Assembly: GCF_020387415.1 (NCBI RefSeq)
Contig: NZ_JAGWCB010000020.1
Span: 124,001 to 188,000, forward strand
Direction: 5' to 3'
Source of the DNA: Ideonella benzenivorans
GTDB lineage: Bacteria; Pseudomonadota; Gammaproteobacteria; Burkholderiales; Burkholderiaceae_C
Length of the DNA stretch: 64,000 nt
Position numbers and translations under genes: made by a program. Position 1 is the stretch's first letter. The number at the start of each line of letters is the position of its first letter. Positions 1-64,000 of the stretch are shown here, one piece after another. The notes beneath the pieces were generated by a model, which had not been told where the DNA came from, did no database searches, and saw only the letters and a program-made list of their open reading frames with translations.

Positions 1-1
1 G

Positions 2-3000
2 TGGATGGCGCTGTCCTGCCTGACAGCGCTGGCGGCGCCATTGGGCCGCTGGAGCGGCTGGGACGACCGCCTGTTCCAGCGCGTCACCAGCGCCACCGGC
101 GAGCCCAACGACCTGGGCGTGATGGCCATGGCCCAGGACCCGGTCGGCTTCCTGTGGGTGGGCACGCAGCAGGGCCTGGTCCGCTGGGACGGCTACCGCC
201 TGCGCACCTATTCCGCGGACCTGAGCCAGCCCCACGGCCTGCCCGATGGCTTCATCCAGTCGCTCTGGGTCGCCCCCGAGGGTACGTTGTGGATCGGCAC
301 CGTCGCCCATGGTCTGGTGCGCTACCGTCCCCACAGCGATGACTTCGAATCCGTCGGGCTTGGCCCGCACGGCCTGCGCCATGTGGGGGTGAATGTCATC
401 GCCGGCGCGCCGCAAGGCTGCCTGTGGGTGGGCACGGGCGCCGGGCTGGACCGGCTGGACCCCACCACCGGCCGGGCCGAGCGGGTGGTGCTGAACCCCG
501 GGCGCACCGAGGACCCCGCCGTGCAGGCGGTGCTGACCGACCGGTCCGGGCAGCTGTGGATCGGCTCCGACGCGGGCCTGTTCCGGGCCGCGGCCGATGG
601 CCGGGGCGTGGCCCGCTACCCTTTGCCCGGCACGGGCGACACACCTCGGATCAGCCGGCTGATGGAGGACCAGCGGGGCCGGCTCTGGATCGCGGTCGAC
701 CACCAGGGCCTGTGGGTGCTGGACCTGGCCCAGGGCAGCCTGCGCCGGGTCGAGAGCCGGAGCGTGGACGCGGCCGCGGGCCTGGACCAGCAGACCGTGC
801 GCTCGCTGGTGGAATCCGGCGACGGGCAGGTCTGGGTGGGCACCCGCAGCAACGGCCTGGTGCTGGTGGACGAGAACAACCTGACCTTGCGGCGCATCCA
901 CCGCAACGCGACCAGCGCCTTCGGCCTGGACAGCGAGGCCATCTGGTCCCTGTTTCGCGACCGCTCCGGCATCCTCTGGGTCGGCACCTCGCGCAGCTTG
1001 CTGCGCCACAACCTGCAGGCCACCTTCGTCCACACCGTGTTTGGCGGGGACGGACCGCGCGATACCTTGCGCAGCGAGGATGTGCTCGCGGTCATCCCGA
1101 CGCCCGACGGCCGCATCTGGCTGGGGGTGGGCACCGAAGGGGTCGACATCGTCGATCCGGCGCAGGGGGTGGTGGCCACCTTGCGCCCCGACATGAAACA
1201 CCCGCTCGCCGCCTTGCCGCCCGAGCGCGTGCTGACCGGCCTGCCGCTGGAGCAGCGCGCCGAGGTGCTGCTGGGCACGCAAAAAGGCCTGTACCTGGCC
1301 GATCTGGCCGGCACGCGGGTGCGGCGGCTGGAGGTGCCGGGCCACCGGTCGGACGAGGAGGTGCAGGTGCTGGCCCGGGGCTGGAGCGGCATCTGGGTCG
1401 GCGGACCGGAGGGGCTGTGGCGGCTCACGCTGGACCGCCAGGGGCGACCCGAGGGTGCGCGGTGGGCCGTCGGCATGAGCGACCGCCGCATCAGCGCGAT
1501 CACCCGGGCATCGCCGCACCGGATCTGGGTGGGCACCAACAGCGGCGTGAACCTCTATGACGAGCGCACCGGCCAGGTGCTTCACCTGGGGGCTGGAGGC
1601 CGTTGGCAGGACGCCGCCCTGGCGAGCGTCAATGTCACCTCGCTGGAGCTGGACCCGAAGGGGCGGCTCTGGGTGGCCACCGGCGGTACCGGCCTGTTCG
1701 TGGTCGACGCGCCCGAAAGCGATCATCCCCAGGTGCGCCACCTGGGCTCGGCGCAGGGCCTGCCCAAGGACTTCATCAACAAGGTGCTGCCCGATGACCT
1801 CGGCGGCGTCTGGGCCAGCACCGACCAGGGCATTGTGCAGATCGACCCGGCCACGCTGGCGGTGCGGGCCTACGGGGCCAAGGAAGGCGTGGCGCTGCTG
1901 CAATACTGGGCCGCCTCGGGCGCCCGCACGCCCCAGGGCGAGCTGATCTTCGGCGGCCTGGGGGGCATCAGCGTGGTGGTGCCCCAGGTCACCGAGTGGC
2001 GCACCTACCAGGCGCCGGTGGTGGCCACCGAGGTCTGGGTGGGCGGGCAGGCCCAGACCATGGGGCGCTTCAACCAGCCCGGGCAGGTGACCCGGCTGAC
2101 GCTGCCTCCGGGGCAGCATGACCTGGCGGTGGAATTCGCCGCGCTGGACTACCTGGCGCCTTCATCCAACCGCTATGCCTACCGCCTGGACGGCTACGAC
2201 GAGGATTGGATCCCGACCGATGCCAGCCGCCGCCGCGCTGCCTACACCAATCTGCCGCCGGGCGAGTACCGGCTGGAGCTGCGCGGCTCGAACGCCGACG
2301 GCTTGTGGTCGTCGCCGCCGATGGTGATCGACGTCGAGGTGCAGCCCGCCTGGTTCCAGCGGGTCGGCTTTCGCCTGCTGGCGGCGTTGCTGGGATTGGC
2401 CCTGCTGTGGGGGATGCTGCGGGTGCGCACGCTCTGGCTGACCCGCCGTCAGCATGAGCTGGAGCAACTGGTGGCCGAGCGCACGGCCGAGCTGGAGCAG
2501 CGCAGTGCCGAGCTGCAGCTGAGCCAGGCCAAGCTGGCCGAGATGGCCTACTTCGATGCGCTGACCGGCCTGCCCAACCGGCGCATGCTGGCCGAGCGCT
2601 TCGACCGCCTGGCCAGCACGGTGCGGCGCGAGGGCGAGGGCGGCTTTGCCCTGCTGCTGCTGGACCTGGACCGCTTCAAGCAGATCAACGACAGCCTGGG
2701 CCACGCGGCCGGCGATGCCCTGTTGCAGGCGGCTGCCGAGCGGCTGAAACAGGCCGTGCGGGAGGTGGACACGGTGGCCCGCATCGGCGGCGACGAGTTT
2801 GCGATCCTGCTCTCCGGGCTGACCGACCCGCACACGATCGAGCCGGTGTGCCGCCGCATCGTGCAGGCCTTCGAGCGCCCGGTGGTGTTCGGTGACGAGC
2901 CGATGAGCACCAGTGCCAGCATCGGTGTGGCCTGCTATCCGACCCAGGGACGCACGCTTGACGAGCTGTCGCGCCTGGCCGATGGCGCGCTCTACCGCGC

Positions 3001-3037
3001 CAAGGCGGCCGGGCGCAACACCTGGCGTTTTGCCTAG
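2..3037 (+). CDS. Hybrid periplasmic beta-propeller sensor with GGDEF domain, 5' end outside the window
   Basis: A likely membrane-bound diguanylate cyclase that would make cyclic di-GMP in response to a periplasmic signal. About twelve propeller repeats of the form G-x-L/I-W-V/I-G-T cover roughly residues 40-640. They are followed by a Y_Y_Y domain (about 690-760), one membrane helix (about 775-795), a short coiled coil and a GGDEF domain. The active-site motif GGDEF is intact at about residues 928-932, and an RxxD inhibitory-site motif (REVD) lies just before it. The reading frame is open to the window edge, and the only Met at position 5 would leave a signal peptide without a charged n-region, so the true start is probably upstream. 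The stop codon overlaps that of the convergent gene by 4 bases. The ligand cannot be told from sequence. Confidence 0.88.
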   Translation, partial: WMALSCLTALAAPLGRWSGWDDRLFQRVTSATGEPNDLGVMAMAQDPVGFLWVGTQQGLVRWDGYRLRTYSADLSQPHGLPDGFIQSLWVAPEGTLWIGTVAHGLVRYRPHSDDFESVGLGPHGLRHVGVNVIAGAPQGCLWVGTGAGLDRLDPTTGRAERVVLNPGRTEDPAVQAVLTDRSGQLWIGSDAGLFRAAADGRGVARYPLPGTGDTPRISRLMEDQRGRLWIAVDHQGLWVLDLAQGSLRRVESRSVDAAAGLDQQTVRSLVESGDGQVWVGTRSNGLVLVDENNLTLRRIHRNATSAFGLDSEAIWSLFRDRSGILWVGTSRSLLRHNLQATFVHTVFGGDGPRDTLRSEDVLAVIPTPDGRIWLGVGTEGVDIVDPAQGVVATLRPDMKHPLAALPPERVLTGLPLEQRAEVLLGTQKGLYLADLAGTRVRRLEVPGHRSDEEVQVLARGWSGIWVGGPEGLWRLTLDRQGRPEGARWAVGMSDRRISAITRASPHRIWVGTNSGVNLYDERTGQVLHLGAGGRWQDAALASVNVTSLELDPKGRLWVATGGTGLFVVDAPESDHPQVRHLGSAQGLPKDFINKVLPDDLGGVWASTDQGIVQIDPATLAVRAYGAKEGVALLQYWAASGARTPQGELIFGGLGGISVVVPQVTEWRTYQAPVVATEVWVGGQAQTMGRFNQPGQVTRLTLPPGQHDLAVEFAALDYLAPSSNRYAYRLDGYDEDWIPTDASRRRAAYTNLPPGEYRLELRGSNADGLWSSPPMVIDVEVQPAWFQRVGFRLLAALLGLALLWGMLRVRTLWLTRRQHELEQLVAERTAELEQRSAELQLSQAKLAEMAYFDALTGLPNRRMLAERFDRLASTVRREGEGGFALLLLDLDRFKQINDSLGHAAGDALLQAAAERLKQAVREVDTVARIGGDEFAILLSGLTDPHTIEPVCRRIVQAFERPVVFGDEPMSTSASIGVACYPTQGRTLDELSRLADGALYRAKAAGRNTWRFA

Positions 3038-4851
3038 TCGGCCAGCGTGATGCGCGGCTGCGGGTCCGGGGCTGGCCCACGGGCCAGCTGCTCCACCAGG
3101 GCCTGCAGGTCCTGCACGCCGCCCAGCCGCTCACGGCCCGCGCGGAAACCGTGGAAACCGTCCCCGCCCTCGGCCAGGTAGCTGTTCACCACCACCCGCA
3201 GCGGCTGGTCCGGCGTGATCGGTTGGCCGTTGAGCCGCATCTCCTGCACACGCTGGCCCCGCGCGGCACTGCGCCGCCAGCGGTACTGCAGGCTGGCCGA
3301 GGGTTGCAGCCAGTGAGGCTCATCGTCGGCGCGGTGGGCCTGGTTTTCCAGCAAGGCCTTCAGCTCGGCGCCGGTCAGCGTCATCACCACCAGGCTGTTG
3401 CCGAAGGGCTGCAGGGTGAAGGCTTCGCCAAAGCTGACCGGGCAGGGGGGCGTGCCGTGGCACAGCAGGTCGCTGCGCAGCCCGCCCCGGTTGGTCAGCG
3501 CGATCTGCGCGCCGCCCAGGGCGGGGGCCCGGGTGGCGGCCAACTGGGCGTCGGCCACCAGCCGGCCCACGGTGCTGTCCGTCGCGCCGGCGCGGGTGAA
3601 GCTGCCGCCGATGCGGCCCACCGGCCGGTCGGCCTGCGGCGCGGCCAGTGCGGCATAGCGGGCCACCGTGGCAGCCACGCCGGCATCCTCGCGGGCCTGG
3701 GCCAGGGCGTCATGCCAGGGGGCGGGCGTGTCGGCCAGCACCCGCGCCCGCGCCGCGGCCGGGGTGTGGTCGTTGAGCACCGGCAGGTTGCGGCTGCGGG
3801 TGGCGGCCCGGTCCACGTCGCCGGTGACCGGGTCCAGCACCAGGTCCACCACGGCCAGGCCGCGGCCGTAGGAGCCGGCCTGCACCACCGGGCGGCCGTC
3901 GATCAGGCAGCGGTAGCCCTGGTGGGTGTGGGCCGAGAAGACCACGTCCACCGCCGGGGTGATGTGCCGGGCCATGTCGAAGATGGCGCCACTGGCGCCC
4001 GGGCAGCGCTCGTCGTTCCAGTCGCTGCGGTGGGCCGCGTCCAGCTCGCCCCCTTCGTGCACCAGGGCCACCAGGGCCTGCACCCCCTGGGCCTGCAGCG
4101 CGGCGGCGGTGCGGTTGATGGCCTCGGCCTCGTCGGTGAAGCGCAGCCCGGCCACGCCGGACGGCACGACGATGGCCGGGGTGTGGCGCGTCACCGCGCC
4201 GATGAAGCCCACCTTCACGCCGCCGATCGTGCGCACCAGGGCCGGGGCCAGCAGCGGCTGGCCGTCCGCCTGTTTCACGACATTGGCGGCCAGCAGCGGA
4301 AAGCGCGCCCCCGGGTAGGGGCCGGTGGCGCAGCTGCTCAGGGTGGGGTCGGCGGCCGCACACCCGCCCTTCAGCAGGCGCAACAGCTCGGTCTGGCCGG
4401 CGTCGAACTCGTGGTTGCCCGGAATGCCCAGGTCCAGCCCGATCTGGTTCATCACCGTCACGGTGGATTCGTGTCGGAACAGCGAGGACACCAGCGGCGC
4501 GGCCCCCACCAGGTCACCGCTGGACAGGAACAGGCTGTGCGGCACCTGGGCCCGCAGGGCCTGCACCAGCCCCGCCAGTGCCGGGGCGCCGCCGGTGGGG
4601 AGGCGCAGAGCCGGGCCGGCCGGGGCCGACGCCGACCAGGTCAGCGTGAGGTCCGCCTCTTCTTCGAGGTGGCCGTGGAAGTCGTTCACCGCCATCAGCC
4701 GCAGCGGGATGCCCGACGCTGCCGGCACCGGGGTGGAGGCCACGGGGGGCTGGGCACAGGCGGCCAGCGTCAGGGGCAGGAGGGCCAGCAGGCCGACCGG
4801 GCGGCGCCAGCGCAGGGACGGGATCGGCAGACGGGGCAGGAGGAGGCGCAT
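3034..4851 (-). CDS. 5'-nucleotidase / UDP-sugar hydrolase family lipoprotein
   Basis: A UshA-like metallophosphatase expected to strip phosphate from extracellular nucleotides. The metallophosphatase domain shows the metal-binding motifs NDFHGH, GD, GNHEFD and AHTH in order, and a 5'-nucleotidase C-terminal domain occupies the last 200 or so residues. I chose the Met at 4851 because it gives a normal signal peptide ending in the lipobox LAAC (Cys32). Longer starts at 4884 and 4995 add arginine-rich residues typical of non-coding DNA, and the one at 4995 would overlap the chemoreceptor gene. No strong ribosome binding site precedes 4851. The protein is probably anchored to the outer membrane facing the periplasm. 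Confidence 0.85.
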   Translation of the reverse strand: MRLLLPRLPIPSLRWRRPVGLLALLPLTLAACAQPPVASTPVPAASGIPLRLMAVNDFHGHLEEEADLTLTWSASAPAGPALRLPTGGAPALAGLVQALRAQVPHSLFLSSGDLVGAAPLVSSLFRHESTVTVMNQIGLDLGIPGNHEFDAGQTELLRLLKGGCAAADPTLSSCATGPYPGARFPLLAANVVKQADGQPLLAPALVRTIGGVKVGFIGAVTRHTPAIVVPSGVAGLRFTDEAEAINRTAAALQAQGVQALVALVHEGGELDAAHRSDWNDERCPGASGAIFDMARHITPAVDVVFSAHTHQGYRCLIDGRPVVQAGSYGRGLAVVDLVLDPVTGDVDRAATRSRNLPVLNDHTPAAARARVLADTPAPWHDALAQAREDAGVAATVARYAALAAPQADRPVGRIGGSFTRAGATDSTVGRLVADAQLAATRAPALGGAQIALTNRGGLRSDLLCHGTPPCPVSFGEAFTLQPFGNSLVVMTLTGAELKALLENQAHRADDEPHWLQPSASLQYRWRRSAARGQRVQEMRLNGQPITPDQPLRVVVNSYLAEGGDGFHGFRAGRERLGGVQDLQALVEQLARGPAPDPQPRITLAD

Positions 4852-4924
4852 GGCAGGGCGGTTCGTGGAACGGGGAGTGCGCATTGTGGGTCGGTGACGC
4901 ACCGGTTTTGGCCGCCGGCGCCAC

Positions 4925-4951
4925 TTCAGTCCCCCTGTCGGCCGCCGAAAT
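4925..4951 (+). promoter_or_regulatory. Possible sigma-28 (FliA) promoter for the chemoreceptor
   Basis: The sequence GCCGAAAT at 4944-4951 resembles the flagellar sigma-28 -10 element GCCGATAA with two mismatches. It lies 43 bases before the chemoreceptor start. The -35 position 15 bases upstream reads TTCA rather than TAAA. Chemotaxis receptors are commonly FliA-dependent, which is the main reason to list it. The match is weak. Confidence 0.25.
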
Positions 4952-4993
4952 GTCCGTCCAGAACCGCGCTTCACAACACAACCAAGGAGACCC

Positions 4994-6151
4994 ATGCAAG
5001 TGCTCGACCGACTGAAACTGGGACGCCGCCTGGCGCTGGGCTACAGCGTTGTGATCGCACTGATGCTGCTGGTGGCCTGGCTGACCGCTGAGCAGATCGG
5101 CCAGAGCGAGCTGGCCCGGCAGGCGGCCCAGGCCGAGCAGGTCAGCCAGCATCTGGCGCGGGCCCGCGCCACGCTGTGGGGAGGCACCGGCCTGGGCGTG
5201 CTGCTGGCGGTGGCGATGGCCTGGAGCCTGGCACGCAGCCTCACCGCGCCGCTCAACCGCCTGCAGCAGGCGGCCCAGCGCATCGCCCAGGGTGACCTGA
5301 GCCACGAGGTGCCGACGATGGACGGTGCATCGGAGACCGCGCTGCTGACCCGTGACGTGGCGCAGATGCAGGAATCCCTGCGCCGCCTGGTCAGCCAGGC
5401 GCGTGCTGCGACGGACTCGATCGAGGTGGCCAGCCGCGAGGTGGCGGCCGGCAACACCGACCTGAGCGCCCGCACCGAGCAGACCGCGTCCAGCCTGCAG
5501 CAGACGGCGAGCTCGATGGAGCAGCTCACCGGCACCGTTCAGCACACCGCCGATGCGGCCCGGACGGCCAACCAGCTGGCCGGTGGCGCGGCCGGCGTGG
5601 CCCAGCAGGGCGGCGAGGTGATGCAGGCGGTGGTCAAGACCATGGGCGACATCCACCAGGCCAGCCAGAGGATCGCCGACATCATCGGCGTGATCGACGG
5701 CATTGCCTTCCAGACCAACATCCTGGCGCTGAACGCGGCCGTCGAGGCGGCCCGGGCCGGCGAGCAGGGCCGCGGCTTCGCGGTGGTGGCCGGTGAGGTG
5801 CGCTCGCTGGCCCAGCGCAGCGCCGAGGCCGCCAAGGAGATCAAGACCTTGATCGGCGCCAGTGTCGCGCAGGTGGAGAACGGCTCCCGTCTGGTCGGCG
5901 ATGCGGGCCAGACCATCGGCAAGGTGGTCGACAGCGTCGGCCAGGTGCGCCGCATCGTCGGTGAGATCTCCACCGCCGCCGGCGAACAGAGCCAGGGCCT
6001 GGGCGAGGTGAACACCGCCGTGGCCCAGCTGGACCAGATGACCCAGCAGAACGCCGCGCTGGTGGAGCAGTCCGCCGCCGCGGCCGAGAGCCTGCGTCAG
6101 CAGGCCCGCCAGCTGGCGCAGGTGATCAGCGGCTTCCAGCTGCCGGCCTGA
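4994..6151 (+). CDS. Methyl-accepting chemotaxis protein with minimal periplasmic part
   Basis: A chemoreceptor of 385 residues that would signal to CheA/CheW. TM1 is about residues 13-32 and TM2 about 62-80, followed by a HAMP domain (about 80-135) and the cytoplasmic signalling hairpin with its conserved tip ([18 protein letters not shown]). Only about 29 residues separate the two membrane helices, while receptors with a four-helix-bundle sensor have about 150, so the usual ligand-binding domain is missing. The start has a good ribosome binding site (AAGGAGA). The receptor may sense through the membrane or HAMP domain, or work in mixed arrays. No che genes are nearby. Confidence 0.95.
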
Positions 6152-6164
6152 GGCCTTGCTGCGC

Positions 6165-6791
6165 TCAGTGCGCAGCCGCCGGGTCGATCGGCTCGTAGCG
6201 CTGGCCCTGCAGCAGCGCGATGGGCGAGCGCCAGTAGATATCGATGTTGTGCAGCGGGTCGGTGATGATCTTGCTCATCCAGGCCAGGCCCCAGGCCGGG
6301 CTGCGCAGGAAGCACAGCTGCAGCGTGCGCAGCAGCACGCCGCCCGTGCCCAAGGCCAGCCACAGCAGGCCCAGGTCGTGCCAGTAGCCGCTCAGGCCGA
6401 GCACGCCGACCGTGCCGGTGCTGGGCATGATCAGCCCGAACAGATCGCGCCGGGCCCACAGCAGCAGCGGCAGGGCCAGCCACACGCCAATCAGGATGGC
6501 CTTGCGCCGCATGTTGTAGCCGGCCTTGAAGCCTTCCTTGGCTTCGTAGCTGCAGCCGTTGATGGCGTCGTAGCCCTTGGGCTCGAAGAAGATGTGGCCG
6601 GACTGGCGGCTGACCATGCCCACGCACCAGCCCACGAGGGCGGCCGCGGCCGGGTCCACGAACAGCAGGCCGTAGGCCACCAGGAAGCTGATTGCGCTGA
6701 CCAGGTGCAGCGTCTGGTTGATGCGGCACTGGTGGTAGTAGCGGTGGTCGTCCCAGCGCAGGGTGCGCAGCTTGGCGATGAAGTCATGCAC
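6165..6791 (-). CDS. Mpo1-like / DUF962-type membrane protein
   Basis: A 208-residue polytopic membrane protein with about four hydrophobic segments. Near the N-terminus it has a histidine/asparagine pattern (YYHQCRINQTLH) and, about 40 residues later, GHIFFEP. Both resemble the Mpo1-like family, whose yeast member is a fatty-acid alpha-dioxygenase. I chose the GTG start at 6791 because GGAG lies nine bases upstream. The longer Met start at 6905 adds 38 residues of unlikely composition. The gene is convergent with the chemoreceptor and divergent from nifE. The enzymatic role is inferred from weak family resemblance. Confidence 0.65.
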   Translation of the reverse strand: MHDFIAKLRTLRWDDHRYYHQCRINQTLHLVSAISFLVAYGLLFVDPAAAALVGWCVGMVSRQSGHIFFEPKGYDAINGCSYEAKEGFKAGYNMRRKAILIGVWLALPLLLWARRDLFGLIMPSTGTVGVLGLSGYWHDLGLLWLALGTGGVLLRTLQLCFLRSPAWGLAWMSKIITDPLHNIDIYWRSPIALLQGQRYEPIDPAAAH

Positions 6792-6929
6792 GGTGTGTGG
6801 CTCCAGGAAATGTGACACCCCGCCAGCGTGACCACCGTGCGTGACGGTTCCGGGTCGTCTGCATGACGGCACCGTGGCATGGGCCTGGCTTCTGCGCCAG
6901 ATCAAACGCCAGGGCGCGCGGCTGTGGGG

Positions 6930-6950
6930 TTTGTCGCAAACGCGCCAAGG
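6930..6950 (+). promoter_or_regulatory. NifA-like upstream activator sequence for nifE
   Basis: The element reads TTTGTC-n-CAAAC-n4-CAAGG and contains TGT-N10-CCA, one base away from the NifA consensus TGT-N10-ACA. It starts 85 bases before the -24 GG of the sigma-54 promoter at 7014-7029. The same element occurs at 8545-8565, 84 bases before the nifN promoter. The repetition at equal distance supports a real site. Confidence 0.6.
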
Positions 6951-6972
6951 TCCGCCGCGCGGGCACTGGCGC

Positions 6973-6985
6973 CAAGTGATTGATC
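6973..6985 (-). promoter_or_regulatory. IHF-like site between activator site and nifE promoter
   Basis: On the plus strand this reads CAA-GTGA-TTGATC, matching the reverse complement of the IHF consensus (WATCAANNNNTTR) with one mismatch at the last base. IHF commonly bends DNA between a NifA site and a sigma-54 promoter. A matching site precedes nifN. Confidence 0.5.
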
Positions 6986-7013
6986 TGTCTCAGGTTCTGC
7001 GGTCAGACCGGGT

Positions 7014-7029
7014 TGGCACCGAAGCTGCA
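7014..7029 (+). promoter_or_regulatory. Sigma-54 (-24/-12) promoter of nifE
   Basis: TGGCACC-GAAG-CTGCA fits the sigma-54 consensus TGGCACG-N4-TTGCW closely. The invariant GG (7015-7016) and GC (7027-7028) are separated by exactly ten bases. It lies about 47 bases upstream of the nifE start. Expected control: NifA activation under nitrogen limitation. Confidence 0.88.
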
Positions 7030-7075
7030 TGGTGAGTCACACCGCACCACGCTTGCACTGCGCCAGGAGGCCCCC

Positions 7076-8524
7076 ATGTCCGCGTCGCTGAAAGCCAAGA
7101 TCGCCCAGGTCCTTGATGAACCCGGTTGCGACAAGAACCAGGGCAAGAGCGAGAAGGAGCGCAAGAAGGGCTGCACCAAGCAGCTCACGCCGGGAGCTGC
7201 GGCGGGCGGCTGTGCCTTCGACGGCGCCAAGATCGCACTGCAGCCCATCGTGGACGTGGCCCACCTGGTGCACGGCCCCATCGCCTGCGAGGGCAACAGC
7301 TGGGACAACCGGCACAGCGCCTCCAGCGGTTCGCAGGTCTACCGCACCGGCTTCACCACCGACATCAACGAGTTGGACGTGATCTATGGCGGCGAGAAGC
7401 GCCTGTTCAAGTCCATCCGCGAGATCATCGAGAAGTACGACCCGCCGGCGGTCTTCGTCTACCAGACCTGCGTCACCGCGCTGATCGGCGATGACATCGA
7501 GGCCGTCTGCAAGCGGGCCACCGAGAAGTTCGGCAAGCCGGTCATCCCGGTCAACGCGCCGGGCTTTGCGGGCCCGAAGAACCTGGGCAACAAACTCGGC
7601 GCCGAGAGCGTGCTGGACTATGTCATCGGCACCGAAGAGCCCGAGACCACTACGCCCTACGACATCAACATCATCGGCGAGTACAACCTCTCGGGTGAGC
7701 TCTGGCAGATCAAGCCGCTGCTGGACGCGCTGGGCGTGCGCATCCTGTCCTGCATCTCGGGCGATGGCCGCTACCACGAGATCGCCACCGCGCACCGGGC
7801 CAAGGCCAACATGATGGTCTGCTCCAAGTCGATGATCAACATCGCCACGCGCATGCAGGACCGCTACGGCATCCCGTACTTCGAGGGCTCGTTCTACGGC
7901 ATCTCGGACATGAGCACCACGCTGCGCGAGATCGCGCGGCTGCTGGTCGAGCGCGGGGCCGACCCGGAGCTGAAGGACCGCACCGAGGCGCTGATCGCGG
8001 CCGAGGAGGCGCGGGCCTGGGAGCGCATCCGCGCCTACCGCGAGCGCCTGGCCGGCAAGAAGGTGCTCTTGATCACCGGCGGCGTGAAGAGCTGGTCGGT
8101 CGTCTCGGCGCTGCAGGAGGCCGGACTGCAGGTGGTGGGCACCTCGGTGAAGAAGTCCACCAAGGAAGACAAGGACAAGATCAAGGAGATGTTCGGCGAC
8201 CAGGCCGACGCCCACATGATCGACGACATGACCCCGCGCCAGATGTACGCCATGCTGCGCGAGGCCAAGGCCGACATCATGCTCAGTGGCGGGCGCAGCC
8301 AGTTCATCGCGCTCAAGGCCCGCATGCCCTGGATGGACATCAACCAGGAGCGCCACCATGCCTTTGCCGGTTACGAGGGCATGGTGACCATGGTGGCCGA
8401 GATCGAGAAGGCCCTGTTCAACCCGATGTGGGCGCAGGTGCGCACGCCGGCGCCCTGGGAGCTGGAAGACCCGCTGCTGCGCGAGCAGGACGCGGCGCAG
8501 CTGGCCAGCGAGGCGGCGCATTGA
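7076..8524 (+). CDS. nifE: Nitrogenase FeMo-cofactor scaffold subunit NifE
   Basis: The alpha subunit of the NifEN scaffold, on which the NifB-derived iron-sulfur core is matured with molybdenum and homocitrate into FeMo-co. The 482-residue protein keeps cysteines at 46, 71 and 132, with nearly the spacing of the cluster-binding cysteines of Azotobacter NifE (37, 62, 124). The body carries family blocks such as HGPIACEGNSWDNRHS and GEYNLSGELWQI. The ATG at 7076 is preceded by AGGAGG, and the frame upstream of it looks non-coding. Its own sigma-54 promoter lies just upstream. nifHDK and nifB are not in the window, so this is a detached cofactor block. Confidence 0.97.
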   Translation: MSASLKAKIAQVLDEPGCDKNQGKSEKERKKGCTKQLTPGAAAGGCAFDGAKIALQPIVDVAHLVHGPIACEGNSWDNRHSASSGSQVYRTGFTTDINELDVIYGGEKRLFKSIREIIEKYDPPAVFVYQTCVTALIGDDIEAVCKRATEKFGKPVIPVNAPGFAGPKNLGNKLGAESVLDYVIGTEEPETTTPYDINIIGEYNLSGELWQIKPLLDALGVRILSCISGDGRYHEIATAHRAKANMMVCSKSMINIATRMQDRYGIPYFEGSFYGISDMSTTLREIARLLVERGADPELKDRTEALIAAEEARAWERIRAYRERLAGKKVLLITGGVKSWSVVSALQEAGLQVVGTSVKKSTKEDKDKIKEMFGDQADAHMIDDMTPRQMYAMLREAKADIMLSGGRSQFIALKARMPWMDINQERHHAFAGYEGMVTMVAEIEKALFNPMWAQVRTPAPWELEDPLLREQDAAQLASEAAH

Positions 8525-8544
8525 AGCAGGCCGTCACGGTGGAC

Positions 8545-8565
8545 TTTGTCTCAAACCTTTCAAAG
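8545..8565 (+). promoter_or_regulatory. NifA-like upstream activator sequence for nifN
   Basis: TTTGTC-n-CAAAC-n4-CAAAG, containing TGT-N10-TCA. It matches the nifE element at 6930-6950 at all conserved positions. It starts 84 bases before the -24 GG of the nifN promoter. Confidence 0.6.
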
Positions 8566-8597
8566 CCCGCGCAGGGGTTGTGGCCCGTGTGGTGCGC

Positions 8598-8610
8598 CAA
8601 GTCCTTGAAT
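8598..8610 (-). promoter_or_regulatory. IHF-like site upstream of nifN
   Basis: The plus strand reads CAA-GTCC-TTGAAT, one mismatch from the reversed IHF consensus. It shares the block GCGCCAAGTnnTTGA with the nifE site. It is 31 bases from the promoter GG against 42 for nifE, a difference of about one helical turn, so the bend would face the same way. Confidence 0.5.
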
Positions 8611-8627
8611 TCAAAGGACTTCATGGT

Positions 8628-8642
8628 TGGCACCAAACCTGC
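8628..8642 (+). promoter_or_regulatory. Sigma-54 (-24/-12) promoter of nifN
   Basis: TGGCACC-AAAC-CTGC, with GG at 8629-8630 and GC at 8641-8642 separated by ten bases. It shares GGTTGGCACC with the nifE promoter. It lies in the 155-base gap between nifE and nifN, so nifN can be transcribed without nifE. Confidence 0.87.
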
Positions 8643-8679
8643 GATGGACTGACCGAACCCGCTTGTGCAGGAGTGCCCC

Positions 8680-10113
8680 ATGGCCCATGTCAGCGAATCC
8701 AAGAAGGCGTGTGCGGTCAACCCGCTGAAGATGAGCCAGCCCCTGGGCGCGAGCTACGCCTTCATGGGCCTGCAGAGCTGCATGCCCGTCATGCACGGCT
8801 CGCAGGGCTGCACCTCCTTCGGCCTGGTGCTGCTGGTGCGCCACTTCAAGGAGGCCATTCCGCTGCAGACCACGGCGATGAACGAGGTCACCACCATCCT
8901 GGGTGGCTACGAGAACATCGAGAAGGCCCTCCTCAACATCCGCCAGCGGGCCAAGCCGCAGCTGATCGCCCTCTGCTCCACCGGGCTGACCGAGACCAAG
9001 GGCGACGATGTGGAGGCCTACATCGAGCTGGCCCGCCAGAAGCACCCCGAGCTGGCCGACACCGAGATCGTCTACGTCTCCACGCCCGACTACGTGGGCG
9101 CCTTCCAGGACGGCTGGGCCCATGCGGTCACCGCCCTGGTGAAGAACCTGCCCGAAGCCGGCCGCCCCACCGTGGCCGGCCGCGTGGCGGTGCTGCCGGG
9201 CGCCCACCTGACCCCGGGCGACCTCGAAGAGCTGCGCGAGATCATCGAATCCTTCGGTCTGACCCCGCTGATCGCGCCGGACGTCTCCGGCTCGCTGGAT
9301 GGACACATCCCCGACGACTGGCTGGGCACCACGCTGGGTGGCACCCCGCTGGCCGATCTGAAGGCCCTGGGCACGGCCGAACACTGCCTGGCCCTGGGCG
9401 AGCAGATGCGCGAAGCGGCCGAGAAACTGCAGGCGCGCTGCGGCGTGCCCTTCACCTTGTTCGACCGCCTGACCGGCCTGACCGCCACCGACGCGCTGAT
9501 GCAGCGCCTGTCCGAGCTCTCCGGCCGGCCGGTGCCCGCCAAGTGGCGGCGCCAGCGCAGCCAGCTGGTGGACGCGATGCTGGACGGCCATTTCCACTTC
9601 GGCAACAAGCGCGTGGCCATTGGTGCCGAGCCCGACCTGCTGTGGGACGCCGGCAGCTTCCTGGCCGAGATGGGGGTGGAGCTGTCGGTCTGCGTCACCA
9701 CCACCCAGAGCCCGGTGCTGGCGCGCCTGCCCGCCAACGAGGTGGTGATCGGTGACCTGGAAGACCTGGAGCTGGCGGCCAAGGCGGCCGGCTGCGATGT
9801 GCTGATCACCCATGCGCACGGCCGCCAGGCGTCGGAACGCCTGGGCCTGCCGCTGTTCCGACTGGGCATCCCGATGTTCGACCGCATCGGCAATGCGCAC
9901 ATCTGCCATGTCGGCTACCGCGGCACGCGCAACTTCGTCTACGAGCTGGGCAACCTGTTCATCGACCTGATCCACCACCACCACGCCGACGACTGGCCGC
10001 TGCCGGCGCTGTCACTGGCCGCCGCCCAGGGGCAGGTGGCCGCGGCCATGCCCGGCGTGGCCCATGTGCCGGCCCAGATCCCCCGCGCACGCCCCGCCGA
10101 CGCGGCGGCGTGA
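8680..10113 (+). CDS. nifN: Nitrogenase FeMo-cofactor scaffold subunit NifN
   Basis: The beta subunit of the NifEN scaffold, partner of NifE in FeMo-co assembly. The 477-residue protein carries the family start (ACAVNPLKMSQPLGA), cysteines at 11, 34 and 44, and the block MHGSQGCTSF. Cys44 matches the position of the cluster ligand in Azotobacter NifN. I chose the ATG at 8680 over 8665 because AGGAG sits at the correct distance before it. The gene is separated from nifE by 155 bases holding a full sigma-54 control region. nifX follows after 31 bases. Confidence 0.97.
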   Translation: MAHVSESKKACAVNPLKMSQPLGASYAFMGLQSCMPVMHGSQGCTSFGLVLLVRHFKEAIPLQTTAMNEVTTILGGYENIEKALLNIRQRAKPQLIALCSTGLTETKGDDVEAYIELARQKHPELADTEIVYVSTPDYVGAFQDGWAHAVTALVKNLPEAGRPTVAGRVAVLPGAHLTPGDLEELREIIESFGLTPLIAPDVSGSLDGHIPDDWLGTTLGGTPLADLKALGTAEHCLALGEQMREAAEKLQARCGVPFTLFDRLTGLTATDALMQRLSELSGRPVPAKWRRQRSQLVDAMLDGHFHFGNKRVAIGAEPDLLWDAGSFLAEMGVELSVCVTTTQSPVLARLPANEVVIGDLEDLELAAKAAGCDVLITHAHGRQASERLGLPLFRLGIPMFDRIGNAHICHVGYRGTRNFVYELGNLFIDLIHHHHADDWPLPALSLAAAQGQVAAAMPGVAHVPAQIPRARPADAAA

Positions 10114-10144
10114 CCCCCGATTCCATCCACCCGAGGAGCCTGCG

Positions 10145-10540
10145 ATGAAAGTGGCTTTCGCAACCCAGGACGAGCAGCGTGTCGACGCCCACTTCGGCTG
10201 GGCCAAGCACCTGGCGATCTACGACGTGACGCCCGAGGGCTTCAGCTTCGTGCAGACCTTCCACTTCGGCGAGGACCTGGCCGAGGACGGCAACGAGGAC
10301 AAGCTCGCGCCCAAGCTGGATGCCATCCACGACTGCGCCATCCTGTACGTGGCCGCCATCGGCGGCAGCGGCGCGGCCCGCGTGGTGGCCCTGAAGATCC
10401 ACCCGATCAAGGTGCCCCAGCCCGAACCCATCCTGGACATCCTGGAAAAGCTGCAGGAGGTGCTCAAGGGCACCCCGCCGCCCTGGCTGCGCAAGGCGCT
10501 GACCCGGGGCCAGGAAGTGACCCACGACTTCGAGGAGTGA
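10145..10540 (+). CDS. nifX: FeMo-cofactor carrier protein NifX
   Basis: NifX binds FeMo-co precursors (NifB-co, VK-cluster) and passes them to or from NifEN. The protein has 131 residues and the NifX/NifB dinitrogenase cofactor-binding fold, starting [20 protein letters not shown]. This matches the family pattern of a beta strand followed by a conserved D-x-HFG. GAGGAG precedes the start. It is transcribed with nifN and followed four bases later by the DUF269 gene. Confidence 0.95.
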
Positions 10541-10544
10541 ACCC

Positions 10545-11030
10545 ATGACCGACGCCGTCGCCACCGAAGCCGCAGAGACCTCTGACGAGGCCCTGCTGCA
10601 AGACCCCTTCATCCGCGAGCTGGTCAAGCAGCTGCGGGCCCAGGACACCCATGGCACCTGGGAGGGCAAGCCCGACCTCAAGCTGCTGGAGCCCTACATC
10701 CTGACCGCCGAGGCGCGCAAGGCGCTGCCGATGATGGGCGATCCGGACCCCGAGACCCTCTGGCGCCTGGACCTGTTCCACAACGCCATCGGCCTGTGCA
10801 TCGAGCGGGCCACCGGCTGCATGGTCAGCCCGATGATGAAGATGAGCCACGAGGGCTTCGGCCGCGCGGTGCTCACCACCGGCCGCCTGATCGTCGTCAA
10901 CCGCTACCTGCGCGATGTGCACCGCTTCGGCTACCCCAGCCTGGCCAAGCTGGCCGAGACCGGCAACAAGCTGGTGGCCGAAGGCGTTGGCATGGTCGAA
11001 AAGTACAAGGAGGTGGCCACCTATGGCTGA
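10545..11030 (+). CDS. NifX-associated nitrogen fixation protein (DUF269)
   Basis: A 161-residue protein of the NifX-associated DUF269 family, almost always found beside nifX in diazotrophs. Recognisable blocks include [15 protein letters not shown] near residue 20 and [19 protein letters not shown] near residue 115. The exact role is unsettled; it is thought to assist cofactor assembly. It lies four bases after nifX and overlaps the next gene by eight bases, which implies translational coupling. Confidence 0.93.
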
Positions 11031-11223
11031 CATCGACACCCTCAAGACCGAGGTCAAGAAACTCAACGCCAAGGCCACCCAGGCCAAGATGGACCTGCAC
11101 GACCTGTCCGAGGAACTGCCCACCAACTGGGAAAAGATCCTCGAGGTGGCGCAGACCGCCCACGATGCCCACGCCAAGCTGATGGCCGCGCGCAAGGCGC
11201 TGGCCGACGCCACCCCCGCCTGA
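11023..11223 (+). CDS. DUF683 / CCE_0567-family nif-associated small protein
   Basis: A 66-residue, mostly helical protein beginning [19 protein letters not shown]. It belongs to the short coiled-coil family found between the DUF269 gene and ferredoxin in nif clusters; cyanobacterial members form helical hairpins. The start lies inside the 3' end of the DUF269 gene and has the strong binding site AAGGAGG. Heptad-like leucine and lysine spacing supports a coiled coil. Function unknown, with a likely supporting role in the NifX/NifN step. Confidence 0.9.
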
Positions 11224-11237
11224 GCCGGAGCCCCGCC

Positions 11238-11543
11238 ATGTCTGCCTTTCACGTCACCCTGCCCAGCGGCGCCGACTGGACGCCCACCTTCGTGCAGGAA
11301 CTCAACGAAGACAAGTGCATCGGCTGCGGCCGCTGCTTCAAGGTCTGCCCCCGCGGCGTGCTGGAACTGGTCGGCCTGACCGAGGACGGCGAACGCATCC
11401 ACGTCGACCTGGACGACGACGAGGACGAGGAGTACGAGAAGAAGGTGATGACCATCGCGCATCAGGAGCTGTGCATCGGCTGCACCGCCTGCGCCAAGAT
11501 CTGCCCCAAGAAGTGCTACACGCACGCCGCGGCCGAGGTCTGA
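11238..11543 (+). CDS. fdxB: nif-specific 2[4Fe-4S] ferredoxin (ferredoxin III, FdxB type)
   Basis: A 101-residue electron carrier. Cluster motif 1 is Cys27, 30, 33 and 37 (CIGCGRCFKVCP). Cluster motif 2 is Cys79, 82, 85 and 89 (CIGCTACAKICP), with an extra Cys93. An unusually long acidic insert (DLDDDEDEEY, about residues 57-66) separates the two motifs, as in nif-specific ferredoxin III proteins. It probably supplies electrons to FeMo-co assembly or to nitrogenase. It sits 14 bases after the DUF683 gene and three bases before nifQ. Confidence 0.93.
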   Translation: MSAFHVTLPSGADWTPTFVQELNEDKCIGCGRCFKVCPRGVLELVGLTEDGERIHVDLDDDEDEEYEKKVMTIAHQELCIGCTACAKICPKKCYTHAAAEV

Positions 11544-11546
11544 GCC

Positions 11547-12017
11547 ATGGCCCAGCCGGCACTGCGCACCGACTTCGCCGACCGCCTGGCCCGCCGGGGC
11601 GATGAGGTGGAGGACGTGCGCGGCCTGCTGCTGGCGCATGCCGACCCGGCCGCCGGCCCGGCCGAGATGGCCTGGCTGGTGGCGCAACTGGTGGCCGTGG
11701 CCTGCCTGGGCGACGACCACCTCTGGCAGGACCTGCGGTTGGCGCACCGCGGCGAGCTGGGCGCCTTGCTGCGCCATTGGTTCCCTTCGCTGGTGGCGCT
11801 GAACACCGGCGACATGAAGTGGAAGAAGTTCTTCTACCGTCAGCTCTGCCAGCAGGCGGAGATCCTGATCTGCAAGTCGCCCAGCTGTGCGGTCTGCTCG
11901 GACCACGCACAGTGCTTCGAGGCGCCTGAGGACGGCCAGGCGCTGGCCGGGCCGGCCCCGCTTGCGGGTGGTCGCCCGGTTCCTTTGCCGGGCAGCCCGT
12001 CCGTCCATTCCCACTGA
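11547..12017 (+). CDS. nifQ: Molybdenum delivery protein NifQ
   Basis: NifQ carries a Mo-Fe-S cluster and donates molybdenum to the NifEN/NifH complex for FeMo-co. The C-terminal half shows the family cysteine motif C-x4-C-x2-C-x5-C (Cys109, 114, 117, 123), preceded by Cys101 and the block MKWKKFFYRQLCQQAE. At 156 residues it is slightly short for the family. The tail after the motif is proline/glycine rich and probably disordered. It is the last nif gene here; the molybdate transporter begins 81 bases later behind a ModE-type operator. Confidence 0.94.
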   Translation: MAQPALRTDFADRLARRGDEVEDVRGLLLAHADPAAGPAEMAWLVAQLVAVACLGDDHLWQDLRLAHRGELGALLRHWFPSLVALNTGDMKWKKFFYRQLCQQAEILICKSPSCAVCSDHAQCFEAPEDGQALAGPAPLAGGRPVPLPGSPSVHSH

Positions 12018-12072
12018 CGCTTCCCCCGGACCCGTGGGCAACCCGTGATCTGGCCCGCTGTTTGCTTGGACT

Positions 12073-12098
12073 TCGTTGTATACGTCAAAATACAGCGA
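12073..12098 (+). promoter_or_regulatory. ModE-type operator upstream of modB
   Basis: The inverted repeat TCGTTGTA-N10-TACAGCGA has half-sites at 12073-12080 and 12091-12098. ModE operators pair TCGNTATA-type half-sites with this spacing. The right arm ends directly before the modB start codon at 12099. The same geometry occurs at 17883-17908. Binding of Mo-loaded ModE would block initiation of the transporter operon. Confidence 0.8.
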
Positions 12099-12776
12099 AT
12101 GTGGCAAACCCTACAGGCCCTGGACTGGGCACCGTTCTGGCTCTCGCTCAAAGTGGCTGGTGTGGCCACCGCGCTGGCCTGGGTGTTCGGCGTCGGGCTG
12201 GGGTGGGTGTTCGCCCGCACCCGCCTGCCGGGGCGCGGGCTGCTGGAGGCCATCTGCATGCTGCCGCTGGTGCTGCCGCCCACGGTCATCGGCTACGCCA
12301 TCCTGCTGGCCGCCGGCCGGCGCAGCGCGATCGGCAGCTGGCTGCATGCCCACCTCGACTACTCGATCATCTTCAACTGGCATGGCGCTGTGGTGGCATC
12401 GGCCGTGGTGGCCCTGCCGCTGGTGCTCAAGTCCGCCAGCGCGGCCTTCGGGCAGGTGGACCGGCACCTGGAGGCCGCCGCCCGCACGCTGCGCCAGTCG
12501 CCCTGGTCGGTCTTCGTGCGGGTGACGCTGCCGCTGGCCGCGCCCGGGATCATCGCCGGCACGCTGCTGGCCTTTGCCCGGGCGATGGGCGAGTTCGGCG
12601 CCTCGCTGATGGTGGCCGGCTCCATCCCCGGCAAGACGCAGACGCTGTCGATGGCCATCTACGACGCGGTGCAGGCCGGGGAGGACGACATCGCCCTGGC
12701 CCTGGTGCTGGTGACCTCGGTGCTGTCGGTGTCGGTGTTGGTGTTGTCCAACTGGCTGCTGGCCCGCAAGCGCTGA
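12099..12776 (+). CDS. modB: Molybdate ABC transporter permease ModB
   Basis: The inner-membrane permease of the molybdate importer, 225 residues with five to six membrane helices. It has the ABC-permease coupling loop EAAARTLRQSPWSVFVRVTLP and the block ARAMGEFGASLMVAG, characteristic of ModB/CysT-like permeases. The start at 12099 abuts the ModE operator and has no visible ribosome binding site, so translation may be leaderless or the start may differ. modB comes first in this operon, ahead of modA and modC, which is unusual. Confidence 0.95.
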   Translation: MWQTLQALDWAPFWLSLKVAGVATALAWVFGVGLGWVFARTRLPGRGLLEAICMLPLVLPPTVIGYAILLAAGRRSAIGSWLHAHLDYSIIFNWHGAVVASAVVALPLVLKSASAAFGQVDRHLEAAARTLRQSPWSVFVRVTLPLAAPGIIAGTLLAFARAMGEFGASLMVAGSIPGKTQTLSMAIYDAVQAGEDDIALALVLVTSVLSVSVLVLSNWLLARKR

Positions 12777-12808
12777 TCTTTCCTTGACCCTTCCCTTGGA
12801 GGTATCCC

Positions 12809-13588
12809 ATGTCCTTTCGTGAAACCGCAGTGAGCCGGCGCGTGCTGGTGAGCGCCCTGGGCGCGCTGGCGCTGGGCCTGTCCAGTCTGGCGGCCTCGGC
12901 GCAGACGCTGACCGTCTCGGCCGCCGCCAGCATGACCAATGTGCTCAAGGACCTGGGCGCGAAATACGAGGCCGCCCACCCGGGGGTGAAGCTGCAGTTC
13001 AACTTCGCCGCCTCGGGCGTGCTGCTGCAGCAGATCAGCCAGGGCGCGCCGGTGGATCTGTTCATCAGCGCGGACGAGGCCACGGTGGACAAGGGCATCG
13101 GGCAGAAGCTGCTGGATGTCGACAGCCGCAAGACCCTGGCCTCGAACGCCGTGGTGCTGATCCTGCCGGCGCAGGATCCCCAGCCCATCACGGGCCTGGC
13201 GGACCTCTATGGCCCTGCCGTCAAGCGCATTGCCGTGGGCAAGGTGGCCAGCGTGCCGGCGGGGCGCTACGCCAAGCAGGCGCTGGAGTCGGTGCACCTG
13301 TGGAGCGCGCTGGAGCCCAAGTTCGTCTATGCCGACAGCGTGCGCCAGGTGCTGGACTATGTCTCGCGCGGTGAGGTGGACGCCGGCTTCGTCTATTCCA
13401 CCGATGCAGCCATCATGGCCGACAAGGTCAAGGTGGTGATGACCGTGGGCGGCCACACCCCGGTGCGCTACCCGATGGTCCTGGTCAGCGAGAGCAAGCA
13501 GAAGGCACAGGCTGGCCAGTTCGCGGCCTATCTGCTGACCCCGGCGGCGCAGAAGGTGCTGGCTGCGGCTGGCTTTGGCAAGCCCTGA
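12809..13588 (+). CDS. modA: Molybdate-binding periplasmic protein ModA
   Basis: The substrate-binding protein that captures molybdate for ModBC. The 259-residue protein has a signal peptide with predicted cleavage near ASA-Q (about residue 31). The mature part starts LTVSAAASMTNVLKDLG, the typical ModA N-terminus with the ASM oxyanion-binding turn. The later block DAGFVYSTDA is also conserved. GGAGG precedes the start. It lies 32 bases after modB. Confidence 0.96.
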   Translation: MSFRETAVSRRVLVSALGALALGLSSLAASAQTLTVSAAASMTNVLKDLGAKYEAAHPGVKLQFNFAASGVLLQQISQGAPVDLFISADEATVDKGIGQKLLDVDSRKTLASNAVVLILPAQDPQPITGLADLYGPAVKRIAVGKVASVPAGRYAKQALESVHLWSALEPKFVYADSVRQVLDYVSRGEVDAGFVYSTDAAIMADKVKVVMTVGGHTPVRYPMVLVSESKQKAQAGQFAAYLLTPAAQKVLAAAGFGKP

Positions 13589-13606
13589 GCACGCGGGGCG
13601 TTCGGC

Positions 13607-14395
13607 ATGATCGATGTGGACCTGAAGCTGACGGTGGCGGATCGCCATCGCCGCTTCGATCTGGCCATGCGCTTTGCCAGTGATGCACCGGTGGTGGCGC
13701 TGTTCGGCCCTTCCGGTGCGGGCAAGTCGCTCACGCTGCAGGCCATCGCCGGGCTGATCCGACCGCAGGCCGGGCATGTCCGCATCGGCGGGCGCACGCT
13801 GTACGACCAGCAGGCCGGTGTGGACCTGCCGGCCGCCCAGCGCGGCGTGGGCTATCTGTTCCAGGACTACGCGCTGTTTCCGCACCTCACCGTGCGGCAG
13901 AACGTGGGCTTCGGCCTGACCAGCTGGCGGCGGCGCCAACTGGGGGCGGCCGATGCCCGGCGGGTCGACGGGCTGCTGGAGACCTTCGGCCTGACCGCGC
14001 TGGCCGCCTCCCGGCCGGAGGGCTTGTCCGGCGGGCAGCGTCAGCGGGTGGCCCTGGCCCGCGCGCTGGCCTGCGAGCCCGCGCTGCTGCTGCTCGACGA
14101 GCCCTTCGCGGCCCTCAACCCCATGCTGCGGCAGAGCCTGCGCCAGGAGCTGGCCCTGGTGCGCCAGCGTTGGCGCATCCCGATGCTGCTGATCACCCAT
14201 GACGTGGAGGACGTGCTGGCCCTGGCCGATGTGGCCTGCGTGGTCGAGCACGGGCAGGTGATCCGGGCGGTGGATGTGGGGCAGGGCATGGAGCGGGCGG
14301 CGGTGCACCGCTCGCTGGGGCTGGCGCCCCCGCCGCTCGAGGATGACCGCACCCGGGCCGTGCGCCGTCTGCTGGCCTTGCCGGGGGCGCTGTGA
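13607..14395 (+). CDS. modC: Molybdate ABC transporter ATPase ModC, without TOBE domain
   Basis: The ATPase driving molybdate import. Walker A is GPSGAGKS, the signature motif is LSGGQRQR, Walker B is LLLLDEPFAAL, and the switch histidine lies in ITHD. At 262 residues it ends shortly after the nucleotide-binding domain, while classical ModC proteins have about 350 residues and a C-terminal TOBE (Mop-like) molybdate-sensing domain. The TOBE domains here are found instead in the separate Mop protein at 15281-15709. The stop overlaps the start of modD (GTGA). Confidence 0.93.
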   Translation: MIDVDLKLTVADRHRRFDLAMRFASDAPVVALFGPSGAGKSLTLQAIAGLIRPQAGHVRIGGRTLYDQQAGVDLPAAQRGVGYLFQDYALFPHLTVRQNVGFGLTSWRRRQLGAADARRVDGLLETFGLTALAASRPEGLSGGQRQRVALARALACEPALLLLDEPFAALNPMLRQSLRQELALVRQRWRIPMLLITHDVEDVLALADVACVVEHGQVIRAVDVGQGMERAAVHRSLGLAPPPLEDDRTRAVRRLLALPGAL

Positions 14396-15291
14396 GCGCC
14401 GGGGCCGCGCTGTCCAGCGTCTGGGCCGGCGGTCTGGAGGATGACCGCTTGCGCGCGCTGCTGCGCGAGGATGCACCGCAAGGCGATCTGAGCAGCCGCG
14501 CCCTGGGCCTGGGGCGGCAGCCGGCGCGCATCACCTTCACCGCGCGGGGGCCGATGGTGGTGGCCTGCATCGAGGCCGCCGCCCGGCTGCTGCAGCTGTG
14601 CGGCGTGGTGGCGGTGCCGGCCGTGGGCAGTGGGGACCGTGCGGTGGCCCGGGCCCTGCTGCTGGAGGGCCATGGTCCGGCCGAGGGTGTCTTGCTGGGC
14701 TGGAAGGTGGCCCAGAATCTGGTCGAGTCGGCCTCCGGCATTGCCGGGGCGGCGGCGGCCATCGTCGACCGGCTGCGCGCGGCGGGGCTTGACACGCCGC
14801 TGGCCTGCACCCGCAAGGCACCGCCCGGCACCCACTGGTGGGCGGCCTGGGCGGTGGAGGCCGGTGGGGCGGTGATGCATCGCCTGGGGCTGTCGGAAAC
14901 GCTGCTGGTCTTCCCGGAACACCGGGCCCTGCTGGCCGGCCAGGATGTGGCTGCGCGGCTGCAGGCACTGCGGCGCCAGCAGCCCGAAAAGCGCTTGGTG
15001 GTGGAGACGGCCGATCCCCAGGAGGCCCTGCACCTGGCCCGACTGGGCGTGGACGTGCTGCAGCTGGAACGCTTTTCGCCGGCGGCGTTGGCCGAGTTGC
15101 GGGCGGCCCTGTGGGCCGAATCGCTGACCACGCGCCTGGCCCCGGCCGGCGGGGTGACGCTGGACAACGCGCTGGACTATGCCCGTGCCGGGGCCGACCT
15201 GCTGGTCAGCTCGGCCCCCTATTTCGCCCGGCCCGCCGATGTGAAGGTGGGCATCACCCCCGTGCCCGGCGACGGAGGCCTCAGCCCTTGA
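14392..15291 (+). CDS. modD: ModD, nicotinate phosphoribosyltransferase-like mod operon protein
   Basis: A 299-residue member of the ModD family, related to quinolinate phosphoribosyltransferase NadC and found only in molybdate operons. Conserved segments include EDAPQGDLSSRALGL near residue 28, the TRKAPPGTHWW region near residue 142, and GGVTLDNALDYARAGADLL near the end. The biochemical role in molybdenum metabolism is unknown. It starts with GTG overlapping the modC stop, and its 3' end overlaps the convergent mop gene by 11 bases. Confidence 0.88.
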   Translation: MSAGAALSSVWAGGLEDDRLRALLREDAPQGDLSSRALGLGRQPARITFTARGPMVVACIEAAARLLQLCGVVAVPAVGSGDRAVARALLLEGHGPAEGVLLGWKVAQNLVESASGIAGAAAAIVDRLRAAGLDTPLACTRKAPPGTHWWAAWAVEAGGAVMHRLGLSETLLVFPEHRALLAGQDVAARLQALRRQQPEKRLVVETADPQEALHLARLGVDVLQLERFSPAALAELRAALWAESLTTRLAPAGGVTLDNALDYARAGADLLVSSAPYFARPADVKVGITPVPGDGGLSP

Positions 15292-15709
15292 CACCCACCA
15301 GCACCGAACCGGCCTTGAACAAGGCGGTGACCGGCGAGCCCACGACGAGCGCCAGATCGTCCACGGCACCGTTGGTGACGATGCTGGAGATCTCTGCCCC
15401 CCCGGGCAGCTTGACCGAGACCGCCGCATTGACCGCGCCCTTGTGGATGGCCGACACCGTGCCGCTGAGCTGGTTGCGCGCACTGAACTTCCAGCCGGCG
15501 ATGTCGGTGGCCAGCAGCACCAACGGGGCCTTCACGAAGGCCACGGCCGGGGCGCCGACCTTCAGACCCAGGCTGTGCACGCTGCCTTCGGTGATGGCCG
15601 CCACCAGGGTCTCGCCGGTGGTCAGGCGGAAGTCGACCTCGGCATTCACCGGGCCTTCCTTGACCGCGGCGATGGTGCCTTCGAATGCATTGCGGGCGCT
15701 GATCTTCAT
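15281..15709 (-). CDS. mop: Di-domain molbindin (Mop), two TOBE domains
   Basis: A cytoplasmic molybdate-binding protein of 142 residues made of two tandem TOBE/Mop domains, starting at about residues 2 and 76. Both begin with the molybdate-binding S-A-R-N signature (ISARNAFEGTI and FSARNQLSGTV). Such proteins store or buffer molybdate. GGAGG lies nine bases before the ATG at 15709. The gene is divergent from modE and convergent with modD. It may supply the sensing domain missing from ModC. Confidence 0.94.
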   Translation of the reverse strand: MKISARNAFEGTIAAVKEGPVNAEVDFRLTTGETLVAAITEGSVHSLGLKVGAPAVAFVKAPLVLLATDIAGWKFSARNQLSGTVSAIHKGAVNAAVSVKLPGGAEISSIVTNGAVDDLALVVGSPVTALFKAGSVLVGVKG

Positions 15710-15747
15710 GGGAGCCTCCTTGGCAGTCGATGGAGAGCCGGACAGGT

Positions 15748-15765
15748 ATGCCGGCCTCCCGGCAT
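15748..15765. repeat. Inverted repeat between mop and modE
   Basis: ATGCCGG-cctc-CCGGCAT, a perfect seven-base inverted repeat in the 93-base gap between the divergent mop and modE starts. It does not match the ModE operator pattern at 12073 and 17883. It could be a hairpin or a binding site for another factor. Confidence 0.4.
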
Positions 15766-15802
15766 CTTGCGCCCCAGCGTTTTCCCTCGTCCAGCCCAAC
15801 GC

Positions 15803-16648
15803 ATGAACCGCCCCACCGACACCGCTTTCGGACGCCTGCAGGCCCGGCTGCAGATCGACACCCCGTTGGGGGCCTTCCTGGGCGAGCAGCGCATTGCCTT
15901 GCTGGAGGCCATTGGCCTGCAGGGCTCGATCGCTCGGGCGGCCAAGGTGGTGGGCCTGAGTTACAAGGCGGCCTGGGAGGCGGTGGACGACATGAACAAC
16001 CTCTCCACCGAGGCCCTGGTGCTGCGGGTGGCGGGCGGGCCGCGCGGCGGCGGCACCACGCTGACGGCGCATGCGCTGCGGCTGATCGCGTTCTACCGGG
16101 CCTTGCAGGCCGAACACCAGGCCACCTTGCAACGCCTGCAACAGGTGCTGGCCGGGCCGGCGCAGGCCGTGCCGGCGGACGATGCGCTGGCCTACCGTCG
16201 GCTGCTGCACCGCTTCTCGCTGCAGACCAGTGCCCGCAACCAGTTCGTGGGGACCGTGCAGCGGGTGCTGGCCGACGAGGTGGAGGCCCGGGTCTGGCTG
16301 GATCTGGGCAGTGGCCTGACGTTGGAAGCGCTGGTCACGACCGAATCGGCCGAGCGCCTGAAGCTGGGCCAAGACCAGGAGGTGCATGCGCTGGTGAAGT
16401 CCGGCGCCGTGGGCCTGTGGGGCCCCGAGGGGGAGCGGCCCGAGGGGCTCAACCACTACCCTGGGGAGATCACCCGCTGCGCCTGGGGGCAGCGCAAGGC
16501 CGACATCACGGTGGCCCTGGCCGGCCACCACCTGCAGGCGACCTCGGTGCTGTCGGTGGCCTGCGCCCGGGATCTGGGGTTGACGCCCGGTGGGCAGATC
16601 GTGGTGGGCTTCAGGCCGGCGGATGTGCTGCTGGCGGTGGCGGCCTGA
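15803..16648 (+). CDS. modE: Molybdate-responsive transcriptional regulator ModE
   Basis: A molybdenum sensor and DNA-binding regulator of 281 residues. The N-terminal winged helix-turn-helix (about residues 15-110) contains QGSIARAAKVVGLSYKAAWE, the usual ModE recognition region. Two TOBE domains follow (about 145-210 and 218-281); the first has the SARNQ signature, and the second diverges there (LNHYPGEI). ModE should bind the two operators at 12073-12098 and 17883-17908. The gene is divergent from mop, and its 3' end overlaps the convergent globin-like gene by 38 bases. Confidence 0.95.
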   Translation: MNRPTDTAFGRLQARLQIDTPLGAFLGEQRIALLEAIGLQGSIARAAKVVGLSYKAAWEAVDDMNNLSTEALVLRVAGGPRGGGTTLTAHALRLIAFYRALQAEHQATLQRLQQVLAGPAQAVPADDALAYRRLLHRFSLQTSARNQFVGTVQRVLADEVEARVWLDLGSGLTLEALVTTESAERLKLGQDQEVHALVKSGAVGLWGPEGERPEGLNHYPGEITRCAWGQRKADITVALAGHHLQATSVLSVACARDLGLTPGGQIVVGFRPADVLLAVAA

Positions 16649-17228
16649 ACCAGCCGCGCACCTCCTCGAAGGGATAGCGCCGCAGCGGCAGGCGGCGCGC
16701 GCGCGGCGCCAGCAGGTGGATGGACAGGGGCTCGGCCCAGCGCCAGAGGTCGGCCCGCAGCCAGTCGGGCAAGCCCACGTCGTCGAAGCTGTGCCACAGC
16801 TGCACCAGCCAGATCTCCCGCCCCACTTCGTCGAGCAGCACCGGCAGGCCTGCGCCGGCCTGCAGCCGGCTGTGTCGCTCGCTGTAGTAGAGCGGACCGC
16901 CGCAGGACTCGATCACGAAGTCGGCCACCCGGTCGGCCACGCAGTCGAAGCAGTCCTGCACCTCGTCGAGCAGCGGCGTCAGCTGCAGCCGCGTCATGTG
17001 CCGGTGCACCAGCCGGCGCAGGCCCCCTTCGCCGCACAGGGCCAGCACGCTGTGGGCCGGGGGCGGCACCTCGGGCAGCGGCGCGGGCATGGGCCAGACG
17101 CCTGGCGCGTCCGTCGACGGGGGCGGGCTCTCCTGGCGGACTGGCCAGCGCAAGGTGGCTCGGCAGGCGTGATCGCAGGGGCGCCAGCGGGCCGGGCTGG
17201 TGGGGTCGGGAGGATGCATGGAGGCCAT
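16611..17228 (-). CDS. Truncated-globin-like protein lacking the proximal histidine
   Basis: A protein of up to 205 residues whose part from about 62 to 175 resembles group II truncated haemoglobins. Shared blocks are GEGGLRRLV near 66-74, GGPLYYSER at 110-118, R..WL at 137-141 and DDVGLPDWL at 149-157. Where the family has the haem-ligating R-x-R-H before the next proline, this protein reads QAGAG (123-127), so the proximal histidine is absent. The usual B10 tyrosine also aligns to Met. Haem binding is therefore doubtful. The N-terminal 60 residues are proline rich and include PCDHAC. The start is uncertain (17228, 17219 or 17090), and no good ribosome site is visible. It is the last gene of the operon led by 17643-17867. 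Confidence 0.7.
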   Translation of the reverse strand: MASMHPPDPTSPARWRPCDHACRATLRWPVRQESPPPSTDAPGVWPMPAPLPEVPPPAHSVLALCGEGGLRRLVHRHMTRLQLTPLLDEVQDCFDCVADRVADFVIESCGGPLYYSERHSRLQAGAGLPVLLDEVGREIWLVQLWHSFDDVGLPDWLRADLWRWAEPLSIHLLAPRARRLPLRRYPFEEVRGWFRPPPPAAHPPA

Positions 17229-17241
17229 GAGGGGATCGCGC

Positions 17242-17264
17242 TTGTCGCGTTTGTCAGGCTTGTC
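17242..17264 (+). repeat. Three TTGTC direct repeats with a nine-base period
   Basis: TTGTC occurs at 17242, 17251 and 17260 in the 50-base gap between the 123-residue gene and the globin-like start. The exact nine-base period in non-coding DNA is notable. Read in the globin frame it would encode an x-D-K repeat, but no start codon precedes it in that gap. Significance unknown. Confidence 0.4.
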
Positions 17265-17278
17265 GCAATGGCGGGGCC

Positions 17279-17650
17279 TCAGCCCCCGGTCAGCGGGGCC
17301 GGGGCCTGTCGCGGGCCCTCGCGCAGCACGCGGGGGCGGCAGCTGTCCAGGCGGTCCATCCGGTCCAGCACGGTCAGCCACTGGCCGTTCTGCAGACGCC
17401 AGGCGATGCGGCGCTCCCGCAGCACCGCCACTTCCAGCGGGAATTCGTCGATGTCGAAGCGATCTTCCGTCACCGTGTGGGTGTGGCGCAGGTAGCAGCG
17501 CTGGCCCTGGGCATCGAGCCCCACCACCATGCGCGCATGGGCCAGGCCGTCCTCATGGGCCTCGTAGCGGGTGGGGACGATCACCTGGCCGGCATAGTCG
17601 ACCGGCAGCTCGTCCAGCCATTGCAGGGGATCGGTGAAGGGTTCAGCCAT
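17279..17650 (-). CDS. Conserved-looking hypothetical protein in the ModE-operator operon (123 aa)
   Basis: I do not recognise this 123-residue protein. It has no signal peptide or membrane helix and is rich in charged and aromatic residues, with a strand-rich middle (YLRHTHTVTEDRFDIDEFPL) and a C-terminal tail of arginine and proline. It looks cytoplasmic and globular. The ATG at 17650 has an excellent ribosome site (GGAGGT) and overlaps the preceding gene by eight bases, so the two are translationally coupled. The globin-like gene follows after 50 bases. Position behind a ModE-type operator suggests a role connected with molybdenum or nitrogen fixation. Confidence 0.72.
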   Translation of the reverse strand: MAEPFTDPLQWLDELPVDYAGQVIVPTRYEAHEDGLAHARMVVGLDAQGQRCYLRHTHTVTEDRFDIDEFPLEVAVLRERRIAWRLQNGQWLTVLDRMDRLDSCRPRVLREGPRQAPAPLTGG

Positions 17651-17867
17651 GGCGCACCTCCAGGGCATGCAGGGCCTGGGCGTCCAGGTCGATCCGGACC
17701 GCCTGCCCGATCCGCGGGCGCCAGCGCTCCGCCTCGGCTGCCGACAGCGGCAGGCGCAGGAACTGCCAGCCCGCCAGGGCCAGGACGGCCTCCGCACCGT
17801 CGGCGGCGACATGGATGCCGCGCAGACAGGCGGTCTGCCAGGGGGAGACATGCGGGACAAGGGACAT
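17643..17867 (-). CDS. Small hypothetical protein, first gene of the ModE-operator operon (74 aa)
   Basis: I do not recognise this 74-residue protein. It has no membrane helix. A strand-like core (AVLALAGWQFLRLPLSAAE) precedes an R-I-G-Q-A-V-R-I-D-L pattern suggesting a small beta-rich fold, but no family can be named. AAGGAG lies seven bases before the ATG at 17867. A promoter embedded in a ModE-type operator lies directly upstream (17883-17913). The last eight bases overlap the start of the next gene. Confidence 0.7.
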   Translation of the reverse strand: MSLVPHVSPWQTACLRGIHVAADGAEAVLALAGWQFLRLPLSAAEAERWRPRIGQAVRIDLDAQALHALEVRHG

Positions 17868-17882
17868 TGGGGGCTCCTTGTT

Positions 17883-17913
17883 TCGTTATATACAAAACAC
17901 TATAGCGAGACAA
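17883..17913 (-). promoter_or_regulatory. ModE-type operator overlapping a sigma-70 promoter
   Basis: The operator is TCGTTATA-N10-TATAGCGA (half-sites 17883-17890 and 17901-17908), with the same layout as the modB operator. On the minus strand a promoter can be read with -35 TTGTCT (17908-17913), a 17-base spacer and -10 TATAAC (17885-17890). The operator thus covers the -10 box and the whole spacer, ideal for repression by Mo-ModE. The downstream gene starts at 17867. The sensor kinase at 18000 is divergent and could also be affected. Confidence 0.8.
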
Positions 17914-17999
17914 CAACAGGCAATCCCCATGCCAGACCAGCGCTCCTCAGGTGCCCCGGCGGTGCCCGGCCCTGATGTTTTCCTGATGGCGGTCCGGTT

Positions 18000-19565
18000 A
18001 TGGTTCGGTTCATGGCAGAGCTTGCAGACAGGGACACGCAGGGCCGCGGCTGGCGGAGCGCGCTGGCCTTGCTCGTCTGGCTGGGGGGCTGGGCGCTGGT
18101 GCTGGGGTTCCAGGCCCGCCTGGACCTGGCCAACGAGGCGCTGATCCTGGTGGCGGCCGGTGCGCTGTCGGCCGTCTGGCTGCCGGTGTGGGGCGCCCTG
18201 GGCCTGGGCCTGGTCGGCATGGTTGCTTTCAACTGGCGCTTCGTGCCGCCACGCGACACGCTGCAGGTGGACAGCACCCAGAATCTGGGGCTGCTGCTGG
18301 GCATGCTGGCGATCACCGTGGAGGTGAGCCTGCTGCTGGCAGCGCAGCGCCGACAGGCCGGTCTGGCCCGCCGTCAGGCCCAAGACGCAGAGGCGCTGCG
18401 GGCCTGGAGCGACCGGCTGCGTGAGAGCCCCGACCCGCAGGCTTTGCTGCCGGAACTGGTGCACCGGCTGGAGACCGCCGTGGACGCGCCAGTGGCCCTG
18501 CTGGCGTGGCGCGAGGCGCCTCGGTGGCCCTTGGAGGAAGCGGCCCTGCAGACGCTGGGCGCACCCGTGGACGAGGAGGCGGGCGCGGCCCTGCGACACA
18601 CCTTGGCCGAGGGCCGCCCCATGGGGCCGGGCACGGGCTACCACGACGGACTGGGTTTCTGGGTGCTGCCAATGCGCGGCACCGGGGTGGCCCAGGGGGC
18701 GGTGGCCGTGTTCGGCCAGGCCGTCGAGGGGGACGGCCAGGCCCTGCGGCAGCACCTGCAGTCCCTGTGCGATCTCTGGGGTGCGGCACGCCAGCGGGCC
18801 CGCGCCGAAGCCGACGAGCAGGCGGCCCGCGAGCGCGAACAGACCCAGTGCGTGCGCAACGCCCTGCTGGCCGCGGTCTCGCACGACTACCGCACCCCGC
18901 TGGCCACCATCCTGGGCGCGGCCTCCTCGCTGCAGACACAGGGCGAACGCATGACCGCCACGCAGCGCGAGCGCCTGGCCCACACCATCGTTGAGGAGAC
19001 CGAGCAGCTGGGGCGCCTGACCGACAACACCCTGCAGCTGGCCCGCCTGGAGGCACCCGGGCTGCGGCTGCACCTGGACTGGGAGTCGGCCGAGGAGGTG
19101 GTCGGTGCGGTGTTGCACCGGGTGCGGCGCCGGCCGGGCGGCGAGCGGGTCAACGGCCGGGTGGAACCGGATCTGCCGCTGCTGCGTTGCGATGCGCTGC
19201 TGCTGGCCCAGTTGCTGGACAACCTGGTGGACAACGCCTTGCGCTACAGCCCGCCCGCATCGCCGATCGAGGTGCTGGCCCGCCAGCAGGACGGGCAGGT
19301 GGTGCTGGCCGTGCGGGACCGGGGGCCCGGGGTGCCCGCCGCCTGGCGGGACAAGGTGTTTGAACCCTTCCAGCGCGGCCCGGGTATCGGGGCGGATGGG
19401 GCCCGGGCGGGCGCGGGGGTTGGGCTGGCGGTGTGCCGGGCCATTGCCCGTGCCCATGGGGGCGAGATGCGCGTGCGACGGCGGGCCCACGGAGGCTGCG
19501 CGTTGGAGTGCTGGCTGCCCGTGGCCAGACAGCCCGCCCCGCCCGAAGCGGAGGTGTGGTCATGA
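18000..19565 (+). CDS. KdpD-like sensor histidine kinase without the N-terminal KdpD/USP region
   Basis: A 521-residue membrane kinase matching the C-terminal half of KdpD. It has four membrane helices of the DUF4118 type (about residues 20-105), a GAF-like segment (about 125-260), a histidine box with the phospho-acceptor in VSHDYRTPLATILGAA (about 297), and an ATPase domain with N-box LLDNLVDNALRYSPP and a G-x-G lid region. Full KdpD has about 900 residues, and the missing part includes its Walker A and universal-stress-protein domains. The response regulator overlaps it by four bases. The neighbouring gene is kup, not kdpFABC. The start is uncertain (18000 or 18012). Confidence 0.88.
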   Translation: MVRFMAELADRDTQGRGWRSALALLVWLGGWALVLGFQARLDLANEALILVAAGALSAVWLPVWGALGLGLVGMVAFNWRFVPPRDTLQVDSTQNLGLLLGMLAITVEVSLLLAAQRRQAGLARRQAQDAEALRAWSDRLRESPDPQALLPELVHRLETAVDAPVALLAWREAPRWPLEEAALQTLGAPVDEEAGAALRHTLAEGRPMGPGTGYHDGLGFWVLPMRGTGVAQGAVAVFGQAVEGDGQALRQHLQSLCDLWGAARQRARAEADEQAAREREQTQCVRNALLAAVSHDYRTPLATILGAASSLQTQGERMTATQRERLAHTIVEETEQLGRLTDNTLQLARLEAPGLRLHLDWESAEEVVGAVLHRVRRRPGGERVNGRVEPDLPLLRCDALLLAQLLDNLVDNALRYSPPASPIEVLARQQDGQVVLAVRDRGPGVPAAWRDKVFEPFQRGPGIGADGARAGAGVGLAVCRAIARAHGGEMRVRRRAHGGCALECWLPVARQPAPPEAEVWS

Positions 19566-20275
19566 GCCAGCGGGTGCTGCTGGTCGAGGACGACCGCGAG
19601 CTGCGCACGCTGTGGTGCGAGGCCCTGGCCCTGGAGGGGCACGCGGTCCAGACCGCGGCCAGCCTGGCCGAGGCCCTGGCCCTGTGGCGCCACGGCGGGA
19701 CGGCCCGCCCCGAGCTGGTCATCCTGGACCTGGGCTTGCCCGATGGCGAGGGCGCTGACTTCCTGGCCACCGTGCGGCGGGAGGGCGCCGTGCCGGTGCT
19801 GGTGGTCTCGGCGCGCCAGGCCGATGAGCACAAGATCGGGCTGCTCGATGCCGGCGCGGACGACTACCTGGTGAAACCCTTCAGCGTGGGCGAGCTGCTG
19901 GCCCGCATGCGGGTGGCCTGGCGCCACCGGGGCACCACCGTGGCGCCGGCGGCCCTGACTTACCGCCATGGAGCGCTGGCGATCGATCTGGCCAGCCGGC
20001 GGGTGACGCGCGGCGGCGAGCCGGTGCACCTCACACCGACGGAGTTCAAGCTGCTGGCCCGGCTCGTGCGCAGTGCCGGGCAGGTCGTCACCCACCGTCA
20101 GCTGCTGTCCGATGTCTGGGGGGCCGAGTGCGTGGAGCAGACTCAGTACCTGCGGCTCTACATGGGGCAGTTGCGGGCCAAGCTGGAGGAGCAGGCCTCA
20201 GCCCCGCGTTGCTTGCTCACCGAGCCCGGGGTGGGCTACCGTCTGGTCGATGTGGAGGATGAACCACTGGCCTGA
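19562..20275 (+). CDS. KdpE-like response regulator, OmpR family
   Basis: A 237-residue transcription factor and partner of the upstream kinase. The receiver domain has acidic residues in VEDDRE, the phospho-acceptor Asp in LVILDLGLPD (about residue 58) and the switch Lys in LVKPF. The winged helix follows (about 130-230) with HLTPTEFKLLARLV and a C-terminal GVGYRLVD. These blocks are KdpE-like. ATGA overlap with the kinase gene implies coupling. It lies 54 bases before kup, its likely target. Confidence 0.92.
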   Translation: MSQRVLLVEDDRELRTLWCEALALEGHAVQTAASLAEALALWRHGGTARPELVILDLGLPDGEGADFLATVRREGAVPVLVVSARQADEHKIGLLDAGADDYLVKPFSVGELLARMRVAWRHRGTTVAPAALTYRHGALAIDLASRRVTRGGEPVHLTPTEFKLLARLVRSAGQVVTHRQLLSDVWGAECVEQTQYLRLYMGQLRAKLEEQASAPRCLLTEPGVGYRLVDVEDEPLA

Positions 20276-20329
20276 ACCGGCTCCCCGGGGCTTATGCCTT
20301 CCTGATCCCTGTCGCGGCACACTGACACC

Positions 20330-22240
20330 ATGAGCACAGACATCTCCCACGAAGCTTCCCCCCCCCACCCGGGAGGGGCCCACGGTCCCCTGGGTGCCCT
20401 GGTGCTGGGGGCCATCGGCGTCGTCTACGGCGACATCGGCACCAGCCCGCTCTACACGATGGCGGAGGTGTTCTCGCCGGCCAACGGCGTGCCGCTGACG
20501 CCCGAGGCGGTGACGGGGGCGGTGTCCACCCTGTTCTGGGCCCTGATGTTCGTGGTCACGCTCAAGTACGTGGTGCTGATCCTGCGGGCTGACAACCGCG
20601 GCGAAGGCGGCATCCTGGCGCTCACCGCGCTGGCGGCCCAGGCGGTCGGTGGCCGGCCGGGGCGGCGCGCGGTGCTGCTGATGCTGGGCGTGTTCGGCGC
20701 CACGCTGTTCTATGGTGACAGCATCATCACGCCAGCCATCTCGGTGCTGGGGGCGGTCGAGGGGCTGTCCGTCGTGGCGCCGGGGCTCTCGCGTGCGGTG
20801 CTGCCCTTGTCGCTGGTGGTGCTGGTGGCCTTGTTCGCCATGCAGCGCCGGGGCACGGCGTCGGTCGGGCGGCTGTTCGGCCCGGTCATCGTGGTCTGGT
20901 TCCTAACGTTGGCCGCCACCGGCCTGTGGCAGATCCTGAAGGCGCCGGCCATCCTGGCGGCGCTCAATCCCGTGCACGCGCTGCATTTCCTGCTGGAGCG
21001 GGGCTGGCATGTGTTCGCCGCACTGGGCGCCATCGTGCTGGCGCTGACCGGGGCCGAGGCGCTGTATGCCGACATGGGGCACTTTGGCCGCCGGCCCATC
21101 CAGCTGGCCTGGACCGGCCTGGTGCTGCCCGCGCTGGCGCTGAACTACCTGGGCCAGGGGGCCCTGCTGCTGCAGGAGCCGGCGGCGCTGGCCAGTCCCT
21201 TCTTCCACATGTTCCCGGACGCCTGGCGGCCCGCGGCGGTGGTGCTGGCCACCCTGGCGGCCATCATCGCCTCGCAGGCGGTGATTTCCGGCGCGTTCTC
21301 GATGACGCGCCAGTCCATGCTGATGGGCTTTCTGCCGCGCATGGCGGTGCGCCACACCTCGGCCCGGGAGCAGGGGCAGATCTACATGCCGCTGGTCAAC
21401 TGGCTGTTGCTGGCGGGCGTGCTGGCGGCGGTGCTGGCGTTCCGCAGCTCGGCGGCGCTGGCCGGGGCCTATGGCGTGGCGGTGACGCTGACCATGCTGA
21501 TCACCACCGTGCTGGCCTATGTCGTGGTCAGCAAGGTCTGGCGCCTGCCGGTCTGGGCGGTGGTGCCGGCCACCGCGCTGTTCCTGACCGTGGACCTGGC
21601 GCTGTTTGCCGGCTGCGCCCTCAAGTTCACCGACGGCGGCTGGTTCCCGCTGGCCATGGCCGGTCTGTTCTTCACCGTCATGAGCACCTGGCGGCACGGC
21701 CGCGTCCTGGTGCTGGAGGCCATCCGCCGCGAGGGGCTGGACCTGCTGCCCTTCGTGCAGGAGATGTCGGCCAGCCCTATGCCCCGGGCCGCCCGGGTCG
21801 CGGTCTACGCGGTGGCCGATCCCACCACCGTGCCTCAGGCCATGCTGCACAACCTCAAGCACAACCAGGTGCTGCATGAGCGCAATGTGATCCTGAACGT
21901 GCGCTTTGCCGACCAGCCCTGGGTGGACGAATCCGAGCGGGCCACGGTGGAGCTGCTGGCGCCGGGGTTCTGGCGCGTGCTGCTGGTGTTTGGCTTCATG
22001 GAAACACCGGACGTGCCCCATGCGCTGGCCCAGTGTGGCGCGCAGGGCCTGGAGGTGCCGTTGTTCGAGACCAGCTACTTCCTGAGCCGAGAGACGGTGG
22101 TGTCCACGCCCGGTGGTGGCATGGCCGCCTGGCGCGAGCGCCTGTTCGCCACCCTCAGCCGCAATGCGGGCAATGCCGCCCACTTTTTCCAGCTGCCCGA
22201 CAACGCGGTGGTCGAGCTGGGGACCCGGGTGCAGATCTGA
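20330..22240 (+). CDS. kup: Low-affinity potassium transporter Kup (TrkD)
   Basis: A potassium-proton symporter of 636 residues with about twelve membrane helices and a C-terminal cytoplasmic domain. The family signature [13 protein letters not shown] occurs near residue 31, and [19 protein letters not shown] near 120. The segment [11 protein letters not shown] is also characteristic. The N-terminal 20 residues (His/Pro rich) are species-specific. Its position directly after a KdpDE-like pair suggests potassium- or osmotic-responsive control. Confidence 0.96.
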
Positions 22241-22264
22241 CCGGCCCCGGTGCCCTGCCGTCGG

Positions 22265-23251
22265 TCAGGGCACCAGCACGGCCGCGCCCACCAGCTCGCC
22301 TGCCCGCAGCTGGCGCAGCGCCTCGTTGGCCTCGGTGAGCGGGAACACCGTGGTGGTCACCTCCAGCTGCAGCGTGCGGGCGGCGGCCAGGAACTCCTCG
22401 CCGTCAGCACGGGTGAGGTTGGCCACCGAGCGGACCTGGCGCTCCTCCCACAGCAGGCGGTAGCGAAAGGCCGGGATGTCGCTCATGTGGATGCCGGCGC
22501 ACACCACCGTGCCGCCCTTGCGCAGCTGCGCCAGCGAGATCGGCACCAGCGCGCCCACCGGCGCGAAGATCAGGGCCGCGTCCAGCGGCTCGGGCGAGGG
22601 CTCGTCGGAGCCGCCGGCCCAGACGGCACCCAGCGAGCGGGCCAGGGCCTGCGCGGCGGTGTCGCCCGGCCGGGTGAAGGCCAGCACCCGCCGGCCCTGC
22701 TGTCGCGCCACCTGGGCGATCAGGTGAGCGGCAGCACCAAAGCCGTACAGGCCCAGGGTCTGGGCGTCGCCCGCCATGCGCAGCGCGCGCCAGCCGATCA
22801 GGCCGGCACACATCAGCGGCGCGGCATGCACATCGTCCAGCGGCACGTCCTCCAGCGAGAAGCAGTACTGCGCGTTGGCGATGACCTGGGTGGCGAAGCC
22901 GCCGTCGCGCAGATAGCCGGTGAAGACAGGCGTGTCGCAGAGGTTCTCCTGCCCGTGGCCGCAGTAGAAGCAGTGGCCGCAGGTGCCGCCCAGCCAGGGC
23001 ACGCCCACGCGCTCGCCCAGGCGCAGGCCGCTGACGCCGGGGCCCAGCGCCTCCACAGTGCCGACGATCTCATGGCCGGGCACGATGGGCAGCGGCCCCG
23101 GGGGCAGGTCGCCATCGACCACATGCAGGTCGGTGCGGCAGACGGCACAGGCCCGCACCGCCAGCCGCACCTCGCCCGGGCCGGGTTCCGGCTGTGGGCG
23201 TTGTTGGGGCACCAGGGGCTGGCCGATCGCCGGCAGGGTCATCGCAAGCAT
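22265..23251 (-). CDS. Zinc-dependent alcohol dehydrogenase
   Basis: A medium-chain alcohol dehydrogenase of about 328 residues. Zinc-binding elements are visible: CRTDLH (catalytic Cys), GHEIVGTVE, and the structural-zinc lobe CGHCFYCGHGQENLC. The nucleotide-binding segment reads LYGFGAAAH, an altered form of the usual G-x-G-x-x-G. I prefer the Met at 23251 because GGAG lies six bases upstream; Met at 23263 would add four residues. Substrate unknown. It is convergent with kup and 34 bases from mobA's end on the same strand. Confidence 0.9.
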   Translation of the reverse strand: MLAMTLPAIGQPLVPQQRPQPEPGPGEVRLAVRACAVCRTDLHVVDGDLPPGPLPIVPGHEIVGTVEALGPGVSGLRLGERVGVPWLGGTCGHCFYCGHGQENLCDTPVFTGYLRDGGFATQVIANAQYCFSLEDVPLDDVHAAPLMCAGLIGWRALRMAGDAQTLGLYGFGAAAHLIAQVARQQGRRVLAFTRPGDTAAQALARSLGAVWAGGSDEPSPEPLDAALIFAPVGALVPISLAQLRKGGTVVCAGIHMSDIPAFRYRLLWEERQVRSVANLTRADGEEFLAAARTLQLEVTTTVFPLTEANEALRQLRAGELVGAAVLVP

Positions 23252-23297
23252 CACGCACTCCATGCGAGGGGATGCGACGATTGTGCGACGGACCCGG

Positions 23298-23930
23298 TCA
23301 GCGAGTGTGGCGCTGGCGCAGGTCCTCGGGGGTGTTGACGTTCAGGAAGGCGGGGCCGTCGTCGAACGCCACCTCCACGGTGGCGTGGCGGGCCAGCCAG
23401 TCGCGTACCCGCCGGCCGCCCTGCTGCAGGTAGAGCGCCAGGTCGTCCTTCAGCCGCACCTGCAGCAGGCAGAACACCGGGTGCAGCTTGGGCGCCCAGT
23501 GGCCGGCCTCGTCGGGCGCGGGGGCCACGGCCACCGCCAGGTCGGCACCGGCTGTCTGGACGGCATCGACCAGCCGGGCCACCACGTCGCCGGGGAAGTC
23601 CGGACAGTCGCAGGGCACGCTGGCCAGCCAGGGCGTGTCGGCATGGGTCAGGCCGGTCAGCAGGCCGGCCAGAGGGCCGGGCTGATCGGGCAGAGTGTCC
23701 GGCCAGACCGGCACGCCCAGCGCGCGGTAGGCCGCCAGATGGCGGTTGGCGCTGAGGCCGATCGGGCCCACCTGCGGCCGCAGCCGTTCCAGGGCCCGTG
23801 CCGCCAGCGGTTGGTCGTGCAGGGGCAGCAGCCCCTTGTCTTCGCCCCCCATGCGCCGGCCCCGGCCACCGGCCAGCACCAGCCCGGTGATGGCCTCGCG
23901 GGGGATGGCGCTGGGCGATGTGGGCGCCAC
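23298..23930 (-). CDS. mobA: Molybdenum cofactor guanylyltransferase MobA
   Basis: Transfers GMP to Mo-molybdopterin, giving the MGD cofactor of DMSO-reductase-family enzymes. The N-terminal nucleotide-binding loop LAGGRGRRMGGEDKG and later blocks (SANRH, DTLPDQPGPLAGLLTGL, VPCDCPDFP) match MobA. No ATG precedes the loop in this frame after the upstream gene ends, so I chose the GTG at 23930, which lies just after the apbC stop and gives 210 residues. Its product could serve the molybdopterin oxidoreductase at the right edge of the window. Confidence 0.88.
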   Translation of the reverse strand: MAPTSPSAIPREAITGLVLAGGRGRRMGGEDKGLLPLHDQPLAARALERLRPQVGPIGLSANRHLAAYRALGVPVWPDTLPDQPGPLAGLLTGLTHADTPWLASVPCDCPDFPGDVVARLVDAVQTAGADLAVAVAPAPDEAGHWAPKLHPVFCLLQVRLKDDLALYLQQGGRRVRDWLARHATVEVAFDDGPAFLNVNTPEDLRQRHTR

Positions 23931-23931
23931 C

Positions 23932-25026
23932 TCAGGTGTTCTTCGAGACGGTGATGGTCGGGAACTTGGACGAAAAGTCCTTGGCCCGCTGTGCCACCGT
24001 GACCGCCACCTGGCGGGCAACGGCCTTGTACAGACCGGCGATCTCGCTGTCCGGCGCGGCCAGCACGGTGGGGTGGCCGGCGTCGGCCTGTTCACGGATC
24101 GAGCGGTTGAGCGGCAGGGCGCCCAGGTAGTCCACGCCGTACTCGGCCGCCATGGTCTTGCCACCATCCACGCCGAAGATGTGTTCGGTGTGGCCGCAGT
24201 GGGGGCAGCAGTAGACGGCCATGTTCTCGACGATGCCGAGGATGGGCACGCCCACCTTCTCGAACATCTTCAGGCCCTTCTTGGCGTCCAGCAGGGCGAT
24301 GTCCTGCGGCGTGGTGACGATGACCGCGCCGGTGATGGGCACGCGCTGGCTCAGCGAGAGCTGGATGTCGCCGGTGCCGGGGGGCATGTCCACCAGCAGG
24401 TAGTCCAGTTCCTTCCAGTTCGTCTGGCGCAGCAGCTGGTCCAGGGCCTGGGTGGCCATCGGGCCGCGCCAGATCATGGCCTCGTCCGGGGCGACCAGGA
24501 AGCCGATCGAGTTGACCTGCACGCCGTGGTTCTGCAGCGGCTCCATGCTCTGGCCGTCCAGGGATTCGGGCCGCTGGCCGGACAGGCCCATCATCATGGG
24601 TTGGCTGGGGCCGTAGATGTCGGCGTCCAGGATGCCGACCCGGGCCCCTTCGGCGGCCAGCGCCAGGGCCAGGTTGACGGTGGTGGTGCTCTTGCCCACG
24701 CCGCCCTTGCCAGAGGCCACGGCGATGATGTTCTTCACCCCGGGCAGCAGGGCCACGCCGCGCTGCACCTGGTGCGGGGTGATCTCGCTGCGGATGTCGA
24801 TCTCGACCGGGCCGGTGAGGCCGGCCTGGCGCAGGGCACCGGTCAGCTGCTGGCGCAGGCTGTCGTGCAGGCTGCGGGCCGGGTAGCCCAGCACCAGCTC
24901 GAAGCCGACGCCCTCGCCACCGAGCTTCAGGTTCTTGATCTGCCGGGTGCTGACGAAGTCCTTGCCCGTCAACGGGTCGATGACGGTCTGCAGGGCTTGG
25001 AGGACGGCGGGTTCGGTCAGGGCCAT
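23932..25026 (-). CDS. apbC: Iron-sulfur cluster carrier protein ApbC/Mrp
   Basis: A P-loop NTPase that binds and transfers Fe-S clusters, 364 residues. It has an N-terminal DUF59/MIP18 domain (about residues 5-80), a deviant Walker A GKGGVGKST near 105, and a C-x-x-C in CCPHCGHTEHIFG used for cluster binding. I chose the Met at 25026, which starts the DUF59 domain directly. mobA follows immediately and may be co-transcribed. The protein could support nitrogenase and molybdoenzyme maturation; this is inference. Confidence 0.94.
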   Translation of the reverse strand: MALTEPAVLQALQTVIDPLTGKDFVSTRQIKNLKLGGEGVGFELVLGYPARSLHDSLRQQLTGALRQAGLTGPVEIDIRSEITPHQVQRGVALLPGVKNIIAVASGKGGVGKSTTTVNLALALAAEGARVGILDADIYGPSQPMMMGLSGQRPESLDGQSMEPLQNHGVQVNSIGFLVAPDEAMIWRGPMATQALDQLLRQTNWKELDYLLVDMPPGTGDIQLSLSQRVPITGAVIVTTPQDIALLDAKKGLKMFEKVGVPILGIVENMAVYCCPHCGHTEHIFGVDGGKTMAAEYGVDYLGALPLNRSIREQADAGHPTVLAAPDSEIAGLYKAVARQVAVTVAQRAKDFSSKFPTITVSKNT

Positions 25027-25126
25027 GGCGTCGGGTGCGCAGGTTCGTGGAGTGGACAACGGCCCCACAGTCTAGCGAGGGGGCAACACCCGTGCAGCCC
25101 GCGGGGCTGAAGCCCCGGGGCGGTGC

Positions 25127-26713
25127 TCAGCGCAGGAACAGGCGGTAGATCGGGTTGTCCGTCTCGTCCACGCAGGGGTAGGCCAACCCGTCCAGGAAGG
25201 CCTTGAAGGCCTTCTTGTCGGACTTGGGCACTTGCATGCCGACCAGGATGCGGCCGTAGTCGGCGCCCTGGTTGCGGTAGTGGAACAGGCTGATGTTCCA
25301 GTCCGGGCTCATGGCCGACAGGAAGCGCATCAGCGCGCCCGGCCGTTCCGGGAACTCGAAGCGGTAGATGCGTTCGTCCTCAGCCAGGTCGCTGCGGCCG
25401 CCGACCATGTGGCGCACGTGTTCCTTGGCCAGTTCGTCGTGGGTCAGGTTGACGGTGGCAAAGCCCTGGCGCTGGAAGCTGCGGGCGATCTTGTCAGCTT
25501 CTTCCGGCTTGTTGATCGAAACGCCGACGAACACGTGACCATGTTGCGCATCCGAGATGCGGTAGTTGAACTCGGTGACGCTGCGCGAGCCCACCAGCTC
25601 GCAGAAGCGGCGGAAGCTGCCGCGCTCCTCGGGCATGGTGACGGCGAACAGGGCCTCGCGCTGCTCACCGTATTCGGCCCGCTCGGCGACGAAGCGCAGG
25701 CGGTCGAAGTTCATGTTGGCGCCGCAGGCGATGGCCACGAAGGTCTGGCCCTTGCACTTGTGGGTGGCCACGTACTGCTTGATGCCGGCGATGCCCAGCG
25801 CGCCCGCCGGTTCCACGATGCTGCGGGTGTCCTGGAAGATGTCCTTCATCGCCGCGCACAGCGCGTCGGTGTCCACCAGAATGAAATCGTCGACCAGTTC
25901 GCGGGTCAGGCGGAAGGTTTCCTCGCCCACCAGCTTCACGGCGGTGCCGTCCGAGAACAGGCCGACATCGCTCAGCGCGACACGCCGGCCGGCCTTGACC
26001 GAGCGCGCCATCGCGTCGGAATCGACCGTCTGCACGCCGATCACCTTGATCTCGGGCCGAACGGCCTTGATGTAGGCCGCGACGCCGGAGATCAGGCCGC
26101 CGCCGCCGATGGCGACGAAGACCGCGTCGATCGGGCCCTGGTGCTGGCGCAGGATCTCCATCGCGATGGTGCCCTGGCCGGCGATCACGTCCGGATCGTC
26201 GAAGGGGTGGACGAAGGTGAGGCCCTGCTCCTGCTGCAGTTCGACCGAGCGGGTGTAGGCGTCGGAATAGCTCTCGCCCGCCAGCACCACCTCGCCGCCC
26301 AGCGCGCTCACGGCGTCGATCTTCAGCTTGGGCGTGGTGGTGGGCATCACGATGACGGCGCGGCAGCCCAGGCGCTTGGCGCTCAGGGCCACGCCCTGGG
26401 CGTGGTTGCCGGCCGAGGCGCAGATCACGCCGCGCTTCAGCTGCTCGGGCGTCAGGTGCGCCATCTTGTTGTAGGCGCCGCGCAGCTTGAAGCTGAAGAC
26501 CGGCTGCAGGTCTTCGCGCTTGAGCAGCACCTGGTTGCCCAGGCGGCGGCTCAGGGTGCGGGCCGCATCCAGCGGGGATTCGATCGCCACGTCATAGACC
26601 TGGGCGGTCAGAATCTTGCGGAGGTAGTCAATGCGGCTGGGCGCCTTGCTGCGGGGGGACGTTGCTTTCTGGGGCGCGCGCGAGCTGCGGCGCGCCGGGG
26701 TGGCGCCAGCCAT
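25127..26713 (-). CDS. ilvA: Threonine ammonia-lyase, biosynthetic
   Basis: Converts threonine to 2-oxobutanoate, the first step of isoleucine synthesis. The 528-residue protein has a PLP catalytic domain (Schiff-base Lys in FSFKLRGAYNKM, about residue 85; serine-dehydratase-type loop GGGGLISG) and two ACT-like regulatory domains in the last 200 residues, the form inhibited by isoleucine. The first 25 residues are basic and serine/alanine rich. AGGAG precedes the ATG at 26713. A strong terminator lies in its leader (26815-26844), suggesting attenuation. Confidence 0.95.
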   Translation of the reverse strand: MAGATPARRSSRAPQKATSPRSKAPSRIDYLRKILTAQVYDVAIESPLDAARTLSRRLGNQVLLKREDLQPVFSFKLRGAYNKMAHLTPEQLKRGVICASAGNHAQGVALSAKRLGCRAVIVMPTTTPKLKIDAVSALGGEVVLAGESYSDAYTRSVELQQEQGLTFVHPFDDPDVIAGQGTIAMEILRQHQGPIDAVFVAIGGGGLISGVAAYIKAVRPEIKVIGVQTVDSDAMARSVKAGRRVALSDVGLFSDGTAVKLVGEETFRLTRELVDDFILVDTDALCAAMKDIFQDTRSIVEPAGALGIAGIKQYVATHKCKGQTFVAIACGANMNFDRLRFVAERAEYGEQREALFAVTMPEERGSFRRFCELVGSRSVTEFNYRISDAQHGHVFVGVSINKPEEADKIARSFQRQGFATVNLTHDELAKEHVRHMVGGRSDLAEDERIYRFEFPERPGALMRFLSAMSPDWNISLFHYRNQGADYGRILVGMQVPKSDKKAFKAFLDGLAYPCVDETDNPIYRLFLR

Positions 26714-27067
26714 GGGAATCTCCTGGGTGCGGTGTGGACAAGGAATGTCGCATCGCCCGGTGTGTGTCCAGGCGGTGTCCAAGGACCGCAGGGTAGTCGG
26801 CCGGAACCGCCCAGAAAAAAGCCCGGAGCCGCGAAGCTCCGGGCTGAATCCACCAATGGAGGAGGTGGAGGAGACAACCGGGGCATTGATCGGTAAACCA
26901 TCAATGCGATGGCAATCAGTGTACACCCGGGGGATGTTGCATCGCAATGACGGTTGTGTTCTCCCGGATACAGCTCGCACGGACCGTGAGGAATTGCCGG
27001 GTTGCAGATAATGCCGTCCCTGAGGGGTTCGGTGCCGAGTCCCGTTGGCGATCAAGGAACGAGAACG
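26714..27067. other. Divergent control region between ilvA and the OsmC-like gene
   Basis: This 354-base gap carries the ilvA leader terminator and a smaller hairpin on the minus strand (arms 26849-26854 and 26864-26869). GATAAT at 27007-27012 is a possible -10 box for the OsmC-like gene, but it lacks a good -35. I see no convincing leader peptide rich in isoleucine codons and no gene. Confidence 0.5.
26815..26844 (-). terminator. Rho-independent terminator in the ilvA leader
   Basis: On the minus strand: GCCCGGAGC, a six-base loop, GCTCCGGGC, then TTTTTT. A nine-base GC-rich perfect stem followed by six T residues is a textbook terminator. It points toward ilvA, whose start is about 100 bases further on, and no minus-strand gene precedes it except coq7, more than 650 bases away. 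It either attenuates ilvA or ends a small RNA. Confidence 0.85.
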
Positions 27068-27493
27068 ATGGAGTGCACGATCCACTGGGTGCCGGATGCC
27101 GGCATGGCGATGATGGCAGTGACCGGCAGCGGCCACACGCTGGTGATGGATGGTGCACCCGAGGGGGGAGGGCGCAACCTGGCGCCGCGGCCGATGGAGA
27201 CACTGCTGGCCGGGGCCGGTGGCTGCACGGCCTATGACGTGGTGCTGATCCTGCAGCGTGGGCGGCACCAGGTGAGCGACTGTTCGGTGCAGCTCAAGGC
27301 CGAGCGCGCCGAGACCGATCCGAAGGTGTTCACCCAGCTGCACCTGCACTTCGTGGTGACCGGCAAGGGATTGCCGGAAGCCGCTGTGGCACGGGCCGTG
27401 GCGCTGTCCCATGAGAAGTACTGCTCGGCCACCGCCATGCTGGGGCAGACCGCAGAGATCACGACCAGCTTCGAGGTGCGGGAAGCGACCTGA
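27068..27493 (+). CDS. OsmC/Ohr family protein
   Basis: A 141-residue OsmC-like protein, a family of thiol-dependent hydroperoxide reductases. The two family cysteines are present: Cys53 in GAGGCTAYDVV and Cys119 in SHEKYCSATAML. It is closer to the YhfA-type branch (short, with PMETLLAGAGGC) than to Ohr, so the exact substrate is uncertain. I chose the ATG at 27068, with AAGGAACGAG just before it. It is convergent with coq7, ten bases apart. Confidence 0.9.
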   Translation: MECTIHWVPDAGMAMMAVTGSGHTLVMDGAPEGGGRNLAPRPMETLLAGAGGCTAYDVVLILQRGRHQVSDCSVQLKAERAETDPKVFTQLHLHFVVTGKGLPEAAVARAVALSHEKYCSATAMLGQTAEITTSFEVREAT

Positions 27494-27503
27494 CCCTCAG
27501 ACC

Positions 27504-28136
27504 TCAGAGGTAGTGAGCGGTGGTGGTCATGACCTTGGCCGCCGCCCGCATGGCCTGACGCACCGGCCAAGGCAGGGGGCGGCCGCCCGCCTTGGCGGCA
27601 GCCTCGGCATGACGGGCTTCGTCGTCCTTCATCTGGGTCACGACGGCCCGTGAGGCCACGTCGTGTTCTGGCAAGCGGTTCAGATGGTCGGCCAGATGGG
27701 CCCCGACCTGACGTTCAGTCTCGATCACGAACCCCAGGCTCCAGCGGTCGCCCGCCTTGGCGGCGAGGCTGCCCAGGGCAAAGGCCCCGGCATACCAGAG
27801 TGGATTGAGCCAGCTGCGGTGGGCGCCCAACTCCTCCAGACGACGGGCCGTCCAGGCCAGATGATCGGTCTCTTCCTGGGCCGCCTGGCGCAGATGGTCG
27901 CGCTGCGCGGGGTCCCGGGCCCCCAGGGCCTGCGCCTCATAAAGGGCCTGGGCACAGACCTCCCCCACATGGTCGACCCGCATCAAGGCACCGGACAGGC
28001 GTTGCGCTTCGGGTGACAGGGCTGGGTCGTTGACCAGATCGCGGGCCGGGCTGGGGCGCCGGGCCTGTGCGCCGCCAGACACGGTGCGCAGCATGGTGTC
28101 GGCCGCGATGATCCACGCATCAAGGGCAGGGCTCAT
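27504..28136 (-). CDS. coq7: 3-demethoxyubiquinol 3-hydroxylase Coq7
   Basis: A di-iron hydroxylase of the ubiquinone pathway, 210 residues. It carries the paired ligand motifs E-x-x-H expected for the family: EVCAQALYE near residue 59, EETDHLAW near 90, and later ETERQVGAH and DDEARHAE. The fold is a four-helix ferritin-like bundle bound to the membrane face. It lies convergent to the OsmC-like gene and divergent from the porin. Confidence 0.93.
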
Positions 28137-28466
28137 GGCAGAAATGACCAGTGGGTCTTCTTCTTGGGTCTTGGGCGCAAAACGAGAACCGACTGGTAGT
28201 AATACCTAGATATGCGATAGGATTATGACATTGCAGCTACAGCGGATGGCCGTTGTGCATCGGCAACGCCTGTTGCCGCCAGTCGCCGAAACCTTTGCCA
28301 GCGCCCCAGGCCTCTGGTGCAATAGCGTCAGCTTCCGCAAAGGGGCGTCCACCCGCTGCGCCATGGTTTCTGCCCAGCGTTTGATGGCAGTGCAATGAAT
28401 GGCGCTGTTGGCGTGTCGACGAAGGCCGGTGGAATCTCTCGTTCTCACACACTGGAGAAAGTTGCA
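28137..28466. other. Intergenic region upstream of the porin gene
   Basis: A 330-base divergent gap between coq7 and the porin. It contains an A+T-rich stretch at about 28193-28230 (TAGTAATACCTAGATATGCG and onward), unusual for this genome and probably holding promoter elements for the porin, coq7 or both. I could not assign a -35/-10 pair with confidence. The 90 bases before the porin start are probably its 5' leader. Confidence 0.4.
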
Positions 28467-29435
28467 ATGAAAAAATCCCTCCTCGCTCTCGCCGTTCTGG
28501 GCGCTTTCGCTGGCGTTGCCTCTGCCCAATCGTCCGTGACCATCTACGGCCGCGTGGACCAAGAGTTTGCCAAGCCCGCTGCCTCGAAGGACAAGCAGAT
28601 CGCCGATAACGCCAGCCGTCTGGGCTTCAAGGGCACGGAAGATCTGGGCAATGGCCTGTCGGCCGTGTTCCGCTTCGAACATGGCTTCAGCGCGGACACC
28701 GGCGCTGCTTCCGATCCCTTCTGGAATCGCTATGCGATGGTCGGTCTGTCCTCCGCCAAGTACGGCACCCTGACCCTGGGTCGTCTGGAAAACGGTGCCT
28801 GGGACGTGGAATCCTCGTTCGATCCGTTCGCCGGTGAGGCCTATGCCAACCTGCGTGACGTTGGCTCCACGCTGCAAACCTCTTCCTGGGATGCGGCGAA
28901 GGCCACCACGTTGGATGCCCGCCGTGTGAACAACGCGGTCCGTTACGACATCGCCTACCAAGGCTTCAAGGGCTCGGCCTCGATCGGCGAAGCCACGGCT
29001 GAAGACAAGCCCTGGGCCGTCGGTGGTTCCTACACCGCGGGTCCTCTGTACGTCGGCGCTGGCTACGAAAAGCTGTCGGCTGACAAGGCCAAGATGTGGA
29101 TCGTCGGTGCCACCTACGACTTCGGCATGGCCAAGGCCTACGCCAACTACGCCGCGGGCACCAACGCTGCGGACCGTGACGTGAAGGGCTTCCTGGTGGG
29201 CGCGACCGCTCCTTACGGTGCCTTCGTGTTCAAGGCGGGCTACGCTCAGTCCAAGGTTGAGCTGGCCTCTGGCGACCAAGTGGTCAAGAAGGGCAGCCTC
29301 GGCGCCGACTACAACCTGTCCAAGCGCACCAAGCTGTACGCCGACTACATCCGCGCCGCTGGCGACATGGTGGATGGCGGCACGGCCGACAAGAACAAGA
29401 ACGGCTACGAACTCGGCCTGCGCCACACCTTCTGA
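28467..29435 (+). CDS. Gram-negative outer membrane porin
   Basis: A general diffusion porin of 322 residues, typical of Burkholderiales. The signal peptide is cleaved after ASA (residue 20), and the mature protein starts QSSVTIYGRVDQEF, the conserved first strand of the family. It ends in the outer-membrane insertion signal GLRHTF with terminal Phe. GGAGAAAG precedes the ATG at 28467. Codon use is biased toward a narrow set, consistent with high expression. A strong terminator follows. Confidence 0.96.
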   Translation: MKKSLLALAVLGAFAGVASAQSSVTIYGRVDQEFAKPAASKDKQIADNASRLGFKGTEDLGNGLSAVFRFEHGFSADTGAASDPFWNRYAMVGLSSAKYGTLTLGRLENGAWDVESSFDPFAGEAYANLRDVGSTLQTSSWDAAKATTLDARRVNNAVRYDIAYQGFKGSASIGEATAEDKPWAVGGSYTAGPLYVGAGYEKLSADKAKMWIVGATYDFGMAKAYANYAAGTNAADRDVKGFLVGATAPYGAFVFKAGYAQSKVELASGDQVVKKGSLGADYNLSKRTKLYADYIRAAGDMVDGGTADKNKNGYELGLRHTF

Positions 29436-29442
29436 TGGCGTT

Positions 29443-29462
29443 CACTGGCCTTCGGGCCAGTG
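29443..29462 (+). terminator. Hairpin directly after the porin stop
   Basis: CACTGGCC-TTCG-GGCCAGTG, a perfect eight-base stem with a UUCG tetraloop, seven bases after the porin stop codon. It has no T-run. It probably protects the abundant porin mRNA 3' end or works with the terminator that follows. Confidence 0.6.
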
Positions 29463-29480
29463 TGCAGCCTGCAGATGGCT

Positions 29481-29508
29481 AAAAGCCGCCCCTCGGGGCG
29501 GCTTTTTT
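29481..29508 (+). terminator. Rho-independent terminator of the porin gene
   Basis: AAAAGCCGCCC, loop CTCG, GGGCGGCTTTTTT. A strong GC stem flanked by A and T runs, so it could work in both directions. On the minus strand it would end the lptM transcript. Confidence 0.9.
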
Positions 29509-29669
29509 CATGGGGCGGGCTGCGAACCGGGGGGCGAGGCAGTCTTCGCCGCGTGTTTGGCCGGTGGTGGGGCTTGATCGGGATGCACCAGGGGGGCGCG
29601 TTGGCCGCAGGCGGCCAGCAACAGAGCGGCTGCGCAGCAGAGTGTCCAGGTCGGGAACAGGGGTCGCAT
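29508..29669 (-). CDS. lptM: LptM-like small lipoprotein
   Basis: A 53-residue lipoprotein with the lipobox LLAAC (Cys21), followed by GQRAPLVHPDQAPPP. This resembles the short LptM/YifL consensus (C-G-x-K-G-P-L-Y-x-P), whose product helps the LptDE LPS translocon mature. It is divergent from cyaY, the conserved arrangement in proteobacteria, which supports the call. The usual downstream lysA is absent; the porin terminator comes next. Confidence 0.82.
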   Translation of the reverse strand: MRPLFPTWTLCCAAALLLAACGQRAPLVHPDQAPPPAKHAAKTASPPGSQPAP

Positions 29670-29738
29670 GGAATGCCTCGAAATGCGGAAGATTACACTG
29701 GCCAAACTATCTTCGACCAACTGCATCAGCCAGCCATC

Positions 29739-30086
29739 ATGACGGCCTTTCCTCTTTCGGATTTGGAGTATCACCAACTCGCCACCCGGGTTCTGGATGT
29801 CGTGGAGTCGCAAATCGACCAATGGCTGGATCAGGATGTGGTGGACATCGACACCCACCGGACGGGTGGGCTGCTGGAATTGTCGTTTGAGAACGGCAGC
29901 AAGATGGTGCTGAACACCCAGCCACCGTTGCAGGAAATCTGGCTGGCGGCCAAGGGGGGCGGTTATCACTATCGCCACGAGCTTGGCCGTTGGGTGGACA
30001 CCCGGGATGGGACTGAACTCTTCGCCAGTCTGTCTCAGCACGCCTCGGCTCAGTCGGGGCGGTCACTGATCTTCCAGGCGCCCTGA
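29739..30086 (+). CDS. cyaY: Frataxin-like iron donor CyaY
   Basis: A 115-residue frataxin homologue that binds iron and regulates Fe-S cluster assembly by IscS. The first helix carries the acidic ridge (LSDLEYHQLATRVLDVVESQID and on), and the sheet includes the conserved NTQPPLQEIWLAAKGGGYHY block. I chose the ATG at 29739, which starts at the first helix. Divergent from lptM. Confidence 0.95.
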   Translation: MTAFPLSDLEYHQLATRVLDVVESQIDQWLDQDVVDIDTHRTGGLLELSFENGSKMVLNTQPPLQEIWLAAKGGGYHYRHELGRWVDTRDGTELFASLSQHASAQSGRSLIFQAP

Positions 30087-30099
30087 GGGCGCGTCTCGC

Positions 30100-32460
30100 T
30101 CAGCGGAACAGGTCGAGGATGCCCTTCTTCTCGTCCTCCGTCGGAGGGTGGGGAAGGTGCTCATCGTTGGTCAGTGCGCTGACCCCGTGGCCGTTGGCGT
30201 ACTCGTCATAGAACCATTCGCCGTTGACGTTGACGACCCCGGCCGGCGGCTCGTATTCCGCGACTGGCACATTCTTGATGGCCTGGCTCATGTACTGGAT
30301 CCAGACCGGCAGGGCCAAGCCACCGCCGGTTTCCCGAGCACCGAGCTTGCGCGGGTTGTCATAGCCGATCCAGACCACGGCGGCGAGACTGGGTTGGAAG
30401 CCCGCGAACCAAGCGTCCATCGAGTCGTTGGTGGTGCCTGTCTTGCCGAAGAGGTCAGGTCGTTTCAGGGTCGCCTGCGCTTTGGCGGCGGTGCCTGAAC
30501 GAGCCACTTCCTGCAGCAGGCTGTCCATCACAAACGCGTTGCGGGGTTCGATGACCCGCAAGGACTCGTCTGGATCCTTCAGAGGCGTCTCATGCAGCAC
30601 ATGGCCGCGCGCATCAGACACCTTGGCAATCAAGACCGGGTCGACACGGTAGCCACCATTGGCAAACACGCTGTACGCCACCACCATCTGCATGGGGGTC
30701 ACCGAGCCGGCACCGAGGGCCATCGTCAAATAGGGGTCGTGCTTCTCTTTTTCAAAGCCGAACCGGGTGATCCATTCGCGGGCGTAGGGCACGCCAATGG
30801 ACTGCAGCACGCGGATCGACACCATGTTCTTTGACTTGGCCAGTGCGCGCCGCAGCGTCATGGGCCCATCGTAGGTGCCGTCGTAGTTCTTCGGCTCCCA
30901 GGGTTGGCTGCCGGTGGTGCCAGCGTCGAAGAACAGCGGCGCATCGTTGACCACGGTGGCCGGCGTGAAACCCTTCTCGAGTGCTGCGGAATAGATGAAG
31001 GGCTTGAAGCTGGAGCCTGGCTGGCGCCACGCCTGGGTGACGTGGTTGAACTTGTTCTTGCTGAAATCGAAACCGCCCACCATGGCATGGACGGCCCCGG
31101 TATGGGGGTCCATGGACACGAACGCGCCCTCTACCTCGGGTTGTTGGGTGAGGATCCAGTTGCCTTTGTTGTCCTGCAGAACGCGCACGATCGCGCCGCG
31201 CCGGACCTGCACTTTGGGGTCCGCCTTGTCGGACAGACCAGACTGGGCGGGTTTCAGTCCATCGCCAGTGATGGTCACGGTGTCACCAGACTGGAGGGCG
31301 GCCACCACCTTGCGCGGCGAAGCGGACAACACCACGGCAGCCTTCAACTCATCGTTGTCGGGATGGTCGGCGAGGGCTTCCGCCACGCGGGCATCCAGAT
31401 CCTGTGGGTCGGCCGGCAGATCCACGTAGGACTCCGGGCCGCGGTAATGCTGACGCTGCTCATAGTCCATCAGCCCCTTGCGCAGGGCCCGGTAGGCGGT
31501 GTTCTGCTCCTCCGAGCGCACGGTCAGCTGAACCTGCAAACCGCGTGTGTAGGTTTCGGGGCCGTATTCGGCAAAGATCATCTGCCGGGCCAGCTCTGCC
31601 ACATATTCACCATGCACGGGCAGATCGTTGGTGGGGCGGTACGCCAGCTTCTGGGCCAGGGCGGCATCCCGCTCCTCGGCCGTGATGAAGCCGTTTTCGT
31701 ACATGCGGTCAATGATGTAGCGCTGCCGGACCGTGGCCCGCTTCGGGTTGGCGATCGGGTTGTAGGCGGAGGGGGCCTTGGGGAGGCCGGCCAGCATGGC
31801 AGCTTCGGCCACCGTGATGTCCTGCAGCGGCTTGCCGAAGTAGATCTCGCTGGCCGCGGCGAAGCCATGGGCGCGCTGCCCCAGGTAGATCTGATTCATG
31901 TAGATCTCGAGGATCTGGTCCTTGTTCAGCTGGCTTTCGATCTTCAGGGCCAGCAGCACCTCGTAGAGCTTGCGGGTGAGCGTCTTTTCCGTCGAGAGAT
32001 AGAAATTGCGCGCCACCTGCATGGTGATGGTGGAGGCGCCTTGGCTGCCGGCTGCGCCCAGCTGAGCCATGGAGGCCCGCAGCACGCCCAGGTAGTCCAC
32101 GCCACTGTGCTGATAGAAGCGGGCGTCTTCGATGGCCAGCACCGCATTGCGCATCACCTTGGGGATTTCGGCGATGGGGGTGAAGTGACGTCGTTCGTCA
32201 CCAAATTCACCCAGCAGCAGGCCATCGGCGGAATAGACCCGCAGCGGCAGTTTGGGTTGGTAATCGGTGATGGCACTCAGCTCGGGCAGAGCCGGGTAGG
32301 CCACGGCGAGCGCAATGCCGCCACACAGGGCGGCGGTGGCCAGCAAGGCACCCAGCAAGCCGAAAGACCACAGGAAGAAACGTCCCAGCATGCGGGCCAG
32401 GCGGGAGGCCAGAGTCGAAGAGCGGGGGGGCGGGGAGGGGGTGTGTTCTGCGTCGGTCAT
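30100..32460 (-). CDS. mrcA: Penicillin-binding protein 1A
   Basis: A bifunctional peptidoglycan synthase of 786 residues anchored in the inner membrane (TM about residues 28-55). The glycosyltransferase domain has the catalytic EDARFYQHSGVD block near 110 and a further block STITMQVARNFYLS. The transpeptidase domain carries SSFK (nucleophile Ser), SKN and KTGT in order. An OB-like insert lies between the two domains. GGGAG is four bases before the ATG at 32460. It is divergent from pilM, the standard arrangement in many proteobacteria. Confidence 0.96.
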   Translation of the reverse strand: MTDAEHTPSPPPRSSTLASRLARMLGRFFLWSFGLLGALLATAALCGGIALAVAYPALPELSAITDYQPKLPLRVYSADGLLLGEFGDERRHFTPIAEIPKVMRNAVLAIEDARFYQHSGVDYLGVLRASMAQLGAAGSQGASTITMQVARNFYLSTEKTLTRKLYEVLLALKIESQLNKDQILEIYMNQIYLGQRAHGFAAASEIYFGKPLQDITVAEAAMLAGLPKAPSAYNPIANPKRATVRQRYIIDRMYENGFITAEERDAALAQKLAYRPTNDLPVHGEYVAELARQMIFAEYGPETYTRGLQVQLTVRSEEQNTAYRALRKGLMDYEQRQHYRGPESYVDLPADPQDLDARVAEALADHPDNDELKAAVVLSASPRKVVAALQSGDTVTITGDGLKPAQSGLSDKADPKVQVRRGAIVRVLQDNKGNWILTQQPEVEGAFVSMDPHTGAVHAMVGGFDFSKNKFNHVTQAWRQPGSSFKPFIYSAALEKGFTPATVVNDAPLFFDAGTTGSQPWEPKNYDGTYDGPMTLRRALAKSKNMVSIRVLQSIGVPYAREWITRFGFEKEKHDPYLTMALGAGSVTPMQMVVAYSVFANGGYRVDPVLIAKVSDARGHVLHETPLKDPDESLRVIEPRNAFVMDSLLQEVARSGTAAKAQATLKRPDLFGKTGTTNDSMDAWFAGFQPSLAAVVWIGYDNPRKLGARETGGGLALPVWIQYMSQAIKNVPVAEYEPPAGVVNVNGEWFYDEYANGHGVSALTNDEHLPHPPTEDEKKGILDLFR

Positions 32461-32639
32461 GTGGCTCCCGGGAGGACTCCCGGCGGGGCGCAGCGATTAT
32501 AGGAACTGCCCCTGGAAGGGGCGTGTTTCTCCGGGCTTCTCGGCTGGCGCGGCCGCCTACAGTGCGGGCGGGATGTAGCGTTCTCTTACTAAATGCATCC
32601 ACACTGCAACGCAACCCGCAAGTGCCCTTGAGGATTTCC

Positions 32640-32669
32640 TTGTTGTGTCAACGGGCTTGCTGCTAGGAT
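32640..32669 (+). promoter_or_regulatory. Candidate extended -10 promoter for pilMNOPQ
   Basis: -35 TTGTTG (32640-32645), an 18-base spacer, then the extended -10 TGCTAGGAT (32661-32669). It lies 56 bases upstream of the pilM GTG in an A+T-richer part of the mrcA-pilM gap. The match is moderate. Confidence 0.4.
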
Positions 32670-32724
32670 TCAAGTGCCTTCTTAACTTTAACGTGGCCAT
32701 CGCGGGCCGCTGGAGCCGTCTTTC

Positions 32725-33804
32725 GTGGGTTTTCTAGATCGCCTTGTAGGCCGGAAACATCCCCAGATGATGGGTCTCGACGTCAGCACGTCCAGTGTCA
32801 AGCTGGTGGAGCTGGGGCAGACCGCTTCCGGGGACTTGGTGCTCGAGCGGCTGGCCAGCGAGCCCTTCGAGAAGGGTTGGATCGTGGACGGCCAGATCGA
32901 GAAATTCGATGAAGTGGCCGACGCTGTGCGGCGGGTCGTCGCCCGCAGCGGTTCGCGAACCCGCCAGGTGGCGATGGCCATGCCGGCGGCCTCCGTGATC
33001 ACCAAGCGGATCGTCCTGCCCGCAGGGCTGCGAGAAGAAGAGATGGAAGTCCAGGTCGAGGCAGAAGCCCACCAGTACATTCCCTTTTCGCTGGATGAGG
33101 TGAGCCTGGACTTTTGCGTGATCGGTCCCAATGCCAATTCGGCGGGGGATGTGGATGTGCTGATTGCAGCGTCCCGCAAGGATCGTGTCCAGGACCGGCA
33201 GGGCTTGGCGGAAGCGGCCGGACTGACGCCGATGGTGCTCGATATTGAGTCGCACGCATCCCGCCTGGCGATCGGTCGGATCATCTCGGCCTTGCCGGAT
33301 CGAGGAAAGGACGCATTGGTCGCCTTGTTCGAGATCGGTGCGGATACCACCAGCCTCAAGGTGCTGAAGGAGGATGAGCTCCTTTATGACCGGGACCAGT
33401 CTTTTGGCGGCTCCCAGCTGACCCAGCTGATTTCTCGCCAGTACGGTTTCTCTTATGAGGAGGCGGAGCAGAAGAAGCTCAGCGGGGACTTGCCGGACGA
33501 TTACGGTCCGACGCTGCTGACCCCTTTCGTGGACAGTCTGGCCCATGAGATTGGCCGTGCGCTGCAGTACTTCTTCACCAGCACGCCGCACCACAAGGTT
33601 CACCATGTGATGTTGGCCGGTGGCACCGCTTCCATGCCTGGCCTGAGCGAACGGGTCCGGGATGTCACGGGATTCGACTCCCAGGTGGTGAATCCCTTCG
33701 AAGGCATGAAACTGGGGCCGGCGGTGCGCGAGTCCAAGCTCAAGCGTGAAGCGCCTTCTTACCTGACGGCCTGCGGCCTCGCCATGCGGAGGTTCGTGCA
33801 GTGA
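32725..33804 (+). CDS. pilM: Type IV pilus assembly protein PilM
   Basis: An actin-like cytoplasmic ATPase of the pilus alignment complex, 359 residues. It starts with GTG and has the FtsA/PilM nucleotide fold (MGLDVSTSSVKLVELG near residue 15, FEIGADTTSLKVL near 203, MLAGGTASMPGL near 296). It binds the N-terminal tail of PilN. The later Met at 32767 would lose the family's N-terminal 14 residues, and GGAG precedes the GTG. First gene of pilMNOPQ. Confidence 0.95.
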   Translation: MGFLDRLVGRKHPQMMGLDVSTSSVKLVELGQTASGDLVLERLASEPFEKGWIVDGQIEKFDEVADAVRRVVARSGSRTRQVAMAMPAASVITKRIVLPAGLREEEMEVQVEAEAHQYIPFSLDEVSLDFCVIGPNANSAGDVDVLIAASRKDRVQDRQGLAEAAGLTPMVLDIESHASRLAIGRIISALPDRGKDALVALFEIGADTTSLKVLKEDELLYDRDQSFGGSQLTQLISRQYGFSYEEAEQKKLSGDLPDDYGPTLLTPFVDSLAHEIGRALQYFFTSTPHHKVHHVMLAGGTASMPGLSERVRDVTGFDSQVVNPFEGMKLGPAVRESKLKREAPSYLTACGLAMRRFVQ

Positions 33805-34430
33805 TTCTCATCAACCTCTTGCCTCATCGCGAGGCACGGCGACAGGCGCGCAAGCGTGCTTTCTTCTCGACCCTGGGGCTGGCTGCACTGGTTGGTGTGG
33901 GGGTGCTGGTGCTGTGGTACGGCTTGCTGCAGCAGATGATCTCGACCCAGGAAGGCCGCAATGCGTTCCTGAAGGGCGAAATCGGCAAGCTGGACGTGAA
34001 GATCAAGGACATTGCCAATCTGAAGGCGGAAATTGAAGCACTCAAGGCCCGCCAGAATGCCGTCGAGAACCTCCAGACCGACCGCAACGTGCCGGTCTAT
34101 CTGCTCAATGAACTGGTCAAGCAGACACCTGAGGGCGTCTATCTGACGTCCTTGCGCCAACAAGGGGCAGTGGTGACCTTGGCTGGTAAGGCTGAGACCA
34201 ACGAACGGGTCTCCGAGTTCCTTCGAAATACCCTGTACAACTCACCTTGGCTGGAACGGCCGGAGTTGGTGGAAATCAAGGCGGCAGCGCCGCAGCCGGG
34301 GCGGGATCAGCGCAGGCTCTTCGACTTCTCGATGAAGGTGTACATCAAGCAGCCCGGTGCCGCGGCGGAGGCGGCCAGTGGTGCGGCTTCGGGCGCAAAG
34401 CCAGGCGTCAAGTCGGCGGCGGCTTCCTGA
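33801..34430 (+). CDS. pilN: Type IV pilus assembly protein PilN
   Basis: A bitopic inner-membrane protein of 209 residues. It starts with GTG, overlapping the pilM stop, and has the conserved N-terminal PilM-binding tail INLLPHRE (residues 3-10). One membrane helix (about 21-45), a coiled coil (about 50-90) and a ferredoxin-like periplasmic domain follow. The C-terminal 25 residues are alanine/glycine rich. It pairs with PilO. Confidence 0.94.
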   Translation: MILINLLPHREARRQARKRAFFSTLGLAALVGVGVLVLWYGLLQQMISTQEGRNAFLKGEIGKLDVKIKDIANLKAEIEALKARQNAVENLQTDRNVPVYLLNELVKQTPEGVYLTSLRQQGAVVTLAGKAETNERVSEFLRNTLYNSPWLERPELVEIKAAAPQPGRDQRRLFDFSMKVYIKQPGAAAEAASGAASGAKPGVKSAAAS

Positions 34431-34439
34431 GGGCTTGAC

Positions 34440-35135
34440 ATGGCGACGAAAAGCAAGAAACTCGAGATCGACGTCTCTGCCTGGCTGCAGGGGGCCTCTG
34501 CGCAATTCCAGGGGCTTGACCCCAAGGAACCTGGGCAATGGCCCCTTCTGCCGAAGGTGACCGTGTGGGTGCTGGCGGCGGCGGTGGTGGTCTTCCTGGG
34601 CTGGTTCCTTGTGCTCAGTGATGAAGGCGATCGGCTGCAGGCCGAGCGTGATCAGGAACCCCGGCTGAAAGCCGAGTACAGCCAGAAACTGGCGCAGGCC
34701 GTGAACCTGGGTGAACTGCGCAAGCAGAAGGAACAGGTGCAGGAATATGTCACGCAGCTGGAAAAGCAGCTGCCTGGCAAGGCCGAGATGGACGCCTTGC
34801 TGTCGGACATCAACCAGGCCGGCATCGGGCGCGGCCTGCAATTTGAGTTGTTCCGGCCCGGGCAAGTGGTCGTGAAGGACTACTACGCCGAACTGCCCAT
34901 CGCGATCCGTGTCTCGGGGCGGTATCACGATGTGGGGTCCTTTGCCGCCGACATTGCCAACCTGTCGCGTATCGTCACCTTGCACGACCTGTCGATTGCG
35001 CCGAAGGACAAGGACAGCTCAGGAAATCTGGCGATGGAGGCGACCGCACGCACCTACCGTTACCTGGATCCGGCCGAGGTGGCGGAGGTGAAGCGCGCCG
35101 CAGCCGCCAAGAATGGCAAGAAGGGGCAGCCATGA
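34440..35135 (+). CDS. pilO: Type IV pilus assembly protein PilO
   Basis: The inner-membrane partner of PilN, 231 residues. It has a cytoplasmic start, one membrane helix (about residues 38-60), a coiled coil (about 65-120) and a periplasmic ferredoxin-like domain containing ELPIAIRVSGRYHDVGSF, a PilO hallmark. PilN and PilO link the cytoplasmic PilM ring to PilP and PilQ. Overlaps pilP by four bases. Confidence 0.94.
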   Translation: MATKSKKLEIDVSAWLQGASAQFQGLDPKEPGQWPLLPKVTVWVLAAAVVVFLGWFLVLSDEGDRLQAERDQEPRLKAEYSQKLAQAVNLGELRKQKEQVQEYVTQLEKQLPGKAEMDALLSDINQAGIGRGLQFELFRPGQVVVKDYYAELPIAIRVSGRYHDVGSFAADIANLSRIVTLHDLSIAPKDKDSSGNLAMEATARTYRYLDPAEVAEVKRAAAAKNGKKGQP

Positions 35136-35662
35136 GTCGGCACCACCTGATTTCGCTGGGGTGCCTGGCCCTGATGCTGGCGGCCTGCAGTGGCGAGAAC
35201 GACGACATCCGGGCCTGGATGGACCTGCAGGCCCAAGCGGCCAAGCCCAACGTGCAGCCCATTGCGCCGCCGCGCAAGTTCGAGCCGGAGCCTTACGCTG
35301 GTGCCAGTGGCCCCGATCCCTTCGGACCGGGCAAGCTGGTGGCTGGTACGCGTCTGGATGCAGCCGGCTCCAGCGCCCTGCTCAGCGCCGAGATGACGCG
35401 GCGCAAGGAGCCCCTGGAGGCCTACCCGCTGGATGCCATGACCATGGTGGGGACGGTGGTGCGCCAGCATCTGCCACATGCCTTGATCAAGGTCGACGGA
35501 CTGCTTCATTACGTCAAGGTGGGGGACTACCTTGGCCAGAACTTCGGCAGGATCAATCGGATCACCGAAACCGAGGTGGACCTGCGCGAAATCGTGCAGG
35601 ATGCCTCGGGCGAGTGGATTGAACGCACCAGCACCCTCCAGCTTCAGGAGTCGGGGAAATGA
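35132..35662 (+). CDS. pilP: Type IV pilus lipoprotein PilP
   Basis: An inner-membrane lipoprotein of 176 residues with lipobox LAAC (Cys19), a disordered linker and a beta-sandwich domain (about 95-170) with the block DAMTMVGTVVRQ. It connects PilNO to the secretin PilQ. ATGA overlap with pilO and pilQ on either side supports a tightly coupled operon. Confidence 0.94.
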   Translation: MSRHHLISLGCLALMLAACSGENDDIRAWMDLQAQAAKPNVQPIAPPRKFEPEPYAGASGPDPFGPGKLVAGTRLDAAGSSALLSAEMTRRKEPLEAYPLDAMTMVGTVVRQHLPHALIKVDGLLHYVKVGDYLGQNFGRINRITETEVDLREIVQDASGEWIERTSTLQLQESGK

Positions 35663-37821
35663 ACAACAGGTTGGAGTCTCGCAAGATGCGTGGATGGTTG
35701 TCGGCTGCACTGCTGCTGTCGGCTGGAATGCTGGCCCCCGCGTGGGCGCAGGCGCAGAACATGATCCGGTCCGTCACGGCCAGTCAGCAGGCCAATGGGG
35801 ATGTGGTGCGCGTTGAGTTGAGCCAGCCGCTGGTCGGCGCGCCTTCCGGCTTTGCCATCCAGGCGCCGCCACGCGTGGCCATCGACCTACCCCAGGTCGG
35901 TAATGGCCTGGGCACGTCCAGCGTCGAGCTCAATCAAGGCAATGTCCGGTCGGTGAGCGTTGCCAGCACGGGCGAGCGGACGCGTCTGGTGTTGAACCTC
36001 AAGCAATCAGCGTCGTACCAGACCAAGGTGCAAGGCACCGTGCTCACCATCACACTGGATGCTGTGTCCTCCAACCCCGTGGGGGCGGGAACATCCCAGT
36101 CGGTGCACTTTGCGAACAGCCAGAACGTGGACCAACTGGCCATCCAGGACATTGACTTCCGTCGTGGGCCGGACGGCGCGGGCCGGGTGATCGTCGGGTT
36201 GGCGAGTACCCAGGTGGGCGTCGACCTGCGCCAACAGGGGCAGAACCTGGTGGTGGACTTCCTGAAGTCCACCTTGCCTGAGAGCCTTCGCCGCAAGCTG
36301 GACGTATCCGACTTCGGGTCGCCGGTTCAATCGGTCACCACGACACAGGTCGGCGACCGGGTGCACATGGTGGTGCATCCGACAGGCGCCTGGGAGCACA
36401 GCGCCTATCAGACCGACACCCAGTTCGTGCTGGAAGTCCGGCCGGTGCGCATGGATCCGAACAAGGTGGTGCAGGGCCCTGGCTACCAGGGCGAAAAACT
36501 GTCGCTGAACTTCCAGAACATTGAAGTTCGCGCGCTGCTGCAGGTGATCGCTGACTTCACCAACTTCAACGTCGTCACCAGTGACACGGTCACAGGCAAC
36601 GTCACACTGCGTTTGAAGGACGTGCCCTGGGATCAGGCCTTGGACATCATCCTGCAGGCCAAGGGCCTGGGCATGCGCAAGTCTGGCAACGTGCTGTGGA
36701 TTGCGCCCAAGGATGAGCTGGCGGCCAAGGAGCAGGGCGATCTGGAAGCCAAGAAGAAGATTTCTGACCTGGAGCCGGTGCGCACCCAGTCCTTCCAGCT
36801 CAACTACACCAAGGCCGAAGAGGTGGCCAAGTCGCTGATTGGGGACACCGCCTCGACCGGCTCGTCGGGCAATGCCACCCGCATCCTCACGCAGCGAGGT
36901 TCTGTCCTCTACGAGACGCGGACCAACCAGCTGTTCGTCTCGGACATTCCTTCCAAGCTGGAGGAGGTGTCAATGATGATCGCCAAGATCGACGTGCCCG
37001 TGCGGCAGGTGTTGATCGAGGCACGCATCGTTGAGGCCGACGACAAGTTCGGGCGGGCCTTGGGGGTCAAGCTGGGGGCGACCGATCTGCGCGGTGTGCG
37101 TGGTGGCACCCCAGGGTATTCCGTGGGCGGGAGCAACTACGTCACTGTCGGGGGCAATTACAACCAGGTGGGCTACCAGACGGGTCAACAGACCACCTCC
37201 ACCGACTACTCGAACACGCAGTTCGTGAACCTGCCGGCCAACACCAGCGCCATCAGCACGGCCTCTGCCGCGACTTTTGCGCTGTCCTTGTTCAGCTCCT
37301 CGGCCAATCGTTTCCTGAACCTGGAGCTCTCGGCGCTGGAGTCTGAAGGCAAGGGCAAGATCGTCTCGAGCCCGCGGGTGATCACCACCGACCAGACCAA
37401 GGCCGAGGTGGAGCAGGGCGTGGAGATCCCCTACCAACAGGCCACATCCAGCGGTGCAACCTCGGTGAGTTTCAAGAAGGCCAGCCTGCGACTGGAAGTG
37501 ACGCCCCAGATCACGCCAGAAGGCAATGTGATCCTGGCACTGGAAGTGAACAACGACAGCCGCGGCTCGGACACCACCGCGGGGCCGGCCATCAACACCA
37601 AGCGCGTGAAGACCCAGGTGCTGGTCGAGAACGGTGGGACCGTGGTCATCGGCGGCATCTTCACCCAGCAGGATCGCGACGACGTCGACAAGGTGCCGCT
37701 GCTGGGGGACATCCCCGTGCTGGGCTATCTGTTCAAAGACCGTGTCCGCTACACCACGCGCACGGAATTGCTGGTCTTCATCACACCCAAGATCGTGACC
37801 GATCGGTCTGCCACCCGCTGA
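35659..37821 (+). CDS. pilQ: Type IV pilus secretin PilQ
   Basis: The outer-membrane secretin through which the pilus passes, 720 residues. A signal peptide (about 1-34) precedes two AMIN domains (about 38-270, cell-wall binding), an STN domain near 280, secretin N domains and the C-terminal secretin pore with VPLLGDIPVLGYLFKD near 688. The N-terminal extension before the hydrophobic stretch (MNNRLESRK) is ordinary. The Ig-like lipoprotein gene follows 42 bases later. Confidence 0.96.
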   Translation: MNNRLESRKMRGWLSAALLLSAGMLAPAWAQAQNMIRSVTASQQANGDVVRVELSQPLVGAPSGFAIQAPPRVAIDLPQVGNGLGTSSVELNQGNVRSVSVASTGERTRLVLNLKQSASYQTKVQGTVLTITLDAVSSNPVGAGTSQSVHFANSQNVDQLAIQDIDFRRGPDGAGRVIVGLASTQVGVDLRQQGQNLVVDFLKSTLPESLRRKLDVSDFGSPVQSVTTTQVGDRVHMVVHPTGAWEHSAYQTDTQFVLEVRPVRMDPNKVVQGPGYQGEKLSLNFQNIEVRALLQVIADFTNFNVVTSDTVTGNVTLRLKDVPWDQALDIILQAKGLGMRKSGNVLWIAPKDELAAKEQGDLEAKKKISDLEPVRTQSFQLNYTKAEEVAKSLIGDTASTGSSGNATRILTQRGSVLYETRTNQLFVSDIPSKLEEVSMMIAKIDVPVRQVLIEARIVEADDKFGRALGVKLGATDLRGVRGGTPGYSVGGSNYVTVGGNYNQVGYQTGQQTTSTDYSNTQFVNLPANTSAISTASAATFALSLFSSSANRFLNLELSALESEGKGKIVSSPRVITTDQTKAEVEQGVEIPYQQATSSGATSVSFKKASLRLEVTPQITPEGNVILALEVNNDSRGSDTTAGPAINTKRVKTQVLVENGGTVVIGGIFTQQDRDDVDKVPLLGDIPVLGYLFKDRVRYTTRTELLVFITPKIVTDRSATR

Positions 37822-37863
37822 GCGGTGGATATTGGGTACGACGATTCTGAGGGGGAATTGACA

Positions 37864-39498
37864 ATGTTTCGTAGGCTTTGGAGTGGATTGCTGATGGCCA
37901 TGGTTGTGGCCATCAGCGGCTGCGGCGGTGGCAGCAGCAGTGACGCAGGAACGTCTCCGTTTGGTGATGGCACGTCGACCGCGGTGTCCGATCTCGTTTT
38001 GTCCCTGGGCTCAACCACTCTGTCGAACAACGGAACCGACACCTTGGCCGTGACGGTGACGGCGGTGGACGCGAATCGCAATGCCGTGAGTGGGGCCACG
38101 GTCAATCTGTCGGCAGATTCTGATGCAATCCTGACGACCTCCTCCACGACAACAAGCACCAGCGGGGCGGTGACCGGAACGGTGTCCCCTGGTGCGGACC
38201 GGTCCAATCGTGTGATCACGGTGACCGCGACAAGCGGCAGCATCAAAAAGACCGCCAGTTTCCAGGTGACGGGAGCTCAGATCACGGCTTCTCTCTCGGT
38301 TTCGGTGGCACCTTCGTCGACTGGCAATCAAGTGGTCTATCGGGTTACCGATGTCAATGACAACGCCATCTCCAATCAAGCGATCACGATTTCGGCACCG
38401 GGATTGACGACGGTGGATGGCGTGACTGATTCGAATGGTTCGTACGTCTATACCTATTCGGCGCCCTCCTCGCCGGGGTCTATCACACTGACCGCCACGG
38501 CGGCGGGGGTCACGGACACCCAGGTCATTCAGGTGCTGGCGCAAAATGGGTCGGTGCCCACGGCGCAAGGCGTGGTCAGTTCGGCCTCTTTGAGCGCAAA
38601 TCCCAGCGTCGTGGCCGTGAACACGTCTTCGACTTCGAATCAGGCGCAGTTGCGTGCACTGTTCATCGGGGCGGACAACCAGCCCGTCCAGAATGTACGT
38701 GTTCGATTTGATCTTGCTGGAGACGTCAACAACGTTGGTGGCAGCATCCTGTCTGGAACCACCATGCTGTATTCCAACAGCAGTGGTGTGGTGACGGGGG
38801 CCTACAAACCTGGCTCACAGGCCAGTCCGACAAACGGGTTGACGGTTCGGGCTTGTTGGGACTATGCGGATTTTGCGGTGGGGACCTGTCCGAACAGTGT
38901 GACCACGACCTTGACCGTGACGGCCTCTCCTGTCGCGGTGACACTGGGGACCAATGAGTTGATCTCCGAGGGCGATGACACGCTGACTTACATCAAGCAG
39001 TTTGTGGTGATGGTCGTCGATAGCTCGGGGGCTGCCATGTCTGGTGTCACCGTGACGCCAGTGCTGGATCTGCCTGCGTTCTACAAGGGGGCATACCAAA
39101 AGGGCACCCAGTGGACTCGTGTGATTCAAGATGCCTGTTCGAATGAAGACGTCAATCGCAATGGCGTGCTGGACATTCTGAATGGCGTGTCTGAGGACAT
39201 GAATGGCAATGGGGAATTGGATCCCCACAAGTCGGATGCGTCGGTGACGGTGGTGGGTTCCAAGACCACCAGCAGCGACGGTTTGGTGGTGCTGCAACTG
39301 CGTTACCCGAAAAATGTCGCCTCTTGGGTGGGTTACACCCTGTCGGTGACTGCAAGCGGCATCAGTGGGACGGAAGGACATGCAAGCATGCAGGGCATCC
39401 TGCCTATTCCGGCTTCTGCTGTCACCAACATCAACAGCACCCCGGCCTTCGTCTACTCTCCGTATGGAGTCAGCGCAGGCTGCTCCAACACGTATTGA
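37864..39498 (+). CDS. Ig-like (Big-1 type) lipoprotein with two calcium-loop motifs
   Basis: A 544-residue predicted lipoprotein: signal peptide with lipobox AISGC (Cys20), then a glycine/serine linker and about three bacterial Ig-like domains of the invasin/Big-1 kind (about residues 40-140, 140-240 and 250-360). Near residues 429-453 are two DxNxNGxxD loops (DVNRNGVLD and DMNGNGELD), like dockerin or EF-hand calcium sites. Base composition is visibly less GC rich than flanking genes, with many Ser/Thr/Val codons. It lies between pilQ and aroK, which are usually adjacent. It may be a surface protein tied to pilus function; I cannot name it. Confidence 0.8.
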   Translation: MFRRLWSGLLMAMVVAISGCGGGSSSDAGTSPFGDGTSTAVSDLVLSLGSTTLSNNGTDTLAVTVTAVDANRNAVSGATVNLSADSDAILTTSSTTTSTSGAVTGTVSPGADRSNRVITVTATSGSIKKTASFQVTGAQITASLSVSVAPSSTGNQVVYRVTDVNDNAISNQAITISAPGLTTVDGVTDSNGSYVYTYSAPSSPGSITLTATAAGVTDTQVIQVLAQNGSVPTAQGVVSSASLSANPSVVAVNTSSTSNQAQLRALFIGADNQPVQNVRVRFDLAGDVNNVGGSILSGTTMLYSNSSGVVTGAYKPGSQASPTNGLTVRACWDYADFAVGTCPNSVTTTLTVTASPVAVTLGTNELISEGDDTLTYIKQFVVMVVDSSGAAMSGVTVTPVLDLPAFYKGAYQKGTQWTRVIQDACSNEDVNRNGVLDILNGVSEDMNGNGELDPHKSDASVTVVGSKTTSSDGLVVLQLRYPKNVASWVGYTLSVTASGISGTEGHASMQGILPIPASAVTNINSTPAFVYSPYGVSAGCSNTY

Positions 39499-39526
39499 TG
39501 GTGGCCAGCCACTGGGCAGCATCAGC

Positions 39527-40096
39527 GTGACCGTGTGTTTGATCGGCATGCCCGGCAGTGGCAAGTCCACAGTCGGGCGCCAGCTGTCCAGGCTGCTTGG
39601 TTGGCGCTTTGTCGACAGCGATGCCGAGATCGAGCGCGAACTGGGTCACTCCATTCGCGCCCATTTCGAGCAGCATGGGGAGGCCAGCTTCCGGGAGTTG
39701 GAGCAGGCGGCGATTGAGCATCTGGCGGCCCAGCCTGGCATCGTCCTGGCCACGGGCGGAGGTGCGGTGCTGCGGGAAGCCAACCGCCGCGCGCTGAAGG
39801 CTCACGGCAACACCGTGGTGTACCTGCGGGCCAGCGTTGATGACTTGGCGCGGCGTCTTCGGCACGACACCCAACGGCCGCTGCTGCAGGACACGGACGC
39901 CGTGATCCGCCTGCAGCAGCTCTACACCCAGCGGGATCCGCTCTACCGGGAGATGGCCGATCACGTGATCGACACTGGCCGCTCTTCCGTGTCCGCCATC
40001 TCCCATCTCCTGGCCATGCAACTGGAACTGGCGCCGAACGGTGTTTCGCCTGCCTCGGCACCGGTGGAGACCGGCCAACGCAGCGGCTCCGCGTAA
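39527..40096 (+). CDS. aroK: Shikimate kinase
   Basis: Phosphorylates shikimate in aromatic amino acid synthesis. Walker A is GMPGSGKST near the N-terminus; the substrate loop DSDAEIE and the GGGAV block ([14 protein letters not shown]) follow. The length from the GTG at 39527 is 189 residues, normal for the family. An ATG at 39464 would add 21 residues and overlap the preceding gene. No start has a strong ribosome site, so this start is uncertain. aroB follows 10 bases later. Confidence 0.92.
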
Positions 40097-40106
40097 ACTC
40101 CCTCCC

Positions 40107-41210
40107 ATGGAGGAAGTCGTGGATCGGATGGTCGCTCGAGTGCCTGTTGCGCTGGGAGAGCGTAGCTATGACGTGCTGATTGGTGAGGGCCTGATGCAGT
40201 CGGCACAGGCCTGGGCCGATCTCCCTGCAGCCAGCGCTGCCATGGTGGTCACCAACACTGTGGTCGCGCCGCTCTATGCCCAGTCGCTGGTGGCGGAACT
40301 GGCGTCCCGTTATCCCCGCGTCGAGCAGGTGGTGCTCCCCGATGGGGAGAGCCACAAGGACTGGACCTCCCTCAACCTGATCTTCGATCACCTGCTGACG
40401 CGGCAGTGCGATCGCAAGACCGTGCTGGTGGCGCTGGGCGGCGGTGTGATCGGCGACATGACCGGTTTTGCCGCGGCCTGCTACATGCGCGGCGTGCCGT
40501 TCATCCAGGTGCCGACCACGCTGCTGTCCCAGGTGGATTCATCGGTGGGGGGCAAGACCGCGATCAACCACCCGCTGGGCAAGAACATGATTGGGGCCTT
40601 CTATCAGCCTCAGCGCGTGATCTGCGACATCTCAACCCTGCGCACCCTGCCCGCGCGCGAGGTGTCGGCCGGCTTGGCCGAAATCATCAAGTACGGCCCC
40701 ATCGCCGACGCGGCCTTCCTGGACTGGATCGAAGGCCACATCGGTGACCTGGTGGCGCTGGACGGCACAGCGGTCGCGCGGGCCGTGCAGCGTTCCTGCG
40801 AGATCAAGGCCTCCGTCGTCTCGGCAGATGAGCGCGAGGGGGGGCTGCGCGCCATCCTGAATTTCGGCCACACTTTCGGCCACGCCATTGAGGCTGGGTT
40901 GGGGTTCGGCGTCTGGCTCCACGGCGAGGCCGTGGGGGCCGGCATGGTGATGGCGGCGGATCTCTCGGCTCGGTTGGGTTTGATGCCTCGCGAGTTCGTG
41001 GACCGTTTGCGGCGGCTGGTGGCACGCGCTGGGCTGCCCACGCGCGGTCCGGCCTTGTCGGCAGACGAGTACCTGCACCACATGCGCGTGGACAAGAAGG
41101 CGGAGGCCGGCGACATCCGCTTCGTGTTGATCGACGGGCTGGGCTCGGCGGTGGTGCAGTCGGCGCCGGAGGCCCTGGTGCGGGAAACGCTCGCTGCCTG
41201 TACGGGTTGA
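40107..41210 (+). CDS. aroB: 3-dehydroquinate synthase
   Basis: Converts DAHP to 3-dehydroquinate, the second step of the shikimate pathway, using NAD and a divalent metal. The NAD-binding block [12 protein letters not shown] and the core [17 protein letters not shown] and [12 protein letters not shown] are canonical. The metal ligands include His in [10 protein letters not shown] and LHGEAV. The start at 40107 gives 367 residues; Met at 40131 (359 residues) is also possible and fits the family length well. Confidence 0.95.
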
Positions 41211-41223
41211 CGGTGCGCTGTCT

Positions 41224-42375
41224 GTGACCGAGTTGGCTCCCTATGCCTGCGACCCGGGCCGCTCCCGGGGACGGCGCATTGCCGAGGCACCGGCGCCGAC
41301 CCGATCGGATTTTCAGCGCGACCGGGACCGCATCGTGCACAGCAGTGCCTTTCGCCGTCTGGTCTACAAGACACAGGTGTTTCTCAACCACGAGGGCGAT
41401 CTGTTTCGGACGCGGTTGACCCATTCGCTGGAGGTGGCCCAACTGGGCCGCTCGATCGCCCGCAGCCTGGGCTTGAACGAGGATCTGGTCGAGACGGTGG
41501 CCCTGGCCCATGACCTGGGGCACACGCCCTTTGGCCACGCCGGGCAGGATGCGCTGAACGACTGCATGCAAGGGCATGGTGGTTTCGAGCACAACCTGCA
41601 GAGCCTGCGGGTGGTGGATCGGCTGGAGCGCCGCTATCCCGAGTGGGACGGCCTGAACCTGTGCTTCGAGACCCGGGAAGGAATCTTGAAGCGCTGTCCG
41701 CGGGGGCTGGCCGAGCGGCTGGATGCGGTCGAGCCGGGGGGCATCTGGCAGCGTTTTCTGCGGGGCGAGCAGCCCAGCCTGGAGGCCCAGCTGACCAATC
41801 TCGCCGACGAGATCGCCTACAACGCGCATGACATCGATGACGGCGTGCGTTCTGGTCTGCTGAGCATCGAAGCCTTGCGGGAGGTGCCGCTGTTCCGACA
41901 GTTCGCACAGTCGGTGAGCGCGGACCATCCCCATCTGGAGGCGGCAGAGCCACGGCGCTATCTGGCGGAGGTGATCCGTCGCATGCTTTCGGCCCAGGTC
42001 TACGACGTGATCGACGCGACGCGACTGGTGTTGTCTGCTTCGGGTGTGGACAGCGTTGATGCCGTCCGCCGGGCCGGCCCTTTGGTGTGCTTCAGCGAAG
42101 AGATGCGGGTGCGCAGCGCCGAACTGAAGCGCTTTCTGTTCCGCCATCTCTACCGGCATCCGCAGGTGATGGCGACGACGGAGAAGGGGCGCACCATCGT
42201 GCGCGAGCTGTTCAGCGCCTACACCGCCGACCCTGGCGCCCTGCCTGCGGAGTACCAGCAGGGACAGGACACGGCGCGGGCCGTGGCCGACTATCTGGCC
42301 GGGATGACCGACCGCTTTGCCTGCCGGGAACATCGCCGGCTGTTTGGCCGCGACCTGTTCGCCGACGCCGTCTGA
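41224..42375 (+). CDS. dgt: dGTP triphosphohydrolase-like HD protein
   Basis: An HD-superfamily deoxyguanosinetriphosphate triphosphohydrolase-like protein of 383 residues. Metal-binding residues are visible in RLTHSLEVAQ, AHDLGHTPFGHAGQ and DEIAYNAHDIDD. It belongs to the shorter Dgt branch common in bacteria after aroKB, so the true substrate range is uncertain. It starts with GTG 13 bases after aroB, indicating one operon. Confidence 0.9.
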   Translation: MTELAPYACDPGRSRGRRIAEAPAPTRSDFQRDRDRIVHSSAFRRLVYKTQVFLNHEGDLFRTRLTHSLEVAQLGRSIARSLGLNEDLVETVALAHDLGHTPFGHAGQDALNDCMQGHGGFEHNLQSLRVVDRLERRYPEWDGLNLCFETREGILKRCPRGLAERLDAVEPGGIWQRFLRGEQPSLEAQLTNLADEIAYNAHDIDDGVRSGLLSIEALREVPLFRQFAQSVSADHPHLEAAEPRRYLAEVIRRMLSAQVYDVIDATRLVLSASGVDSVDAVRRAGPLVCFSEEMRVRSAELKRFLFRHLYRHPQVMATTEKGRTIVRELFSAYTADPGALPAEYQQGQDTARAVADYLAGMTDRFACREHRRLFGRDLFADAV

Positions 42376-42402
42376 GCCAAGGCGCCGGCCGCTGGCTTGG
42401 CT
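42375..42402. repeat. Inverted repeat upstream of the transposase-like gene
   Basis: AGCCAAG (42375-42381) and CTTGGCT (42396-42402) flank a GC-rich 14-base centre. It begins at the last base of the dgt stop codon and ends 11 bases before the transposase-like start. It could be a terminator stem without T-run or a REP-like hairpin linked to the element. Confidence 0.45.
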
Positions 42403-42413
42403 AGACTGAAGCC

Positions 42414-43130
42414 ATGGCCCGCCCACAGCGCATCTTCCTGCCTGGACATCCGCACCATGTGGCGGTGCGAGGGCACAACCAGGGCCCGGTGTTCCGGGAC
42501 GACGAGGACCGCCGGTGCTATCTGACGCACCTGCGGACGGTGGCCCGCGAATACCGGGTGGCCTTGCATGCCTATGTGCTGCTGGATGACCGGATCCATC
42601 TGCTGCTCACCCCGTCCACCCAGGAGGGCATCAGCCGGATGATGCAAGCCCTGGGGCGTCGCTACGTGGCGGATTTCAACCGCCGCCACGGACGCACCGG
42701 CACCCTGTGGGAGGGGCGCTTCGCCTCGCATCTGGTGGATGCGGAGGCGGTGTTGGACTGCCAGGGGTTCATCGAGACCGCCCCGGAGCGGATGGCAGGG
42801 CAGGCCGTCAGGGCCGATCAGTACGCCTGGTCCAGTGCACCGCACCACCTTGGGGTGCGCACCGATGCATTGATCACCGACCACGCGGCGGTCTGGGCCT
42901 TGGGCAACACCCCGTTTGAACGTGAGGCGGCGTACCGGGAGCGTTTGGCGCAGGGGGTGACAGTGCCGCAGCAGCGTGCTGTTGAACAGGCTTTGAGGCA
43001 GGGCCTGCTGTACGGCAGCCCGCAAGCGCGGCAACGCCTGGAACGTGAGTTGCATCGGCCGCTGGCCCCGCGACCCAGGGGGCGCCCCCGCAAAACGGAT
43101 CTGAGTGGCCTCGACTCTGGCACTAATTAA
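42414..43130 (+). CDS. REP-associated tyrosine transposase-like protein with altered HUH motif
   Basis: A 238-residue Y1/IS200-like protein of the REP-associated (RAYT) type. Conserved segments are VAVRGHNQGPVFRDDEDRR, LHAYVLL and GRTGTLWEGRF. The metal-binding HUH motif, normally NHVHLL, reads DRIHLL here (residues 59-64), so the first histidine is replaced by Arg60. The family block C-x-x-Y-I-E-x-N-P is also changed (CQGFIETAPE). Catalysis may be lost or the protein domesticated. The C-terminus DSGTN and stop are encoded within the first of two short direct repeats. It interrupts the interval between dgt and gltB. Confidence 0.85.
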   Translation: MARPQRIFLPGHPHHVAVRGHNQGPVFRDDEDRRCYLTHLRTVAREYRVALHAYVLLDDRIHLLLTPSTQEGISRMMQALGRRYVADFNRRHGRTGTLWEGRFASHLVDAEAVLDCQGFIETAPERMAGQAVRADQYAWSSAPHHLGVRTDALITDHAAVWALGNTPFEREAAYRERLAQGVTVPQQRAVEQALRQGLLYGSPQARQRLERELHRPLAPRPRGRPRKTDLSGLDSGTN

Positions 43131-43133
43131 TTG
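43111..43133 (+). repeat. Short direct repeat, copy 1 (transposase-associated)
   Basis: TCGACTCTGGCACTAATTAA and the following TTG. It overlaps the end of the transposase-like ORF. Copy 2 begins exactly 50 bases later and matches at 18 of the first 22 positions. Confidence 0.6.
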
Positions 43134-43160
43134 ACCCAGCGAAAGACTTGGACAAATAAT

Positions 43161-43183
43161 TCGAGTCTGACACTATTTATTTC
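43161..43183 (+). repeat. Short direct repeat, copy 2
   Basis: TCGAGTCTGACACTATTTAT and the following TTC. This kind of A+T-rich tail after TCGAGTCTGACAC is often seen near RAYT genes in betaproteobacteria and may be the sequence their transposase acts on. That association is from memory and not checked. Confidence 0.55.
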
Positions 43184-43252
43184 CGCTTGTCGGTGGAGGC
43201 AATTCCGAGCACACTCGCTCACATTCCCTCGTCATCTGTCAAGGAGTGCGCC

Positions 43253-48007
<4,755 letters not shown>

Positions 48008-48033
48008 TCCCCGGGAACGCGAGGAATCACATC

Positions 48034-49500
48034 ATGGGAAAAGTCACTGGCTTCCTGGAATTTGAGCGCCTGAACGAGGGCTATCAGCCGGTCGAGAAGC
48101 GCCTGAAGAACTACAAGGAATTCGTGATCGGCCTGAACGCCGACGAGGCCAAGATCCAGGGCGCGCGCTGCATGGACTGCGGCACGCCGTTCTGCAACAA
48201 CGGTTGCCCGGTCAACAACATCATCCCGGACTTCAACGACTTGGTGTACCGGGGCGAGTGGGCGCAGGCGATCCAGGTGCTGCACAGCACCAACAACTTC
48301 CCCGAGTTCACCGGTCGCATCTGTCCGGCGCCCTGCGAGGCTGCCTGCACGCTCAACATCAACAACGATGCGGTGGGCATCAAGTCGATCGAGCACGCCA
48401 TCATCGACCGGGCCTGGGAAGAGGGCTGGGTGAAGCCGCAGCCCGCGGCCGTGAAGACCGGCAAGAAGGTGGCCGTCATTGGCAGCGGCCCGGCCGGTCT
48501 GGCGGCGGCCCAGCAGCTGGCCCGCGCCGGCCATGCCGTCACCGTGTTCGAGAAGAACGACCGTGTCGGCGGGTTGCTGCGCTACGGCATCCCCGACTTC
48601 AAGCTGGACAAGACGCACATCGACCGCCGCGTGACCCAGATGGAGGCCGAGGGCGTGGTGTTCCGCACCAGCACCCTGGTGGGCGAGATGCCCGAAGGTT
48701 CCAAGGTGACCAACTGGGCCACCGAAACCGTCAGCGCCAATCAGCTCAAGGCCGAGTTCGACGCCGTGCTGCTGTGCGGTGGTTCCGAGCAGAGCCGCGA
48801 CCTGCCGGTGCCCGGGCGTGACCTGGACGGCGTGCACTTCGCGATGGAGTTCTTGCCGCAGCAGAACAAGGTCAACGCCGGCGACAAGCTCAAGGGCCAG
48901 CTGCGCGCCGATGGCAAGCATGTCATCGTCATCGGTGGCGGCGACACCGGCAGCGACTGCGTGGGCACCAGCAACCGCCATGGCGCAGCCAGCGTGACCC
49001 AGTTCGAGCTGATGCCCATGCCGCCCGAGCACGAGAACAAGCCGCTGGTCTGGCCCTACTGGCCGATCAAGCTGCGCACCAGCTCCAGCCACGACGAAGG
49101 CTGCACCCGCGAATTCGCGATCGCGACCAAGGAATTCATCGGCAGCAAGGGCAAGGTCACCGGGCTGAAGACCGTCCACGTCGAGTGGAAGGACGGCAAG
49201 ATGATCGAGATCCCCGGTACCGAGAAGGAATACAAGGCCGATCTGGTGCTGCTGGCCATGGGCTTCGTGTCACCGGTGGCGTCCATCCTGAGCGCCTTTG
49301 GCGTGGACAAGGACGCCCGAGGCAATGCGAAGGCCACGACCGATTCGGTGGTCGGCTATCACACCACCGCGGACAAGGTGTTTGCCGCCGGCGACATGCG
49401 CCGAGGTCAATCCTTGGTGGTCTGGGCCATCCGGGAAGGGCGGCAGGCCGCCCGCGCTGTGGACGCGTACCTGATGGGCAGCACCGTGCTGCCGCGCTGA
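48034..49500 (+). CDS. gltD: Glutamate synthase (NADPH) small subunit
   Basis: The FAD- and Fe-S-containing electron-input subunit of glutamate synthase, 488 residues. N-terminal cysteines in [19 protein letters not shown] and [12 protein letters not shown] bind [4Fe-4S] clusters. The FAD site is [20 protein letters not shown] near residue 150, and the NADPH site is [14 protein letters not shown] near 300. It transfers electrons from NADPH to GltB. Same operon as gltB. Confidence 0.97.
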
Positions 49501-49800
49501 TCGCGCGCCGGGTGGGGACTGCTGGTTCGTCCGGTCTGCGCCGCCTGTCGACCCCATCGACCGCTGGTTGGTGGGGTCTTTTCACATGGGAAGCCTGTTT
49601 CGGGCAGTGGATTGCACTGGGTTTCGGCGATCCTGCTGGCGCCAGCGCGGATGGCCTTGCCAAGGCGCGGTGAAACCCAGCCGCTTCAAGTGCGGCTTGC
49701 GAATCCGGTATCCTACGGATTGCCCCGGATGCGTGCATCCTGGATGTGCTGCGCTGGGCGCATGTGAAGTACCCCCCATGTTCAACTTTCGGCCATTGAG
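49501..49800. other. Intergenic region between gltD and mlaF
   Basis: These 300 bases contain the weak gltBD terminator (49550-49582), a small inverted repeat AATCCG/CGGATT (49702-49707 and 49716-49721) and a CCGC/GCGG stem at 49681-49695. The mla promoter should lie here, but no clear -35/-10 pair was found. No gene is supported. Confidence 0.4.
49550..49582 (+). terminator. Possible terminator after gltBD
   Basis: GACCCCA (49550-49556) pairs with TGGGGTC (49572-49578) around a 15-base loop, followed by TTTT. The loop is large and the T-run short, so this is a moderate candidate. It lies about 50 bases after the gltD stop. Confidence 0.5.
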
Positions 49801-50622
49801 TTGGCCCGATGGCTTTTGTCCGACCCTCTGATCGCGTTTGACCACGTCTCGTTCGGCTATGACGGTAGCCGGACCATCCTGAACGACGTGTCCCTGGCCT
49901 TTCAGCGCGGTCAGGTGACCGCCATTCTGGGCGGGTCTGGCTGTGGCAAGACCACATTGCTGCGCCTGATCGGCGGCATGTATGGGGTGCAGAAAGGCGA
50001 GATCCGCTTTGGCGGTGAGGTGATCCAGGCCAATGATCGGGCGCAGTTGTACCGGCTGCGTCGTCGCATGGGCCTGCTGTTCCAGTTTGGCGCCCTGTTC
50101 ACGGATCTGAACGTGTTCGACAACGTCGCCTTTCCTTTGCGTGAGCACACCGATCTGGATGAGGCAATGATCCGCGACATCGTGCTGATGAAGCTGCAGG
50201 CGGTGGGGCTGCGGGGGGCGGCGGAGCTGCGCATCAACGAGATCTCCGGTGGCATGGCGCGCCGCATCGCGCTGGCCCGCACCGTGTCACTGGATCCGGA
50301 AGTCATCATGTACGACGAACCCTTCACGGGGCTGGACCCCATCTCGATGGGCGTCACTGCCAACCTGGTGCGCCGGCTCAACGACACGACCGGGGCGACC
50401 ACGCTGCTGGTGTCGCACGACGTGCAGGAGAGTTTCGCCATCGCCGATGTCGTCTACCTGATGTCCTCGCAGGGGCGGGTCGTGGCCCATGGCACGCCGG
50501 CCGAACTGATGGCCTCGGAGGATCCAGAGGTGCGCCAGTTCATCCGGGGGGAACCCGATGGCCCGGTGCGGTTCCATTACCCGGCTCCACCGCTGGCGCA
50601 GGACCTGGGGTTGAAGGCATGA
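49801..50622 (+). CDS. mlaF: Phospholipid ABC transporter ATPase MlaF
   Basis: The ATPase of the MlaFEDB complex that moves phospholipid between inner and outer membrane to keep the outer leaflet asymmetric. Walker A is GGSGCGKTT, the signature motif is ISGGMARR, Walker B is VIMYDEPFTGLD and the switch His lies in VSHD. About 273 residues. No ATG or GTG fits; TTG at 49801 or TTG at 49816 is the likely start. It overlaps mlaE by four bases. Confidence 0.93.
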   Translation: MARWLLSDPLIAFDHVSFGYDGSRTILNDVSLAFQRGQVTAILGGSGCGKTTLLRLIGGMYGVQKGEIRFGGEVIQANDRAQLYRLRRRMGLLFQFGALFTDLNVFDNVAFPLREHTDLDEAMIRDIVLMKLQAVGLRGAAELRINEISGGMARRIALARTVSLDPEVIMYDEPFTGLDPISMGVTANLVRRLNDTTGATTLLVSHDVQESFAIADVVYLMSSQGRVVAHGTPAELMASEDPEVRQFIRGEPDGPVRFHYPAPPLAQDLGLKA

Positions 50623-51401
50623 CCGAACTGCTGCGGCGCATTGGCGCGATGACCCTGGCCTGGGTGAGCTCGCTGGGCCAGGCCGCTTATTTCTTCCTTG
50701 ATTTGCTGCGCCACTCGCCGGCGGCCTTGCGTCGCTTCGGGCTGGTGGTCGCGCAGATCTACGCCATCGGCTACCGGTCGCTGGCCATCATCTGCGCCTC
50801 CGGCCTGGCGGTGGGCTTTGTGCTGGCCCTGCAGCTCTATTACGTGTTGAGCACCTACGGCTCCGCCAGTTCGCTGGGCCTGGTGATCAACCTGGCGCTG
50901 GTGCGCGAACTGGGGCCGGTGGTGGCGGCATTGTTGTTTGCCGGACGGGCTGGCACGTCGCTGACTGCCGAGATCGGTCTGATGAAGGCAGGCGAACAAC
51001 TGTCCGCCATGGAGATGATGGCGGTCGATCCCCGTTCCCGGGTGCTGGCCCCCCGCTTCCTGGGCGGACTGGTGTCCATGCCCTTGTTGGCGGCCCTGTT
51101 TTGCGCCGTGGGCATCCTGGGCGCCTACGTGGTGGCCGTCTGGCTGATTGGTGTGGATGAGGGCAGCTTCTGGGCGACGATGCAGTCGGGCGTGGATGTC
51201 TGGCACGACGTCGGCAATGGCATGCTCAAGGCCCTGGCCTTCGGCGTGATCTGCACTTTTGTGGCGCTCTACCAGGGCTACGAGGCCGTGCCCACACCCG
51301 GTGGCGTGTCCTATGCCACCACGCGCGGCGTGGTGATCGCTTCGCTGCTGGTGCTGGGGATGGACTTCATCCTGACCGCGCTGATGTTCAAGACGCATTG
51401 A
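50619..51401 (+). CDS. mlaE: Phospholipid ABC transporter permease MlaE
   Basis: The MlaE permease, 260 residues with about five membrane helices. The family block LVREL-GPVVAALLFAGRAG and the E-x-G-L-MKAGEQ segment are present. It forms the membrane core with MlaF, MlaD and MlaB. ATGA overlap with mlaF; mlaD follows 31 bases later. Confidence 0.95.
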   Translation: MTELLRRIGAMTLAWVSSLGQAAYFFLDLLRHSPAALRRFGLVVAQIYAIGYRSLAIICASGLAVGFVLALQLYYVLSTYGSASSLGLVINLALVRELGPVVAALLFAGRAGTSLTAEIGLMKAGEQLSAMEMMAVDPRSRVLAPRFLGGLVSMPLLAALFCAVGILGAYVVAVWLIGVDEGSFWATMQSGVDVWHDVGNGMLKALAFGVICTFVALYQGYEAVPTPGGVSYATTRGVVIASLLVLGMDFILTALMFKTH

Positions 51402-51432
51402 GAGACCGCGGACCGCGAGAAGAGAACACGAG

Positions 51433-51921
51433 ATGAACAAGAAAAGTACCGAGATCCTGGTCGGCCTGTTCGTGGTGCTGGGCGTGCTGGCGCTGGTCTT
51501 CCTGGCGCTGAAGGCGGCCAACCTGGCCAGTTTTTCTGCCGGCGGCGATGGCTATGTCGTGCAGGCCCGCTTTGACAACATCGGCGGCCTGAAGCCGCGG
51601 GCGCCGGTGCGTTCCGCTGGGGTGGATGTGGGCCGGGTGCTGTCGATCAAGCTCGATCCGCAGACCTACCAGGGTGTGGTCACCATGGAGCTGCACAAGG
51701 ATGTGCAATTTCCCAAGGATTCCTCGGCCAAGATCCTGACCTCGGGCCTGTTGGGCGACCAATACGTGGGCCTGGAGCCCGGGGGAGACGAGAAGAACCT
51801 GGCGGCCGGGGACATGATCAAACAGACCCAGTCGGCCCTGGTGCTGGAGAACCTGATCGGCCAACTGCTGTTCAGCAAGGCGGCTGATGCGGGCACGGCC
51901 GCCTCGGGAGCGGCGCAATGA
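51433..51921 (+). CDS. mlaD: Phospholipid-binding MCE protein MlaD
   Basis: An inner-membrane-anchored MCE protein of 162 residues. One N-terminal helix (about 8-28) precedes an MCE domain (about 38-115; FDNIGGLKPRAPVRSAGVDVG), which forms the hexameric lipid-conducting ring. The C-terminal helix (VLENLIGQLLFSKA) fits the hydrophobic pore segment. ATGA overlap with mlaA. Confidence 0.94.
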   Translation: MNKKSTEILVGLFVVLGVLALVFLALKAANLASFSAGGDGYVVQARFDNIGGLKPRAPVRSAGVDVGRVLSIKLDPQTYQGVVTMELHKDVQFPKDSSAKILTSGLLGDQYVGLEPGGDEKNLAAGDMIKQTQSALVLENLIGQLLFSKAADAGTAASGAAQ

Positions 51922-52769
51922 GGGCGCGGCTGGCAGTCTGGAGCCTGCTGGCCCTGCTGTCGGCGGGGGGCTGGGCCGACGAGATGCCCGAGGCCGTGGC
52001 GGAGGCCTCTGCGGCCGCGGCCTCGGCTGCTTCGGCACCGGCGGCGCCCGCAGCGTCGGCCTCTGCCGCGGCGGAGGGTGAGGCGGCGGCGCCGGACGAG
52101 GAGGCTCTGCCGCCGGAGGACGAGGCGCCCGCGGTCAACCCACGTGACCCCTATGAGAGGCTCAACCGGCAGGTGTTCGAGTTCAACGACAAGCTGGATG
52201 TCCATGTGCTGAAGCCGGTGGCCGAGACCTACCAGAAGGTGGTGCCCAGCATGGTGCGCACCGGGGTGTCCAATGTGCTGGGCAATCTGGGCGACGTCTG
52301 GTCCACCGTGAATCAGCTGTTGCAAGGCAAGATGGGCAACACGCTGGAGATGACCATGCGGGTGTTGACCAACACCTTCTTCGGGATGGGCGGCCTGTTC
52401 GACCAGGCCACCGAACTGGGCATGGAACGGCGTAGCGAGGATTTTGGTCAGACCTTGGGCCGTTGGGGGGTGCCGCCCGGACCCTACATCGTGCTGCCGC
52501 TGCTGGGGCCGTCCGATGCGCGTGACACGCTGGCCACGCCGGTGGATCTGTACGCCTCGCTGGATACCCAGCTCACCAGCGGAACCTCTGCCACGATGGG
52601 CGTGTCTGTCCTGAAGGTGGTCAACACGCGGGCCAATCTGCTCGGGGCCAGCCAGCTGCTCAACGAGGTGGCGCTGGACCGCTACAGCTTCCTGCGCGAC
52701 GCCTATCTGGCCCGCCGCCGCAGCCAGGTGTACGACGGCAATCCGCCGGACGATGACGAAACGCCGTGA
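51918..52769 (+). CDS. mlaA: MlaA (VacJ) outer-membrane phospholipid-removal protein, no lipobox seen
   Basis: MlaA extracts mislocalised phospholipid from the outer leaflet. The 283-residue protein has a signal peptide, an Ala/Pro/Glu-rich linker (about residues 22-72) and the MlaA domain with NPRDPYERLNRQVFEFND near 75 and WGVPPGPYIVLPLLGPSD near 190. MlaA proteins are normally lipoproteins, but here the hydrophobic segment ends LLSAGGWADE with no cysteine, so signal peptidase I cleavage is more likely. It sits inside the mla operon, as in several betaproteobacteria. Confidence 0.92.
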   Translation: MRARLAVWSLLALLSAGGWADEMPEAVAEASAAAASAASAPAAPAASASAAAEGEAAAPDEEALPPEDEAPAVNPRDPYERLNRQVFEFNDKLDVHVLKPVAETYQKVVPSMVRTGVSNVLGNLGDVWSTVNQLLQGKMGNTLEMTMRVLTNTFFGMGGLFDQATELGMERRSEDFGQTLGRWGVPPGPYIVLPLLGPSDARDTLATPVDLYASLDTQLTSGTSATMGVSVLKVVNTRANLLGASQLLNEVALDRYSFLRDAYLARRRSQVYDGNPPDDDETP

Positions 52770-52868
52770 CAACATTTGGTCACCTGTTCGTCGGTACACC
52801 CCGCGCGGTCCCGGGCCGTTGAAACCACACAAGGGCCTTGGGCCCGCACACAACAAGGAGCGCCAACC

Positions 52869-53507
52869 GTGCCGTCCAATCCGCTCATCCATCTGCCCCG
52901 TGCCGCCATGGTCGTGACCGTGGCCGCCGCCTCGGCCGTGCTGCCGACGCTGCATGCCGAAGCCCTGGCACCGGACACCATGATCCGCCAGTTGTCGACC
53001 GAGGTGATCGACGCCGTCAAGGCCGACAAGGCCATCCAGGGTGGAGATGTCAGCCGCATCAATGCACTGGTCGACGCCAAGGTGATGCCCAACGTCGATT
53101 TCCAGCGCATGACGGCCTCGGCCGTCGGCCGCTTCTGGCGCACCGCCACGCCGGACCAGAAGAAGCGCCTGCAGCAGGAATTCAAGACCCTGCTGGTGCG
53201 CACCTATGCCGGTGCGCTGGCGCAGGTGCGTGACCAGACCGTGGCACTCAAACCCCTGCGGGCCGCGCCGACCGACACCGAGGTGGTGGTGCGCACCGAG
53301 ATCCGTGGCCGGGGCGATCCGATCCAGCTGGACTACCGGCTGGAGAAGAGCGGCGACGGCTGGCGCATCTACGATGTGAACGTGCTGGGGGTCTGGCTGG
53401 TCGAGCAGTACAAGAGCAGCTTCGCCCAGGAGATCAATGCCAGTGGCATCGATGGGCTGATCACCAAGCTGGTCGAGAAGAACAAGGCGACTCCGGCCAA
53501 GGGGTGA
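52869..53507 (+). CDS. mlaC: Periplasmic phospholipid shuttle MlaC
   Basis: MlaC carries phospholipid between MlaA and MlaD. The 212-residue protein starts with GTG and has AAGGAG at the right distance (52855-52860). A signal peptide (about 1-33, cleaved near LHA-EA) and the MlaC/Ttg2 domain (VMPNVDFQRMTASAVGRFWR near 78; DVNVLGVWLVEQYKSSFAQ near 175) follow. A 99-base gap separates it from mlaA, and mlaB overlaps it by four bases. Confidence 0.94.
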   Translation: MPSNPLIHLPRAAMVVTVAAASAVLPTLHAEALAPDTMIRQLSTEVIDAVKADKAIQGGDVSRINALVDAKVMPNVDFQRMTASAVGRFWRTATPDQKKRLQQEFKTLLVRTYAGALAQVRDQTVALKPLRAAPTDTEVVVRTEIRGRGDPIQLDYRLEKSGDGWRIYDVNVLGVWLVEQYKSSFAQEINASGIDGLITKLVEKNKATPAKG

Positions 53508-53791
53508 GCATGCTGACCCTGCCGGCCCAGATCACGCTGCACGAGGCCCGCCAGGTTCGGGCCGATCTGTTGCAGCGCATTGCGGCAGCGCCGGGCACCA
53601 CCCTGACGGTGGATGCCCAGGCCCTGCAGCAGGTCGATTCCGCCACCTTGGCCGTGCTGCTGGCCTGCCGCCGTCAGGCGGAGGCTCGCAACCTCGCCTG
53701 GTCGGTCCAGGGCGCACCGGTGCACCTGACCCAGCTGGCCCGCCTGTACGGCGTGGATGGGTTGCTGGGGCTTCAGTCACCCGCGGCGTAA
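53504..53791 (+). CDS. mlaB: STAS-domain protein MlaB
   Basis: A 95-residue cytoplasmic STAS protein that binds MlaF and stimulates the transporter. It has the typical STAS core (TLTVDAQALQQVDSATLAVLLACRRQAE), with Ser/Thr at the conserved regulatory position after D. It starts with GTG overlapping the mlaC stop, or with ATG at 53510. Its last 19 bases overlap the convergent hexR gene. Confidence 0.9.
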   Translation: MSMLTLPAQITLHEARQVRADLLQRIAAAPGTTLTVDAQALQQVDSATLAVLLACRRQAEARNLAWSVQGAPVHLTQLARLYGVDGLLGLQSPAA

Positions 53792-54639
53792 CGGCGCAAC
53801 TTCAGGTTGCTCTTGATTTCCTGCAGCGTCGGCCGCAGGGCCTGTCCCAGCTTCAGCGCCACGCCAGTGGTCAGGATGTCCACGATGGTCAGGTGCAACA
53901 GCCGCGACACCATCGGGCTGTAGCGGTCGTAATCCTCGGGATGGTCGGCCGCCAGCAGGATCTGCCCATGCGATTGGGCCAGCTGGGCCAGCGGTGAGCC
54001 GCTGGCGGTGACCGCGATCAACGTCGCGCCCTTGCGCAAGGCCAGCTCCACGCCTTCGATCAGGTCCCGGCTGCGGCCCGAGTTGCTGAAGGCGACCACG
54101 CAGTCGCCCGGGCGCAGCATGGTGGCGCTCATCACCTGCACATGGCTGTCGCCGGGGGCGGTGGCATTCACCCCCAGGCGGAAGAACTTGTGCTGGGCAT
54201 CCTGGGCGACGATGCCCGAGTTGCCCATGCCGTAGAACTCCAGCCGGCATTGGCGGCGGGCGGCGCCTGCCAGGGCCTCGATGGCGCGTTCATAGGCGGC
54301 GGGGGCGGCCGCGTTGCGGTACTTCATCAAGGCGCTGACCGCGTTGTCGACCACCTTGATGATCAGCTCGGCCGCACGGTCATCTTCGTCCACGGCGCGG
54401 TGGACAAAGGGCACGCCCTCGTTGACCGTGCCCGCCAGCTTGAGCTTGAAATCGACCAGGCCGTCGTAGCCCACGCTGCGGCAGAAGCGCACCACCGTGG
54501 GCTTGCTGACCTCGGCGCGCCGGGCCAGCTCGCCCACCGGCAACGAAGCAAAACTGCGGGGATCTCGCAGCAGGAGTTCGGCCACCCGTTGTTCGGCCGG
54601 GGGCAGGGCGGGCAGCGAGGCCCGGATGCGGTCCAACAT
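53773..54639 (-). CDS. hexR: HexR-like transcriptional regulator, RpiR family
   Basis: A repressor of glucose catabolism genes, 288 residues. It has an N-terminal helix-turn-helix (about 1-75; LARRAEVSKPTVVRFCRSVGYDGLVDFK) and a SIS sugar-phosphate domain (about 120-250; GMGNSGIVAQDAQHKFFRLG and FSNSGRSRDLIEG). HexR proteins release DNA when 2-keto-3-deoxy-6-phosphogluconate binds. It lies upstream of zwf on the opposite end of the same strand, a common partner gene. Confidence 0.9.
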   Translation of the reverse strand: MLDRIRASLPALPPAEQRVAELLLRDPRSFASLPVGELARRAEVSKPTVVRFCRSVGYDGLVDFKLKLAGTVNEGVPFVHRAVDEDDRAAELIIKVVDNAVSALMKYRNAAAPAAYERAIEALAGAARRQCRLEFYGMGNSGIVAQDAQHKFFRLGVNATAPGDSHVQVMSATMLRPGDCVVAFSNSGRSRDLIEGVELALRKGATLIAVTASGSPLAQLAQSHGQILLAADHPEDYDRYSPMVSRLLHLTIVDILTTGVALKLGQALRPTLQEIKSNLKLRRYAAGD

Positions 54640-54684
54640 GGTTCAGAGCAGTTCAATGCGCGTCCCGATGGGGTCGCGCGGGCC

Positions 54685-56130
54685 TCATTGTTCCTCGGCC
54701 CAGGCAAAGCCGTCACGCGCCACCAGGGCGCTGGCCGCGGCCGGCCCCCAGCTGCCGGCCGCGTAGGTCCGCAGGCCACCGGTGTCCCGGCCCCAGCTGT
54801 CGAGAATGGGTTCCACCCAGCGCCAGGCCTGTTCCTGTTCGTCGCTGCGAACGAACAGGTTGAGGCGGCCGGCGATGGCGTCCAGCAGCAGGCGCTCATA
54901 GGCGCCCACCCGTTCGCTGGCGAAGGCCCGGTCGAAATCGAGGTCCAGCTTGACCGGGGAGAGCCCGTCGCTGGGGCCGCTGCCCTTGGCCGCCATCAGG
55001 TGCAGCTCCAGACCGTCCTCCGGCTGCAGCTTGATCACCAGCTTGTTGGGCAGGGCCGCGCCGGGGAAGATCGGGTGCGGCACCTCGCGGAAGTTGATGA
55101 CGATCTGCGCGTCGCGGGCGGCCAGCCGCTTGCCGGTGCGCAGGTAAAAGGGCACGCCCGCCCAGCGCCAGTTCTGCACCTCGGTGCGCAGGGCGACGAA
55201 GGTCTCGCAGCTGCTGCCGGGGGGCACCTTGGCCTCGTCCAGGTAGCCGGGCACCGCCTGGCCCCCGACGCTGCCGGCCTTGTACTGGCCGCGCAGCACA
55301 TCGCGTGCGACGCTCTCCGGCGTGAAGGGCTTGAGCGATTTCAGCACCTTCAGCTTCTCGTCGCGGATCGCGTCCGCGTCGTTGGTCGACGGCGGCTCCA
55401 TGGCGATCATCGTCAGCAGCTGCAGCGCATGGTTCTGGACCATGTCCCGCAGGGCGCCGGTCTTGTCGTAGAAGTCGCCCCGGGTGCCCACGCCGATGGC
55501 CTCGGCCAGGGTGATCTGGATGTTGGCAATGCTCTCGCGCCGCCACAGCGGCTCGAACAGCGCGTTGGCGAAGCGCAGCGCCATCAGGTTCTGCACCGAG
55601 GGCTTGCCCAGGTAGTGGTCGATGCGAAAGGCCTGACGCTCGGTGAACACCGAGCGCACGACGCGGTTGATCTGCTGGGCGCTGGCCAGGTCGTGGCCCA
55701 AGGGCTTCTCCAGCACGACGCGGATCTGTGGCCCGTTCAGGCCCACGGCGCCCAGCTGTTCGCAGATCACCGGAAACAGGTAGGGGCTGGTGGCCAGGTA
55801 CAGCACAGCCGTGTCGGCCCCGCGGGCCGTGATCCACTCCTTCAGGCCGAGGTAGTCCTCCGGCCGGGACAGATCCATCCGGCGGTAGTGCAGCAGCGCG
55901 GCAAAGCGCGCAAACTCCTCGTCGCTGGGACGCTTGGAGCTCTCCACCTCAGCAAAACGATCGTGGATGAACTGCCGGTAGGCTTCGTCGGTCCGCTCGT
56001 CACGGGCCACGGCGAGGATGCGTCCTCCTTCGGGCAGTTTGCCGTGCCGGAAGGCCTGGAACAACGCGGGCATCAACTTGCGCCAGGTGAGGTCGCCGGT
56101 GCCACCAAAGAAAACCAGGTCGAAGGACAT
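54685..56130 (-). CDS. zwf: Glucose-6-phosphate 1-dehydrogenase
   Basis: Oxidises glucose 6-phosphate, feeding the pentose phosphate or Entner-Doudoroff pathway and making NADPH. It is 481 residues long. The nucleotide loop reads FGGTGDLTWRKL near the N-terminus, and the active-site block is FRIDHYLGKPSVQNLMALRFAN (shown here in full form RIDHYLGK). Divergent from tal across a 161-base gap with a perfect 9-base inverted repeat. Confidence 0.96.
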   Translation of the reverse strand: MSFDLVFFGGTGDLTWRKLMPALFQAFRHGKLPEGGRILAVARDERTDEAYRQFIHDRFAEVESSKRPSDEEFARFAALLHYRRMDLSRPEDYLGLKEWITARGADTAVLYLATSPYLFPVICEQLGAVGLNGPQIRVVLEKPLGHDLASAQQINRVVRSVFTERQAFRIDHYLGKPSVQNLMALRFANALFEPLWRRESIANIQITLAEAIGVGTRGDFYDKTGALRDMVQNHALQLLTMIAMEPPSTNDADAIRDEKLKVLKSLKPFTPESVARDVLRGQYKAGSVGGQAVPGYLDEAKVPPGSSCETFVALRTEVQNWRWAGVPFYLRTGKRLAARDAQIVINFREVPHPIFPGAALPNKLVIKLQPEDGLELHLMAAKGSGPSDGLSPVKLDLDFDRAFASERVGAYERLLLDAIAGRLNLFVRSDEQEQAWRWVEPILDSWGRDTGGLRTYAAGSWGPAAASALVARDGFAWAEEQ

Positions 56131-56196
56131 GCTGTCGGCCCGTGATGGGGTGATTGCGAGGCATGATGCATGAGCCGTGCCTGGGGGTCAAACCCG

Positions 56197-56223
56197 CCCC
56201 AAGTCCGCAGGGCAGACTTGGGG
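56197..56223. promoter_or_regulatory. Perfect inverted repeat between zwf and tal, candidate operator
   Basis: CCCCAAGTC (56197-56205), nine-base spacer, GACTTGGGG (56215-56223). The perfect arms lie midway between the divergent starts of zwf and tal. A further CCAAGTC-like half lies at about 56239. HexR is encoded next to zwf and is the obvious candidate, but the sequence does not resemble the gammaproteobacterial HexR box. Confidence 0.5.
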
Positions 56224-56291
56224 AGGCCAAGCGTCACCAAGTCGAGTTCTAATTGGGGCGTGGCATTTTCCTTGCACGTCGTCAGCGCACC

Positions 56292-57239
56292 ATGAACCAG
56301 CTCGAACAACTGAAGGCCTACACCACCGTCGTGGCCGACACCGGCAACTTCAAGCAGATGGCGCAGTACGCGCCGCGGGACGCCACCACCAACCCGTCCT
56401 TGATCCTCAAGGCGGTGCAGCAGGCTGATTACGCGCCCCTGTTGACCGAAACCGTCGCGGCGCACAAGGGCCGGGTGCTCGACGAGATCGTCGACCGCGT
56501 GCTGGTCCGTTTCGGGCTGGAGATCCTCAAGGTGGTGCCGGGCCGCGTGTCCACCGAGGTGGATGCCCGCCTGTCGTTCGACACCGGAGCCACCATCGCC
56601 CGCGCGCAGCGCCTGATCGCGCTCTACGACGCGGCGGGCATCGGGCGGGAGCGGGTGCTGATCAAGGTCGCCGCCACCTGGGAGGGCATCCAAGCCGCGC
56701 GGGCCCTGGAACAGCAGGGCATCCGCTGCAACCTGACGCTGCTGTTCAGCTTCTGCCAGGCCGTGGCCTGCGGCGATGCCGGCGTGCGCTTGATCAGCCC
56801 CTTCGTTGGCCGCATCTACGACTGGTACAAGAAGCAGGCCGGTGCCAGCTGGGACGAGGCCGCCATGGCCGGTGCCAACGACCCGGGCGTGCGCTCGGTG
56901 GCCCGCATCTACCACTACTACAAGAAATACGGCATCGCGACCGAGGTGATGGGGGCCAGCTTCCGTAACGTGGGCCAGATCCTGGCACTGTCCGGCTGTG
57001 ACCTGCTGACCATCAGCCCCGACCTGCTGGGGCAACTGCAGGCCAGCGAAGCCCCCCTGGCCCGGGCCCTGTCGCCCCAGACCGAGGCGGCCGAGGTGCC
57101 GCATGGCTGCACCTTCAATGAAGCCCGCTTCCGCTGGGCCCTCAATGAGGACGCGATGGCGACCGAGAAGCTGGCCGAGGGCATCCGCCAATTCGCGGTC
57201 GATGCGGTCAAGCTGGACGCCCTGATCCAGGGCCAGTGA
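56292..57239 (+). CDS. tal: Transaldolase
   Basis: Transfers a dihydroxyacetone unit in the non-oxidative pentose phosphate pathway, 315 residues. The first conserved block is [12 protein letters not shown] near residue 31, and the Schiff-base lysine lies in [12 protein letters not shown] (about residue 130). This is the classical TalB type. The start at 56292 directly precedes MNQLEQLK, the family N-terminus. pgi overlaps it by four bases. Confidence 0.96.
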
Positions 57240-58837
57240 GCATGCCTGCACCCCGTTGCGACGAGACGGCCGCGTGGGCGGCGCTGCGGCGCCACTTTGA
57301 CGACAGCGGCCGGAGTTTCGACCTCCGGCAGGCGTTCGGCGCGGAGCCGCAGCGTTTCGAGCGCTTCAGCCTGGAGGCTCCCGAGGTCTTTGCCGACCTG
57401 TCCAAGAACCGCTGGAGCGAGGCCACCCGGGCCTTGCTGCTGGCGCTGGCCCAGGAATGCGGCCTCGCCGAGCGGCGCGATGCGATGCTGCGTGGCGAGC
57501 CGGTCAACACCACCGAAGGCCGGGCCGTGCTGCACACCGCCTTGCGGGCGCCGCGGGGCACGGCACCGTTCAGCGACACGGTGCACGACATGCTCGACCG
57601 TTTCCTGGCCTATGCCGAACAGGTGCGGGACACGGCCAGCAGTGGCTTCACCGACATCGTCAACCTGGGCATCGGCGGCTCGGACCTGGGGCCGCAGATG
57701 GCGGTCCCGGCACTGGACGCCTGGTGCCACCCGGGGCTGCGGTTCCACTTCGTCTCGAACGTGGACGGGCACGACATCAGCCCGGTGCTGCGCCGGCTGG
57801 ACCCGACCCGCACGCTGTTCATCGTCGCCTCCAAGACCTTCACCACCCAGGAAACCATGGCCAACGCCCAGGTGGCCCGGGCCTGGTTCCTGGCCCAGGG
57901 CGGAACGGATCTGGGCCGACACTTCGTTGGCGTGACGACCAACCTGGAGGCCGCGGCCGAGTTCGGCATCCACCGCACCTTCGGCTTCTGGGACTGGGTG
58001 GGCGGGCGCTTCTCGCTCTGGAGCGCGGTGGGCCTGGCGCTGGCGATCGCGATCGGTGCCGAGCAGTTCCGCGCTCTGCTGGCCGGCGCCCATGCAATGG
58101 ACCGGCACTTCGCCGAGGCGCCGCTGGCGCAGAACCTGCCCGTGCAGCTGGGGCTGCTGGACGTCTGGTACCGGAACTTCCACGGCTTTGCCAGCCGCTC
58201 GGTGGCGCCTTACCACCAGGGGCTGCGGCGCCTGCCGGCCTACCTGCAGCAGCTGGAGATGGAATCCAACGGCAAGGGCGTGGACAGCCAGGGCCGTCCC
58301 CTGGCCGAGGCCAGCTGCCCGGTGGTCTGGGGCGAGCCGGGCACGAACGGCCAGCATGCGTTCTTCCAGATGCTGCATCAGGGCACCGACGTGGTGCCGG
58401 TGGAGTTCATCGCCGTCAAGCGGCCCACGCACGACCATGCGGCCCTGCACAGCATGCTGCTGGCCAACTGCCTGGCGCAGAGCCAGGCGCTGTTGTGGGG
58501 CAAGAGCACGGCCCAGGCGCTGACCGAGTCCGCGCCCACCGCTGCGCCTTCTCTGGACCGCGCCGTGCTGGCACGCCACCGCAGCTTCCCGGGCAACCGT
58601 CCCAGCACCATGCTGCTGTTGGACGAGTTGACCCCGCGCGCGCTCGGCGCGCTGATCGCGCTCTACGAGCACCGGGTCTTCACCAGCGGCGCGCTGTGGG
58701 GGATCAACAGCTTCGACCAGTGGGGGGTGGAGCTCGGCAAGGCCTTGTGCCACCAACTGCTGCCCCGCCTGCAGACGGGCGACGCCAGCGGGTTGGACAG
58801 TTCCACAGCCGGTTTGCTGAACCGCTTGCGCGCCTGA
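57236..58837 (+). CDS. pgi: Glucose-6-phosphate isomerase
   Basis: Interconverts glucose 6-phosphate and fructose 6-phosphate, 533 residues. Family signatures are visible: [10 protein letters not shown] near residue 143, the SKTFTTQET phosphate loop near 200, the ESNGKG block near 343, and [17 protein letters not shown] near 371 with the catalytic His. It starts with GTG overlapping the tal stop, or with ATG at 57242. Operon with tal and probably the HAD gene. Confidence 0.96.
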
Positions 58838-58856
58838 ACCTCACGGCCTGACCGAC

Positions 58857-59528
58857 ATGCCCATGCCCGCTCCCCATTTCATCTTCGACTTCGGTGGCGT
58901 CGTGTTCCAGTGGCGCCCGGCCGACCTGCTGGCCCGGGTGCTGCCGCACCGGATTTGCTCGGCCGAGGAGGCCGAGCACTGGAAGCGCACCTTTTTTCAG
59001 GCCTACCAGGGCGACTGGGGGGCGTTCGACAGCGGCCTGATCAGCGCCGAGGAATGCCGGGACCGCATTGCCGCCCGCACGGGGCTGAGCCGTGACGAGG
59101 TGCAGACCGTGATCGACGCGGTGCCGCAGGAGCTGGCGCCGCAGGCGGACACGGTCGCACTGCTGCAGGCGCTCAAGGCCGCAGGCCACCGGCTGTTCTT
59201 CCTCTCCAACATGCCCGAGCCCTATGCCCATTATCTGGAGACGCACCACGCCTTCCTGGCCTGGTTCGAGGACGGGGTGTTCTCGGCCCGGGTGAAAACC
59301 GGCAAGCCGGGGCTGGACATCTTCCGCATCGCGTTGGCGCGCTTTGGGCTGGCCCCGGCCGAGGCGCTGTTCATCGACGACCATCCGGAGAACATTGCCG
59401 CGGCCGGCCAGCTGGGGCTGCCCGCCTTGCAGTTCACGACGGCGCCGCGTCTGCTGGCGGACCTTCGGGCCCAGGGGCTGGCGCTGGATGGCGTGCTGCC
59501 GCCCGTCGCCACTGCCGCTCTGAACTGA
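58857..59528 (+). CDS. HAD-family phosphatase, YihX-like
   Basis: A haloacid dehalogenase-type phosphatase of 223 residues. The nucleophile Asp is in FDFGGVV (Asp11), followed by LSNM (motif II), the Lys in TGKP (motif III) and FIDDHPEN (motif IV). This arrangement (D-x-G instead of D-x-D) matches YihX-like sugar-phosphate phosphatases. Its position after pgi suggests a sugar phosphate substrate. Its 3' end overlaps the convergent GlxA-like gene by 95 bases. Confidence 0.85.
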   Translation: MPMPAPHFIFDFGGVVFQWRPADLLARVLPHRICSAEEAEHWKRTFFQAYQGDWGAFDSGLISAEECRDRIAARTGLSRDEVQTVIDAVPQELAPQADTVALLQALKAAGHRLFFLSNMPEPYAHYLETHHAFLAWFEDGVFSARVKTGKPGLDIFRIALARFGLAPAEALFIDDHPENIAAAGQLGLPALQFTTAPRLLADLRAQGLALDGVLPPVATAALN

Positions 59529-60474
59529 AGCCGGCCAGGGCACAGGCGCGCGGCCGGGACAGACCGGCGGCCAAGGCCTCCCGGGCCAGGGTCAGGCGCA
59601 CCCATTCCACATGGGCACGCGGCGACAGCCCGGCATGCTGGCGGAACAGGCGCGTCAGGTGGCGCGGGGTGACATGGGCTTCGGCCGCCATGCGTTCCAG
59701 CGTCCAGTCCTCGGCCGGGGCTTCGACCACGGCGTTCTGGACCGCGTGCACGGCCGGGTGCAGGTGGCTGCGGCCAGCCAGCAGGGGCGAACGCTCCGGG
59801 TCTTCCTGGCCGCGGCGGTGAAAGACGACCATCACCTGGGCCACCGCCGAAGCCAGCCCTTCGCCCAGCACCTGGGCGATCAGGTGCAGCGCCAGGTCGA
59901 TGCCGGCGGTGATGCCGGCGCTGCTCCAGACCGGACCGTCCTGCACGAAGACCCGGTTGGCCCGCACCTGGGCGGCCGGGGCCAGGCGCCGCAGGTCAGC
60001 CAGCAGTTCGTGGTGGGTGGTGACGCTGCGCTGGCCCAGCAGGCCCGCGTCGGCGGCCAGCAAGGCGCCGACACAGACCGTGAGCAGGCGGTGCGGCGTG
60101 TCCAGGGGGGCCAGCGCCGGCCCCAACGTGCGGGCCAGCCAGTCACGGGTGTCCAGCCAGGCCGGCTGGCGCTGGATCACCTGCAGGGCGTCCCCGGGGC
60201 GGCCCAGCAGCAGCACCCAGGTGGGGGGCTCCAGCGTGGCGGGCAGCGGCTCCAGCTCGGCCAGCGTCAGACCGACGGAGGAGCGCACCTGGGCCTGCGG
60301 CCCGGCAAAGCGAAGCCGGAAAGCCGGCGGCCAACCCTGCCGGGCGCACTGTTGGTTGGCCAGCCGGAAGGCCTCGGCCGGGCCGGCCAGGTCGAGCAGC
60401 AAGGTGTCGGGTAGCACGATGAACAGCAGGTTCACCGGCGGGGTCACGACGGGGCTCAGTCGCTGTCGCGCCAT
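59434..60474 (-). CDS. GlxA-type AraC-family regulator with DJ-1/PfpI domain
   Basis: A 346-residue regulator. An amidase-like DJ-1/PfpI domain (about 10-180; VLPDTLLLDLAGPAEAFRLA) precedes an AraC helix-turn-helix domain (about 235-320; WTLERMAAEAHVTPRHLTRLFRQHAG). Such regulators often bind small amides or sulfonates. Its start overlaps the upstream DJ-1/PfpI gene by 19 bases, so the two are coupled. Its last 95 bases overlap the HAD gene on the other strand, where the C-terminus is low-complexity. Confidence 0.82.
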   Translation of the reverse strand: MARQRLSPVVTPPVNLLFIVLPDTLLLDLAGPAEAFRLANQQCARQGWPPAFRLRFAGPQAQVRSSVGLTLAELEPLPATLEPPTWVLLLGRPGDALQVIQRQPAWLDTRDWLARTLGPALAPLDTPHRLLTVCVGALLAADAGLLGQRSVTTHHELLADLRRLAPAAQVRANRVFVQDGPVWSSAGITAGIDLALHLIAQVLGEGLASAVAQVMVVFHRRGQEDPERSPLLAGRSHLHPAVHAVQNAVVEAPAEDWTLERMAAEAHVTPRHLTRLFRQHAGLSPRAHVEWVRLTLAREALAAGLSRPRACALAGFSSERQWRRAAARHPAPAPGPEGPPADAAPS

Positions 60475-61061
60475 GGGTAGTCCATCTGCCGGGCCGTGCG
60501 GTGGGCCAGGTCCGCGCTGGCCAATCGCCGCACCAGGTGCAGGCTGAGGTCCAGGCCCGCGGCGATGCCGGCCGAGCTCAGCACCCGGCCGGTGTCCACC
60601 CAGCGGCGGTCGGGGCGCAGCCGCAGGTGGGGGTGCTGGCGCGCCAGCGCGTCCAGGTCCTCCCAGTGGGTCGTGGCGTCAGTGCCGTGCAACAGGCCGG
60701 CGTCGGCCAGCAGGAAGGCACCGTTGCAGATCGAGGCGACCCAGCGTGCCGCCTGGCCTTGCTGGCGCAAGCGATCGAGGAAGATGGCGTCGGCCTGCAG
60801 GGCCTCGACCACCCCGCCCGGCACCAGCAGCAGATCGGCCGCGGGGGCGTCGGCCAGGGCGCCGTCCGGCTCCAGGCGCAGACCGGCGCGGGCCCGCACT
60901 GCCCGTCCGTCGGGCGACACCGTGTGCAGCTGGAAGGGCGCAGGGGCCTCGGGTGCATCGCGTCGTGCCACCCGGTTGGCGGTGGTGAAGACTTCATAGG
61001 GCCCGGCGAAGTCCAACAGTTCGACCTGGTCGAACATCAGCAGTTGCACGCGCAGGCTCAT
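60456..61061 (-). CDS. DJ-1/PfpI family protein
   Basis: A 201-residue DJ-1/PfpI (type 1 glutamine amidotransferase-like) protein. The conserved nucleophile-elbow Cys occurs in WVASICNGAFLLADAGLL near residue 105, and the N-terminal strand LLMFDQVELLDFAGPYEVF is typical. Related proteins are isonitrile hydratases or regulators; the true activity is unknown. ATGA overlap with the isochorismatase gene upstream and overlap with the GlxA-type regulator downstream show a compact operon. Confidence 0.85.
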   Translation of the reverse strand: MSLRVQLLMFDQVELLDFAGPYEVFTTANRVARRDAPEAPAPFQLHTVSPDGRAVRARAGLRLEPDGALADAPAADLLLVPGGVVEALQADAIFLDRLRQQGQAARWVASICNGAFLLADAGLLHGTDATTHWEDLDALARQHPHLRLRPDRRWVDTGRVLSSAGIAAGLDLSLHLVRRLASADLAHRTARQMDYPWRDSD

Positions 61062-61654
61062 GGCGTCACCGCTTCCGGTGTGGCGGCGCGGGCCAGCGCC
61101 TGGTCCACCGTGCAGAGGGTGGCGAAGCGGCCGGCCAGCACGGTCTCGGTGCGCTCGCGGATCTGGGCCGCCGACAGGCGCTCGCCCGCGGGCGTGGTCA
61201 TGTCGAAGGTCAGCGTGGCCTCGGTCACGTAGTCCACCTCCCAGCCTTCGTCGCTGGCATGGCGGGCGGTGGTCTCGCAGCACTGCTCGGTGCGGATGCC
61301 GGCCACGATCAGCCGCGTGATGCGCTGCGCGCGCAGCCAGTCACCCAGACCGGTGCCCACCAGGGCGCTGTGGCGGTGCTTCTCCACCGTGCGGGCGGGC
61401 TCGACCTCCACCAGGCCGTCCAGGGGGCACACCAGCCCGCTGACGGGGGCAAAGGGGTTGTCGGCGCGGTCCGGGCCATCGGTGTGCAGGATGCGCACGA
61501 TGGGCAGGCCGGCCTGCCGGGCGCCGTCGATCAGCCGGTTCGTCGCGGCCAGAAAGGCAGGCAGTTCGGCGGTGGACCAGTACGGCCGGGCCGTGAAGGA
61601 GGCTTGCACGTCGATGAGCAGCAGGGCGGTGCGGAGTGGGTCGATTGGGGACAT
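61058..61654 (-). CDS. Isochorismatase-family cysteine hydrolase
   Basis: A 198-residue hydrolase with the family catalytic triad Asp15 (LLIDVQ), Lys92 (VEKHRHSA) and Cys125 (GIRTEQCCETTA). Members hydrolyse amides, nicotinamide or isochorismate; the substrate cannot be assigned here. First gene of an operon with the DJ-1/PfpI protein and a GlxA-type regulator, which suggests breakdown of an amide or nitrile compound under control of the regulator. Confidence 0.87.
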   Translation of the reverse strand: MSPIDPLRTALLLIDVQASFTARPYWSTAELPAFLAATNRLIDGARQAGLPIVRILHTDGPDRADNPFAPVSGLVCPLDGLVEVEPARTVEKHRHSALVGTGLGDWLRAQRITRLIVAGIRTEQCCETTARHASDEGWEVDYVTEATLTFDMTTPAGERLSAAQIRERTETVLAGRFATLCTVDQALARAATPEAVTP

Positions 61655-61922
61655 GGAGAGGGGCGGCGTTCAGGGTGGGGATGATGTCATCTTGCCCAGT
61701 CTGCGGGCTCGGAACGAGACCGGTGCGGGACCCTGTTCGGACATTTCAGGACATTGTGAGTGGCCGGGCCAACCTGCCCGTGGGGGCGTTGGGCGCCCGA
61801 AACTCGGCGTGGATGTCCTCTTTGTTTCTGGTTTTGTGGCCTCTGTTTCCGTCGCACCATGCCCCACGGCGCAGTGAGACAGGTCCGGCATACGGGCCGG
61901 CTGTCGCCATGAGGGAGAACCC

Positions 61923-62285
61923 ATGTCCGTGTCCGCCGTCCGTGCCGGTGCTGTCGACTGGTCGTCGTCCACCGCCACCACCGCGAAGGAATTTCACCAA
62001 CTGGGCAAGGCCCTGCGCCAGGGCAACCTGGATGCGGCCAAGGACGCCTACAAGGCCATCCTGAAGAACCCGCCGCCCAATGCCACCTGGAACCCGGAGG
62101 GGTCCTTTGCCCAACTGGGCAAGGCGCTGGCCCGGGGGGACATGGCGCAGGCCCGCTCCATCGCGACCGAGGCGGTCAAGGAGATCCGCAGCAGCCGGCA
62201 GTCGCTGCCGCCGATGGAGGATCCGGTGCCCGCGGGCGCCGAAACCATGGCCACCACCGGCAGCACGCTGGACGTGACGGCCTGA
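61923..62285 (+). CDS. Small hypothetical protein with two helical repeats (120 aa)
   Basis: I do not recognise a family. The 120-residue protein contains two copies of a helical unit, FHQLGKALRQGNLDAAKDAY (about residues 24-43) and FAQLGKALARGDMAQARSIA (about 62-81), resembling tetratricopeptide-type hairpins. The C-terminus is rich in Pro, Thr and Ala. The start has GAGGGAGAA upstream. No signal peptide. It is convergent with the amidohydrolase gene. Confidence 0.72.
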   Translation: MSVSAVRAGAVDWSSSTATTAKEFHQLGKALRQGNLDAAKDAYKAILKNPPPNATWNPEGSFAQLGKALARGDMAQARSIATEAVKEIRSSRQSLPPMEDPVPAGAETMATTGSTLDVTA

Positions 62286-62296
62286 GGGCGGCGCCC

Positions 62297-63499
62297 TCAG
62301 CGCGGTGCGAGCCAGCGCTCGGCCAGCCGCACCCACAGCGCCGCGCCCTGTGGGATCAGGGCATCGTTGAAGTCGTAATGGGGGTTGTGCAGCGTGCACG
62401 GCCCCAGTTGCCGCTGGGCGTCGCTCGGAGCATCGCGGTGTTCACCGCCGCCGTTGCCGATCATGAAATACGCGCCCGGCTTCTTCTCCAGGAAGAAGCT
62501 GAAGTCCTCGGCCGTCATGGCCGGCTCCATCTCCAGCGTATGTTTGGGACCGGCCACCTCGTGCATCACGTCGCGCAGGAAGGTCACCTCGCGGTCATGG
62601 TTGATCGTGGGGGGGTAGTTGCGGTGGAAGTGGAACTCGGCGGTGGCGCCAAAGGCCGCCGCGGTGTGCTGCGTGATCTCCGCCATGCGGCGCTCGATCA
62701 GGTCCAGCACGCCGACGGAGAAGGTCCGCACCGTGCCCTGGATTTCGCAGACATCGGGCACCACGTTGTTGGCCTCGCCGGTGTGGATCATCGTCACCGA
62801 GATGACCGCCGCGTCCAGCGGCTTCTTGTTGCGGGTGATGATGGTCTGGAAGGCCTGCACCATCTGGCAGGCCACCGGCACCGGGTCGATGCCCAGCTGG
62901 GGCAGGGCCGCATGGGCTCCCTTGCCCCGCACGACGATGCGGAACTCGTTGCTGGAGGCCATGATGGGCCCCTTGCAGACCGCGAAATGGCCGGCCGGGA
63001 TGCCGGGCCAGTTGTGCAGGCCGAAGATGGCCTCCATCGGGAACTGTTCGAACAGGCCGTCGGCGATCATCTCGCGCGCGCCACCGCCGCCCTCCTCGGC
63101 CGGTTGGAACACCAGGTAGACGGTGCCATCGAACTGGCCATGCAGGGCCAGGTGGCGGGCCGCAGCCAGCAGCATGGTGGTGTGGCCATCGTGCCCACAG
63201 GCGTGCATCTTTCCGGCAGACCGGCTGGCGTGGGCGAAGCGGTTGTGCTCGGTGATGGGCAGGGCGTCCATGTCGGCCCGCAGGCCCAGCGCGCGGTGGC
63301 TGGCACCGCGCTTCAAGATGCCCACGACCCCGGTGCGGCCCAGGCCGCGGTGGACCGGGATGCCCCAGCTCTGTAGGCGCTCGGCCACCAGGTCTGCGGT
63401 GCGGTGTTCCTGGAAGCACAGCTCCGGGTGGGCATGGAGGTCACGCCGCAGCGCGACGAAGTCGTCTGCCTGGGCTTGGAGGTCGGCCTGCAGGGTCAT
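62297..63499 (-). CDS. M20 family amidohydrolase (hippurate hydrolase-like)
   Basis: A 400-residue metallo-amidohydrolase of the M20D type. The N-terminal RRDLHAHPELCFQE block, the metal ligands in MHACGHDGH near residue 100 and the glutamate in FQPAEEGGGGA near 133 are all present; a dimerisation domain lies in the middle. Such enzymes release amino acids from N-acyl or N-aroyl conjugates such as hippurate or indole-acetyl amino acids. The exact substrate is not evident. Confidence 0.93.
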   Translation of the reverse strand: MTLQADLQAQADDFVALRRDLHAHPELCFQEHRTADLVAERLQSWGIPVHRGLGRTGVVGILKRGASHRALGLRADMDALPITEHNRFAHASRSAGKMHACGHDGHTTMLLAAARHLALHGQFDGTVYLVFQPAEEGGGGAREMIADGLFEQFPMEAIFGLHNWPGIPAGHFAVCKGPIMASSNEFRIVVRGKGAHAALPQLGIDPVPVACQMVQAFQTIITRNKKPLDAAVISVTMIHTGEANNVVPDVCEIQGTVRTFSVGVLDLIERRMAEITQHTAAAFGATAEFHFHRNYPPTINHDREVTFLRDVMHEVAGPKHTLEMEPAMTAEDFSFFLEKKPGAYFMIGNGGGEHRDAPSDAQRQLGPCTLHNPHYDFNDALIPQGAALWVRLAERWLAPR

Positions 63500-63608
63500 G
63501 GGAGTCTCCGGGAAGGCACCGCGGGCAGCCGCGGTTCGGACGGCCGATCTTAGCCTTCCCTGCGCGCCGCCCGGGGGTTTCGCCTGGGCGCTGTGACATC
63601 ATCACGGA

Positions 63609-64000
63609 ATGACTTTGAACAGCGTTCCGACCCGTGTGATCCACGCGGCCTGCCCGCACGACTGCCCCGACACCTGCGCCATCCGCGTGACCCTGCAAGG
63701 CGAGCAGCTGATCCGCTGGCAGGGCGAGCCCGATCACCCCACCACCCACGGGGCCTTGTGCACCAAGGTGTCCCGCTATCCGGAGCGCAACAGCCACCCG
63801 GAGCGGGTGCTGCAACCGCTGCGCCGCGTGGGGCCGAAGGGGGCGGGACAGTTCGAGCCGGTCAGCTGGGAGACGGCGCTGGCCGACATCGCCCAGCGCC
63901 TGCGCGCCATCGCCGCCCGAGACCCCCAGGCCATCCTGCCCTACAGCTACGCCGGCACCATGGGCTATGTGCAGGGCGAGGCGATGGCGGGCCGTTTCTT
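63609..64000 (+). CDS. Molybdopterin oxidoreductase, N-terminal part (runs off the window)
   Basis: The open frame from the ATG at 63609 continues past the right edge. It encodes the start of a DMSO-reductase-family enzyme: Cys15, Cys19, Cys23 (CPHDCPDTC) and Cys51 (GALCTKV) form the [4Fe-4S] site, and the LQPLRRVGPKGAGQFEPVSWETAL segment leads to the Mo-bisMGD domain. No twin-arginine signal is seen, so it is probably cytoplasmic. It would need MobA. Confidence 0.93.
   Translation, partial: MTLNSVPTRVIHAACPHDCPDTCAIRVTLQGEQLIRWQGEPDHPTTHGALCTKVSRYPERNSHPERVLQPLRRVGPKGAGQFEPVSWETALADIAQRLRAIAARDPQAILPYSYAGTMGYVQGEAMAGRF

Follow-up and report, generated by a model that had tools for sequence, protein, structure and literature searches.

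A putative ModE-controlled operon of Ideonella benzenivorans ends in a globin-fold homologue with six invariant cysteines and no proximal histidine

Beside the molybdate transport and nif genes of Ideonella benzenivorans, a three-gene operon that follows a perfect match to a ModE-type operator ends in a globin homologue in which the proximal, haem-ligating histidine has been lost and six cysteines are invariant. We read it as a low-molybdenum operon under ModE control, whose globin fold would not hold haem through position F8 and would most likely carry a cysteine-bound metal, aiding molybdenum handling; we give this reading as a whole a probability of about 0.4. The analyzed DNA, here called the window, is a stretch of 64,000 nucleotides and forms part of contig 19 of a 4.49 Mb genome. 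Its relevant features are the following.

11547..12017, plus strand: nifQ (Pfam NifQ, E 9.7e-43, profile matched from position 49)
12073..12098, plus strand: second ModE-type site, before modB (2 mismatches)
12099..15291, plus strand: ORFs that we take to be modB, modA, modC and modD, by recognition and by gene order in relatives
15281..15709, minus strand: Mop-type molybdate-binding protein with two TOBE stretches (Pfam TOBE, E 3.1e-31)
15797..16648, plus strand: modE, the likely regulator (NCBIfam PRK10676, E 9e-45, and ModE_repress, E 4.6e-25, neither reaching the curated cut-off)
16611..17228, minus strand: gene 3, globin-fold homologue of 205 aa (P0001) without the proximal His and with six invariant Cys (ORF, PDB match)
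17279..17650, minus strand: gene 2, 123 aa (ORF)
17643..17867, minus strand: gene 1, 74 aa (ORF)
17883..17908, minus strand: ModE-type operator ahead of the operon, TCGTTATATACAAAACACTATAGCGA, 0 mismatches to TCGYTATA-N10-TATARCGA

From 6980 onward the plus strand reads nifE, nifN (both named by recognition, hence presumptive), nifQ, modB, modA, modC and modD, followed by the Mop gene on the minus strand and modE on the plus strand. The real start of nifQ may lie further upstream than 11547, and the modE product has a Mop domain that scores above its cut-off. The operon runs from 17867 down to 16611, convergent with modE; a first-pass annotation, made from the letters of the window, had placed the three minus-strand ORFs and the eight-base overlap of genes 1 and 2 (17643-17650) at these same positions. 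Kinase, regulator and Kup-like genes at 18000-22240 adjoin the operon and likewise adjoin gene 2 in another genus (G135, L076:4582-9325); what we take to be the sensor-kinase gene begins at 18000 and points in the opposite direction to the operon. Further along the window, the ORF at 42414-43130 presumably resembles a REP-associated tyrosine transposase.

P0001 matches no Pfam family at E 10 and is likewise not recognized by NCBIfam. A phmmer search of PDB with P0001 alone gave 4nk1 as the nearest solved structure (E 4.9e-20), which together with 4nk2 we take to represent the truncated haemoglobin HGbIV from Methylacidiphilum infernorum; when the eight copies were used as a profile, 4nk1 scored E 2.6e-26 and another seven truncated globins fell below E 0.006. 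The homology to 4nk1 spans residues 51-194, the C-terminal extension included. By hhalign, P0001 and its kin align to six ordinary truncated globins at 95% (E 3.1e-8), and four of the eight members match Pfam Bac_globin with a best E of 0.0019, short of the cut-off. AlphaFold on a three-row alignment (window, L004, L005) gave a pLDDT of 41, too low for a usable globin model. Judged by these profile comparisons the gene 3 product is a true globin homologue, and the globin assignment of the first-pass annotation holds, though Pfam misses P0001. The eight-row alignment comprises the intact copies lacking the histidine, with the Paraburkholderia sprentiae copy (L042) and a divergent relative in genome G223 (L038) left out. 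In a tree these ten rows form one clade (support 100/100), apart from 4nk1 and from a relative in genome G600; resolution within the clade is poor, and G223 sits on a long branch. On the tree, then, the globin kin are a clade, present in several Burkholderiales.

The sequence QAGAG occupies residues 123-127 of P0001, where the RHLP of ordinary truncated globins has become AGLP. The F8 column holds Gly in all eight intact copies, and His in G223, G600 and 4nk1, while the Tyr at B10 aligns with Met78, which is invariant in the eight; HGbIV itself has His at B10 (our alignment and an excerpt of PMC4476040). Across residues 113-130 the alignment of eight contains no invariant His, Cys, Met or Tyr. 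All cysteines of P0001 are invariant (8/8): Cys18 and Cys22 (CxxxC), Cys65, Cys93 and Cys96 (CxxC), and Cys109, compared with one or two Cys in each of the ordinary truncated globins examined. Cys109 is common to 4nk1 and the G600 relative and a Cys near the N-terminus of the latter may align with Cys18, whereas Cys65, 93 and 96 have no counterpart in 4nk1 or the G600 relative. The losses at F8 and B10 pointed out in the first-pass annotation are thus borne out in all eight intact copies, and its description of a globin homologue without the F8 histidine stands, while the six invariant cysteines had been overlooked.

Compared with known systems, P0001 shares with group II truncated globins (Pfam Bac_globin) the GGP, WL and F-G region motifs, but differs in having N- and C-terminal extensions and the six Cys, and in lacking the F8 His and B10 Tyr. 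With HGbIV it has in common, besides the aligned span and Cys109, a His at B9, but HGbIV retains the F8 His and has no Cys65, 93 or 96. The analogy with NifQ would be one of function and not of kinship: both are Cys-bearing and nif-linked, and in L035, L041 and L042 adjacent, but no sequence relation is seen, and CX3C and CX2C in P0001 stand against CX4CX2CX5C in NifQ. We reject an ordinary oxygen-binding truncated globin on the strength of the eight-copy alignment and the comparison with ordinary truncated globins. In the divergent kin of G223, at a mod locus, the F8 column is occupied by His; this protein keeps Cys65, 93 and 96 and is without GGP and the other three Cys. Taken together, the six-Cys, His-less clade suggests that the globin fold may serve a new purpose here.

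One possible alternative, which we regard as somewhat unlikely, is that the protein has the globin fold but carries neither haem nor metal and works as a scaffold or in signalling, through contact with a partner in low molybdenum, its Cys serving for stability or redox sensing. There is a precedent in the N-terminal globin domain of Bacillus subtilis RsbR, in which F8 is Ala and no haem is bound, and which resembles P0001 as a globin fold without the F8 His (an excerpt of PMC4476040). RsbR belongs to a different globin line, is fused to a STAS domain and has no mod/nif link. The many invariant surface-type residues besides Cys in the alignment of eight would suit partner contact, but six invariant Cys, two of them as CxxC, go beyond what a scaffold needs. 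Less probable still, and in our view unlikely, is that haem is bound through another residue, such as an invariant Cys or His77 or His146, and that the protein acts as a sensor or scavenger of O2, NO or CO close to nitrogenase when molybdenum is low. Retention of the GGP and YS motifs in all eight intact copies is consistent with this, as is His77 at B9, matching the His of 4nk1, but the F segment offers no invariant ligand and the genome already encodes three ordinary truncated globins that score above the Pfam cut-off, including one whose gene lies about 0.5 kb from nifH.

Relatives that bear the histidine lie near metal-uptake genes. In G600 the gene is flanked on one side by that for a periplasmic binding protein and on the other by those for a FecCD permease and an ATPase; modE lies about 6 kb further along, and no convincing ModE site stands out at this locus; in G608 a fragment lies near a solute-binding protein and a TonB plug-domain gene, the latter preceded by two strong ModE-type sites. 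Although only two in number, these loci suggest that the globin line may have been linked to metal uptake before it lost the histidine. At L081:8308-11895 a FecCD-type ABC transporter operon includes a His-bearing globin gene, and TonB-receptor-like genes and modE lie close by.

In the family sample 14 of 399 genomes matched the globin, and eight of these (G254, G324, G343, G071, G135, G292, G120 and G352; nine matches, E 5e-5 to 9e-4) were left out. Their matches read as ordinary truncated globins with His (L019, L020, L021, L023), another globin-like type (L024, L027), an 80-aa half (L026), one sequence that is not globin-looking by eye (L025) and one without score (L022). Globin kin are thus present in 6 of 399 genomes. 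Because all 399 match nifH at E 0.001, only the 30 above the curated cut-off were counted as nifH genomes, and all six carriers are among them (p 1.1e-7, rising to 1.5e-6 when the own genome is left out; related genomes are treated as independent in both cases). The remaining 24 of the 30, two Ideonella (G001, G002) among them, have no globin kin, so the protein is not needed for nitrogen fixation as such. The order sample (10 of 399 matched) added only G600 and G608 to the own genome as globin kin and the phylum sample (6 of 398 matched) contained only the own genome, neither holding a further His-less copy.

Of 72,556 plasmids three matched, and two carry globin kin, one from Paraburkholderia aromaticivorans and one from P. 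sprentiae. Both copies, annotated as hypothetical proteins, stand directly after nifQ and before a DUF2325 gene. An LLM-class oxidoreductase and mod genes lie further behind the globin in P. aromaticivorans, and the stretch shown for P. sprentiae, where the globin copy looks decayed, holds no mod gene. Genes for modE or the mod transporter lie within the stretches analyzed around the globin in L004, L005, L035, L036, L037, L038, L039 and L041, and the mod/nif setting described in the first-pass annotation recurs in other genera. An LLM-class (luciferase-like) oxidoreductase gene separates globin and mod genes at L035:10482-11492 (Pfam) and L041:9971-10963, and follows the globin, by eye, in L036 and L037; since metal chelators are cleaved by certain members of this superfamily, such an enzyme might free chelated molybdenum, an idea worth considering. 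The DUF2325-like genes on the two Paraburkholderia nif plasmids (L041:9330-9896, L042:12687-13178) score below the Pfam cut-off.

The operator at 17883-17908 is the sole site in the genome without mismatches to TCGYTATA-N10-TATARCGA, which we take to be, in outline, the ModE pattern; its N10 spacing was set after viewing this site and that of L009, other spacers having been tried first. With up to three mismatches the genome has five sites (one with 0, two with 2, two with 3) vs. three for a reversed control pattern, and the window has two vs. 0.04 expected. The site before modB directly abuts the likely modB ATG at 12099, which leaves no space for a usual leader. The other genomic site with two mismatches precedes a ModA-like gene on contig 17, likely a further member of the ModE regulon; two ModE-type sites lie ahead of this second ModA-like gene (L031:1365 and 1501; G000:C17:458591).

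The score is 16/16 for the pre-globin site of L039 and 15/16 for the site ahead of gene 1 in L004 and L005. Under a weight matrix derived from seven sites at loci other than those tested, with 16,315 to 24,551 positions ranked per locus, the site before the globin came 1st in L035, L038 and L041, 2nd in L037 and L042 and 9th in L036. The other of the two top sites precedes modB or modA in L037, L038 and L041, and ranks 2 and 3 in L035 fall between Mop and modE. In L036 a TATGTA-N6-TACATA palindrome is located about 60 bases ahead of the globin gene. A later site pattern, also used on L036, misses L037, L042, L074 and L080; it gave 0 hits in 50 random sets of five loci, a control that is not blind because the pattern was picked after most sites were known. 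The ModE-type operator of the first-pass annotation is thus supported by the perfect site and by its recurrence in other lineages. Its promoter, with a -10 box and spacer inside the operator, fared less well: candidate hexamers TTGTCT-N17-TATAAC are possible by eye, the second hexamer and the spacer lying inside the operator, but a strict scan of 16500-18050 found no sigma-70 promoter.

Gene 1 shows a weak match to Pfam TOBE_2, below the cut-off (E 0.024, 15.2 bits vs. 21), and one of six gene 1 members matches the TOBE profile at E up to 1. Structure prediction gave a small beta-barrel (pLDDT 85), and among the best 50 of 997 matches in a fold search 21 are molybdenum- or tungsten-binding Mop-type proteins (ModE, MopII, ModG, tungbindin and the like), the best of these at E 0.041; no match of any kind has an E below 0.03. 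The product is predicted to be a Mop/TOBE-like barrel, alike in predicted topology, but differing from Mop/TOBE domains in having no significant score and in the SARN stretch, which we take to be oxyanion-binding; this is found in the Mop protein of the window and is missing from all six gene 1 rows. Gene 2 has no Pfam or PDB match, and a plasmid search gave nothing usable.

Homologues of gene 1 occur in 4 of 150 genomes, and those of gene 2 in 10 of 32 (the 30 nifH genomes together with G008 and G010, the sources of L004 and L005); three of the ten have the whole trio, and the copies in G182 and G326 look broken. In the stretches analyzed the two genes lie mostly at mod loci. In L072 the order is modE, gene 1, gene 2; gene 2 lies beside or inside mod genes in L074, L075, L076 and L077; gene 1 adjoins modE-like genes in L079; and in L080, on a short contig, gene 1 is accompanied by two gene 2 copies, the searched part containing no mod gene. 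In L072, L074, L076, L077, L079 and L080 the top-scoring ModE-like site of the locus precedes gene 1 or 2 or coincides with its start, ModE-like sites lie between Mop and modE in L075, and gene 2 has none in L073 and L078. Genes 1 and 2 are thus mod-linked families that also occur without a full globin, and the globin is found elsewhere without them. This rules out the trio as a fixed unit; the co-occurrence that the first-pass annotation suggested surveying was seen only in three Ideonella genomes.

In the two others, Ideonella oryzae (L004) and Ideonella sp. B508-1 (L005), all three genes are intact, in identical order and beside mod genes, with protein identities of 60-83%. For the globin, all pairs of five sequences gave dN/dS values of 0.23-0.34; with three sequences each, gene 2 gave pairwise values of 0.09-0.33 and gene 1, the least constrained of the trio, 0.45-0.62. 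Together with the eight-copy globin alignment these values rule out chance ORFs. That the mod/nif region carries the genes along as drifting passengers of little function would suit their patchy distribution, the decayed-looking L042 copy, the broken-looking gene 2 in L073 and L078 and the 80-aa relative of the globin C-terminal half after gene 2 at a mod locus (L074:8781-9020), but is quite improbable given the globin dN/dS and the conserved operators.

In Azotobacter, ModE represses mod genes when molybdenum is abundant (an excerpt of PMC9542535). Because of this action and the operator, the operon is probably switched on when molybdenum is short: with molybdate scarce, ModE would leave 17883-17908 and the operon would be transcribed alongside the molybdate importer, yielding a Mop/TOBE-like small barrel, a mod-linked family protein and a globin-fold protein that would not hold haem through F8. 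As the haem ligand is missing and the Cys are conserved, a thiolate-bound metal would be the most economical function; the globin-fold protein would most likely carry a metal on its invariant Cys, be it zinc, an iron-sulfur centre or a molybdenum-containing thiolate centre. The neighbouring nifQ and mod genes and the Mop-like barrel make molybdenum handling the likeliest setting, where the protein may help to handle scarce molybdenum en route to nitrogenase; the step is conjectural. We infer repression by Mo-ModE, absence of haem, metal binding and the role in molybdenum handling from these features of sequence and setting. Counted against this preferred reading are the 24 nifH genomes without the globin, the F8 His and three missing Cys of G223, rank 9 in L036, the decayed-looking P. 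sprentiae copy, the empty sigma-70 scan and the lack of a model that brings the Cys near one another. A bolder version, that a truncated globin swapped haem for a thiolate-bound metal or cluster and became a ModE-switched metallochaperone for scarce molybdenum beside NifQ, feeding nitrogenase cofactor assembly, is quite improbable. Of the two functions suggested by the first-pass annotation, a low-molybdenum role is favoured, and nitrogenase protection has no support beyond location.

Among the openly licensed literature matches listed, we recognized none on a globin from a mod/nif locus that lacks the His or is rich in Cys. If the preferred reading is true, a globin clade with the haem ligand lost, a conserved Cys set and molybdenum control would represent a rare cofactor change in one of the best-studied folds, and unrecognized players would be added to the route of scarce molybdenum to nitrogenase. 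Since the two annotated copies are labelled hypothetical proteins, expression and mutant data from diazotrophs could be reread at once. Outside the window (G000:C19:118112-118435, L003) lies the gene of an ordinary truncated globin that has the proximal His motif, about 0.5 kb from nifH (118934-119752), and a comparable one neighbours nifH in G254 (L040).
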